Shown here: in pieces, positions 1 to 36,227 of the stretch
Position numbering within the stretch: the first letter of the stretch is position 1
How the letters are laid out: each line of letters opens with the position of its first letter
Assembly (NCBI GenBank): GCA_017549565.1
Contig: JAFYUI010000027.1
Location: forward strand, 1-36,227
DNA: 36,227 bases
From: Clostridia bacterium
Lineage (GTDB): Bacteria; Bacillota; Clostridia; Oscillospirales; Acutalibacteraceae
Direction of reading: 5' to 3'
The notes under the pieces: model-generated
Told to the model about the DNA's origin: nothing
Databases searched by the model: none
The model's input: the letters and a program-made list of their open reading frames with translations, nothing else
Position numbers and translations under genes: made by a program

Positions 1-1
1 G

Positions 2-799
2 AACAAGACTGACCTTGTTGATGACGAAGAACTTCTCGAACTCGTTGAAATGGAAATCCGCGAGACTCTTGACAAGTACGAATTCCCCGGCGATGATACA
101 CCTATCATTAAGGGTTCTGCTTTCAAGGCTCTCGATTCAGCTGAAACTGATCCTACTGCAGCTGTTTATGCTCCTATCCAAGAACTTATGGATGCTGTTG
201 ACAGCTACATCCCAACTCCTGACCGTAAGGCTGACATGCCTTTCCTTATGCCAATTGAAGACGTTATGACTATTTCTGGTCGTGGTACTGTTGTTACCGG
301 CCGTGTTGAACGTGGTCAATTAAACGCAGGTGACGAAGTTGAAATCATCGGTCTTACCGAAGAACGCGCTAAGACTGTTGTTACTTCTATGGAAATGTTC
401 CGTAAGACCCTTACCTACTGTGAAGCTGGTGACAACGTTGGTGCCCTTCTCCGTGGTGTAGGCCGTGACGAAATCGAACGTGGTCAAGTTCTTTGTAAGC
501 CCGGTTCAATCAACCCCCATACAAAGTTCCATGGTCAAGTTTACGTATTAAGCAAGGATGAAGGCGGTCGTCATACTCCTTTCTTCAACAACTATCGTCC
601 TCAGTTCTATTTCAGAACTACCGACGTTACCGGTGTTGTATCTCTTCCTGCTGGTACTGAAATGTGCATGCCTGGCGATAACGTAGAAATGGACGTTGAA
701 CTTATCACTCCTATCGCTATCGAAGAAGGCTTACGTTTCGCTATCCGTGAAGGTGGCCGTACTGTTGGTTCAGGCGTTGTTACTGCTATCAACGAATAA
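2..799 (+). CDS. tuf: Elongation factor Tu, 5'-truncated by the window edge
   Basis: EF-Tu is the GTPase that delivers aminoacyl-tRNA to the ribosomal A site. The frame is open from base 2 and begins exactly at the G4 guanine-specificity motif NKTD. The G5-like GSAFKAL follows, then the linker and beta-barrel domains 2 and 3 (for example [13 protein letters not shown], and the C-terminal [10 protein letters not shown]). The 265 codons present are about two thirds of the usual ~400; the P-loop and switch regions lie outside the window. Codon choice is strongly biased (GAA, CGT, GGT, CTT), as expected for a very highly expressed gene and unlike its neighbours. A strong hairpin terminator follows. 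Identity is certain; the first M in the window, at base 50, is internal and not a start. Confidence 0.98.
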
Positions 800-814
800 T
801 TCTTTCTAAATTTC

Positions 815-850
815 AAAAACCGTGAGTTGTAAAACTCACGGTTTTTTCTT
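815..850 (+). terminator. Rho-independent terminator of tuf
   Basis: A 13-bp stem (AAAACCGTGAGTT pairing with AACTCACGGTTTT) closes a 4-nt loop and runs into a T-rich tract, 16 nt after the tuf stop codon. Confidence 0.93.
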
Positions 851-854
851 TTTT

Positions 855-903
855 GCCTTCCCCTTGAGGGGAAGGGGGACCACGACAGTGGGGGATGAGG
901 TGG
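855..903. repeat. Palindromic REP-like intergenic repeat
   Basis: Two adjacent hairpins are visible: CCTTCCCC-TTGA-GGGGAAGG at 856-875 and CCAC-GACA-GTGG at 880-891, followed by GGGGATGAGGTGGG. From memory this hairpin plus GGATGAGGTG arrangement is a common dispersed repeat in Oscillospirales genomes; that is recall, not a search result. It sits directly after the tuf terminator. No protein-coding role is apparent. Confidence 0.6.
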
Positions 904-929
904 GAAATATTATTTATTATTTAACTTCC

Positions 930-958
930 ACATATCGCCCAAGCAGTCTTTCATATTA
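930..958 (+). promoter_or_regulatory. Weak candidate forespore-type (sigma-G-like) promoter
   Basis: ACATAT at 930-935 and CATATTA at 952-958, 16 nt apart, resemble the B. subtilis sigma-G elements (GYATRH and CATNHTA). No good sigma-A promoter is visible before the PdaB-like gene at 982. The spacer is slightly short and the match could be chance in AT-rich DNA. Confidence 0.2.
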
Positions 959-981
959 TTTTGTGAAAGGGTGCTTTTTTT

Positions 982-1734
982 ATGAAATTTTTAATTATTC
1001 GCAAAAAACATATTGTTCTTGCATTAAGCGTGGTGCTTATAACGGCGGTTATGGTTTTGGGCTCGGTCAGTATTTTTGCAAACACTAACCGACTTTTGCC
1101 CATTTATTGTGTCGAAACCGATAAAAAACAGGTTGCCATCAGCTTTGACGCCGCTTGGGGCAATGATGACACCCAAACGCTAATAGATATTTTAAAGGAA
1201 TATGATGTCCCCGCAACATTTTTTGTAGTTGGCGCTTGGGTAGATAAATATCCCGAATCGGTCAAGGCGCTTTCAGATGCGGGCCACCGCATTGAAAACC
1301 ACAGCAACACCCACCCGCACATGCCGCAGCTTTCAAAAGAGCAAATGAAGAACGAAATAAACAGCTGTAACAGTAAAATACAGTCGGTCACAGGGCGCTG
1401 CCCAACCCTGCTTCGCCCACCTTATGGCGATTATGATAACGCCCTTATTGAAGTGATGAACGAGCTTAAAATGTATACAATTCAGTGGGATGTTGACTCA
1501 CTTGACTGGAAGGACAGCGCCACACCCGAAAACATTTGCAAGCGTGTAACGAGTAAGGTTAAAAATGGCTCGATAGTGCTATTCCACAACGATGCTGACC
1601 ACACCCCCGCGGCACTTCCCAATATCCTCAAATGCCTTAAAGACGAGGGGTATGAGTTTGTGTTTATTGAAGATTTAATTTATAAAGAAAATTACGAAAT
1701 AAAGCACGACGGAACACAGTGTGAAATGTCGTAG
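982..1734 (+). CDS. PdaB-like polysaccharide deacetylase (sporulation type)
   Basis: A 250-aa protein with one N-terminal membrane segment or uncleaved signal (about residues 10-33) and one NodB (CE4) domain, so probably active on wall or cortex glycan outside the membrane. Motifs in order: SFDAAWG (D56), HSNTH (H107, H111), RPPYG (145-149), DVDSLDW (170-176) and LFHN (200-203). The canonical TFDDG has its second, metal-binding Asp replaced by Ala. This FDAAWG form is, to my knowledge, usual in the sporulation-linked PdaB/YlxY branch. The start at 982 has the ribosome site GAAAGGGTG about 8 nt upstream. The TAG stop is the first part of the repeat at 1731-1786, so the C-terminus may have been set by repeat insertion. 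The PdaB assignment is by motif pattern only. Confidence 0.8.
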   Translation: MKFLIIRKKHIVLALSVVLITAVMVLGSVSIFANTNRLLPIYCVETDKKQVAISFDAAWGNDDTQTLIDILKEYDVPATFFVVGAWVDKYPESVKALSDAGHRIENHSNTHPHMPQLSKEQMKNEINSCNSKIQSVTGRCPTLLRPPYGDYDNALIEVMNELKMYTIQWDVDSLDWKDSATPENICKRVTSKVKNGSIVLFHNDADHTPAALPNILKCLKDEGYEFVFIEDLIYKENYEIKHDGTQCEMS

Positions 1735-1786
1735 GGGCAATTCACGAATTGCCCGAAAAAGTGGTTGATTCGTGAATCAACCCTAC
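1731..1786. repeat. Terminal-inverted-repeat element with two palindromes
   Basis: The element is bounded by GTAGGG (1731-1736) and CCCTAC (1781-1786). It holds two perfect 9-bp hairpins: GGGCAATTC-AC-GAATTGCCC (1735-1754) and GGTTGATTC-GT-GAATCAACC (1763-1782). The two hairpins share the ATTC..GAAT centre. Its first bases provide the stop codon of the upstream gene. The architecture suggests a mobile or REP-type miniature repeat; I recall similar GTAGGGGC-type repeats in Clostridia. Confidence 0.65.
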
Positions 1787-1793
1787 AAAAACG

Positions 1794-1822
1794 AAAGACG
1801 GTGCCGAATAGCACCGTCTTTT
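1794..1822 (+). terminator. Rho-independent terminator of the PdaB-like gene
   Basis: Stem AAAGACGGTGC / GCACCGTCTTT with a 6-nt loop and a short T tail. The stem base AAAGACGG recurs in three other terminators in this window. Confidence 0.85.
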
Positions 1823-1830
1823 GCATTAAT

Positions 1831-1880
1831 AACACACAGAACCGTCACCTGTGTCGACAGACAGAACCGTCCCCTATGTT
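1831..1880. repeat. Two direct copies of an ACAGAACCGTCMCCT repeat
   Basis: Unit one (1832-1853) reads ACACAGAACCGTCACCTGTG and unit two (1858-1880) reads GACAGAACCGTCCCCTATG. They are direct copies separated by a few bases. The reverse complement, GGGGACGGTTCTGT, is a motif I recall as widespread in Clostridia. A decayed inverted pair of the same motif occurs at 30091-30145. Confidence 0.55.
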
Positions 1881-1887
1881 TCATTTA

Positions 1888-1946
1888 TATCATATCGCAT
1901 TTACCGACAGGTAAATATATCGCTTTTGCAAAGCAATATATCGCAA
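1888..1946. repeat. ATATCGC-containing hairpin repeat
   Basis: The heptamer ATATCGC (or ATATCGC within TATATCGC) appears three times, near 1892, 1918 and 1938. Between the copies lie TTTACC-GACA-GGTAAA (1901-1916) and GCTTTTGCAAAGC (1922-1934). This looks like a third palindromic repeat type in the same intergenic island; no gene is visible. Confidence 0.45.
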
Positions 1947-1948
1947 CA

Positions 1949-1977
1949 AAAAAGACGGCTAAAAGCCGTCTTTTTTT
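1949..1977. terminator. Bidirectional terminator between convergent genes
   Basis: Stem AAAGACGGCT / AGCCGTCTTT with an AAA loop, flanked by A and T runs on both sides, so it works on either strand. It lies 16 nt beyond the stop of the minus-strand zinc-ribbon gene and is probably its terminator. Confidence 0.88.
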
Positions 1978-1992
1978 ATAACATAATATAAG

Positions 1993-2838
1993 TTATTTTT
2001 TCCCCTTATCATATTTTAATTCGGCATTACAAAACGGACAGGTTTGCTCTTGCTTGAAATCGTCTTCTGTATAACCCATGAATTTTAAGTCATTTTTACA
2101 TTCGGGGCAAAAGATTTCCAAGCCATCTACGGTGCTATCAATCAAAGTGCCACAAACATGACAAGAATTTTTGTCATTTGTGATATCGGATCCGCACTCA
2201 GTTTTATCGTCAGAAAGAATTTCGCCACAGCCCATACAACGCCAACATCCGTCTGGAAAAATAGGTGGTGTATCGTCTTCACATTCAAATTGATTTTTGT
2301 ATTTTTCCTTTTTTGCGCGGTTTAGTTTTTTCTTTTTAGTTGTACAAGATGTTTGTTTAAAGGTAACATCATCTTCTGTTTCTATATCTTCTCTAACACC
2401 TTCTGCTTTAGCAGAATTATAAAGTGAAATATTTGCTGTAATTTTTGTATGTTGAACAATACTTGCTAATGAACCAATCAATAAAGCAAGAATATGATAT
2501 GCACAATATTCGAGAAATGAATATAACGTCCAACTTAATAGATTGTTTACTAATGCTTCAAATACCGTTGGGATTTCTATGCCTAATTCTGCAGACGCTT
2601 CTCGTATTTCTTCTACTGTTTCTGCACCGATTTCTTCAATTAATTGATGAGCATTAATACCCGCCATTATAGTGTCGATAACACCAATTACAATAAGTAT
2701 CCAAAAAAGAATTTTACCCCATTTTTCTAACCGTTCACACCATAGCCAAAGATTTTTGGTAATGCTATCCGTTTTATAACAATCCTTAAAATCTTTTGGT
2801 ATTTTCTTTTCCTGATTTCCTGAAAACATGTTTGCCAT
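1993..2838 (-). CDS. Membrane protein with C-terminal zinc-ribbon cluster
   Basis: A 281-aa protein of unknown function. Start chosen at 2838 (MANMFSGNQ), preceded by GGGGGATG at ribosome-site spacing; a longer frame to 2916 would run back over the promoter-operator region. The N-terminal third is soluble, with a W-rich stretch. Two hydrophobic segments follow, near residues 42-62 (ILFWILIVIGVIDTIMAGI) and 110-145 (SWTLYSFLEYCAYHILALL). The last ~80 residues hold several Cys pairs (CWRCMGC, CHVCG, CPEC, CPFC), consistent with two or more zinc ribbons on the cytosolic side. It is monocistronic, with its own promoter and a palindrome just downstream of the -10. I do not recognise a named family. 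Its low-GC codon use differs from the flanking genes, which may indicate transfer. Confidence 0.75.
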   Translation of the reverse strand: MANMFSGNQEKKIPKDFKDCYKTDSITKNLWLWCERLEKWGKILFWILIVIGVIDTIMAGINAHQLIEEIGAETVEEIREASAELGIEIPTVFEALVNNLLSWTLYSFLEYCAYHILALLIGSLASIVQHTKITANISLYNSAKAEGVREDIETEDDVTFKQTSCTTKKKKLNRAKKEKYKNQFECEDDTPPIFPDGCWRCMGCGEILSDDKTECGSDITNDKNSCHVCGTLIDSTVDGLEIFCPECKNDLKFMGYTEDDFKQEQTCPFCNAELKYDKGKK

Positions 2839-2895
2839 TTTAACATCCCCCAAAAACAAAAAGTGTGTGCAAATTAAGTTACATACACGAAAAAT

Positions 2896-2922
2896 GCAAA
2901 CTTCGTTTGCTACCATATTATA
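2896..2922 (-). promoter_or_regulatory. Extended -10 promoter with adjacent 6-bp dyad (operator candidate)
   Basis: On the minus strand, TGTTATAAT gives an extended -10 (hexamer 2917-2922) with a poor -35 (TTGTTT) 17 nt further upstream. Six nt downstream of the -10, around the transcription start, is the palindrome GCAAAC-GAA-GTTTGC (2896-2910), a position typical of repressor operators. It precedes the zinc-ribbon gene. Confidence 0.55.
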
Positions 2923-2976
2923 ACATTTTATGACAATTTAAACAAGCCCTTATTAAAATATTACTTTCATATCTAA

Positions 2977-3012
2977 TGTTGATTCACTCGACTGGAAATA
3001 AAGCGCCACCTT
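2977..3012 (+). pseudogene. Relic of a NodB-type deacetylase gene (motif 4 only)
   Basis: Read in frame this stretch gives V-D-S-L-D-W-K-stop-S-A-T, matching V-D-S-L-D-W-K-D-S-A-T of the PdaB-like gene at 1490-1522. By eye 28 of 33 bases are identical, and one difference creates a TAA. No further homology is clear on either side. It is interpreted as the last recognisable scrap of a decayed or misplaced paralogue. Confidence 0.6.
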
Positions 3013-3022
3013 CAAATCCCCC

Positions 3023-3051
3023 TTTACAACCAACGCAGTTTTTGATATAAT
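3023..3051 (+). promoter_or_regulatory. Sigma-A promoter of the SPFH gene
   Basis: TTTACA (3023-3028), a 17-nt spacer, then TATAAT (3046-3051). The start codon at 3093 lies about 40 nt downstream, leaving a short leader with a small GGG/CCC hairpin. Confidence 0.8.
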
Positions 3052-3092
3052 TTTATTAAAGGGGGAAACCCTAAATTTAAGGAGGAAGAACT

Positions 3093-4034
3093 ATGGAAAT
3101 ATTTATTATTTTAGCCGTTGTTGTGGCTGCCCTGTTGCTTTGTTTAAGAATTGTGCCACAAGCCAGCGAGCATGTTATTGAGCGCTTGGGTAAATACTGC
3201 AAAACCTGGGACGCAGGACTTCATTTTTTGATTCCTGTAATTGACCGTGTGGCAAAGCGTGTAACCCTTAAAGAGCAGGTTTTGGATTCTCCTCCACAGC
3301 CCGTTATTACAAAGGATAATGTTACAATGCAAATTGACACCGTTGTTTATTTCAAGGTGTTTGATGCAATGCTCTTCACATACGGCGCCGTTAACCCAAT
3401 AAGCGCACTTTCAAATCTTACTGCAACCACCTTGCGTAATATCGTTGGTGAGTTGGAACTTGATGACACTTTAACCTCGCGCGATACAATTAACGGAAAA
3501 ATGACCGAAATTCTTGACAGCGCTACTGACCAATGGGGCATTAAGGTTAACCGCGTTGAGCTTAAAAATATTATTCCGCCCGCTGAAATTCAAAATGCAA
3601 TGGAAAAACAAATGAAGGCCGAACGTGACCGCCGTGAAACCTTGTTAGAAGCCGAGGGTCACAAAGCGGCTGTTATCACCCGTGCTGAAGGTGATAAACA
3701 GGCAATGATTTTGGCTGCCGAAGGTGAAAGAGATGCCCGAATTGCCCGTGCCGAAGGTGAAGCAAAGGCGATTTTACTTGCTAAAAAGGCCGAAGCAGAT
3801 GGTCTTGCTGCACTCAAAGCCGCAAACCCCGATTTCGGCGTTTTAGAGCTTAAAAAATATGAAGCATTGGTTGCAATGTCAAACGGCACCGCTTCAAAGA
3901 TTATTGTGCCAACCGATGCGGTTGAAATGACAAAGGCAAATGTGCTTTTCTCGGAAACAAGCGGTCTTGGCGACGTTACCAACCCCGCACTCAAAAAGCC
4001 AAGCAAAAAGAATAACGACATTTGTTGCGACTAA
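3093..4034 (+). CDS. SPFH/Band 7 protein (paraslipin, QmcA-like)
   Basis: A 313-aa membrane scaffold protein of the stomatin/prohibitin superfamily, which oligomerises in membrane microdomains and often modulates proteases or membrane fluidity. It has one N-terminal membrane anchor (residues 2-20) and then the Band 7 domain, with the typical opening PQASEHVIERLGKY and the LRNIVGELELDDTLTSRD stretch. An Ala/Glu-rich coiled coil follows at about 185-240 (repeated AEGE/AEGD), then a short polar tail. Length fits the bacterial paraslipin class. Start at 3093 has a strong AAGGAGG site 7-8 nt upstream. It has its own promoter and terminator, so it appears monocistronic; no NfeD partner is adjacent, unlike many paraslipin loci. 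Confidence 0.9.
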   Translation: MEIFIILAVVVAALLLCLRIVPQASEHVIERLGKYCKTWDAGLHFLIPVIDRVAKRVTLKEQVLDSPPQPVITKDNVTMQIDTVVYFKVFDAMLFTYGAVNPISALSNLTATTLRNIVGELELDDTLTSRDTINGKMTEILDSATDQWGIKVNRVELKNIIPPAEIQNAMEKQMKAERDRRETLLEAEGHKAAVITRAEGDKQAMILAAEGERDARIARAEGEAKAILLAKKAEADGLAALKAANPDFGVLELKKYEALVAMSNGTASKIIVPTDAVEMTKANVLFSETSGLGDVTNPALKKPSKKNNDICCD

Positions 4035-4035
4035 G

Positions 4036-4065
4036 AAAAAACGACTCCGCAAGGAGTCGTTTTTT
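4036..4065. terminator. Bidirectional terminator (SPFH gene and CE4 operon)
   Basis: Stem ACGACTCC-GCAA-GGAGTCGT extended by A5/T5 on both sides, starting one base after the SPFH stop codon. It is the only good hairpin between the convergent genes and probably serves both strands. Confidence 0.9.
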
Positions 4066-4113
4066 ATGTAATAGTGAATAGTAAAGAAGTAATGTGTGCC
4101 TTCGGCACGGACA
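4066..4113. repeat. Possible degenerate AATAGTGAATAGT-type repeat
   Basis: The stretch TAATAGTGAATAGTAAAG followed by GTGCC-TTCG-GGCAC resembles a repeat I recall from Ruminococcaceae genomes (tandem GAATAGT then a hairpin). Only one or two units are left. This is pattern recall, not a search result. Confidence 0.3.
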
Positions 4114-4116
4114 TAT

Positions 4117-4974
4117 TTACAATTCAATGTGAAGTGTTTCACCCGGTTTGATTTCGTATAAAGTGCAGCCGTAATCAAGCCAAATAGTAAGCAAGGTTGG
4201 GTTATAAACCTTGCTGCCGTCAGCACTGTATTTCAAGCTCTTATATGCCTCTACATAGTCGTAAATTTCAATATTGGTGGCATACCAAATATCATCATTA
4301 TTTGCAAGCTTTTGACAAATTTCTTCGGCACGGTCCCAGTTGTTGTCCCTGTCAAATTCATAACTGTGGCCCCAAATGTAAAGCAAACGGGGAACACGCC
4401 TTGCGTGGTATGCTTTTTCTGAAATATCTAAATTTAAAAACTTTTCAATATATTCAAAAATTTGCGGGTTGTTGTGGTGGGCAGATGGCATCCAAGCGTG
4501 GAAATCTTGTGGCAACATAAAGTTATCGTTATCATTTCCAAGTGTTCTTGCATAAGCAATGTCAAGCTCGGTTAAATAATTTTTAATCATTTCATAATTG
4601 CGGAAGTTGCCCATTAGCGTTATGCCCGAATCGGGGTAAGCCATACCTCTGATAATGCGGTTACATCTTTTTTCAAGTTCTAAACGGCAGTCAAGCGCAT
4701 CGCGAATACCTTCAATGGCTCTTAAATTGCCGTTTGCCCTGTGAAGTGCGCCATGTACCGCAATTTCATGCCCTTTTGAAAGAAAAAGCTCTTCTATTTC
4801 TTCATCTGTATAGTGAAAGTTTGAATTGGCTTTACAGTTAAAATTGAAAGTGCCTTTTAGACCGTATTTATTAAATAATTCTAAAAGTCGCTTATCTTGT
4901 GGCACACCATCATCATAGCTAAATGTTACTGCTTTGGCTTTGCCGCCGGGATATCGCATAAATATTGCTTTCAT
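4117..4974 (-). CDS. Polysaccharide deacetylase-family protein (atypical CE4)
   Basis: A 285-aa protein with a NodB-like fold. Motif one is FSYDDG (both acidic residues present) near residue 19, then HGALH (the metal-binding H-x3-H) about 50 residues later. MAYPDSG replaces the usual RxPYG, and GHSYEFD near residue 200 replaces the LxH motif region. There is no signal peptide or membrane segment, so the protein may be cytosolic or exported by another route; the substrate is unknown. The start at 4974 has GGGAG about 8 nt upstream; ATG at 4956 is an alternative with no ribosome site. It is last in the rsmE operon, 26 nt after the methyltransferase gene. It is a different subfamily from the PdaB-like gene at 982. 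Confidence 0.75.
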   Translation of the reverse strand: MKAIFMRYPGGKAKAVTFSYDDGVPQDKRLLELFNKYGLKGTFNFNCKANSNFHYTDEEIEELFLSKGHEIAVHGALHRANGNLRAIEGIRDALDCRLELEKRCNRIIRGMAYPDSGITLMGNFRNYEMIKNYLTELDIAYARTLGNDNDNFMLPQDFHAWMPSAHHNNPQIFEYIEKFLNLDISEKAYHARRVPRLLYIWGHSYEFDRDNNWDRAEEICQKLANNDDIWYATNIEIYDYVEAYKSLKYSADGSKVYNPTLLTIWLDYGCTLYEIKPGETLHIEL

Positions 4975-5000
4975 AAAATCATCTCCCGAATCTTTATTTT

Positions 5001-6353
5001 TTATTTAATTCTAAGACCTTTTGGATAGTGGTTTTTGGCGCGGCCGTTTACAACCTTTGCACCACCTAAGGTATAGCCGTCAACCATTACAACCGCCCAA
5101 CCGTTTTGGCAGTTGGTATCAAATTCTTCACCGTGAAGGTATTTTGAAAGGTCATCACTTTCGGGGGAAAGGTTAATTTTGCGCTTAAATTTGTCGCCAA
5201 GCGCCATAAAAAACTGGTGGTGGGGCAGTATGTAATTTTTTCTAATTTCGCCAATAGTCACCCCGCAGCAAAAGGCGGTACCGTCTTTTATCGGCAAACG
5301 GTTGTTGTAATAAATGGGGTTGCCGTTATATTCGTGAATATTATTGGGGTTATAGTCGGTTAAAGTGTCGTTTAAAAAATCGTCAACTATTTTATCCACT
5401 TTTTTATTCTGGGTGGGGTTATAACTATTAGATGTCGGCTCGCCCTTGTGGTGTAAAACCGCCATAAATTGACCCTCGCCCTTGGCGACATGGGGGTAAA
5501 AACGGCGGGCAAAATGGATGCTTTCACATTTGCAACCGTCAAATTTTATGCCGTCGGCAGTGTGTTTTTGCACCCTTTCGTTAACGGGCAAAAGTTCAAA
5601 TTCGGGGTGGTTTTGCAAAAATGCGTCAACCGTCATTTCGTTTTCTTCCAAAGAAAAGGTGCAGGTGGCATAGACAATATAACCACCACTTTTAAGTGTT
5701 TTTACCGCATTTTCCAAAATATCCGCCTGTCGCTTGGCACACATTGAAACGTTTTGTTCGCTCCACTCGTCCACCGCAATTTCTTCTTTTCTAAACATCC
5801 CTTCGCCCGAACAAGGGGCATCAACCATAACTAAATTAAAGGTATTTGGGAAAAGGGAAGCTAATCGGTCGGTGTCCATACAAGTGACAACGGTGTTTTT
5901 AAGACCCAAGCGTTCAATATTGCCGGTTAAAATTTTGCAGCGTGAGGGGATAATTTCGTTTGAAACCAAAACACCATTTTCCGAAAGTTTATTTTTAAGC
6001 TGGGTGCTTTTGCCACCGGGGGCGGCGCACATATCAAGCACACACCAGTCAGGGTCTATTTCAACACATTCGGCAGGTGCCATTGCAGCGGGCTCTTGCA
6101 CATATAAAAGCCCCGCGTGGTGATATGGGTGGTTGCCAACCTTTTCAAAGTTTAGATAATACCCATTTTCAACATAGGGTATTTTTTCGCCCCAAAAAAT
6201 ATTAAGTTGCTGAAATTTTTCTAAATTTATCTTATCGGTATTAACTCTAAACGCTTTAACGGGCTTATTTTCAAGCTCGTTTAAATAACTTTCAAAATTA
6301 TCGCCTAAAAGGCGTTTCATACGCTCTTCAAAGGGCTTTGGCAGTTGTTTCAT
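5001..6353 (-). CDS. RsmF/RsmB-family rRNA (cytosine-C5) methyltransferase
   Basis: A 450-aa member of the NOL1/NOP2/Sun family that makes 5-methylcytosine in RNA using S-adenosylmethionine. The SAM-binding motif is VLDMCAAPGGKSTQL (105-119). The two family cysteines are in DAPCSGEG (C181) and ATCTFSLEENE (C231). An N-terminal recruitment domain (1-95) and a C-terminal RsmF-like/PUA-type region (after about 310) match the RsmF layout, so 16S rRNA is the likely substrate; the exact target base is not readable from sequence. The start at 6353 shares an ATGA overlap with rsmE, implying translational coupling, and has AGAGG upstream. Pairing with rsmE places two 16S rRNA modification enzymes in one operon. 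Confidence 0.88.
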   Translation of the reverse strand: MKQLPKPFEERMKRLLGDNFESYLNELENKPVKAFRVNTDKINLEKFQQLNIFWGEKIPYVENGYYLNFEKVGNHPYHHAGLLYVQEPAAMAPAECVEIDPDWCVLDMCAAPGGKSTQLKNKLSENGVLVSNEIIPSRCKILTGNIERLGLKNTVVTCMDTDRLASLFPNTFNLVMVDAPCSGEGMFRKEEIAVDEWSEQNVSMCAKRQADILENAVKTLKSGGYIVYATCTFSLEENEMTVDAFLQNHPEFELLPVNERVQKHTADGIKFDGCKCESIHFARRFYPHVAKGEGQFMAVLHHKGEPTSNSYNPTQNKKVDKIVDDFLNDTLTDYNPNNIHEYNGNPIYYNNRLPIKDGTAFCCGVTIGEIRKNYILPHHQFFMALGDKFKRKINLSPESDDLSKYLHGEEFDTNCQNGWAVVMVDGYTLGGAKVVNGRAKNHYPKGLRIK

Positions 6354-7102
6354 TGGTTATTTTCCTCTTGCATTTCAATTTGGAGCATACACATTGAAAC
6401 GGCGGTAACGGCGGCGGTTTCGGTGCGTAAAATGCGTTTGCCAAGTGATATTACCTTGGCACCCATTTCAAGTGCTTTTTCAATTTCGCTGTTTTCAAAG
6501 CCACCCTCGGGCCCGATGAAAATGCCAACGCTTTTAACATTTTTAAGGTTTTCAAGTGCATCAGCGGTGGCTTTCATACCGTCCTTATTTTCGTAAGGTA
6601 CTAAAATTAAATCAAGCGTTTTTGCAAACTCAAGCGCCTTATCAAAGGTGCAAACATCCATAATTTCGGGGATAATGTTTCGTTTGCTTTGCTTTGCGGC
6701 GCTTTCAGAAATGCTTTGCCAACGGGTTTGTTTTGATTTTGCTTTTTTGTCATCAAGCTTTACAACACAGTGCTTCATTTCCACCGGCACAACGGCATAA
6801 GCCCCAAGCTCGACGGATTTTTGTATGATATACTCCATCTTGTCGCCTTTGGCAAGCCCTTGAAAAAGATAAATTTTAACGGGCAGCTCGGTGTCGTTAT
6901 AATTTTCTTCAATTATTTCGAGGCAAACGGCATCTTCAAAAAAGCTGTCAATTCGGCACAAATCACTCTGCCCTCCGCAGCTTACAAGGCAGGTGTCACC
7001 AACCTGCATACGAAGCACATTTTTAATGTGGTTATAATCCGCCCCGTTTATAATATAGCGTGAATTTTGCTTGTTTTTTTCACTGCAAAAAAAGTTAAAC
7101 AT
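6350..7102 (-). CDS. rsmE: 16S rRNA (uracil(1498)-N3)-methyltransferase RsmE
   Basis: A 250-aa SPOUT-class enzyme that methylates U1498 of 16S rRNA. It has the N-terminal PUA-like domain (1-70) and the trefoil-knot SAM site IGPEGGFENSEIE with LGKRILRTETA near the C-terminus, both hallmarks of RsmE. I place the start at ATG 7102 (MFNFFCSEK), 10 nt after AAGGG. The upstream in-frame TTG at 7111 abuts that ribosome site and would leave no spacing. It is the first gene of the operon with the RsmF-like enzyme (4-nt overlap) and the CE4 protein. A sigma-A promoter lies at 7136-7164. Confidence 0.94.
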   Translation of the reverse strand: MFNFFCSEKNKQNSRYIINGADYNHIKNVLRMQVGDTCLVSCGGQSDLCRIDSFFEDAVCLEIIEENYNDTELPVKIYLFQGLAKGDKMEYIIQKSVELGAYAVVPVEMKHCVVKLDDKKAKSKQTRWQSISESAAKQSKRNIIPEIMDVCTFDKALEFAKTLDLILVPYENKDGMKATADALENLKNVKSVGIFIGPEGGFENSEIEKALEMGAKVISLGKRILRTETAAVTAVSMCMLQIEMQEENNQ

Positions 7103-7135
7103 ATCTATCAAACCCTTAAAATTAAGTTTAAATAA

Positions 7136-7164
7136 ATTTTATCATAAATTAAAAATATTATCAA
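7136..7164 (-). promoter_or_regulatory. Sigma-A promoter of the rsmE operon
   Basis: On the minus strand: TTGATA (7159-7164), 17-nt spacer, TAAAAT (7136-7141). The -35 starts only 6 nt from the hairpin at 7171-7208. Confidence 0.78.
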
Positions 7165-7170
7165 CATTTC

Positions 7171-7208
7171 AAAAGAAAAAAGACGGCGAAATTTCACCGT
7201 CTTTTTTC
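7171..7208. terminator. Orphan terminator-like hairpin T1 (twin of 7537-7574)
   Basis: AAAAAAGACGG / CCGTCTTTTTT stem with an inner GAAATTTC palindrome and one C/A mismatch. It differs from the hairpin at 7537-7574 in a single base over 38 nt. It lies between the divergent genes rsmE and xre, where no gene needs termination on either strand. Confidence 0.75.
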
Positions 7209-7248
7209 TGTGTCGCAACAGTAGAGATGTGTTCTTTAAACTAAATAT

Positions 7249-7286
7249 AACACAAAAATGTGTTATTGTCAACACATTTTTGTGTT
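7249..7286. promoter_or_regulatory. Operator-like 16-bp perfect inverted repeat upstream of xre
   Basis: AACACAAAAATGTGTT (7249-7264) and its exact reverse complement AACACATTTTTGTGTT (7271-7286) are separated by ATTGTC. Each arm is itself a dyad, AACACA-N4-TGTGTT, so the site offers two dimer sites 22 nt centre to centre. A -35-like TTGTCA (7266-7271) lies in the centre. This suggests cooperative autoregulation by the XRE protein starting at 7317. Confidence 0.7.
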
Positions 7287-7316
7287 TCGATTTAAAATAT
7301 GTTTAGAGGTGATTTT

Positions 7317-7526
7317 ATGAAACACTTGTATCAAAGAATACGCGATTTGCGCGAGGATGCCGATAAAACACAAGCCGAGCTTGCAAAAATTTTGGGGACA
7401 CACACCACACAATATCGTAGATGGGAAACAGGTGAGACCGAAATACCTACCCACAAGGTAATTGAACTATGCAAATTTTATAAAGTATCGGCAGACTATA
7501 TTTTAGGATTAAATAATAAATTATAA
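7317..7526 (+). CDS. XRE-family helix-turn-helix transcriptional regulator
   Basis: A 69-aa single-domain Cro/C1-type DNA-binding protein. The HTH_3 pattern is clear: RIRDLREDADKTQAELAKIL, then the recognition-helix region THTTQYRRWETG, then IPTHKVIELCKFYKVSADYILGL. There is no other domain, so it is probably a dimeric repressor. Start chosen at ATG 7317, 7 nt after AGAGGTGA; the longer form from 7299 has no ribosome site. The paired dyad operator just upstream suggests autoregulation. It is convergent with the small LexA-boxed gene and lies as a lone plus-strand gene between two near-identical hairpins, which suggests acquisition as a cassette. Targets other than itself are unknown. Confidence 0.88.
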   Translation: MKHLYQRIRDLREDADKTQAELAKILGTHTTQYRRWETGETEIPTHKVIELCKFYKVSADYILGLNNKL

Positions 7527-7536
7527 GTTGTAAAGT

Positions 7537-7574
7537 AAAAGAAAAAAGACGGCGAAATTTCGCCGTCTTTTTTC
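7537..7574. terminator. Bidirectional terminator T2 (xre and small SOS gene)
   Basis: A perfect stem AAAAAAGACGGC-GAAATTTC-GCCGTCTTTTTT with A/T tails on both sides. It terminates xre on plus and the 55-aa membrane protein gene on minus. Confidence 0.92.
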
Positions 7575-7614
7575 ATAAAGGAATAAAAAGTTAATGGAGT
7601 GTTGTTAAGTATAA

Positions 7615-7782
7615 TTAGTTTATTGCACGCTGCGATTTAACAACGCGGAAGCTTTTGCGGCGAAAATATGCCACAATTTTGCGTTCAAACGCTAAAAGGC
7701 GGTGCTCGTTAAAGATGCCCCAAACAAGTGCAGCAACAAGTAAAAATTCAAAAACTGTGCTAAAAATATCAAAAAAAGTCAT
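7615..7782 (-). CDS. 55-aa single-pass membrane protein, predicted LexA (SOS) regulon
   Basis: A small protein of unknown family. Residues 1-8 are short and hydrophobic-rich, residues 8-24 form one transmembrane helix (TVFEFLLVAALVWGIF), and residues 25-55 are basic and amphipathic (RKIVAYFRRKSFRVVKSQR), probably cytosolic. Start at 7782 has a near-perfect GGGAGGT site. The frame continues upstream to 7845 but that would run through the promoter and LexA box, so it is not coding. Expression signals are unusually strong: TTGACA-N17-TATAAT followed by a perfect Cheo box. By analogy with known SOS-induced small membrane proteins (YneA, Caulobacter SidA, E. coli TisB) it could block division or lower membrane potential; this is inference, and no homology to those proteins is visible. 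Confidence 0.82.
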   Translation of the reverse strand: MTFFDIFSTVFEFLLVAALVWGIFNEHRLLAFERKIVAYFRRKSFRVVKSQRAIN

Positions 7783-7794
7783 TTTATTACCTCC

Positions 7795-7808
7795 CGAACA
7801 TTTGTTCG
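7795..7808. promoter_or_regulatory. LexA/DinR (Cheo) SOS box
   Basis: CGAACATTTGTTCG is a 14-bp site containing the Gram-positive LexA core GAAC-N4-GTTC, with symmetric C/G flanks. It lies 8 nt downstream of the -10 and 12 nt before the start codon of the 55-aa gene, where bound LexA would block transcription. I noticed no other such box in the window, including before recA. Confidence 0.88.
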
Positions 7809-7816
7809 TTATCTGT

Positions 7817-7845
7817 ATTATAGTGCATTTTTTGCACTTTGTCAA
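7817..7845 (-). promoter_or_regulatory. Consensus sigma-A promoter with dyad in the spacer
   Basis: On the minus strand: TTGACA (7840-7845), exactly 17 nt, TATAAT (7817-7822), both perfect consensus. The spacer contains AGTGCA-N5-TGCACT (7822-7838), a second possible operator besides the LexA box. Confidence 0.93.
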
Positions 7846-7932
7846 GGGTTTTTTGAAAAAATTTTTGGTTTGTTTTCCCTTGCTGTGATTTTACTATACA
7901 ATATCTTATGTACACTTTTTGGTACGCAACTT

Positions 7933-7966
7933 AATATTAAATTTAAGGTAGTAAAAATTTAATATT
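7933..7966. repeat. 12-bp AT-only inverted repeat
   Basis: AATATTAAATTT (7933-7944) and AAATTTAATATT (7955-7966) are exact reverse complements with a 10-nt spacer. It lies about 50 nt upstream of the promoter of the long operon and could be an operator or an AT-rich cruciform. No coding sequence is visible here. Confidence 0.45.
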
Positions 7967-8012
7967 TATTAACAATTTAAGTGAAATAATGCTTTATTTT
8001 TGCGGGGCTTTA

Positions 8013-8021
8013 TGTTATAAT
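8013..8021 (+). promoter_or_regulatory. Extended -10 promoter of the 16-gene run
   Basis: TGTTATAAT is a perfect extended -10; the -35 region (TTTATT) is weak. It is the only good promoter seen upstream of the lipoprotein gene at 8060. Confidence 0.65.
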
Positions 8022-8059
8022 TTACTGTGAATAGTTATGTATTGAAAGGAGAGGTGGAA

Positions 8060-9385
8060 ATGCTTAAAAAAATTGCTTTGGCAGTGGTGTGTTTTGTTAT
8101 GATTTTATTACTTTGCGGTTGCGATTTTTTCAAAACCGATATGGCAGAGCTTTTTACACCTCCCACCCTTACAGGTGATTTTAAATATATTTCACAGGTC
8201 ATTTCAAAAACTGCGGGAAGCGGTTATACACTAAAATATCCCGCGCGTGGTGAACACCGTTCGGCAGTTGTGCAGTATGATATTAACGGTGACGGTAAAA
8301 ACGAGGCCTTTGCCTTTTACAGCAAGACCGAGGGTGATGTTACCACAATGACGGTTCAGCTTGTGCGCAATCAAAATGGTGAATGGGTTGACGGTGGTAC
8401 ACAAAGCATTGTTGCTGCCGGTGTTGATATGGTGCAGTTTTGCGACCTTGACAATAACGGCATTTCTGAAATATTGGTTGGCTGGCAGGTATACGGCACA
8501 AGCGAAATGCAGCTTGCGGTTTACAGCTATAGCGAAAACACCTTTGCACAGCGTTTGCTTCAAAAATACAACCATTTTATTACCTGCGATTTAAACGGTG
8601 ACAAAAAAAGCGGCGTGCTTATTGTTGATATAAACACCTCAAAGCAGTACAACACCGCCGCACTTTACACCTTTAATGATGAGGGTGTTATTCAAAGCGG
8701 TATTTGTGAGCTTGACAGTAAAATTCAGTCGGCTAATGAGCCAATTGTGGCCGAGCTTTCAAATGGCAAAATGGCGGTGTATATTGATGCGGTTAAGGGC
8801 GTGGGCGCCGTTACTGAAGTTTTGGTGGAAAACCGCGGCGGTATTTATAACCCGCTTTTTGATGCTGAAACCCGTGAGAATATACTTACACTTCGTTCTT
8901 CAAGCTATTCGGTAACCGACATAAACAACGACGGCACCTTGGAAATTCCCGTGCAGGAAAATGTGCCTGCAGTTGCTGCTGATGAATTGGCCGAAAAGCT
9001 TTATCTTACCAACTGGTGCTCGTTTGACGGGGAAAACCTTACGGTGCAAATGACAGCAATGATAAATCTGCTTGACGGATATTATTTCAACATCCCAACC
9101 AAGTGGCGCAACCGCATTGCCATTTTAAAGGACACCGAAAACCGCATCCGCGAAATTTATGTATATAATCAAAAAACCGCTACTGTTGGTGAAAGCTTAA
9201 TTTGTATTCGTGCCTTTGATAAACGCGCTTGGGATAAGGGCGAGTTTAAAGAGCTTAAAATGAACGAAATTGCACGAGATAATAACACAGTTTACGCATA
9301 TCGACTAAATGATGCCATTACAAAAATGGGTATTACACACAGCGATGTTAAGGATGCGTTTGTACTGTTTGAGAAATGGGGTTAG
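8060..9385 (+). CDS. Lipoprotein with FG-GAP/VCBS-like Asp-rich repeats
   Basis: A 441-aa predicted exported lipoprotein. It has a basic start (MLKKIA), a hydrophobic core, and the lipobox LLCGC with Cys at about residue 20. At least four Asp/Asn-rich turns follow (DINGDGKNEAF, DLDNNGISEI, DLNGDKKSG, DINNDGTLEI), the signature of FG-GAP/VCBS beta-propeller blades that usually bind calcium. Start at 8060 has AAGGAG 8 nt upstream; the longer frame from 8027 has none. It is first in the run and 6 nt ahead of the response regulator, so it may be an extracytoplasmic partner or output of the two-component system. That functional link is inferred from position only; the ligand is unknown. Confidence 0.8.
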   Translation: MLKKIALAVVCFVMILLLCGCDFFKTDMAELFTPPTLTGDFKYISQVISKTAGSGYTLKYPARGEHRSAVVQYDINGDGKNEAFAFYSKTEGDVTTMTVQLVRNQNGEWVDGGTQSIVAAGVDMVQFCDLDNNGISEILVGWQVYGTSEMQLAVYSYSENTFAQRLLQKYNHFITCDLNGDKKSGVLIVDINTSKQYNTAALYTFNDEGVIQSGICELDSKIQSANEPIVAELSNGKMAVYIDAVKGVGAVTEVLVENRGGIYNPLFDAETRENILTLRSSSYSVTDINNDGTLEIPVQENVPAVAADELAEKLYLTNWCSFDGENLTVQMTAMINLLDGYYFNIPTKWRNRIAILKDTENRIREIYVYNQKTATVGESLICIRAFDKRAWDKGEFKELKMNEIARDNNTVYAYRLNDAITKMGITHSDVKDAFVLFEKWG

Positions 9386-9391
9386 TAATTT

Positions 9392-10093
9392 ATGAAAAGA
9401 ATAATGATAGTTGAAGATGAAGCCGCTATTCGCGAGTTTGAAGCGATAAATTTAAAGCGTGTCGGCTATACCGTTGTTGAAGCGGGCTCGGCTGAAGAGG
9501 CACTTCAGATATATGATAACGATATTGAGGGCTTTGACATTGCCCTTTTGGATATTTCAATGCCGGGTATGGACGGCTTTACCCTTTGTAAAGAGCTTCG
9601 CAAAAGAAGTGAAACCATTGGTATTATAATGCTTACCGCACGCACACAGGAAATGGACAAAATCACAGGTCTTATGCAGGGTGCGGATGACTATATCACA
9701 AAGCCATTTAGCCCAACCGAGCTTTTGGCCCGTGTGGATTCGCTTTACCGCAGGGTTGAAATGTATGCACCAAAGGTACAGCCCGTAACCGATGACATAA
9801 CCCTTGGCGAGTTTACCCTTAATTTAAGAAAGCGTACACTTGTTAAAAACGGAAAGAATATTGAGCTCACACAGGTTGAGTTTCAAATGATAGAATACTT
9901 CTTCACAAATCCTGATGTTGCTTTGGGAAGAACCGATATTTTAAACAAGGTTTGGGGAAGCAACTATTTTGGTGAAGAAAAAATTGTTGACGTTAATGTA
10001 AGACGCCTTCGTATGAAGGTTGAGGATGACCCTTCAATCCCAACACGACTTGTTACCGTTTGGGGTATGGGGTATAAGTGGAATTCACACTAA
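9392..10093 (+). CDS. OmpR/PhoB-family response regulator
   Basis: A 233-aa two-domain regulator. The receiver domain (1-120) has acidic E8/D9, phospho-acceptor D54 in LLDISMPGMDG, T82 and K104 (ITKPFSP). The C-terminal winged helix (about 130-230) has the trans_reg_C pattern LTQVEFQMIEYF and DVNVRRLRMKVE..GMGYKW. It is presumably phosphorylated by the kinase encoded 34 nt downstream and then binds direct-repeat DNA. The ribosome site is weak (GGGG, 9 nt from ATG), consistent with coupling to the lipoprotein gene. Target genes are not evident; autoregulation of this operon is likely but unproven. Confidence 0.93.
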   Translation: MKRIMIVEDEAAIREFEAINLKRVGYTVVEAGSAEEALQIYDNDIEGFDIALLDISMPGMDGFTLCKELRKRSETIGIIMLTARTQEMDKITGLMQGADDYITKPFSPTELLARVDSLYRRVEMYAPKVQPVTDDITLGEFTLNLRKRTLVKNGKNIELTQVEFQMIEYFFTNPDVALGRTDILNKVWGSNYFGEEKIVDVNVRRLRMKVEDDPSIPTRLVTVWGMGYKWNSH

Positions 10094-10127
10094 ACAAATT
10101 TAAAGACTAAACGAAAGGAGAAGCCAA

Positions 10128-11567
10128 ATGAATTTAGAAATTAAATTTAAAAGCATAACACTTAAATGGTTTTTTAATATATTTTTGGTAATTTTGGTTG
10201 TGGTTTGTGCTGCTACTATTGGCTTCTCGGTTTTGTATAATGCGCTTTATACCTCGCAAATGCAGTCACTTGGTGACGATTATGCTTATGAATTTTCATC
10301 CCTCGAATCCGCAACGCCACAAACCTTTGGCGACAGCGCAATCTTATTGGTTGAGGGCTTTACCTATAAGGACAAGGTTGCGGTGCAGGTTATTGACCAA
10401 AACGGCAGGGTGGTTGCCACGACAACCGGCTTTCCGACCGAGGTTAGCGAAATTCCCGAATATGACAGCGCAATAAAAAGTGGCAAGCCACAATTATTTA
10501 AGGGTCAAACCAAGGATGGCGAAGCCATTATGGCGGTCACCACCCCCATATTTGATGGGGATGGAAATTTGCTTGGCAGCTACCGTTGGTCCACCTCAAT
10601 GAGCGAGGCATATAAATCAATTTACGGCGTTATTGCCATTATTGTTTTGGCTTGCTTTGTTATTTTACTTTTCAGTTGTTTTTCGGGACTGTTTTTTGTT
10701 AAATCAATTGTTAGACCTATTCGTGATGTAAGTAACATTGCAAGAACTATTGCAATGGGCAACTTTGATGCACGAATTGAAATAAATAAAAACGATGAAA
10801 TCGGTGAGCTTTGCGATACTATCAACTATATGGCGTCCGAGCTTTCTCAGGCACAGAATATGAAAAACGACTTTATTTCATCGGTATCGCACGAGCTTCG
10901 CACACCGCTTACCGCAATTCGCGGTTGGGGTGAAACGGCGAAAATGTCGCTTGGTACTGATGAAGAGCTGGTGCGCCGAGGTTTAGATGTGGTGCTCAGC
11001 GAATCAGACCGACTTTCAAACTTGGTTGAAGAGCTTTTGGACTTTTCACGAATGGAAACAGGTCGACTTTCTTTAACCTCACAGCCGATAAATGTTACCG
11101 CAATTTTAAGCGAGTCGGTTGATATGTACACCGAGCTTGCCAAAAAACAGGAAATCGAGCTTGTGCTAACAAATCCTTTTGATGAGCTTATCGTTATGGG
11201 TGACCGTGACCGCTTAAAGCAGGTGTTTATAAACATTGTTGACAATGCGGTTAAATATACCGAGGGTGCAGGTCAGGTTTTGGTTAGCGCTAATATAGAA
11301 GAAGCGTGTGTTCGTATTACCGTTACCGACACGGGTGTGGGTATTCCCGCACAGGACCTTGACCGTGTTAAAGAAAAGTTTTACAAAGCAAATAAAACAG
11401 TTCGCGGTTCGGGCATTGGTCTTGCCGTTGCCGATGAAATTATAAAGCAAATGAACGGTCTTTTGTTTATTGAAAGTACCGAAAATGTCGGCACTTCGGT
11501 AACTATTGTTTTACCGCTTTATGAAGAACAAAATAAACCACAGGAAACAGGAGAAATTGATGGCTAA
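10128..11567 (+). CDS. Sensor histidine kinase (HAMP-HisKA-HATPase)
   Basis: A 479-aa membrane kinase. TM1 spans about 14-36, an extracytoplasmic sensor of ~125 residues follows (PAS-like strands VAVQVIDQNGRVV), and TM2 spans about 165-192. Then come HAMP (VRPIRDVSNIARTIAMGNF), HisKA with phospho-acceptor H255 in SSVSHELRTPLTAI, and the HATPase domain with N box NAVKYTE, G1 DTGVGIP and G2 GSGIGLAVADEI. All catalytic boxes are intact. The start has AAGGAG 7 nt upstream. The stop overlaps the next gene by 8 nt. It is the cognate partner of the upstream regulator; the signal is unknown, though the co-encoded lipoprotein may contribute. Confidence 0.93.
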   Translation: MNLEIKFKSITLKWFFNIFLVILVVVCAATIGFSVLYNALYTSQMQSLGDDYAYEFSSLESATPQTFGDSAILLVEGFTYKDKVAVQVIDQNGRVVATTTGFPTEVSEIPEYDSAIKSGKPQLFKGQTKDGEAIMAVTTPIFDGDGNLLGSYRWSTSMSEAYKSIYGVIAIIVLACFVILLFSCFSGLFFVKSIVRPIRDVSNIARTIAMGNFDARIEINKNDEIGELCDTINYMASELSQAQNMKNDFISSVSHELRTPLTAIRGWGETAKMSLGTDEELVRRGLDVVLSESDRLSNLVEELLDFSRMETGRLSLTSQPINVTAILSESVDMYTELAKKQEIELVLTNPFDELIVMGDRDRLKQVFINIVDNAVKYTEGAGQVLVSANIEEACVRITVTDTGVGIPAQDLDRVKEKFYKANKTVRGSGIGLAVADEIIKQMNGLLFIESTENVGTSVTIVLPLYEEQNKPQETGEIDG

Positions 11568-12528
11568 TAAATATACCTCAATCGGCGGTCAAGCTTTGAT
11601 TGAAGGCATTATGATGAAAAGCAGCGAAAAAACTGCAATCGCTGTAAGATGCCCCGATAAAAGCATTGACATAAGCTATATGAATGGCAAAAGTATAAAA
11701 GAAAAATATAAAATTTTAAAGCTTCCCATAATTCGCGGTGTGGTTGGTTTTGTTGAATCAATGACACAGGGCTATAAGGCGCTTTCAATTTCGGCTGAAA
11801 AATCGGGCTTTGCCGATGAAGAGGCCGACAAAAACGAGCCCCCAAAAGACAACAGCAAGCTTTTAGCTGTGGTTATGGCAGTCGGCGGTGTGCTTGGTGT
11901 GCTTTTGTCCATTGCATTATTTATGTATTTACCACGCCTTTGTGTAAGCGGTATTGAATGGCTTATAAAGGGCGAAATTACCTCTAAAATTTTGAAGTCG
12001 ATAATCGAGCAGGGCTTAAAGCTTGCAATTTTTGTCGGTTATGTAATGCTTGTGTCACTTATGAACGATATTAAGCGTGTTTATATGTACCACGGGGCCG
12101 AGCACAAGACAATTTTTTGCTATGAAAAGGGCTTGGAGCTTAATGTTGAAAATGTGCGACTTCAAAAGCGCTTCCACCCACGCTGTGGCACCTCATTTAT
12201 GATTTTAATGATTTTGGTAAGCGTTGTTTTATCAACTGTGTTGCAAATTATCTTCCCAAACCTTTACGCAATTTCTTGGCTTTGGACCATTGCTAAAATT
12301 TTAATGATACCACTCACTTGCGGTATCGGTTATGAAGTGCTTAAATTTTGCGGAAGATATGATAATTTTATCACTCGCACTATTTCGGCACCGGGTATGT
12401 GGTTGCAGCGTGTTACTACCAAAGAGCCAACCGATGATATGATAGAAATTGCGATAGCGGCACTTAAAGCTTGTGAGCCGTCGGTTCCCGATGTTGACAG
12501 AACGGGGTGCTGTAATGACAATATTTGA
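11560..12528 (+). CDS. DUF1385 family membrane protein (YqhQ-like)
   Basis: A 322-aa polytopic protein of unknown function, conserved in Firmicutes. It opens with the family signature SIGGQALIEGIMMKS. Membrane segments lie around 100-125, 160-175, 220-240 and 245-275. Between them is the conserved block HGAEHKTIFCYEKGLELN...HPRCGTSFM, with His/Glu/Cys residues that look metal-binding. Start at ATG 11560 is 6 nt after AGGAG and overlaps the kinase gene by 8 nt; the longer frame from 11506 lies within the kinase gene. It is next to prmC, a neighbour pairing I recall in other Clostridia. No biochemical role is assigned. Confidence 0.88.
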   Translation: MANKYTSIGGQALIEGIMMKSSEKTAIAVRCPDKSIDISYMNGKSIKEKYKILKLPIIRGVVGFVESMTQGYKALSISAEKSGFADEEADKNEPPKDNSKLLAVVMAVGGVLGVLLSIALFMYLPRLCVSGIEWLIKGEITSKILKSIIEQGLKLAIFVGYVMLVSLMNDIKRVYMYHGAEHKTIFCYEKGLELNVENVRLQKRFHPRCGTSFMILMILVSVVLSTVLQIIFPNLYAISWLWTIAKILMIPLTCGIGYEVLKFCGRYDNFITRTISAPGMWLQRVTTKEPTDDMIEIAIAALKACEPSVPDVDRTGCCNDNI

Positions 12529-13354
12529 GGCATATAATAATATCTCAAAACGCTTGTCGGCGGCAGGCATAGATGACAGCAGCTTTGAAGCAAGGGCAAT
12601 TATCCGCCACATTACAGGGCTTTCAAATGCTGAAATCACTGCCAACCCAATGCGCGCTTTAACCGAATTTCAAGAAAACAATATAACCGCAATTTTGCGT
12701 CAGCGTGAAATTCGTTACCCGCTTCAATATATTTTTGGCACTTGGGATTTTTACAAATATAAATTTAAGGTTGGCGTTGGGGTGCTTATTCCCCGAAGCG
12801 ACACCGAAATTTTGGTAGAAACTGCAAGTGATTATTTAAAGGATAAGCAATCACCTAAGGTTTTAGACCTCTGTGCAGGTAGCGGCTGTATAGGCATATC
12901 ACTTGCAAAGGATTATCCCGATTCGGCGGTGGTTATGCTTGAAAAATATGAGGAAGCGGCAAGATATATAAATCAAAATATTGAGCTTAACTCGGCTTAT
13001 AACACAATGCTTTTAATGGGCGATGCGCTTTTGGGTGACGGTGGTGTGATAGAGTATGATTTAATTGTTTCAAACCCGCCTTATATTCCGCAAAGTGAAA
13101 TTTCTGATATGAACGCCGAAACCAAGTTCGAGCCCGAAACAGCCCTTCTTTGTGAGGGTGACGGCCTTTTGTTTTATAAAACAATTGCCGAAAAGTACAA
13201 AACCGCACTTAAAGATGGCGGTATGTTGGCTTTTGAGGTTGGCTTTAAGCAGGCAAATGCCGTTGCCGATATTTTAAAGGAAAACGGCTATAAGGACATT
13301 AAAAAAATTAAAGATTATAACGGCATCGAGCGTGTCGTTTGTGCATTAAAATAA
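12515..13354 (+). CDS. prmC: Peptide chain release factor N(5)-glutamine methyltransferase PrmC
   Basis: A 279-aa enzyme that methylates the GGQ glutamine of release factors RF1 and RF2 with SAM, enhancing termination. It has an N-terminal helical recognition domain (1-75), the family stretch YIFGTWDFY, SAM motif VLDLCAGSGCIGISLA (117-132) and catalytic NPPY (187-190) in VSNPPYIPQSE. Start chosen at ATG 12515, overlapping DUF1385 by 14 nt, because the homologous N-terminus begins MTIFEAY and a GGGGTG site precedes it. The longer frame to 12473 is the DUF1385 tail in another frame. It ends 15 nt before recA. Confidence 0.94.
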   Translation: MTIFEAYNNISKRLSAAGIDDSSFEARAIIRHITGLSNAEITANPMRALTEFQENNITAILRQREIRYPLQYIFGTWDFYKYKFKVGVGVLIPRSDTEILVETASDYLKDKQSPKVLDLCAGSGCIGISLAKDYPDSAVVMLEKYEEAARYINQNIELNSAYNTMLLMGDALLGDGGVIEYDLIVSNPPYIPQSEISDMNAETKFEPETALLCEGDGLLFYKTIAEKYKTALKDGGMLAFEVGFKQANAVADILKENGYKDIKKIKDYNGIERVVCALK

Positions 13355-13369
13355 ACGGAGGGATTTAAA

Positions 13370-14512
13370 GTGGCAAAAAGTACTACTACAAAAACCGCAG
13401 TTAAATTAGTTGAATCTGAAGAAAAACAAAAAGCGCTGAAAACCGCAATGGACCAAATTGAAAAGCAGTTTGGTAAGGGTGCGGTTATGCGCCTTGGCGA
13501 AAACAGCGGAATGAATGTTGAACATATTAAGACCGGCTCGTTAACACTTGACGTTGCGCTTGGTATCGGCGGTATTCCAAAAGGCCGTATTGTTGAAATT
13601 TACGGTCCGGAATCATCGGGTAAAACCACTGTTGCGCTTCACTGCGTTGCCGAAGCACAAAAGGCAGGCGGCACCGCTGCATTTATCGACGTTGAACACG
13701 CTTTGGACCCTGTTTATGCAGCAAACTTGGGTGTTGATATTGATTCATTATTGGTTTCACAGCCCGATTCGGGCGAGCAAGCCCTTGAAATTGCCGAAGC
13801 GTTAGTGCGTTCGGGCGCTATTGATATTATTGTTATCGACTCGGTAGCGGCTCTTGTTACCCGTGCTGAAATCGAGGGTGAAATGGGTGACAACCACGTT
13901 GGTCAGTTAGCCCGCCTTATGTCACAGGCACTTCGCAAGCTTACAGGTGCGCTTTCAAAAACAAACTGCGCCGCAATTTTTATAAACCAACTTCGTGAAA
14001 AAATCGGCGTTATGTACGGCAACCCCGAGGTTACCACAGGTGGCCGTGCGCTTAAATTCTATTCATCAGTTCGTATCGATGTAAGAAAGGGCGAGCCGAT
14101 TAAGGACGGCAGCGATATTATCGGTGTTCACACCAAGGCAAAAATTGTTAAAAATAAGGTGGCACCACCCTTTAAGGTTGCCGAATTTGACATTATGTAC
14201 GGCACAGGCATTTCCCACACAGGTGAAATCGTTGATGCAGGTGTTGACACAGGCGTTATTAAAAAGTCGGGCGCGTGGTTCTATTACGGTGAAACCCGTT
14301 TGGGTCAAGGCCGAGATAATGTTAAAAAGCTTTTTGAAGACAATGCCGAGCTTGCTGAAAAAATCGAAAACGAAATTATGGCAAAGCTTTCGGATGCTGC
14401 AAAAAATATTACAGCCCCCGTTAATGATGATGACGAGGATGTAATTATGCCGACCGAACCGATTGCCCGCCCACGCAAATCAATCGATATCGACATTGCA
14501 GTTGACGACTAA
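13370..14512 (+). CDS. recA: Recombinase RecA
   Basis: The strand-exchange protein of homologous recombination and co-protease for LexA cleavage. Walker A is GPESSGKTT, with the RecA block [11 protein letters not shown], Walker [11 protein letters not shown] and L2-region signature [13 protein letters not shown] all intact. At 380 aa it is slightly long, with an acidic C-terminal tail (DDDEDV). Translation starts at GTG 13370, preceded by GGAGGG. It follows prmC by 15 nt with no promoter, terminator or LexA box in the gap. On this evidence transcription comes from the upstream operon rather than from a dedicated SOS promoter, which is unusual for recA, although a promoter inside prmC cannot be excluded. 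Confidence 0.98.
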
Positions 14513-15132
14513 TGCAAATTTTAAACATTAAAAAGGACAAGCTTCATTTAACGAAAATTTCTTTGTCAAACGGTGAAGAGGTTTTAATTGATAATGATGT
14601 TGTAGGTGAGCATTTTCTTAAAAAAGGTGACAGCTTAACCGAAGAAAAATTAAACGATTTGGTTTTTAAGTCGCAGTATCAAAGGGCAAAGTCCCGTGCG
14701 GTGTGGTATCTCGACCGAAAGGACCGCACCTCAAACGAGCTTTACAAAAAGCTGTGTCAAGCGGGCTTTGACCAAAAGGCATCGGCACAGGTTATTGCAC
14801 GGCTTCAAGAGGTTGGCCTTATTGATGACCGCCGTTTTGCTGAAAATTACCGTGACCGACTTTTAAGGGAAAATGTTTCAAAACGCGAAATGCTTAACAA
14901 GCTTTTTCAAAAGGGTGTGCCCTATGACCTTTCGAAAGAGGTTTTATCTGATTTAGAGGTCAGCGAGGAAGAGCAAATTAAAGCGTTAATTGATAAAAAG
15001 TACCGCACAAAGCTGAGCGCTGAAAATGGCGCCGAAAAGGTTTTTGCCGCGCTTGTTCGTAAGGGCTTTTCCTATGGTGCGGTAAGGCAAGTGTTAAAAA
15101 ATTACACAGAAATTGAGGACTTTTATGTATAA
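14512..15132 (+). CDS. recX: Regulatory protein RecX
   Basis: A 206-aa modulator that binds RecA filaments and limits or tunes RecA activity. The protein shows the helical RecX repeats, with typical segments AVWYLDRKDRTSNELYKKL, VIARLQEVGLIDDRRFAE, and GFSYGAVRQVL near the C-terminus. The start ATG overlaps the recA stop (TAATG), so translation is coupled. It overlaps rimO by 8 nt at the other end. Direct linkage to recA is the classical context and supports the call. Confidence 0.92.
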   Translation: MQILNIKKDKLHLTKISLSNGEEVLIDNDVVGEHFLKKGDSLTEEKLNDLVFKSQYQRAKSRAVWYLDRKDRTSNELYKKLCQAGFDQKASAQVIARLQEVGLIDDRRFAENYRDRLLRENVSKREMLNKLFQKGVPYDLSKEVLSDLEVSEEEQIKALIDKKYRTKLSAENGAEKVFAALVRKGFSYGAVRQVLKNYTEIEDFYV

Positions 15133-16450
15133 AGTAAGTATGGTGTCGCTTGGTTGCCCCAAAAATCAGGTCGATGCCGAGCAAATGCTTTACACCTTGC
15201 AAAATGCAGGGTTTGAGCTAACCCCCGCCGAGGCCGATGCTGACGCTATAATTATAAATACCTGCGGTTTTATTGAATCGGCCAAAGCCGAAGCCATTGA
15301 AAACATTTTGGAAGCCGCAAAATATAAAGATGAAGGCAAATTAAAAGCACTTATAGTTACGGGTTGCTTGGCTGAAAGATACCAAAATGATGTAACCGAA
15401 GAAATACCCGAGGTTGATGTTTGTGTTGGTATTGGCTCAAACGGTAAAATAGCCGAAATAGTTAAAAATGCTATTGAAGGCAAATGTCAAAATTCTTTTG
15501 GTGACAAATGCGATTTGGATTTAAACGCAAAACGAATTTTGGGCGGTGCACCCTATACTGCATATTTAAAGGTGGCTGACGGCTGTAATAACTGCTGCAC
15601 TTATTGTGCAATACCTAAAATTCGCGGTAAAATGCGAAGTCGCACCATTGAAGACTGTGTAAAGGAAGCCAAAGAACTTGCCAAAAACGGTGTTAGAGAG
15701 CTTATTGTCGTTGCACAGGACACCACCGCTTACGGCAGTGATATTTACGGCAAGCCAATGCTTTCGGCACTTTTGAAAGAACTTTGCAAAATCGGCGGTA
15801 TTCATTGGATACGCACACTTTATACTTATCCCGACAAAATCGATGATGAGCTTTTAGAAACCATTAAAAATGAAGAAAAGCTCGTAAAATATTTAGACAT
15901 TCCAATTCAGCATGCAAATGCTGAAATTTTAAAGAAGATGAACCGCAAGGGCAGTCGCCGGGATTTGGAAACGCTTATTAAAAAAATAAGGGCAAAAATC
16001 CCCGAAATTACTTTAAGGACAACCCTTATTACAGGTTTTCCAACCGAAACCGAAGAACAGTTTGAGGAGCTTTGCGAGTTTGTAAAGGAAACACGCTTTG
16101 ACCGACTTGGCTGCTTTGCCTATTCACCCGAAGAGGACACAATAGCCGCCGAAATGGACGGACAAATTGATGAACAAACCAAGGTTTCGCGCGCCGAAAA
16201 CATTATGGAAATGCAAATGGACATAATGCGTAAAAAGAACGAAGAAAAAATCGGAACGGTTATTGAAACCTTAATCGAGGGCTGGGATGATTATATTAAA
16301 TGCTACTTTGGTCGCACCGTTTGTGATGCGCCTGAGGTTGACGGCAAAATTTTCTTTATGTCAGACCGTCCGCTTATAATTGGCGACTTTGTAAAGGTAC
16401 AAATAAATGACTGTTTAGATTATGATTTGTTAGGAGAGTTAGCACAATGA
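15125..16450 (+). CDS. rimO: Ribosomal protein S12 methylthiotransferase RimO
   Basis: A 441-aa radical-SAM enzyme that adds a methylthio group to an Asp of ribosomal protein S12. The N-terminal UPF0004 domain has C11, C47 and C81 for the auxiliary cluster (SLGCPKNQVDAE is RimO-specific rather than MiaB). The radical-SAM motif CNNCCTYC gives C154, C158 and C161 in the CxxxCxxC pattern, and a C-terminal TRAM-like region follows residue 370. Start chosen at ATG 15125, 6 nt after GAGG; the in-frame TTG at 15113 has no ribosome site. It overlaps recX by 8 nt and pgsA by 4 nt (ATGA). Confidence 0.94.
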   Translation: MYKVSMVSLGCPKNQVDAEQMLYTLQNAGFELTPAEADADAIIINTCGFIESAKAEAIENILEAAKYKDEGKLKALIVTGCLAERYQNDVTEEIPEVDVCVGIGSNGKIAEIVKNAIEGKCQNSFGDKCDLDLNAKRILGGAPYTAYLKVADGCNNCCTYCAIPKIRGKMRSRTIEDCVKEAKELAKNGVRELIVVAQDTTAYGSDIYGKPMLSALLKELCKIGGIHWIRTLYTYPDKIDDELLETIKNEEKLVKYLDIPIQHANAEILKKMNRKGSRRDLETLIKKIRAKIPEITLRTTLITGFPTETEEQFEELCEFVKETRFDRLGCFAYSPEEDTIAAEMDGQIDEQTKVSRAENIMEMQMDIMRKKNEEKIGTVIETLIEGWDDYIKCYFGRTVCDAPEVDGKIFFMSDRPLIIGDFVKVQINDCLDYDLLGELAQ

Positions 16451-17037
16451 ATACACCCAATAAATTGACATTAGCCCGTATGATTGCAACCCCAATTTTT
16501 ATGGCGGTAATGCTTATAAATTTTGATTTTCATTACCTTATTTCTTTTGTTTTGTTTATTGCCGCTTCTTTAACCGATATGATTGATGGTAAAATGGCAA
16601 GAAAATATAATATGGTAACCGACTTTGGTAAGTTTATGGACCCACTTGCCGATAAAATGCTTACCACCGCCGCTTATCTTGGCTTTATGTTTATTTACGG
16701 CGGCACAAATTACGCTTGGCATATTGTGGTTATTACCTTTATTGTTTTGTTCCGTGAATTTGCGGTTTCATCAATCCGCTTGGTAGCGGTAACCGCAGGC
16801 GGTAAGGTAGTGGCTGCAAATATGTGGGGCAAGTGTAAAACCGTTAGCCAAATGGCAGGCATAATTGTTGCCCTTGGTGTATATGGTTTTAATGAAATTA
16901 TCAAAATTCCACAAAATATTTTTGCAGTTTGTGATATTGTAATTGTGGCTTTATTCTGGCTTTCGGCTGTGCTTTGCGTAATTTCAGGCGCAATTTACAT
17001 TTGGGGCGGCCGTGATTATATTAAAAACGCAAAATAA
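16447..17037 (+). CDS. pgsA: CDP-diacylglycerol-glycerol-3-phosphate 3-phosphatidyltransferase
   Basis: A 196-aa integral membrane enzyme that makes phosphatidylglycerol phosphate from CDP-diacylglycerol and glycerol-3-phosphate, the committed step to phosphatidylglycerol and cardiolipin. The CDP-alcohol phosphotransferase motif D-x2-DG-x2-AR-x8-G-x3-D-x3-D is complete (D44, D47, G48, A51, R52, G61, D65, D69). Several hydrophobic helices fill the rest. The start overlaps the rimO stop in ATGA, with AGGAG a little upstream. The cardiolipin synthase at 27863-29395 uses its downstream product. Confidence 0.94.
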   Translation: MNTPNKLTLARMIATPIFMAVMLINFDFHYLISFVLFIAASLTDMIDGKMARKYNMVTDFGKFMDPLADKMLTTAAYLGFMFIYGGTNYAWHIVVITFIVLFREFAVSSIRLVAVTAGGKVVAANMWGKCKTVSQMAGIIVALGVYGFNEIIKIPQNIFAVCDIVIVALFWLSAVLCVISGAIYIWGGRDYIKNAK

Positions 17038-17053
17038 ACAGTAGGTGACCTTT

Positions 17054-17677
17054 TTGTTTAAACGACTTATTGAAGATGTAAACGCAGTGCGCGAACGCGA
17101 CCCTGCCGCACGCAACTTTTGGGAAGTTTTCTTTCTTTACCCTGGTGTTAAGGCAATTCGTATGCATCGCATCGCACACTTTTACTATAAACACAATTTG
17201 AAATTTCTTGCCCGCTATGTTTCACAACGGGCTGTAAGAAAAACAGGTATAGAAATTCACCCGGGCGCTACAATCGGTCGCCGTTTGGTTATTGACCATG
17301 GTGTTGGTATTGTTATTGGTGAAACCACTGAAATCGGCGATGATGTGCTTATCTACCAAGGTGTTACCTTGGGTGGTACAGGTAAGGATGTCGGCAAACG
17401 CCACCCAACCATTGGTAACAATGTTATGATTTCGGCAGGCGCAAAGGTTTTGGGCCCGTTTAAAATCGGTGATAATTCACGCGTGGCTGCAGGTGCGGTT
17501 GTACTTAACGAGGTTCCTCCCAATTCAACCGTTGTTGGTGTGCCTGCAAGAATTGTAAAGCAGGATGGCAAACGCGTTGCGCTTGACCAAATTCATATAC
17601 CTGACCCCGTAAAGCAAAAGATGGACGCTTTGGAAGAACGCATCTTGTTGCTTGAAGCCGCTTTAAAGGAGAAATAA
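17054..17677 (+). CDS. cysE: Serine O-acetyltransferase
   Basis: A 207-aa enzyme that makes O-acetylserine from serine and acetyl-CoA, the first step of cysteine synthesis. The N-terminal helical part includes [17 protein letters not shown], then the left-handed beta-helix ([38 protein letters not shown]) with the catalytic His region DHGVG, and a short C-terminal tail. I favour the TTG start at 17054 (MFKRLIED) because AGGTGA sits 5 nt upstream. The GTG at 17045 lies inside that ribosome site and has none of its own. It is 16 nt from pgsA and 3 nt from cysS, linking cysteine supply with its charging. Confidence 0.93.
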
Positions 17678-17680
17678 TTT

Positions 17681-19060
17681 ATGAAAATTTTTAACACATT
17701 AACCCGTCAAAAAGATGAATTTATCCCCATAAACGAAGGCGAGGTTAAAATCTACGCTTGCGGACCGACAGTTTATAACTACATCCACATTGGTAATGCT
17801 CGTCCGCTTTGTGTTTTTGACGTTTTGCGCCGTTATTTTGAATGGCGCGGTTATAAGGTAAACTTTGTTCAAAACTTTACCGATATTGATGATAAGCTCA
17901 TCAACAAAGCAAATGCAGAAGGTATAACTGTGCCCGAAGTGGCTGAGCGCTTTATTGGTGAATTTTGGACCGATGCAAAAGGCCTTAATGTGCGCGAGGC
18001 AACTGTTCATCCCCGTGCTACCGATAATATCGCCGAAATACAGGCAATTATTTCGACATTGATGGAAAAGGGTTATGCTTACGAAGCGGCAGGTGACGTT
18101 TATTACCGTGCCAAAAAGTTTAAAGAATATGGCAAGCTTTCACATCAACCCCTTGAAGATTTGGAAGCAGGCGCACGCATTGAAACAGGCGACATTAAGG
18201 AAGACCCCATGGACTTCTGCCTTTGGAAAGGTGCAAAACCCGGCGAACCATTTTGGGAATCACCTTGGGGCAATGGCCGTCCCGGTTGGCATATTGAATG
18301 TTCGGCAATGGCGTGCCGTTATCTTGGTACCACTATTGACATTCACTGCGGCGGTTTAGACCTTACTTTCCCACACCACGAAAACGAAATTGCCCAAAGT
18401 GAAGCGGCACACGGCTGTGACTTTGCACATTATTGGATGCATAACGGTTTTATCAATGTTGACAACCACAAAATGTCAAAGTCTTTAAACAACTTCTTTA
18501 CAGTTCGTGATGTTGCCGAAAAATACGGTTATGAGCCAATTCGTTATTTCCTTGTTTCTTCGCAGTATAGAAGCCCAATTAACTATTCGGTAGATATTAT
18601 CGAACAGGCAAAAAATTCGCTTGAACGCCTTTACACCTGCCGCGATAATTTGGACTTTGCAATTAAAAACGCGGCTGACGGCGGTGAAATCCCCGCTTTT
18701 GTTGAAACCGCAAAAAACGATTTTATCACCGCTATGGAAGACGACCTTAACACAGCGGACGCTTTGGCTGCAATTTTCACCTTGGTGCGTGAAATTAACA
18801 CCGCAATCGCAAACGGCTTAGAAAAGAATGGCTTACTTGCTTGTGCCGATATGTTCGACCAATTAACAGGTATTTTGGGTCTTGTATATAACCGCAAGGA
18901 AGAGGTTTTAGACAGCGATATTCAGGCGCTTATTGATGCCAGAACTGAAGCCAGAAAGAACCGTGACTTTAAAACCGCTGATGAAATTCGTGACAAATTA
19001 AAAGAAATGGGTATCGTTTTGGAAGATACCCCACAAGGCGTAAAATGGAGCAGAGCATAA
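17681..19060 (+). CDS. cysS: Cysteinyl-tRNA synthetase
   Basis: A 459-aa class I aminoacyl-tRNA synthetase charging tRNA-Cys. The HIGH-type motif is PTVYNYIHIGNARP near residue 30, with the zinc-ligand region including C28 and CSAMACRYLG, HHENEIAQSEA, and KMSKS in HKMSKSLNNF. The C-terminal helical domain ends in TADEIRDKLKEMGI and EDTPQGVKW, typical for the family. The start has AAGGAG 9 nt upstream. It overlaps the following methyltransferase gene by 16 nt. I see no T-box leader, as expected for an internal operon gene only 3 nt after cysE. Confidence 0.97.
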   Translation: MKIFNTLTRQKDEFIPINEGEVKIYACGPTVYNYIHIGNARPLCVFDVLRRYFEWRGYKVNFVQNFTDIDDKLINKANAEGITVPEVAERFIGEFWTDAKGLNVREATVHPRATDNIAEIQAIISTLMEKGYAYEAAGDVYYRAKKFKEYGKLSHQPLEDLEAGARIETGDIKEDPMDFCLWKGAKPGEPFWESPWGNGRPGWHIECSAMACRYLGTTIDIHCGGLDLTFPHHENEIAQSEAAHGCDFAHYWMHNGFINVDNHKMSKSLNNFFTVRDVAEKYGYEPIRYFLVSSQYRSPINYSVDIIEQAKNSLERLYTCRDNLDFAIKNAADGGEIPAFVETAKNDFITAMEDDLNTADALAAIFTLVREINTAIANGLEKNGLLACADMFDQLTGILGLVYNRKEEVLDSDIQALIDARTEARKNRDFKTADEIRDKLKEMGIVLEDTPQGVKWSRA

Positions 19061-19782
19061 CAAAATTTGAACCATTGGGTAATGAATATGGGCTGTGGGT
19101 GTCGGGCAACCACACCTTCGGTACCGATGCCATTTTGCTTTCAAATTTCGCAAAAGCCACCAAAAAGGATAAAATGGTGGACTTGGGCACGGGCTGTGGT
19201 ATAATTCCGCTTTTAATGTTAAGAGACGGCAATTTACAAAGCGCTGTTGGTGTTGACATAAGCGGAGAAGCAATAGCTTTGGCACAAAAAACCAAGGAAG
19301 ATTTAAAGCTTTCAAGTATAGACTTTATAAATTCGGATTTAAACGATTTAAAGGGCAAACTGCCCTTTGGCTGTCACACCCTTGTGACCTGCAACCCGCC
19401 TTATAAGGCAAATGGTGCGGGGCTTCAAAACCCTAACGAGCGCCACAAGGTTGCCCGCCACGAAATCGAATGCTCACTTGAGGGTATTATAAAGGTTTCG
19501 GCAAAGCTTTTACAAACAAGCGGTCGGCTTTGTATATGCCACCGACCCGAACGCCTTTGTGAGCTTTTAAAGCTGATGAGCGATAATAAAATTGAGCCCA
19601 AAAGACTTCGCCTTGTTTGTCAAAGAAAGGGCGAAGAGCCGTGGCTTGTTTTGGTAGAGGGTAGGCGCTGTGGTAAAAGCGGAATGCGAATTGAACCAAC
19701 CCTTTACATTGAAGAAAACGGCAATTTTTCGGATGAAATGATTAAAATTTACGGAAGTTATAAGGAGGCATATTTAAAGTGA
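19045..19782 (+). CDS. tRNA1(Val) (adenine(37)-N6)-methyltransferase-like protein
   Basis: A 245-aa class I SAM-dependent N6-adenine methyltransferase. SAM-binding motif I is VDLGTGCGIIPLLM, with an acidic end of strand two in VGVDIS. The catalytic N6-A motif is NPPY in VTCNPPYKANG, followed by the family-typical NPNERHKVARHEIEC. Related proteins (YfiC/TrmN6) methylate A37 of tRNA1-Val. That substrate is inferred from the family; in Firmicutes this gene commonly precedes rsmI, as here. The start lies inside the cysS 3' end (16-nt overlap). The stop overlaps the rsmI start (GTGA). Confidence 0.87.
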   Translation: MEQSITKFEPLGNEYGLWVSGNHTFGTDAILLSNFAKATKKDKMVDLGTGCGIIPLLMLRDGNLQSAVGVDISGEAIALAQKTKEDLKLSSIDFINSDLNDLKGKLPFGCHTLVTCNPPYKANGAGLQNPNERHKVARHEIECSLEGIIKVSAKLLQTSGRLCICHRPERLCELLKLMSDNKIEPKRLRLVCQRKGEEPWLVLVEGRRCGKSGMRIEPTLYIEENGNFSDEMIKIYGSYKEAYLK

Positions 19783-20600
19783 GCGGTAAACTTTATGTAG
19801 TCGGCACGCCTATTGGCAATTTGTCCGACTTTTCACCCCGTGCTATCGAAACACTTGAAAATGCTGACTTTTTAGCGGTAGAGGATACCCGTGTTACAGT
19901 AAAGCTTTTAAATCATTTTGGCATAAAAAAAGAAATGCTCGCTTATTACGAGCATAATAAAAATTCAAAAGGTAATCTTATTATTGAGCGCCTTTTAAAA
20001 GGTGAAACCTGTGCTTTGGTGTCGGATGCGGGTATGCCTGCAATTTCAGACCCGGGCGAAGATTTAGTGCGACAGGCACATGAAAATGGGATAGCGGTTG
20101 AATCAGTACCGGGACCGAGCGCACTGATTACTGCTCTTGCAATTTCGGGTATGCCAAGCGGTCGTTTTTGCTTTGAAGGTTTTATAACTATGAACAAAAT
20201 TGGTCGCCGCCAGCATTTAGAAAGCTTAAAGCGTGAAACCCGCACAATGATTTTTTATGAAGCCCCGCATAAGCTTTGTGCAACCCTTTCGGATATGCTT
20301 AAATATTTCGGCAACCGAAAAATTGCAGTTGTGCGCGAGCTTACAAAGCTGCATGAAACTGTGATGCATACCACACTTGAGGATGCACTGAATTATTTTA
20401 ATGAAAATGCACCCCGTGGTGAATTTGTGCTTATTATTTCGGGTGCTGAGGAAGAGGCCCCTGAATATACATTAGATGATGCTGTTAAAATAGCAAAAAA
20501 GTTAATAGAAGAGGGTAAGTCAACCTCTATGGCGGCAAAGGAAGCCGCAACCCTTACGAATCAAAAAAAGGGCGAAATTTACAAACAACTGCTTGACTAA
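19779..20600 (+). CDS. rsmI: 16S rRNA (cytidine(1402)-2'-O)-methyltransferase RsmI
   Basis: A 273-aa tetrapyrrole-methylase-fold enzyme that 2'-O-methylates C1402 of 16S rRNA in the decoding centre. Diagnostic segments: VGTPIGNLSDFSPRAIETL at the N-terminus, AVEDTRVTVKLLNHFGI, SDAGMPAISDPGEDLV, and PGPSALITALAISGMP. It starts with GTG at 19779, about 10 nt after AAGGAGG, and overlaps the preceding stop by 4 nt. With the upstream tRNA methyltransferase it forms a conserved RNA-modification pair. The partner RsmH is not in this window. Confidence 0.95.
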   Translation: MSGKLYVVGTPIGNLSDFSPRAIETLENADFLAVEDTRVTVKLLNHFGIKKEMLAYYEHNKNSKGNLIIERLLKGETCALVSDAGMPAISDPGEDLVRQAHENGIAVESVPGPSALITALAISGMPSGRFCFEGFITMNKIGRRQHLESLKRETRTMIFYEAPHKLCATLSDMLKYFGNRKIAVVRELTKLHETVMHTTLEDALNYFNENAPRGEFVLIISGAEEEAPEYTLDDAVKIAKKLIEEGKSTSMAAKEAATLTNQKKGEIYKQLLD

Positions 20601-20614
20601 AAGGTGGTATTAAA

Positions 20615-22090
20615 ATGGAAGAAAGAAAAGATTTTGAAGATATTATTTCCAGTTCTAAAATGAATAATGATTTTGTTGATGTTTCATCTACAAGTGCCAA
20701 CCTTAAAGGCAAGCATTTTGCAAAGAAAAAGCGCGGTATTACGGGCTTTTTTCAAAAAATAGGACATGCCTTTAAATCACTTAAACCAAAAACCAAAAAA
20801 ACCTTAATTGTGCTTACTGCTTTAATTTTGGTTTTTGCCATTGCGTTTGGTGTTTTATTTAACATATTTAACTACAACTATAACGATATTACCGACAACC
20901 CCGAAGATTTGGGATTTGAGAATGTTGTTGACAAAAAGGTTATAAATATCGCACTTTTCGGTATTGATTCAAGAAGTAAAAGCTTTAAGGGTAATTCCGA
21001 CTCGATAATGGTTTTAAGTATAAATACCGAACTTAAAACGGTAAAACTTGTTTCAATCGTTCGTGACACATTAGTTAAAATTGAACAACGCGGGCAAATA
21101 AAATACCGCAAAATCAATTCGGCCTATGCGCAAAGCCCCGAGCTTGCAATTAAAACCTTAAACCAAAACTTCGGCCTTGATATTTCAGAATATGCTACGG
21201 TTAATTTTTACGGTATGGCTGAAATCATCGATGCTGTTGGCGGTATAGAGGTTGAATTAGTTAAGGGTGAGGTTGTGCCTATGAGTCAAAGCGTTCACGC
21301 TCTTAACGGTCTAATAAAAGAAATTTGCACACATGCGGGCAAAAACCCTGAAAAATATTACATTTATGAACCGGGCAAATATAAGCTGAACGGTATACAG
21401 GCGGTAGCATATTCCCGTATTCGTAAAACCAAAAATGTGTGGGGCACTAATAATGACTATGGCCGAACCGACCGTCAACGCTATGTAATGGAGCAGCTTT
21501 TTAATAAAGCCCTTACAATGAAGAAAAGCGAATATATAAAACTTGCAAAGGCGTTAATGCCTTACACACAAACTTCGCTTTCTTACAGTGAAATAATGGG
21601 ACTCGCCTTTGATGTTTTGCTTAAATCACCAACCTTTTCACAGTCACGCGTTCCACTTGATATGTATATGATGAGCGGTCTTAACATTAAGGGTGTTGGA
21701 GACTGTGTTTATTATGATCTTTCATATGCAAGCAAGATTTTACACGCTTATTTTTATGATAATATAACCCCTGAAGATTATATCGCACAAAACGGTATCG
21801 AGAAAAACGATTGGTATAGAAATGAAACAGGCGGTGTAGGTATAATTTCCAAACCCTCTACACCTAACAATTCCGAACCGTCGATCGAGGACCCCGAAGT
21901 ATCCGAACCGTCGATCGAGGGACCCGAGGTATCCGAACCCGATGTTTCAGAGCCCGATGTTTCAGAGCCCGACACCTCCACACCTGAGGAATCTAAACCC
22001 AATTTACCAAATGATGAAAACACCGAAAACGAGGGTGGAGATGATGATACTCCACCAGTATCGAGTGAAGAGCAGGGTGGTGAAGGATAG
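20615..22090 (+). CDS. LytR-CpsA-Psr (LCP) family protein with acidic repeat tail
   Basis: A 491-aa membrane-anchored enzyme. LCP proteins transfer undecaprenyl-linked polymers, such as wall teichoic acid or capsule, to peptidoglycan. A basic cytosolic N-terminus is followed by TM 62-84 and then the LCP domain with ALFGIDSRS, SDSIMVLSINTE, SIVRDTLVKI, KINSAYAQ, VDAVGGIEV-like AEIIDAVGGIEVEL, and YSRIRKTKNVWGTNNDYGR with the pyrophosphate-binding Arg cluster. After about residue 413 a low-complexity tail rich in Pro, Ser, Glu and Asp carries repeats of SEPSIEGPEV and SEPDV, probably a wall-spanning spacer. The start has AAGGTGG 7 nt upstream. It overlaps the next gene by 1 nt (TAGTG). Confidence 0.92.
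   Translation: MEERKDFEDIISSSKMNNDFVDVSSTSANLKGKHFAKKKRGITGFFQKIGHAFKSLKPKTKKTLIVLTALILVFAIAFGVLFNIFNYNYNDITDNPEDLGFENVVDKKVINIALFGIDSRSKSFKGNSDSIMVLSINTELKTVKLVSIVRDTLVKIEQRGQIKYRKINSAYAQSPELAIKTLNQNFGLDISEYATVNFYGMAEIIDAVGGIEVELVKGEVVPMSQSVHALNGLIKEICTHAGKNPEKYYIYEPGKYKLNGIQAVAYSRIRKTKNVWGTNNDYGRTDRQRYVMEQLFNKALTMKKSEYIKLAKALMPYTQTSLSYSEIMGLAFDVLLKSPTFSQSRVPLDMYMMSGLNIKGVGDCVYYDLSYASKILHAYFYDNITPEDYIAQNGIEKNDWYRNETGGVGIISKPSTPNNSEPSIEDPEVSEPSIEGPEVSEPDVSEPDVSEPDTSTPEESKPNLPNDENTENEGGDDDTPPVSSEEQGGEG
21872..21976 (+). repeat. Tandem coding repeats in the LCP protein tail
   Basis: Two 30-nt units (21872-21901 and 21902-21931) differ at three positions and encode SEPSIE(D/G)PEV. They are followed by two 15-nt units encoding SEPDV. 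Units are multiples of three, so gain or loss changes tail length without frameshift. Confidence 0.85.
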
Positions 22091-22269
22091 TGGCATCGGC
22101 AAACTGTGAAAACTGCTCTAACTATGTTTATGATGATATAGATGACTGCTATTATTGTAATGTGAATTTGGATGAGGATGAGATGCAACGCTTTTTATCC
22201 TCCCCTAAATTTGAATGTCCATATTTTAATTTTTATGACGAATATTCAATTGTTCGCAAACAAAATTGA
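22090..22269 (+). CDS. 59-aa Cys-rich small protein (DUF6472-like)
   Basis: A short gene starting at GTG 22090, overlapping the LCP stop as TAGTG. GGTGG and AAGG lie just upstream in the end of the LCP gene. The product has two CxxC pairs, CENC (C6, C9) and CYYC (C20, C23), plus C43 in FECPYF, embedded in an acidic Tyr/Asp-rich chain with LDEDEMQRFL and a C-terminal DEYSIVRKQN. This looks like a small zinc-binding protein. I recall very similar proteins across Clostridia, annotated as DUF6472; the name is from memory and unverified. The function is unknown. Its position between LCP and acyltransferase genes gives no firm clue. Confidence 0.82.
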   Translation: MASANCENCSNYVYDDIDDCYYCNVNLDEDEMQRFLSSPKFECPYFNFYDEYSIVRKQN

Positions 22270-22281
22270 GGTATATTTATT

Positions 22282-23118
22282 GTGTTATATTTTTACTTAA
22301 TTTTATCAGCCGCACTATTACCTATTTTAAATAACTTTTTTGATATATTCAGGCAAAGCTATTCTTGGTGGGCTGTGCCACTAATGTTTGTCGGCTTTTT
22401 TGTTGGCTTTATTATTTTGCACATTTTACTGCTTGTATTGGCATTTGTGCCTGTAAGCTTAAAATCTGACAGGGAAAAGGGCGCTAAATTTTACCGCTTT
22501 ATTGTTAATATATCCTTGCCCATGGTAATAACACTTGCAAGGGTTAAAATCAATGTTACCGGTATGAGCCCTGACGATATCCCAAAAGACAAGCGAATGC
22601 TTTTTATTTGCAACCACCAGTTTGACTTTGACCCCGTTATTTTAATGTCGGTTTTCAATAAAGTTGAAATCGGGTATATTGGCAAAAAAGATATAATAAA
22701 GGATTTAAATCTTATTGCCAAGGGAATGCACAAACTTTACGGCCTTTTTATTGACCGCGAAAATGACCGCGAGGCCGCAAAGACAATTATTGAAGCGATT
22801 CGCATTATTAAAAACGATAAGGCATCTATCGGTGTTTTCCCCGAAGGTTATGCAAGCGCTTCTTGTGAGATGCTGCCTTTTAGAAACGGTGTTTTTAAAA
22901 TCGCTTTAAAGACCAATGCGCCAATTGTTGTTTGCGCAATTAACAACACCCGCCAAATACCCAAAAATATGTTTAGAAGAAAAACAGAAATTGATTTCAA
23001 AATTGCCGATGTTGTTTATCCCGAACAGTACGAGGGTATGAACACTGCCGAGCTTGGTGCAATGCTTTACGAAAAAATGGAAAAAGCGTATAATGAAATA
23101 AGAAAACCGCAAGATTGA
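22282..23118 (+). CDS. 1-acyl-sn-glycerol-3-phosphate acyltransferase (PlsC family)
   Basis: A 278-aa membrane acyltransferase that esterifies lysophosphatidic acid to phosphatidic acid, or a related lysolipid. Two hydrophobic segments (1-20 and 32-58) precede the acyltransferase domain. The catalytic NHx4D motif is NHQFDFD (H112, D117), the YGLFIDRENDR block follows, and the third motif FPEGYAS corresponds to FPEGTRS. Start at GTG 22282, about 10 nt after TGAGGT. It ends the 16-gene run; its TGA stop lies in the loop of the terminator. Phosphatidic acid made here would feed PgsA in the same run. Confidence 0.88.
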   Translation: MLYFYLILSAALLPILNNFFDIFRQSYSWWAVPLMFVGFFVGFIILHILLLVLAFVPVSLKSDREKGAKFYRFIVNISLPMVITLARVKINVTGMSPDDIPKDKRMLFICNHQFDFDPVILMSVFNKVEIGYIGKKDIIKDLNLIAKGMHKLYGLFIDRENDREAAKTIIEAIRIIKNDKASIGVFPEGYASASCEMLPFRNGVFKIALKTNAPIVVCAINNTRQIPKNMFRRKTEIDFKIADVVYPEQYEGMNTAELGAMLYEKMEKAYNEIRKPQD

Positions 23119-23130
23119 CTTGCGGTTTTT
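23103..23130. terminator. Terminator of the 16-gene run (bidirectional)
   Basis: Stem AAAACCGCAAG / CTTGCGGTTTT with loop ATTGA, followed by a T run. The plsC stop codon TGA (23116-23118) overlaps the loop. It is the first convincing terminator after 7574 on this strand and can also serve the convergent GH13 gene. Confidence 0.9.
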
Positions 23131-23135
23131 ATTTT

Positions 23136-25010
23136 TTAATTATTTTTAATTGTTAAGACTGTAAAACCAAATGGCTCGAGGGTTAAAACACCGTCATTTG
23201 ATTTTTGGCCGAAAATAACCTCGGCGTTATCAAATTCTTTTGGTACGGTAATAGTTGTACTTTCGTGCCAACGGGTGCAGGCAATAAGCACCGTTTCGTT
23301 TTGTGATTTTCGCATATAGGCAATTTCACCAAAGTTTGCATAATAGGGGATAAATTCACCCGATTTAAAGGCATCTGATGACCGCCTAAACTTACCAAGC
23401 TTTTGATAAAATTTTAAAAGCTCTGTATCTTCTTTACCCCAAGGGTATGCACGGCGGCAAAATGGGTCGCCATAACCTGTAAGTCCTGCCTCGTCACCGT
23501 AATAAAGTGACGGCACACCTGGAAGCGTATATTGCAAAATAGCGGCAACCTTTAAAAGCGAGACCGCTTTTTTATACTGTTTATCAGTTAAAGATTGTTT
23601 TGATTGCCACTCGCGGTCGGTGGGGTAATTGTCGTTATCACTACCTAAAACAGTTAAAATACGTGCGGTGTCGTGGGTGCCGATGTGATTCATTAAAAGT
23701 TTAACTGCTTGCGGCGGATAATTTTCTAAAATTTCAAGCACGGTGTCAATTAAATCACGGGAATTGCCACCCTTTAAATAACTAATAATAGCATTGGCAA
23801 AGGGATAATTCATAACCGAATCAAGCTGTTTGCCGCGCAAAAATCTGCGGCGGGCATTATAGCTAATTTTGTTTGTGGCATCCTCCCAAACTTCACCCAG
23901 TAAAAAGTTTTCGCTGCTGTCGGCCTTTACTGCCACGCGCACCTTGTCTAAAAATGCGTCGGGCAATTCATCGGCAACATCCAAACGAAAGCCCTTAATA
24001 CCCAAATTAAGCCAGTGGCGTATAACACCCTTTTCACCGGTTATATATTCTGAAAAATGGGGGTCATTTTCCTTGGTTTCGGGCAAGGTTTTAATGCCCC
24101 ACCAGGATTCATAATCATCCCGTGTTTCGCCAAAGTCATACCAGCTGCGATAGGGTGATTCATCGCTGTTATAAGCGCCAACACTGTCGTAACGGTTATA
24201 TTTATTAAAATAAATGCTGTCGTCACCTGTGTGGGAAAAAACGCCGTCCAAAATGATATAAATCCCCAGTTTTTCAGCGGCCTTTATAAGCGCTTTAAGG
24301 TCTTTTTCATCCCCTAAAACAGGGTCAATCTTCATATAATTTGCGGTGTTATAGCGGTGATTTGAATGTGCCTCAAAAATGGGGTTTAAATAAATGCAGT
24401 TAACCCCCAATTTTTTAAGATAAGGCAGTTTTTGTTGAATACCTTTTAGGTCACCGCCATAATAATCGTTACCTAAAAATTTTGGGTTATTTTTATCGAT
24501 TTGCGGTTTGTATTCGGGGGTCTTGTCCCAATCCTCGCACATATATCTGTCGGTTGGAACATCCTTTTTAACTTTTTTGGAATTATAAAAACGGTCGGGG
24601 AAAATTTGGTAAATTATACCGCCGTCAAGCCATTTTGGTGTGGTATAGCTTTTGTTGTAAACGGTCAACTGCCACCAACTGCCGTCACTTGATACCTTAC
24701 CTAACGAATGGTCGAATTTAGTTACATAAAATTCAGTATCGGCGGTGTTATATTTAAAGGAATACCAATAAATACCTTCTTTTAAAGAAATATCACATTC
24801 CCAAAAGCAGTAATTATCACACTTTTCGGCCTTTTTCATCATTATTTTATCTAAATTGCCTGTGTTATCGTTTCTAATAAGCAAATAAGCACGGCCTATT
24901 TTTTCCCATTCGGGCAAAAGCAACCTAAGCCGAAGGGTTTCCCCTTCGGCTAAGGCGCCAAGCTTGCTTTTATAAGATAAATTTCGTGAATCAAAAGGAT
25001 AATAATTCAT
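23136..25010 (-). CDS. Glycoside hydrolase family 13 (neopullulanase-like alpha-amylase)
   Basis: A 624-aa alpha-glucan hydrolase. Residues 1-120 form an N-terminal beta domain of the kind seen in maltogenic amylase and neopullulanase. The (beta/alpha)8 barrel begins at WLDGGIIYQIFPDRF. Conserved regions: I DGVFSHTG (255-262), II GFRLDVADE with nucleophile D344, III LLGEVWED with acid/base E373, and IV NHIGTHDTAR with D447. A C-terminal beta domain follows. There is no signal peptide, so it should be cytosolic, acting on imported maltodextrins or stored glycogen. It starts 2 nt after the glgP stop, so the two are co-transcribed. Exact specificity (cyclodextrin, pullulan or maltodextrin) cannot be read from sequence. 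Confidence 0.92.
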   Translation of the reverse strand: MNYYPFDSRNLSYKSKLGALAEGETLRLRLLLPEWEKIGRAYLLIRNDNTGNLDKIMMKKAEKCDNYCFWECDISLKEGIYWYSFKYNTADTEFYVTKFDHSLGKVSSDGSWWQLTVYNKSYTTPKWLDGGIIYQIFPDRFYNSKKVKKDVPTDRYMCEDWDKTPEYKPQIDKNNPKFLGNDYYGGDLKGIQQKLPYLKKLGVNCIYLNPIFEAHSNHRYNTANYMKIDPVLGDEKDLKALIKAAEKLGIYIILDGVFSHTGDDSIYFNKYNRYDSVGAYNSDESPYRSWYDFGETRDDYESWWGIKTLPETKENDPHFSEYITGEKGVIRHWLNLGIKGFRLDVADELPDAFLDKVRVAVKADSSENFLLGEVWEDATNKISYNARRRFLRGKQLDSVMNYPFANAIISYLKGGNSRDLIDTVLEILENYPPQAVKLLMNHIGTHDTARILTVLGSDNDNYPTDREWQSKQSLTDKQYKKAVSLLKVAAILQYTLPGVPSLYYGDEAGLTGYGDPFCRRAYPWGKEDTELLKFYQKLGKFRRSSDAFKSGEFIPYYANFGEIAYMRKSQNETVLIACTRWHESTTITVPKEFDNAEVIFGQKSNDGVLTLEPFGFTVLTIKNN

Positions 25011-25012
25011 AA

Positions 25013-27415
25013 TTACTCAACCGGTTTAATGTGCCAAATATCACGCGCATAATCTTCGATAGAACGATCAGCTGCAAACACACCTGATTTTGCAATGTTT
25101 ACAAGTGACATATTGTTCCAAACATCACGGTTGTTATAAAGCTCGGTTGCTTTTTTCTGGGCTGACTGATAATCGGCAAAGTCGGCCAAAGCCATATAAT
25201 TATCGTGATTTTTAAGCGAGTAATAGATGCTGTCAAAATTCATACCGCCAAAGCCCCTGCCAATAAAGTCCAAGGCCTCGCGCAATGTTTCGTTATTGTT
25301 ATAATATTCATACGGGCTGTAACCCTGCTTTTGTAAACGCAAAACCTCGGGTGTTTGCATACCGAAAATGATAATGTTGTCATCCCCAACCTCGCTGTGA
25401 ATTTCAACATTTGCGCCGTCTTCGGTGCCTAAGGTGATTGCACCATTCATCATAAGCTTCATATTACCTGTACCGCTGGCTTCGGTAGAAGCAAGTGAAA
25501 TTTGTTCACTAATGTCGGCAGAGGGAATCATAAGCTCGGCCATAGTAACGCGGTAATTTTCAAGGAATAATATTTTAAGCTTATCCTTAACATCAGGGTC
25601 GTTTTCAAGTAAGCAGGAAAGCTTATAAATCATTTGAATAACCTGTTTAGCAAAAAGATAACCTGGGGCTGCCTTTGCACCGAAAATATAGGTTTTTGGT
25701 GTAAATGGTGCGTTGGGGTTGTTTTTAATAAACTGGTATTCGCTTATAATGTTTAAAACATTAAGGTGTTGGCGCTTATATTCGTGAAGTCGCTTAACCT
25801 GCATATCAAAGATAGATTCAGGGTTTAAAATAATGCCTGTTTCATCTTTAATATATTTTGCAAAGCGTTGCTTATTATGCAGTTTAATTTCGCCAAGTTT
25901 ATCTAAAACGGCTTTATCATCCTTAAATGCCATAAGCTTTTCAAGGTTTCTTGCATCCTTAATAAAGTCATCACCAATGGTGTCGGTTAAGAAGGATGTA
26001 AGCTCGGGGTTTGCGCAGCAAAGCCAACGTCTGTGTGCAATACCGTTTGTAACATTTGTGAATTTATCTGGTGTTAAACGAACATAATCTTTAAAGAGCT
26101 CATCAACCAAAATCTTACTGTGAAGCTTTGAAACGCCGTTTACTGTGTGACAGGTTGCACAGCAAAGATTCGCCATTCTAACAACGCCGTTTGAAATAAC
26201 GCTTGTGCGCTCAGCAAGGTCGAAATCGCCTGTTTTTGCGATAACTTCTTGGCGCCAGCGTTTGTCAATTTCCTTAATAATTTGATAAATGCGGGGAAGT
26301 CGTTCTTTAATAAGTCCTTCGGACCAGCATTCAAGAGCTTCCTGCATAATGGTGTGGTTAGTGTAGGCAACTGTTTTGGTGACAAGTGCCCAGGCATCCT
26401 CCCAAGTGTAGCCACATTCATCAAGCAAGAATCTCATAAGCTCGGGAATAGAAAGTGTTGGGTGGGTGTCGTTAATATGAATTGCCACCTTGTCGGGCAA
26501 ATTGTTAAGCGTGTTATAGGTACGCAAATGGCGGTGCAAAATATCCTGAATTGATGCCGATACCAAGAAATACTGCTGGCGCAGTCGCAACGACTTACCT
26601 TCATAATGATTGTCAGCAGGGTATAATACCTTTGAAATATTTTCAGCCATTGCGCGTTGCTCAATAGCGCGAACATAGTCACCTTGGTTAAATGCCGACA
26701 TATCAAATTCACGGCATTCAGCGCTCCAAAGGCGAAGTGCGTTAATGGTTTTACCGTCCTTACCTGCAACCATAAGGTCATAGGGCACAGCGCGAACGGT
26801 TTGATAATCGCGGTGCTCAATGTGGTGATAACCGTTATCCCACCATTCGTTAACATAACCGTCAAAGTTTACATCCACAGCAGAGCCGGGGCGTGCTTCA
26901 AGCCAAACGCCACCGCCGGGAAGCCAAAAGTCAGGCATTTCGGTCTGCCAGCCGTCAACAAGCTTTTGACGGAAAATACCAAGCTCGTAATTTATGCAAT
27001 AGCCCATAGCGGAATATCCACCGCTTGAAAGAGCATCCAAAAAACAAGCAGCAAGTCGACCAAGACCACCATTACCAAGACCTGCATCGGGCTCTAACTC
27101 GTAAAGGTTGTCAAGCTTAACGCCAAACTTTGCTAATGCCTTTTCCATGGTAGAGGTTAAATCCATATTAAAAAGGTTATTTTTAAAGGAACGGCCCATT
27201 AAAAATTCCATACTTAAATAGTAAACGGTTTTTGCCTGTTGCTCGGCAGTAGCTTTTTTAAATTCGCTTCTGCGTTCCTTCATAATGTCAAGCAGTGTTA
27301 AAACACTTGCTTTATAAAAAAGCTCATCAGATGCTTGGTCGGGTGTAACGCCAAAATTATGTGAAAGCTTTTTTTCTATAAGTGTGGCAAGCTTTGTGCT
27401 TGAAAGCTTTGTCAT
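25013..27415 (-). CDS. glgP: Glycogen/starch/alpha-glucan phosphorylase
   Basis: An 800-aa GT35 enzyme that phosphorolyses alpha-1,4-glucan to glucose-1-phosphate using pyridoxal phosphate. Full length for the family. Seen: YYLSMEFLMGR near residue 72, the GNGGLGRLAACFLDAL block, and the PLP site EASGTGNMKLMMNG with K653. The start at 27415 is preceded by GGAGATG. It heads a two-gene operon with the GH13 enzyme, which would generate or trim the oligosaccharides it degrades. The upstream 200 nt is AT-rich with an inverted repeat at 27507-27529; I could not pick a convincing sigma-A promoter, and no cre site is obvious. Confidence 0.97.
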   Translation of the reverse strand: MTKLSSTKLATLIEKKLSHNFGVTPDQASDELFYKASVLTLLDIMKERRSEFKKATAEQQAKTVYYLSMEFLMGRSFKNNLFNMDLTSTMEKALAKFGVKLDNLYELEPDAGLGNGGLGRLAACFLDALSSGGYSAMGYCINYELGIFRQKLVDGWQTEMPDFWLPGGGVWLEARPGSAVDVNFDGYVNEWWDNGYHHIEHRDYQTVRAVPYDLMVAGKDGKTINALRLWSAECREFDMSAFNQGDYVRAIEQRAMAENISKVLYPADNHYEGKSLRLRQQYFLVSASIQDILHRHLRTYNTLNNLPDKVAIHINDTHPTLSIPELMRFLLDECGYTWEDAWALVTKTVAYTNHTIMQEALECWSEGLIKERLPRIYQIIKEIDKRWRQEVIAKTGDFDLAERTSVISNGVVRMANLCCATCHTVNGVSKLHSKILVDELFKDYVRLTPDKFTNVTNGIAHRRWLCCANPELTSFLTDTIGDDFIKDARNLEKLMAFKDDKAVLDKLGEIKLHNKQRFAKYIKDETGIILNPESIFDMQVKRLHEYKRQHLNVLNIISEYQFIKNNPNAPFTPKTYIFGAKAAPGYLFAKQVIQMIYKLSCLLENDPDVKDKLKILFLENYRVTMAELMIPSADISEQISLASTEASGTGNMKLMMNGAITLGTEDGANVEIHSEVGDDNIIIFGMQTPEVLRLQKQGYSPYEYYNNNETLREALDFIGRGFGGMNFDSIYYSLKNHDNYMALADFADYQSAQKKATELYNNRDVWNNMSLVNIAKSGVFAADRSIEDYARDIWHIKPVE

Positions 27416-27506
27416 CTTAAATCATCTCCATTTATATTCTATATAAAATATAATACAATATTCCTTTAAAAAATTCTATTGCCCATTAGCAGTATATTTT
27501 GCCTAT

Positions 27507-27529
27507 TTTTTGTGCAATTTACACAAAAA
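27507..27529. promoter_or_regulatory. Inverted repeat upstream of glgP (operator candidate)
   Basis: TTTTTGTG and CACAAAAA are exact reverse complements 7 nt apart. A further AACACAAAAAT lies at 27571-27581. The 11-mer AACACAAAAAT also forms the left arm of the XRE operator at 7249. The sequence is AT-rich and the sharing could be chance. Confidence 0.35.
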
Positions 27530-27602
27530 TAGAAAAAATTACCATTAAATACTAAACTTTTTCGGCAAACAACACAAAAATATAGCAAAAATCATATATA
27601 AT

Positions 27603-27625
27603 AAAAGGCCCCAAAGGGACCTTTT
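27603..27625 (-). terminator. Terminator of the 52-aa membrane protein gene
   Basis: On the minus strand AAAAGG-T-CCC pairs with GGG-G-CCTTTT (one U-G pair) around a TTT loop, 11 nt beyond the stop codon. The T tail is short, so strength is moderate. Confidence 0.65.
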
Positions 27626-27635
27626 ACAGTTTTAA

Positions 27636-27794
27636 TTATTCATCGATATCGGGGATATCGTCGCCATCGTCACATTCAAGATAGTCACCTTTAATGCGAT
27701 TTTTGTTTTTGATTTTATCAACAACAACAAGTGCGCTAACCAAAGCGCCGAATATAGCCAAAAGTGCAACAATTACTTTACCAACATTTTTCAT
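27636..27794 (-). CDS. 52-aa single-pass membrane protein with acidic tail
   Basis: A small gene transcribed from its own consensus promoter. Protein: residues 5-25 are one transmembrane helix (GKVIVALLAIFGALVSALVV), residues 26-35 are basic (KIKNKNRIK), and the tail is strongly acidic (ECDDGDDIPDIDE). The start ATG at 27794 follows a GGAAAGGCGG site by 8 nt. A hairpin terminator follows the stop. The family is not recognised and the function is unknown. The positive-inside pattern places the tail in the cytosol. It lies between cls and glgP but is a separate transcription unit, with its -35 touching the cls stop codon. The promoter quality makes it very likely a real gene. Confidence 0.8.
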   Translation of the reverse strand: MKNVGKVIVALLAIFGALVSALVVVDKIKNKNRIKGDYLECDDGDDIPDIDE

Positions 27795-27833
27795 TAAAAT
27801 TTCCGCCTTTCCAAAGATAATATAACCATATTT

Positions 27834-27862
27834 ATTATATCAAAACAAATTTAATTTGTCAA
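27834..27862 (-). promoter_or_regulatory. Consensus sigma-A promoter of the 52-aa protein gene
   Basis: On the minus strand: TTGACA (27857-27862), exactly 17 nt, TATAAT (27834-27839). The -35 directly follows the TGA stop of cls at 27863. Confidence 0.93.
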
Positions 27863-29395
27863 TCACATAAAAGGCCCGAACAGGTGTAAAAGCGCCTGCT
27901 TAATTCGCACAAAAACCGAACGCTTTTGCCATTTTTTAAGCTCGATTTCCTTTGAAACCGCTAACACCTCACGGAAGTGGTGCTTAATATCAAGTGCGGT
28001 TTTTTTATCGTCAATCCACACACTGCTTTCAAAGTGAAAAACAAAGCTGCGGTAATCCATATTAACCGAGCCGACAGTTGCAATGCTGTCATCCGACAAA
28101 TAAACCTTTGAATGAATAAAGCCGGGGGTATATTCAAAAATTTTAACACCGCTTTTTAAAAGGTCTAAATAATGGTATTGCGTAACATTGTGAACATACC
28201 ATTTATCAGGTATATGTGGTGTTATAATGCAAACCTCAATGCCCGATTTTGCCGCCATACACAAAGCCGATGTCATCATATCGTCAATTATTAAATAAGG
28301 CGTCATTATATAAACATAACGCTGTGCCGAATTTAAAATTTGCATATAAATGCCTTCGGCGGGGTTTTTGTCATTTAACGGCCCGTCGCTGTAGGGGATA
28401 ACAAACCCATCATCATAAGAAAAGCCGCTTCCAAGGTGTGATTGCATATCAATGCGCTGTTTTGTAACAAATTCCCACATAACACAAAACATTGCCAAAA
28501 AGCTTTTTACTGCCTTGCCGCGAAGCGCAATGCCACAGTCCATCCAATGACCGAAGCGTTTATATTTGTTAATGTATTCATCGCCGATATTGACACCGCC
28601 GGTAAAGGCGACCTCGCCATCGATAATCACAATTTTGCGGTGGTTTCGGTTGTTCATAAAAATGTTGAAAATAAGGTTGATTTTATTGAAAACTGCAACC
28701 TCAATTTTTTCACGCTTTAACCTTTCCAAAAAGTCGGGGCTTTGGCGTTTAATACTGCCAAAATCATCAAAAATAATTTTAACCTCAACGCCCTCTTGCG
28801 CCTTGCGTTTTAATATTTTGTGAATTTCATCCCACATATATCCTTCAGCAAGGATGAAAAATTCCATATAAATATATTTTTGGGCGTTTGAAATCTCGGC
28901 CAAAAGGGATTCAAAAAATCTTTCGCCCGACGGTAAATATTCACTTGATGTGCCGTCATAAAGCGGATATCCCGATTCATTAACAAGAAATTCCGCTTGG
29001 CGAGAGTGCATAATATCATTATAACGAAGTCGGTCAATAATATCCTTATTATCATCCAAAAAAGGCAAATAATGCGATTCGCAAACCTTCATTTTTTTGC
29101 GGATATGGGGCATAACGCTGTTGCCACCCCATAAAAGATAAACCGAAATGCCAAAAATGGGGAAGAGCAGTATAAAAATAATCCAGCTCATTTTATGGTC
29201 GGGGTTGCCGCGGCGGTTTACAAGAAAAATAACGGTTACCATACCTATAATAGAGGATAAAACAAGCACAGTTGCCGAATGAATTGTAAAATTATATAAA
29301 ACCCAAAACAAAAAGCCAAATTGTATCAGCAAAAGTAATGCTGATGCAACAATTCTTGCGGGCATTTGAAAACCACGGGTATGTTGTCGTGCCAA
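27863..29395 (-). CDS. cls: Cardiolipin synthase (phospholipase D superfamily)
   Basis: A 510-aa membrane enzyme that condenses two phosphatidylglycerols into cardiolipin and glycerol. Two N-terminal membrane helices (about 12-60) and the PLDc_N hydrophobic segment (WIIFILLFPIFGISVYLLWGG) precede two HKD motifs: NHRKIVIIDGEVAFTGG and IHSKVYLSDDSIATVGS, both intact. I favour the TTG start at 29395 (MARQHTRGF), 6 nt after AGAGGTG. The GTG at 29404 lies inside that ribosome site. A promoter at 29417-29445 precedes it. Upstream is the duplicated junction described at 29398-29519. It works downstream of PgsA. Confidence 0.92.
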   Translation of the reverse strand: MARQHTRGFQMPARIVASALLLLIQFGFLFWVLYNFTIHSATVLVLSSIIGMVTVIFLVNRRGNPDHKMSWIIFILLFPIFGISVYLLWGGNSVMPHIRKKMKVCESHYLPFLDDNKDIIDRLRYNDIMHSRQAEFLVNESGYPLYDGTSSEYLPSGERFFESLLAEISNAQKYIYMEFFILAEGYMWDEIHKILKRKAQEGVEVKIIFDDFGSIKRQSPDFLERLKREKIEVAVFNKINLIFNIFMNNRNHRKIVIIDGEVAFTGGVNIGDEYINKYKRFGHWMDCGIALRGKAVKSFLAMFCVMWEFVTKQRIDMQSHLGSGFSYDDGFVIPYSDGPLNDKNPAEGIYMQILNSAQRYVYIMTPYLIIDDMMTSALCMAAKSGIEVCIITPHIPDKWYVHNVTQYHYLDLLKSGVKIFEYTPGFIHSKVYLSDDSIATVGSVNMDYRSFVFHFESSVWIDDKKTALDIKHHFREVLAVSKEIELKKWQKRSVFVRIKQALLHLFGPFM

Positions 29396-29416
29396 TTTTA
29401 TCACCTCTTTTATTAT

Positions 29417-29445
29417 ATTTTAACACACTTCATTATATTTTGCAA
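29417..29445 (-). promoter_or_regulatory. Promoter of cls
   Basis: On the minus strand: TTGCAA (29440-29445), 17-nt spacer, TAAAAT (29417-29422). It is duplicated at 30424-30452. Confidence 0.72.
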
Positions 29446-29452
29446 ATAATAG

Positions 29453-29486
29453 AAAAAAATCAGGCAAAATTTCGCCTGATTTTTTT
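29453..29486 (-). terminator. Terminator hairpin in repeat copy A
   Basis: A 13-bp stem (A7-TCAGGC / GCCTGA-T7) with loop AAAATTTC. Now positioned to end transcription of the 167-aa gene at 29543-30046. Confidence 0.88.
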
Positions 29487-29489
29487 GGT

Positions 29490-29519
29490 TTAAGATATAC
29501 TAATTTTCTTACCGCCCAA
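29490..29519 (-). pseudogene. Relic of the yhaN-like gene 3' end
   Basis: Reading the minus strand gives L-G-G-K-K-I-S-I-S-stop, identical to the last nine residues of the intact ATPase at 30497-32785. The DNA differs in five third codon positions plus TAA versus TAG, so every difference is silent. Upstream of it the similarity stops. Confidence 0.82.
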
Positions 29520-29542
29520 ATTTTTAAAATGAGGATTTTTTG

Positions 29543-30046
29543 TTACCTCACAGAATGATTGCCTGTATCTTTTGTTGTGTTTTTTAAGCCGCAATAAAAT
29601 CCTAAATGATAACTCACCCCATCAATGGTGGCATAAAATTTAAATACTTTATGTTCTTTGCCGTTTACCGTTACAGTATCATCAGTAGGATTGGGGAATA
29701 TACCAAAATAAGGTTGCCCGAACTTAGTCTTAGAAGTTTCCTTATATAAATTACTAGTATGCGGTTTGTATGAAGCACGATTTGTATATCTATTCCATTC
29801 ATCCCATAATACAAATACACATGGAGAATCATCCTTGCTTTTTCCAAGAGCAATTGCTACAGATTCATTATTTGTAAATTTTTTTACATATAACACTTCT
29901 TCTACGTCTTCGGCTACGGAAGACAAGTATTCGGCATCTATATCCACTGATTTTTGTAGAGATAACCAGTGACTTATTGTTATATAAACAACAAGCACAA
30001 CAATGATAGAAACAATAGTTATGATTTTAGATTTTTTGCTTTGCAT
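29543..30046 (-). CDS. Membrane-anchored protein of unknown function in inserted cassette
   Basis: A 167-aa protein. The N-terminus is basic, followed by one transmembrane helix (about 8-28, IITIVSIIVVLVVYITISHWL), then an extracytoplasmic domain of ~135 residues with VEEVLYVKKFTNNESVAIALG, FVLWDEWNRY, and a C-terminal FKFYATIDGVSYHLGFYCGLKN. I do not recognise the family. The start at 30046 has AAAGGAGA 7 nt upstream. Codon use is AT-richer than in the neighbouring yhaN and cls genes, and the gene lies between two copies of the yhaN-cls junction, which points to acquisition. It may be transcribed from the duplicated cls-type promoter at 30424-30452. It could be an extracytoplasmic binding or immunity-type protein; that is a guess. 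Confidence 0.75.
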   Translation of the reverse strand: MQSKKSKIITIVSIIVVLVVYITISHWLSLQKSVDIDAEYLSSVAEDVEEVLYVKKFTNNESVAIALGKSKDDSPCVFVLWDEWNRYTNRASYKPHTSNLYKETSKTKFGQPYFGIFPNPTDDTVTVNGKEHKVFKFYATIDGVSYHLGFYCGLKNTTKDTGNHSVR

Positions 30047-30090
30047 AAATGCTCTCCTTTAATATTGAAAAATTAAGAAACACAGGGTAT

Positions 30091-30145
30091 GGTTCTATCT
30101 ATTTATGTATCAGGATAAGTAATACACAAAACCGTCCCGCTATCT
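30091..30145. repeat. Degenerate inverted pair of the ACAGAACCGTCCC-type repeat
   Basis: ACAGGGTATGGTTCTATCT and, inverted, ACAAAACCGTCCC resemble decayed copies of the units at 1832-1880. It lies between the two small genes of the cassette. Confidence 0.4.
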
Positions 30146-30148
30146 TGT

Positions 30149-30307
30149 TCATTTTTTCTTATTACAACTTGTATTTATTTTTATATAATCAACAATTTTA
30201 TTAAAGAAAAGAAAAATTTTATTACAAATATAACCCCAAAATCTAAAAAATAAACTAATAAATATTACTATAGAAAAGAAATATATTCCAACCAAAATCG
30301 CATTCAT
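30149..30307 (-). CDS. Possible 52-aa hydrophobic membrane peptide
   Basis: An open frame of 53 codons with ATG at 30307, preceded by GGGGTG at 7 nt and a -10-like TATACT. The peptide begins with a long hydrophobic run (residues 3-24, Phe/Ile-rich, including GIYFFSIVIFISLFF). It continues with an amphipathic, Lys-containing part and ends in NKKK. It lies on the same strand as, and 102 nt upstream of, the 167-aa gene inside the cassette. Very AT-rich DNA makes chance hydrophobic frames common, so reality is uncertain. If real, the pair would be a small two-gene membrane system. The rest of the 30047-30496 gap holds only repeat remnants and repeat copy B. Confidence 0.4.
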   Translation of the reverse strand: MNAILVGIYFFSIVIFISLFFRFWGYICNKIFLFFNKIVDYIKINTSCNKKK

Positions 30308-30423
30308 TCTGGGGCACCCCAATACATAGTATAATTACTTTCGAGATAATGAAAGTGTATATTTATAAAATCCAATGAAAACACAAGGGTATGCTTCTTG
30401 TGTCGTTATCATCTTTTAATTAC

Positions 30424-30452
30424 ATTTTATCACACTTTATTTTGTTTTGCAA
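30424..30452 (-). promoter_or_regulatory. Duplicated cls-type promoter facing the cassette
   Basis: On the minus strand: TTGCAA (30447-30452), 17-nt spacer, TAAAAT (30424-30429), identical hexamers and spacing to the cls promoter. It now points at the cassette genes. Confidence 0.6.
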
Positions 30453-30460
30453 ATAATAGA

Positions 30461-30492
30461 AAAAAATCAGGCAAAAATTTGCCTGATTTTTT
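30461..30492 (-). terminator. Terminator of the yhaN-like gene
   Basis: A perfect 15-bp stem (A6-TCAGGCAAA / TTTGCCTGA-T6) with a 2-nt loop and T tail, 5 nt after the stop codon. Confidence 0.92.
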
Positions 30493-30496
30493 TAAA

Positions 30497-32785
30497 CTAT
30501 GATATACTTATTTTTTTGCCACCCAAAGCTTCGGCGGTGTCGCTTATTGCCTTGTGGCAGGTAAACATTATAATTTGGTTTTTGTTTGAATAATCCTTTA
30601 AAAATTCCAAAGCGGTTTTTTGGCGCTTATCATCAAACTGTGTAAGCGAATCGTCAAGCAAAATTGGTAAACTTCCGTTTGTGTCGGCCATAAATTCGCT
30701 GACTGCAAGGCGCAAGCTTAAATATGCTTGGTCAACCGTTCCGCTTGAAAGGTAGCCAACCTCAAAGCTGCCAAAGGTGTCGGCCTTTTCAACCGCAATG
30801 TCAAACGATTTTGAAACATTAACGGCTTTATATTTGCCGCCTGTAATACCCTTAAAAATTTCGGCGGTTTTATTGTCCAGTGCCGAGCCATAGTTTCGCC
30901 TTACCTCCGCAAAGCTGTTTGAAAGGGTAGTCATTGCAAGGTTTAAAGCATCTAAATACTCTTTTTGTGACTGTGACTTGGCGGTTAAATCAGCGATTTG
31001 TGATTTTATCGCCTCGGGGTTTTCCATTACCTTTGTCATGGCTTTAATTTCGGTTAAAATTTCGGTAGCGGTGGTTTTGCGGTTTAAAATTTCATCCGAA
31101 ATGTTAGAAAATTCTTGCTTTATGGCATCAAAATCGTCGCTTATTTCAAAGCTTTCGGCCTCTTTAATTTTTTGTGCCGCCTCTTCATAAGAAATGTTGC
31201 CGACATCCTTTAAAATATAGTTAATTTTTTGCTTAATTTCCTTTTGCTCGCCGGCTTTTTGGCGAAGCGCTTCAAGCGTACTGTCAATGTCGGTTGTGTT
31301 AAAGGTATTGCCCAAAAGGGTTGAAAGCTCGGTTTCATATTCCGTTTTTTCCTTTAAAAGCTCTTCAATTTTTGCATCATTTTCTTTAAGGTGGTTTTGC
31401 TGGTTTTCAATCATCGCCGCATTTGAATTTAACGCGGTGGTAATGGCATTAAGGTTTGATTTTTCAAGGGTTAAAACGGTCATAAGCTCATTAAGTTCAA
31501 GCTTAAGGTTTAAAAGCCGACCTTCAAGTGCTTTTTTCTTGGCATTTTTCGAGCTTGTGATAACAAGAAATACCACGCATAAGATAATGCCGATTAAGGC
31601 AACAACCACACCTATATATGTTTTATAAGAGCATAGCGCTGCACCGCCCAACCCTAATATAATACCTAAAATAAGCAAAATGAAATTGGGTGCGGCTTTT
31701 TGGTTTAATTCATTTTCGGTGTTGTTATATTCGGTTTTTAAAGCAGCTTGCTTTTCTTCAAGCGCTTTAATTTTGCCACTCAGCTCGGCCGATTTTTCAG
31801 GGGATGCTTTTTGTGGGTCAAGTGCTAAATCAAGCCCTTGCTTAATTATTTTGTTTTCGTTTTCCTTGGCTTCAATTTTGGCCTTTACACCGCCGATTTT
31901 TGAAAGGCAAAAATCAATTTTTTTAAGAAACATTTCATCAATTTTGCTGCCGTTTTCAAGGGTAAGCTCGGCCGTAATTTTTTCAAGCTCTTCTTTAAGA
32001 GCCAAAAGCTCGCGCAGCTTATTTGCGTTTTTAAAGTCCTGCTCTTTATCAATTTTTTGCTTTAAAGCATCGGCTTTTTGTTGCAAAGCTTCAATTTCTT
32101 TTACAATTTCGGCGGCCTTTTGGCGACCAACGGCAATTTTCTCAGCATCACCCTCGGCTTTTTCAAGCTGTTCGTTTAAGCTTTTTAAGGCGATAAGATT
32201 TTTATCATAAGCACCTGTTTTTCCGCTTTTTGAAGAAAGCTGTAGCTTTGCCTTTTCAAGTCGGGCATAAACCTCATCAAAGGATATGTCCTCACTTCCG
32301 GTTAGTGCAATGTTTGAAAGCTTTGAATTTATTTCACCCTCGGCCGCAGCATTGCTTTCGGGGAAACCAAACTGACCAATAAAGATACTGCGTTCAAACG
32401 CGGGGGCAGAAAGCCCTAAAATTTTAGCACCAATATCTGCCGAAACGGTTTCGCGGGTGCCCAAATCCTTATCAATAAGGGTTACCTTGTCGGTAGAGTT
32501 TGATTCACCGAAAATGCGTTCAAGTCGAAAGCTTTTACCGTCTTTTTCAAAGTCAATACTGCCTGACATTTGGCTGTTGTCCCACGGGGTGTATTTTTTG
32601 CGGGGGCTTTTTGCAAGGTCGCCTTTGGCACGCTCGCTGCCGTAAAACATCATTTTAATAAAATTCATAACGGTGGTTTTGCCTTGCTCGTTTTCACCGA
32701 AAATAATGGTAAAATCGTTTTCAAAGTCAAGCTTTAGGTCCTTAACACCACCAAAGGCCGAAATATATAAGCTTTTAATCTTCAT
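30497..32785 (-). CDS. Rad50/SbcC-like AAA ATPase with membrane hairpin (YhaN-like)
   Basis: A 762-aa SMC-type ATPase. Walker A is FGENEQGKTT (30-38). Long coiled coils span about 200-360 and 415-640. The signature region is YLSSGTVDQAYLSLRLA, and Walker B is LPILLDDSLTQFDD. At the coiled-coil apex, where Rad50/SbcC has a zinc hook, there are instead two predicted transmembrane helices (about 367-385 and 391-410) and no CxxC. This layout matches B. subtilis YhaN as I recall it. It overlaps the upstream metallophosphoesterase gene by 11 nt, so the two should form a complex analogous to SbcCD or Mre11-Rad50, here tethered to the membrane. Likely role: processing of DNA ends or foreign DNA; inferred from family. 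Confidence 0.87.
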   Translation of the reverse strand: MKIKSLYISAFGGVKDLKLDFENDFTIIFGENEQGKTTVMNFIKMMFYGSERAKGDLAKSPRKKYTPWDNSQMSGSIDFEKDGKSFRLERIFGESNSTDKVTLIDKDLGTRETVSADIGAKILGLSAPAFERSIFIGQFGFPESNAAAEGEINSKLSNIALTGSEDISFDEVYARLEKAKLQLSSKSGKTGAYDKNLIALKSLNEQLEKAEGDAEKIAVGRQKAAEIVKEIEALQQKADALKQKIDKEQDFKNANKLRELLALKEELEKITAELTLENGSKIDEMFLKKIDFCLSKIGGVKAKIEAKENENKIIKQGLDLALDPQKASPEKSAELSGKIKALEEKQAALKTEYNNTENELNQKAAPNFILLILGIILGLGGAALCSYKTYIGVVVALIGIILCVVFLVITSSKNAKKKALEGRLLNLKLELNELMTVLTLEKSNLNAITTALNSNAAMIENQQNHLKENDAKIEELLKEKTEYETELSTLLGNTFNTTDIDSTLEALRQKAGEQKEIKQKINYILKDVGNISYEEAAQKIKEAESFEISDDFDAIKQEFSNISDEILNRKTTATEILTEIKAMTKVMENPEAIKSQIADLTAKSQSQKEYLDALNLAMTTLSNSFAEVRRNYGSALDNKTAEIFKGITGGKYKAVNVSKSFDIAVEKADTFGSFEVGYLSSGTVDQAYLSLRLAVSEFMADTNGSLPILLDDSLTQFDDKRQKTALEFLKDYSNKNQIIMFTCHKAISDTAEALGGKKISIS

Positions 32786-33887
32786 TATACATTACCCCCG
32801 AATTGAAGGCACGAAGCCCAATGTTAAGCGCCTGCTTTACGGTTTCCTTGTCATCGCTTTGTTCTAAAAGTGAAAGCATATTTTTAACAAAAACACCTTT
32901 AAGGGTGGGTTCACTTGCTAAAAGTTCTAAATCAAGCAAAAATTCGGTTTTGTCCTTAACCTTTACAAAATAAAGTTGTGCCGAAAGGCGTGTGGTTATT
33001 TCGGTAAGGTTAAGGGTAGCATCACTTGGGATACTGCCCACAAGCTCGATTTTATAAAGATTATCGGCATAGTTTTCAAAGTTTGCTTTAAGGTCGGCCA
33101 AAACCGCGCCTGCAATGTCTTCACAGTTTGTAATATCAACCGCTCTTATAATGTGTTGGCGTTTTGAAACTGGAACAAATTGCAAATTGCAACTGCCTTT
33201 TTGCACCTCGCCAAAATAAACACCTTTTTGGGATAATTCGTCAAAACCCTGACCTTCGGGGCAGCCGCAGTAAGCAAAATGTGTGTTGTCAATTTTGCCA
33301 ACGGGGGTGTGGGCGTGAACATGGCCCAAAGCGATATAATCCATACCGCTTTTTTTAACAAATTTTGGGGTGATAGAGTTATAGTCAGAACCTAAATCAG
33401 CTCTAAGCTCGCCATGTTGCACCATAATGTTTATATAGTCGGGGTCGGGGGTTAGGGTAAATTCTTCCACACCTTTTAAATAAACACTTTCAAACGATTT
33501 GCCGTAAACCTTGGTTTTAATGTCGTCAAAGGTTAAAACACTGTCGGTTGTGGGTAAAACATAAAGATTTTCGGGCAAATTATTTTTCAAAAAAGGTGAT
33601 TCACTGTTCAAAGGGTCGTGGTTGCCCGCAGCAAAAACTACCTTAATTTCGGGTATAGAGCTAATTTTATTTAAAACACCTGATATAAATTCGCTTTCAA
33701 TATTGTTGCTGTCAAACAAATCGCCCGCAATGGCCAAAATGTCAGCACCCTTTTCCTTTGCCAAATCAACAATTCTTTCAAAGGTTAAAAGGGTTTCAAA
33801 ACGGCGGCCTTCGGCGGCGGCTCCCAAAAAAGCGTCGCGCGCGCCAATGTGTATATCAGCGGTGTGTAAAATTTTTACGCTGTTCAT
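32775..33887 (-). CDS. Metallophosphoesterase, SbcD/Mre11-like exonuclease (YhaO-like)
   Basis: A 370-aa calcineurin-like nuclease, the catalytic partner of the ATPase downstream. Metal-binding motifs in order: D11-x-H13 (TADIHIG), GDLFD, GNHD, VQHGEL and GHVHAHTP, all intact. A C-terminal capping/partner-binding region (about 260-370) follows. Start chosen at ATG 33887, 10 nt after AAAGG; the TTG one codon earlier is possible. The 11-nt overlap with the ATPase gene implies coupled synthesis. Its promoter lies at 33924-33952, back to back with the promoter of the YerC-like gene. Confidence 0.9.
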   Translation of the reverse strand: MNSVKILHTADIHIGARDAFLGAAAEGRRFETLLTFERIVDLAKEKGADILAIAGDLFDSNNIESEFISGVLNKISSIPEIKVVFAAGNHDPLNSESPFLKNNLPENLYVLPTTDSVLTFDDIKTKVYGKSFESVYLKGVEEFTLTPDPDYINIMVQHGELRADLGSDYNSITPKFVKKSGMDYIALGHVHAHTPVGKIDNTHFAYCGCPEGQGFDELSQKGVYFGEVQKGSCNLQFVPVSKRQHIIRAVDITNCEDIAGAVLADLKANFENYADNLYKIELVGSIPSDATLNLTEITTRLSAQLYFVKVKDKTEFLLDLELLASEPTLKGVFVKNMLSLLEQSDDKETVKQALNIGLRAFNSGVMYNED

Positions 33888-33923
33888 CAAAAAACATCCT
33901 TTTTCGACTTTAATTATGTCTTT

Positions 33924-33952
33924 ATAATATCATTTTTTTAATAATATATCAA
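33924..33952 (-). promoter_or_regulatory. Promoter of the yhaO-yhaN-like operon
   Basis: On the minus strand: TTGATA (33947-33952), 17-nt spacer, TATTAT (33924-33929). Confidence 0.72.
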
Positions 33953-33960
33953 GTCACAAA

Positions 33961-33989
33961 TTGACTTTAGCGCTTTTATGTGTTAAAAT
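33961..33989 (+). promoter_or_regulatory. Promoter of the yerC-like operon
   Basis: TTGACT (33961-33966), 17-nt spacer, TAAAAT (33984-33989). Divergent from the promoter at 33924-33952; the two -35 boxes are only 8 nt apart. Confidence 0.8.
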
Positions 33990-34020
33990 GTTTTTGTATT
34001 CTAATAAGGTGGTATTTTTT

Positions 34021-34287
34021 ATGAAAAGAACCGATTTTGCCGACCAATTATTTGATGCGGTTTTAACCCTTAAAACCCGTGAAGAGCTTTATATGTTCTT
34101 TGGTGACATTTGCACCCCAAAGGAAATTGAAACCTATGCCCAGCGCTTTGTTGTGGCAAAGCTTTTAAATGAAAAAAAGGTTTACAGCGATATTGTAAAA
34201 TCAACAGGTGCCAGCACCGCAACCATAAGCCGTGTAAACCGTTCTATGAACGAGGGGCTTAATTTGGCTTTTGAAAGGTTAAAATAA
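34021..34287 (+). CDS. YerC/YecD-family TrpR-like DNA-binding protein
   Basis: An 88-aa helical regulator of the TrpR superfamily. The typical pattern is DQLFDAVLTLKTREELYMFFGDICTPKEIETYAQRF, in short segments, followed by the helix-turn-helix YSDIVKSTGASTATISRVNRSM. The start at 34021 follows AAGGTGG by about 7 nt; the longer frame from 33961 begins inside the promoter. It is first of three co-directional genes (2 nt to the methyltransferase). The YerC family is widespread in Firmicutes; a Trp-binding role is not established for it. Targets are unknown. Confidence 0.9.
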   Translation: MKRTDFADQLFDAVLTLKTREELYMFFGDICTPKEIETYAQRFVVAKLLNEKKVYSDIVKSTGASTATISRVNRSMNEGLNLAFERLK

Positions 34288-34289
34288 AA

Positions 34290-35030
34290 ATGTATAACAC
34301 TTTTGCCGAATTTTATGATGAACTCACTTATGATGTTGATTATAAAAAACGCACGGCTTATTTAATAAAGCTTTTTAAAAAATATGATAAAATGCCGACG
34401 CTGCTTTTAGATGTTGCTTGCGGTACGGGCGGTTTTTCAAACGAATTTGCAAAGCAGGGTGTTGAGGTTATTGGCGCCGATATGAGCGAGGAAATGCTAA
34501 ACATTGCAAGACAGCGCTCTATGGAAAACGGTCTTGATGTTTTATACCTTTGCCAAAAGGCCGAAGAACTTGACCTTTTCGGCACGGTGGATGGTGCGGT
34601 TTGTTGTCTTGACAGCTTAAATCATATAACCGATTATAAAAAACTTTGCAAGGCACTTTGTAAAATTTCTTTGTTTTTAGAAAAAGACCGCCTTTTTATA
34701 TTTGATGTCAACACCGAATATAAACACCGCGAAATTTTGGGTGATAATGTCTTTGTAATGGACAGGGGCGACCTTTATTGCGTTTGGGCTAATAATTACA
34801 CCGAAAAAAATAAAACGGTGGATATTTCGCTCGACTTTTTCGTAAAACAGGGTGACAGCTATCTGCGGGAAAGTGAAGATTTTTCTGAACGGGCATACAC
34901 CGCCGAAGAACTTGAAAAAGCATTAGAAAAAGCGGGGCTTTCGGTAATTGAAATTTTTGACGATATGACTTTAAAACCTTTAAATGATAAAAGTCAAAGA
35001 GCAATTTATGTAACAAAAAAGGTGAAATAA
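34290..35030 (+). CDS. Class I SAM-dependent methyltransferase
   Basis: A 246-aa Rossmann-fold methyltransferase. Motif I is LLDVACGTGGFSNEF (about 38-52), with GADMSEEML as the adenosine-binding acidic loop. CCLDSLNHITDY follows near the active site, and a beta-rich C-terminal part carries VWANNYTEKNKTVDISLDFF. This resembles small-molecule or unknown-substrate methyltransferases (Methyltransf_25 type) rather than an RNA enzyme; the substrate is unknown. It starts 2 nt after the YerC-like gene, with AAAGG nearby, and overlaps hslO (TAATG). Confidence 0.83.
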   Translation: MYNTFAEFYDELTYDVDYKKRTAYLIKLFKKYDKMPTLLLDVACGTGGFSNEFAKQGVEVIGADMSEEMLNIARQRSMENGLDVLYLCQKAEELDLFGTVDGAVCCLDSLNHITDYKKLCKALCKISLFLEKDRLFIFDVNTEYKHREILGDNVFVMDRGDLYCVWANNYTEKNKTVDISLDFFVKQGDSYLRESEDFSERAYTAEELEKALEKAGLSVIEIFDDMTLKPLNDKSQRAIYVTKKVK

Positions 35031-35902
35031 TGGGCAAACTTATAAGATGTATAACAAGTGAAGGCGCAATAATGGTGTCGGCTGTCGATTCAACTGACAT
35101 TGTTGCCAAAGCGGAAGAAATACACAAAACCTCGGCTGTGACAACTGCTGCACTTGGCAGAATGTTAACTGCTGCCGCTATGATGGGTAATATGTTAAAG
35201 GGTGAAAAGAACACAATCTCCCTTAAAATTGACGGTAACGGCCCTGCGGGTGCAATTACCGTTTCGGCTGACTATCACGGTAATGTGCGTGGTTATGTGC
35301 AAAACCCTGTGGTTGAAATCCCCTTAAAGCAAAACGGCAAGCTGGATGTTTCGGCTGCAGTTGGTACAAATGGCAGTCTTTTTGTAACTAAGGATTTAGG
35401 CCTTAAAGAACCATATAACGCATTTATCCCCATTGTGTCGGGCGAAATTGCCGAAGATATTACTTCATATTACGCCACAAGCGAGCAAATCCCCACCGTT
35501 TGCGCCTTGGGTGTGCTTGTAAACCCCGATTTAACTGTTAGAAAAGCAGGTGGATATATTTTACAGCTTTTACCCTTTACCGAAGAGGAAATAATAGTAA
35601 AACTTGAAGAAAACCTTAAAAATGTTCGCCCCCTTACCGCACTTATGGATGAGGGTATGGATATTGAAGAAATTGTAAAAGATGTTTTAAAAGGTTTTGA
35701 TGTGGAGGTTATATATACCGAAGAGGTTGCATATAAATGTAAATGTTCAAGGGAAAAAGTTGAAGCCACTTTAAAGTCAATAAATAAAGAAGAATTGGCT
35801 GAAATGACTGCCGATTTACCCGAAGTTAGTGTATGTTGTGACTTTTGTAACACAACATATAGTTTTTCAAAAAAAGACATTGAAAAAATTTTAAAAAATT
35901 GA
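35030..35902 (+). CDS. hslO: Redox-regulated chaperone Hsp33
   Basis: A 290-aa holdase chaperone activated by oxidation of its zinc centre. The N-terminal core shows SAVTTAALGRMLTAAAMMG and GNGPAGAITVSADYHGNVRGYV. The C-terminal redox switch has the CxC (C237, C239) and CxxC (C270, C273) pairs, with an extra adjacent C269. All four zinc ligands are present, so the switch should be functional, which suits an anaerobe meeting oxidative stress. The start overlaps the preceding stop. No clear terminator follows; the tRNA promoter begins 11 nt after the stop. Confidence 0.96.
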   Translation: MGKLIRCITSEGAIMVSAVDSTDIVAKAEEIHKTSAVTTAALGRMLTAAAMMGNMLKGEKNTISLKIDGNGPAGAITVSADYHGNVRGYVQNPVVEIPLKQNGKLDVSAAVGTNGSLFVTKDLGLKEPYNAFIPIVSGEIAEDITSYYATSEQIPTVCALGVLVNPDLTVRKAGGYILQLLPFTEEEIIVKLEENLKNVRPLTALMDEGMDIEEIVKDVLKGFDVEVIYTEEVAYKCKCSREKVEATLKSINKEELAEMTADLPEVSVCCDFCNTTYSFSKKDIEKILKN

Positions 35903-35912
35903 AAAAATTTGC

Positions 35913-35941
35913 TTGACAAATACAATATGTTATGATAATAT
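35913..35941 (+). promoter_or_regulatory. Promoter of the tRNA cluster
   Basis: TTGACA (35913-35918), 17-nt spacer, TAATAT (35936-35941). The first tRNA begins 50 nt downstream. The leader contains a small hairpin TTGCC-ATT-GGCAA (35961-35973). Confidence 0.8.
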
Positions 35942-35990
35942 ATTGCTTGTCGCCGGTGAGTTGCCATTGGCAAGCCAGCGCGGTCATCGT

Positions 35991-36066
35991 GGGAGCATAG
36001 CTCAGCTGGGAGAGCATCTGCCTTACAAGCAGAGGGTCACAGGTTCGAGCCCTGTTGTTCCCACCA
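35991..36066 (+). tRNA. tRNA-Val (anticodon TAC)
   Basis: 76 nt with CCA encoded. Acceptor GGGAGCA pairs with TGTTCCC. The anticodon loop CTTACAA gives TAC, and the T arm is CAGGTTCGAGCCCTG. Confidence 0.97.
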
Positions 36067-36069
36067 TGT

Positions 36070-36146
36070 GGCCTGGTAGTTCAGTTGGTTAGAACGCTAG
36101 CCTGTCACGCTAGAGGTCGTGGGTTCGAGCCCCATCCAGGTCGCCA
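36070..36146 (+). tRNA. tRNA-Asp (anticodon GTC)
   Basis: 77 nt with CCA encoded. Acceptor GGCCTGG pairs with CCAGGTC. The anticodon stem-loop CTAGC-CTGTCAC-GCTAG reads GTC, with discriminator G as usual for Asp. Confidence 0.97.
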
Positions 36147-36151
36147 CATTT

Positions 36152-36227
36152 GCCTCTGTAGCTCAGTCGGTAGAGCAGGGGACTGAAAATCCCCGTGTCG
36201 TTGGTTCGATTCCGACCGGAGGCACCA
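36152..36227 (+). tRNA. tRNA-Phe (anticodon GAA)
   Basis: 76 nt, ending exactly at the window edge with CCA. Acceptor GCCTCTG pairs with CGGAGGC. The anticodon stem-loop GGGGA-CTGAAAA-TCCCC reads GAA. The cluster may continue beyond the window. Confidence 0.97.

What the first reader, a model, noticed from the sequence alone, without database searches (positions are those of the whole stretch)
7615..7845. SOS-controlled 55-aa membrane protein: candidate new DNA-damage effector
A tiny gene has a textbook sigma-A promoter (perfect hexamers, 17-nt spacer) and a perfect GAAC-N4-GTTC LexA box placed to block it, then a near-perfect ribosome site. The product is one transmembrane helix plus a basic cytosolic tail. 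Known SOS-induced small membrane proteins either stop division (YneA, SidA) or depolarise membranes (TisB); this protein shows no similarity to them that I can see. Strong expression signals on so small an ORF suggest it matters.
Basis: partly seen in the sequence, partly recalled or inferred. Interest (0 to 1): 0.78.

Follow-up and report, generated by a model that had tools for sequence, protein, structure and literature searches.

The report
SOS-switched small membrane protein family
Many gut Clostridia keep a tiny membrane protein under a strong DNA-damage switch; relatives also sit among phage early genes, and it probably works as a short-lived brake while DNA is repaired, though its action is untested.

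Summary
A 55-codon ORF (7618-7782, minus) has a perfect TTGACA-17-TATAAT promoter, a LexA palindrome CGAACAAATGTTCG and GGGAGG before ATG. It is not chance: 33 of 37 sampled same-genus genomes hold a homologue, and 33 of 33 have promoter, perfect GAAC-N4-GTTC box and a 50-85-codon ORF in one string. The genome's LexA is complete; lexA itself carries a weaker box, conserved in 19 of 20 same-genus lexA loci fetched. Of 19 other strong sites, 11 precede Y-family polymerases. The family reaches 50 of 135 sampled genera of the taxonomic family; of 117 copies outside the window's genus 55 have a perfect box and 32 a one-mismatch box; perfect control palindromes 0-1 of 117 each. Some copies, without a nearby box, lie in phage early regions. 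No Pfam, NCBIfam or PDB family fits. Members are predicted single-pass, C-terminus inside, with invariant E33 and, outside the window's genus, mostly a terminal Ala like a degron. Best reading: a DNA-damage brake, most likely on septation, opposite in topology to YneA/SosA. Regulation is well supported; function is inferred.

The parts
7615..7782 (-). 55-aa ORF (stop at 7615-7617): predicted N-out, TM about residues 6-24, cytosolic basic tail
   Evidence: homologue in 33 of 37 sampled same-genus genomes; topology by charge count
7790..7795 (-). ribosome-binding site GGGAGG
7795..7808 (.). LexA box, perfect palindrome CGAACAAATGTTCG (GAAC starts 9 nt after the -10; GTTC ends 13 nt before ATG)
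   Evidence: conserved 33 of 33
7817..7822 (-). -10 hexamer TATAAT
7840..7845 (-). -35 hexamer TTGACA, 17-nt spacer
7541..7574 (-). intrinsic terminator after the ORF, probably shared with the Xre gene 7317-7526

Best explanation
The gene encodes a LexA-repressed, damage-induced, single-pass membrane protein that acts as the brake of a small SOS regulon (lexA, translesion polymerases, this gene). Shown by comparison: a consensus promoter under a consensus LexA operator, kept under selection, and a protein family with a fixed core. Inferred: RecA-triggered LexA cleavage releases a burst of protein; it inserts with its N-terminus outside and its basic tail inside; a stripe of conserved residues (E12 inside the membrane, G22, E26, K/R28, F32, E33) docks on a membrane partner, most likely the septal synthesis machinery (FtsW or its partners, as for YneA and, by low-confidence modelling, SosA, ChiZ and SidA), and delays division; in most other genera a terminal Val/Cys/Ala-Ala tail then marks it for a cytosolic protease, so that the block is lifted after repair. 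Phages carry relatives among their early genes, probably using the same brake on the host.
For: Regulation: 33 of 33 same-genus homologues have TTGACA-17-TATAAT, a perfect box and a 50-85-codon ORF in one string; 3 further same-genus genomes met later have promoter and box too. 55 of 117 copies outside the genus have a perfect box and 32 more one mismatch, against 0-1 of 117 for each of 11 control half-sites (perfect) and 0-9 of 62 (one mismatch, within 110 nt). lexA has GAATAAATGTTC in 19 of 20 same-genus lexA loci fetched (of 33 found). Of 50 GAACAAATGTTC sites in 37 same-genus genomes 31 are at this gene; of the other 19, 11 lie before Y-family polymerases by motif, a twelfth (L167) reads so by eye, 7 are unassigned. 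Effector rather than repair enzyme: no enzyme family fits; single TM, C-in by charge in 117 of 117 tested (30 of the genus, 87 others). Brake-like: the only LysM matches found in this genome are in frames of 518 and 600 aa, so no YneA-like protein was found; terminal Ala in 76 of 87 boxed copies outside the genus against 7 of 85 background ORFs, fitting the proteolytic clearing of SulA, YneA and SosA (PMC13396833 introduction; PMC6851548 abstract). Fixed core: E33 in 120 of 120, E26 in 115, E12 in 104. Phage early copies.
Against: No phenotype, localisation, structure or expression data; division as target is inferred from what such proteins do elsewhere. Known Gram-positive inhibitors have the C-terminus outside and usually lie beside lexA (PMC6851548 passages); here the prediction is C-inside and lexA was not found in the flanks of any of 168 loci. 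The window's own genus lacks the Ala tail (5 of 30). Two same-genus genomes of 96% completeness have no match (G026, G030) yet keep lexA with its box. 30 of 117 copies outside the genus have no box, and 190 of 300 genomes of the family had no match at E 0.01, so the protein is not indispensable or other effectors replace it. The conserved core is partly a result of finding members by profile.
Confidence: 0.5

Rival explanations
1. A membrane-depolarising toxin of the TisB/DinQ kind: SOS-induced, inserts in the membrane, lowers the proton motive force and causes dormancy.
For: Size, one TM helix, tight LexA control; such SOS peptides exist in E. coli (PMC3567139 and PMC11449926, starts of abstracts in listings).
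Against: Those two are paired with antisense or antitoxin RNAs; here the RBS follows the operator directly, and in 7100-8100 the scan finds on the other strand only three weak promoter-like sites (9 of 12 matches; 6 sites in all on both strands against a shuffle mean of 4.8). A strongly conserved charged core (E26, E33) points to a partner rather than a pore.
Confidence: 0.13
2. A modulator of one membrane enzyme, transporter or protease needed in DNA-damaged cells (in the manner of small regulators such as AcrZ or MgtS, recalled), not a division inhibitor.
For: Conserved intramembrane Glu and juxtamembrane motif suggest a specific protein partner; no division gene was noticed travelling with it.
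Against: No partner gene of any kind travels with it; the strength of promoter and operator suits a burst of an inhibitor.
Confidence: 0.22
3. A domesticated phage early gene (host take-over or superinfection exclusion) that came under LexA control as a prophage remnant.
For: Relatives lie behind Cro-like HTH genes or an antirepressor in L133, L140 and L199.
Against: The chromosomal copies stand alone, are widespread in a genus (33 of 37) and keep one promoter design; direction of transfer was not tested by a tree.
Confidence: 0.12
4. A chance ORF behind a LexA box.
For: Very short ORF.
Against: Conserved core in 120 aligned members; over the 51 codons compared L001/L002 differ at 6 sites, all third positions, 5 of 6 codons synonymous; over 32 of the 33 homologues the second codon position changes least (0.246 against 0.569 at the third).
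Confidence: 0.01

Closest known systems
YneA (Bacillus subtilis) and ChiZ (Mycobacterium tuberculosis)
   Same: small SOS-induced single-pass membrane proteins; YneA blocks septal wall synthesis through FtsW TM7 (PMC13396833: abstract, introduction and discussion read)
   Different: they carry an outside C-terminal LysM domain and lie near lexA; here no LysM, predicted C-inside, not beside lexA. No direct sequence comparison with YneA was run; the LysM family did not match
SosA (Staphylococcus aureus)
   Same: 77 aa, one TM, no LysM, LexA-controlled division inhibitor whose C-terminus also serves turnover (PMC6851548: abstract and passages)
   Different: SosA's C-terminus is outside (PhoA/LacZ fusions, passage) and the gene is divergent from lexA; here the predicted topology is opposite and the gene is unlinked. 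No direct sequence comparison was run
SidA / DidA (Caulobacter crescentus)
   Same: very small membrane division inhibitors acting on FtsW or FtsN (PMC13396833 introduction)
   Different: alphaproteobacterial; no sequence comparison was run here
TisB, DinQ (E. coli)
   Same: SOS-induced single-TM peptides
   Different: paired with antisense RNAs; no sign of one here, though not excluded
PHROG phrog_31638 (function unknown, 45 positions)
   Same: weak match to the phage copy L133 (E 0.0014)
   Different: 1 of 13 members matched; no function known

Membership tests
LexA (SOS) regulon | LexA box placed to block the promoter | tested here: met
   binding itself not measured
LexA (SOS) regulon | box conserved upstream of relatives beyond chance | tested here: met
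   33 of 33 in genus; 55 of 117 perfect outside, controls 0-1 of 117
LexA (SOS) regulon | complete LexA in the same genome using the same box | tested here: met
   LexA_DNA_bind E 2.3e-13 and Peptidase_S24 E 2.7e-25 in L062; own box GAATAAATGTTC
LexA (SOS) regulon | transcript rises after DNA damage | not testable with these tools
   no expression data
YneA/ChiZ-type division inhibitors | C-terminal LysM domain | tested here: not met
   no LysM match in the window protein or 13 family members
Gram-positive SOS division inhibitors (YneA, SosA, ChiZ, DivS) | single TM with C-terminus outside | tested here: not met
   single TM met; Lys/Arg count gives C-in for 117 of 117; a prediction only
Gram-positive SOS division inhibitors (YneA, SosA, ChiZ, DivS) | gene beside lexA | tested here: not met
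   tblastn with this genome's LexA finds none in 168 loci, flanks at most 0.7-5 kb
Gram-positive SOS division inhibitors (YneA, SosA, ChiZ, DivS) | blocks division when expressed | not testable with these tools
   needs an experiment
Type I toxin (TisB/DinQ) | antisense RNA antitoxin | tested here: inconclusive
   only weak opposing promoter-like sites in 7100-8100; RNA not measured

The most novel reading that the evidence does not exclude
An undescribed SOS effector family of gut Clostridia, shared between host LexA regulons and phage early operons, that stops the cell from the cytosolic side of the membrane: conserved acidic stripe and basic tail inside, and in most genera a built-in C-terminal degron read by a cytosolic protease, i.e. 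a checkpoint that evolved independently of YneA/SosA with the opposite topology.
Probability: 0.35. Interest if true: 0.8.

Novelty: new variant of a known kind. Interest (0 to 1): 0.66.

Why it matters
How gut and rumen Clostridia hold division during DNA damage was not described in the papers seen here; the study of the gut SOS meta-regulon notes that Gram-positive SOS division inhibitors are scattered over COG categories and so do not show up as enriched (PMC3998124, parts 1-2 of 3 read). This family gives a testable effector for 50 of 135 sampled genera of one large family, with a promoter design that predicts a strong on/off switch, a defined core for mutagenesis and a link to phage early genes.

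Tried and rejected
Type I toxin with antisense RNA: no supporting signal, not excluded. Membership in a Pfam, NCBIfam or PDB family: none credible (best E 0.068, 0.014 and 0.17, the first two for one member each). GenBank phage records by tblastn of three family members, plasmid records with one of them: no match or chance-level matches only. Class-wide profile search with the genus alignment (391 genomes): outside the window's genus only six weak hits (E 4e-4 or worse), no perfect box in those loci nor at the second hit of the same-genus genome G242; this suggested a genus-only gene and was overturned by wider alignments. IMG/VR locus L134 is a chance match inside a long terminase-like ORF (by look). 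Conserved neighbour as a clue to function: none beyond the nearest species. Structure prediction could not be run.

Full report
What is there. On the minus strand, TTGACA-17-TATAAT (7845-7817) is followed 9 nt later by GAACAAATGTTC, then GGGAGG and ATG at 7782; the ORF runs 55 codons to a stop at 7615-7617 and is followed by a strong intrinsic terminator at 7574-7541. The 14-mer CGAACAAATGTTCG is the only exact CGAAC-N4-GTTCG in the window and in the whole 1,488,244-base genome; the looser GAAC-N4-GTTC occurs 3 times in the genome against 50 for the reversed control. Of the other two, one is just upstream of a Y-family polymerase (L032, Pfam IMS, E 6.9e-45) and one lies in a region where only short closed ORFs are listed (L033). 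The genome's lexA (L062) encodes a complete LexA (LexA_DNA_bind and Peptidase_S24) and carries GAATAAATGTTC before its start. recA, at 13370-14512 in the window (RecA, E 1.3e-138), has no GAAC-N4-GTTC box with at most one mismatch in 12950-13380 except one at 13118, inside the gene before it.

Conservation in the genus. A protein search over 60 relatives found matches at E 0.1 in 34 of 37 same-genus genomes; I count 33, dropping G005 (E 0.023, a stop inside). G014 and G005 are 64% and 57% complete; G026 and G030 are 96% complete and have none; a profile search of these four found nothing. The one weak hit outside the genus (G055, E 0.021, a stop inside) was dropped as chance. In 33 of 33 homologues one regular expression (TTGACA, 17 nt, TATAAT, 5-20 nt, GAAC-N4-GTTC, then an ATG ORF of 50-85 codons) matches; it matches, without the ORF-length test, in three further same-genus genomes met later (L136-L138). 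The first script version scored 31 of 32 because it took a wrong strand for L006 and missed L016; both were then verified. The distance from -10 to box is 8-9 or 14-16 nt in 30 of 32 and 11 nt in two, of which one (L006) is that wrong-strand reading. The neighbourhood is not conserved: of 52 loci only the window's own and the closest relative L002 share window neighbours; no ORF cluster recurs in more than six of those 52 loci apart from the gene itself, and tblastn found neither lexA nor dinB in the flanks of any of 168 loci (flanks at most 0.7-5 kb; some loci are the same genome fetched twice). So the unit of inheritance is this gene with its switch.

The regulon. Exact GAACAAATGTTC occurs 50 times in the 37 same-genus genomes. 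Thirty-one sites are at this gene by place; the remaining 19 were all fetched. Eleven lie before Y-family polymerases by sequence motif (7 DinB-like, 4 UmuC-like), a twelfth (L167) reads as one by eye up to its contig end, and seven are unassigned. lexA has the weaker GAATAAATGTTC in 19 of the 20 same-genus lexA loci fetched, of 33 same-genus genomes with a match; the other (G021) has AAACAAAAGTTC. The design is thus graded: a weak box at lexA, strong ones at the polymerases, and a full-consensus promoter with a strong box at the small protein. Graded timing of induction is an inference. Weaker sites elsewhere in the genome (up to two mismatches from GAACAAATGTTC: 74 forward and 73 reverse, below the control's 165 and 155) were not sorted, so the regulon may be larger.

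The wider family. A search of named genomes gave 22 loci; titles that name a source say ruminant or horse gut; 22 of 22 have a perfect GAAC-N4-GTTC upstream. One is Candidatus Howiella intestinavium, placed by NCBI as Clostridia incertae sedis. A four-row alignment found members in other genera (394 genomes of the order: 54 with a match at E 0.1, many of them probably chance). A 13-row alignment found 110 of 300 genomes and 50 of 135 genera of the same taxonomic family; 190 genomes had no match at E 0.01. I scored all 117 rows outside the window's own genus (4 rows of the genus left out): perfect box within 150 nt upstream in 55, one mismatch in 32, none in 30. For the 11 other arrangements of the half-site letters, perfect matches within 110 nt are 0-1 of 117 (within 150 nt also 0-1), and among the 62 rows without a perfect box one-mismatch matches are 0-9 against 32 for the real half-site. 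The 30 without a box include phage or element copies (L140, L146) and weak rows that may be false (L314, L315). By genome, 87 of 106 have a boxed copy, 55 a perfect one.

The protein. In 120 aligned members (33 of the genus, 87 boxed others) E33 is invariant, E26 is in 115, E12 in 104, F32 in 99, G22 in 83; members were found by profile, which favours such a core. E12 lies inside the predicted TM segment (residues 6-24). Lys/Arg counts put the C-terminus inside in 117 of 117 tested (30 of the genus, 87 others). Outside the window's genus 76 of 87 boxed copies end in Ala, 64 of them in VA, CA or AA, against 7 of 85 long ORFs in the same loci; of copies without a box 8 of 30, of the window's genus 5 of 30. 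From general knowledge (recalled), such ends resemble C-terminal signals for ClpXP-type proteases. No Pfam, NCBIfam or solved-structure family fits. The structure machine was busy at all 20 attempts, so there is no model.

Phage relatives. L133 (IMG/VR): integrase, an S24/HTH repressor (Peptidase_S24, E 7.4e-15), a divergent HTH gene with a weak P22_Cro match and then a 46-aa family member. L140 (genome G713): divergent HTH repressor, two small HTH genes, then a 93-aa member; the same genome has a chromosomal, boxed copy (L202). L199 (IMG/VR): a 55-aa member downstream of an HTH gene and a BRO/KilAC antirepressor. No box with at most one mismatch lies within about 270-370 nt upstream in L199 and L133, nor within 150 nt in L140, where a one-mismatch site lies at -213. 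If the S24 repressor of L133 is cleaved in the SOS response, as is usual for that class (recalled), that copy too would be switched on by DNA damage, by another route.

Function. In Gram-positive bacteria the small SOS membrane proteins studied so far block late division; YneA does so by binding FtsW TM7, and SosA, ChiZ and SidA are modelled on FtsW at low confidence (PMC13396833: abstract, introduction, discussion). They share a single TM, a predicted outside C-terminus and mostly a lexA neighbourhood (PMC6851548: abstract and passages). The present family meets the first and fails the other two, so it is not filed as a member; the claim is only that it probably works like one. For: a strong-box regulon otherwise made mostly of the regulator and translesion polymerases; no YneA-like LysM protein found in the genome (LysM only in frames of 518 and 600 aa); full-consensus switch at this gene; unstable-looking ends in other genera; phage use. 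Against: no experiment, opposite predicted topology, relatives that do without it, and no Ala tail in the window's own genus.

Prior knowledge. Eight library searches listed no paper on a LexA-controlled small membrane protein in these Clostridia, as far as titles and abstract starts show. The in-silico C. difficile LexA regulon lists one putative membrane protein with a box at -111, and its main text does not contain the words cell division, yneA or sulA (PMC4234289, term search and passages); the gut SOS meta-regulon paper does not name such a protein in the two of three parts read. Subscription papers and supplements were not searched.

Noticed in passing
L172:1085-1200 (G028:C20 near 1740): A LexA box sits between a TTGACA and a TATAAT hexamer, with no good ORF directly behind it; perhaps an SOS-controlled small RNA.
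   Followed up: no
L176 and L177 (G027:C30 and C41): Two similar stretches carry a LexA-type box after a promoter-like sequence and before a shared short leader; possibly a repeated element under SOS control.
   Followed up: no
L173:1217-1243 (G018:C21): Two GAAC-N4-GTTC boxes 15 nt apart; genes around not identified.
   Followed up: no
7249-7286: A 17-pair inverted repeat overlaps a TTGACA-17-TATATT promoter in front of the small Xre gene 7317-7526; perhaps an autoregulatory operator. The Xre gene was not found in the closest relative's locus L002.
   Followed up: partly
7178-7208 and 7541-7574: Two similar GACGGCGAAATTTC..GTC hairpins flank the Xre gene; the first seen by eye, the second also by the scan.
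   Followed up: no
27834-27862: A second perfect TTGACA-17-TATAAT in the window, upstream of a carbohydrate phosphorylase gene (25013-27415), without a LexA box.
   Followed up: no
21790-22090: Tandem Ser/Pro/Glu-rich repeats at the C-terminus of a LytR_cpsA_psr protein give the one-mismatch box hits at 21874 and 21904.
   Followed up: partly
L146, L254, L258 (G618): Three family copies in one genome; one (L146) follows a DUF3102 gene, one (L258) has a perfect LexA box.
   Followed up: partly
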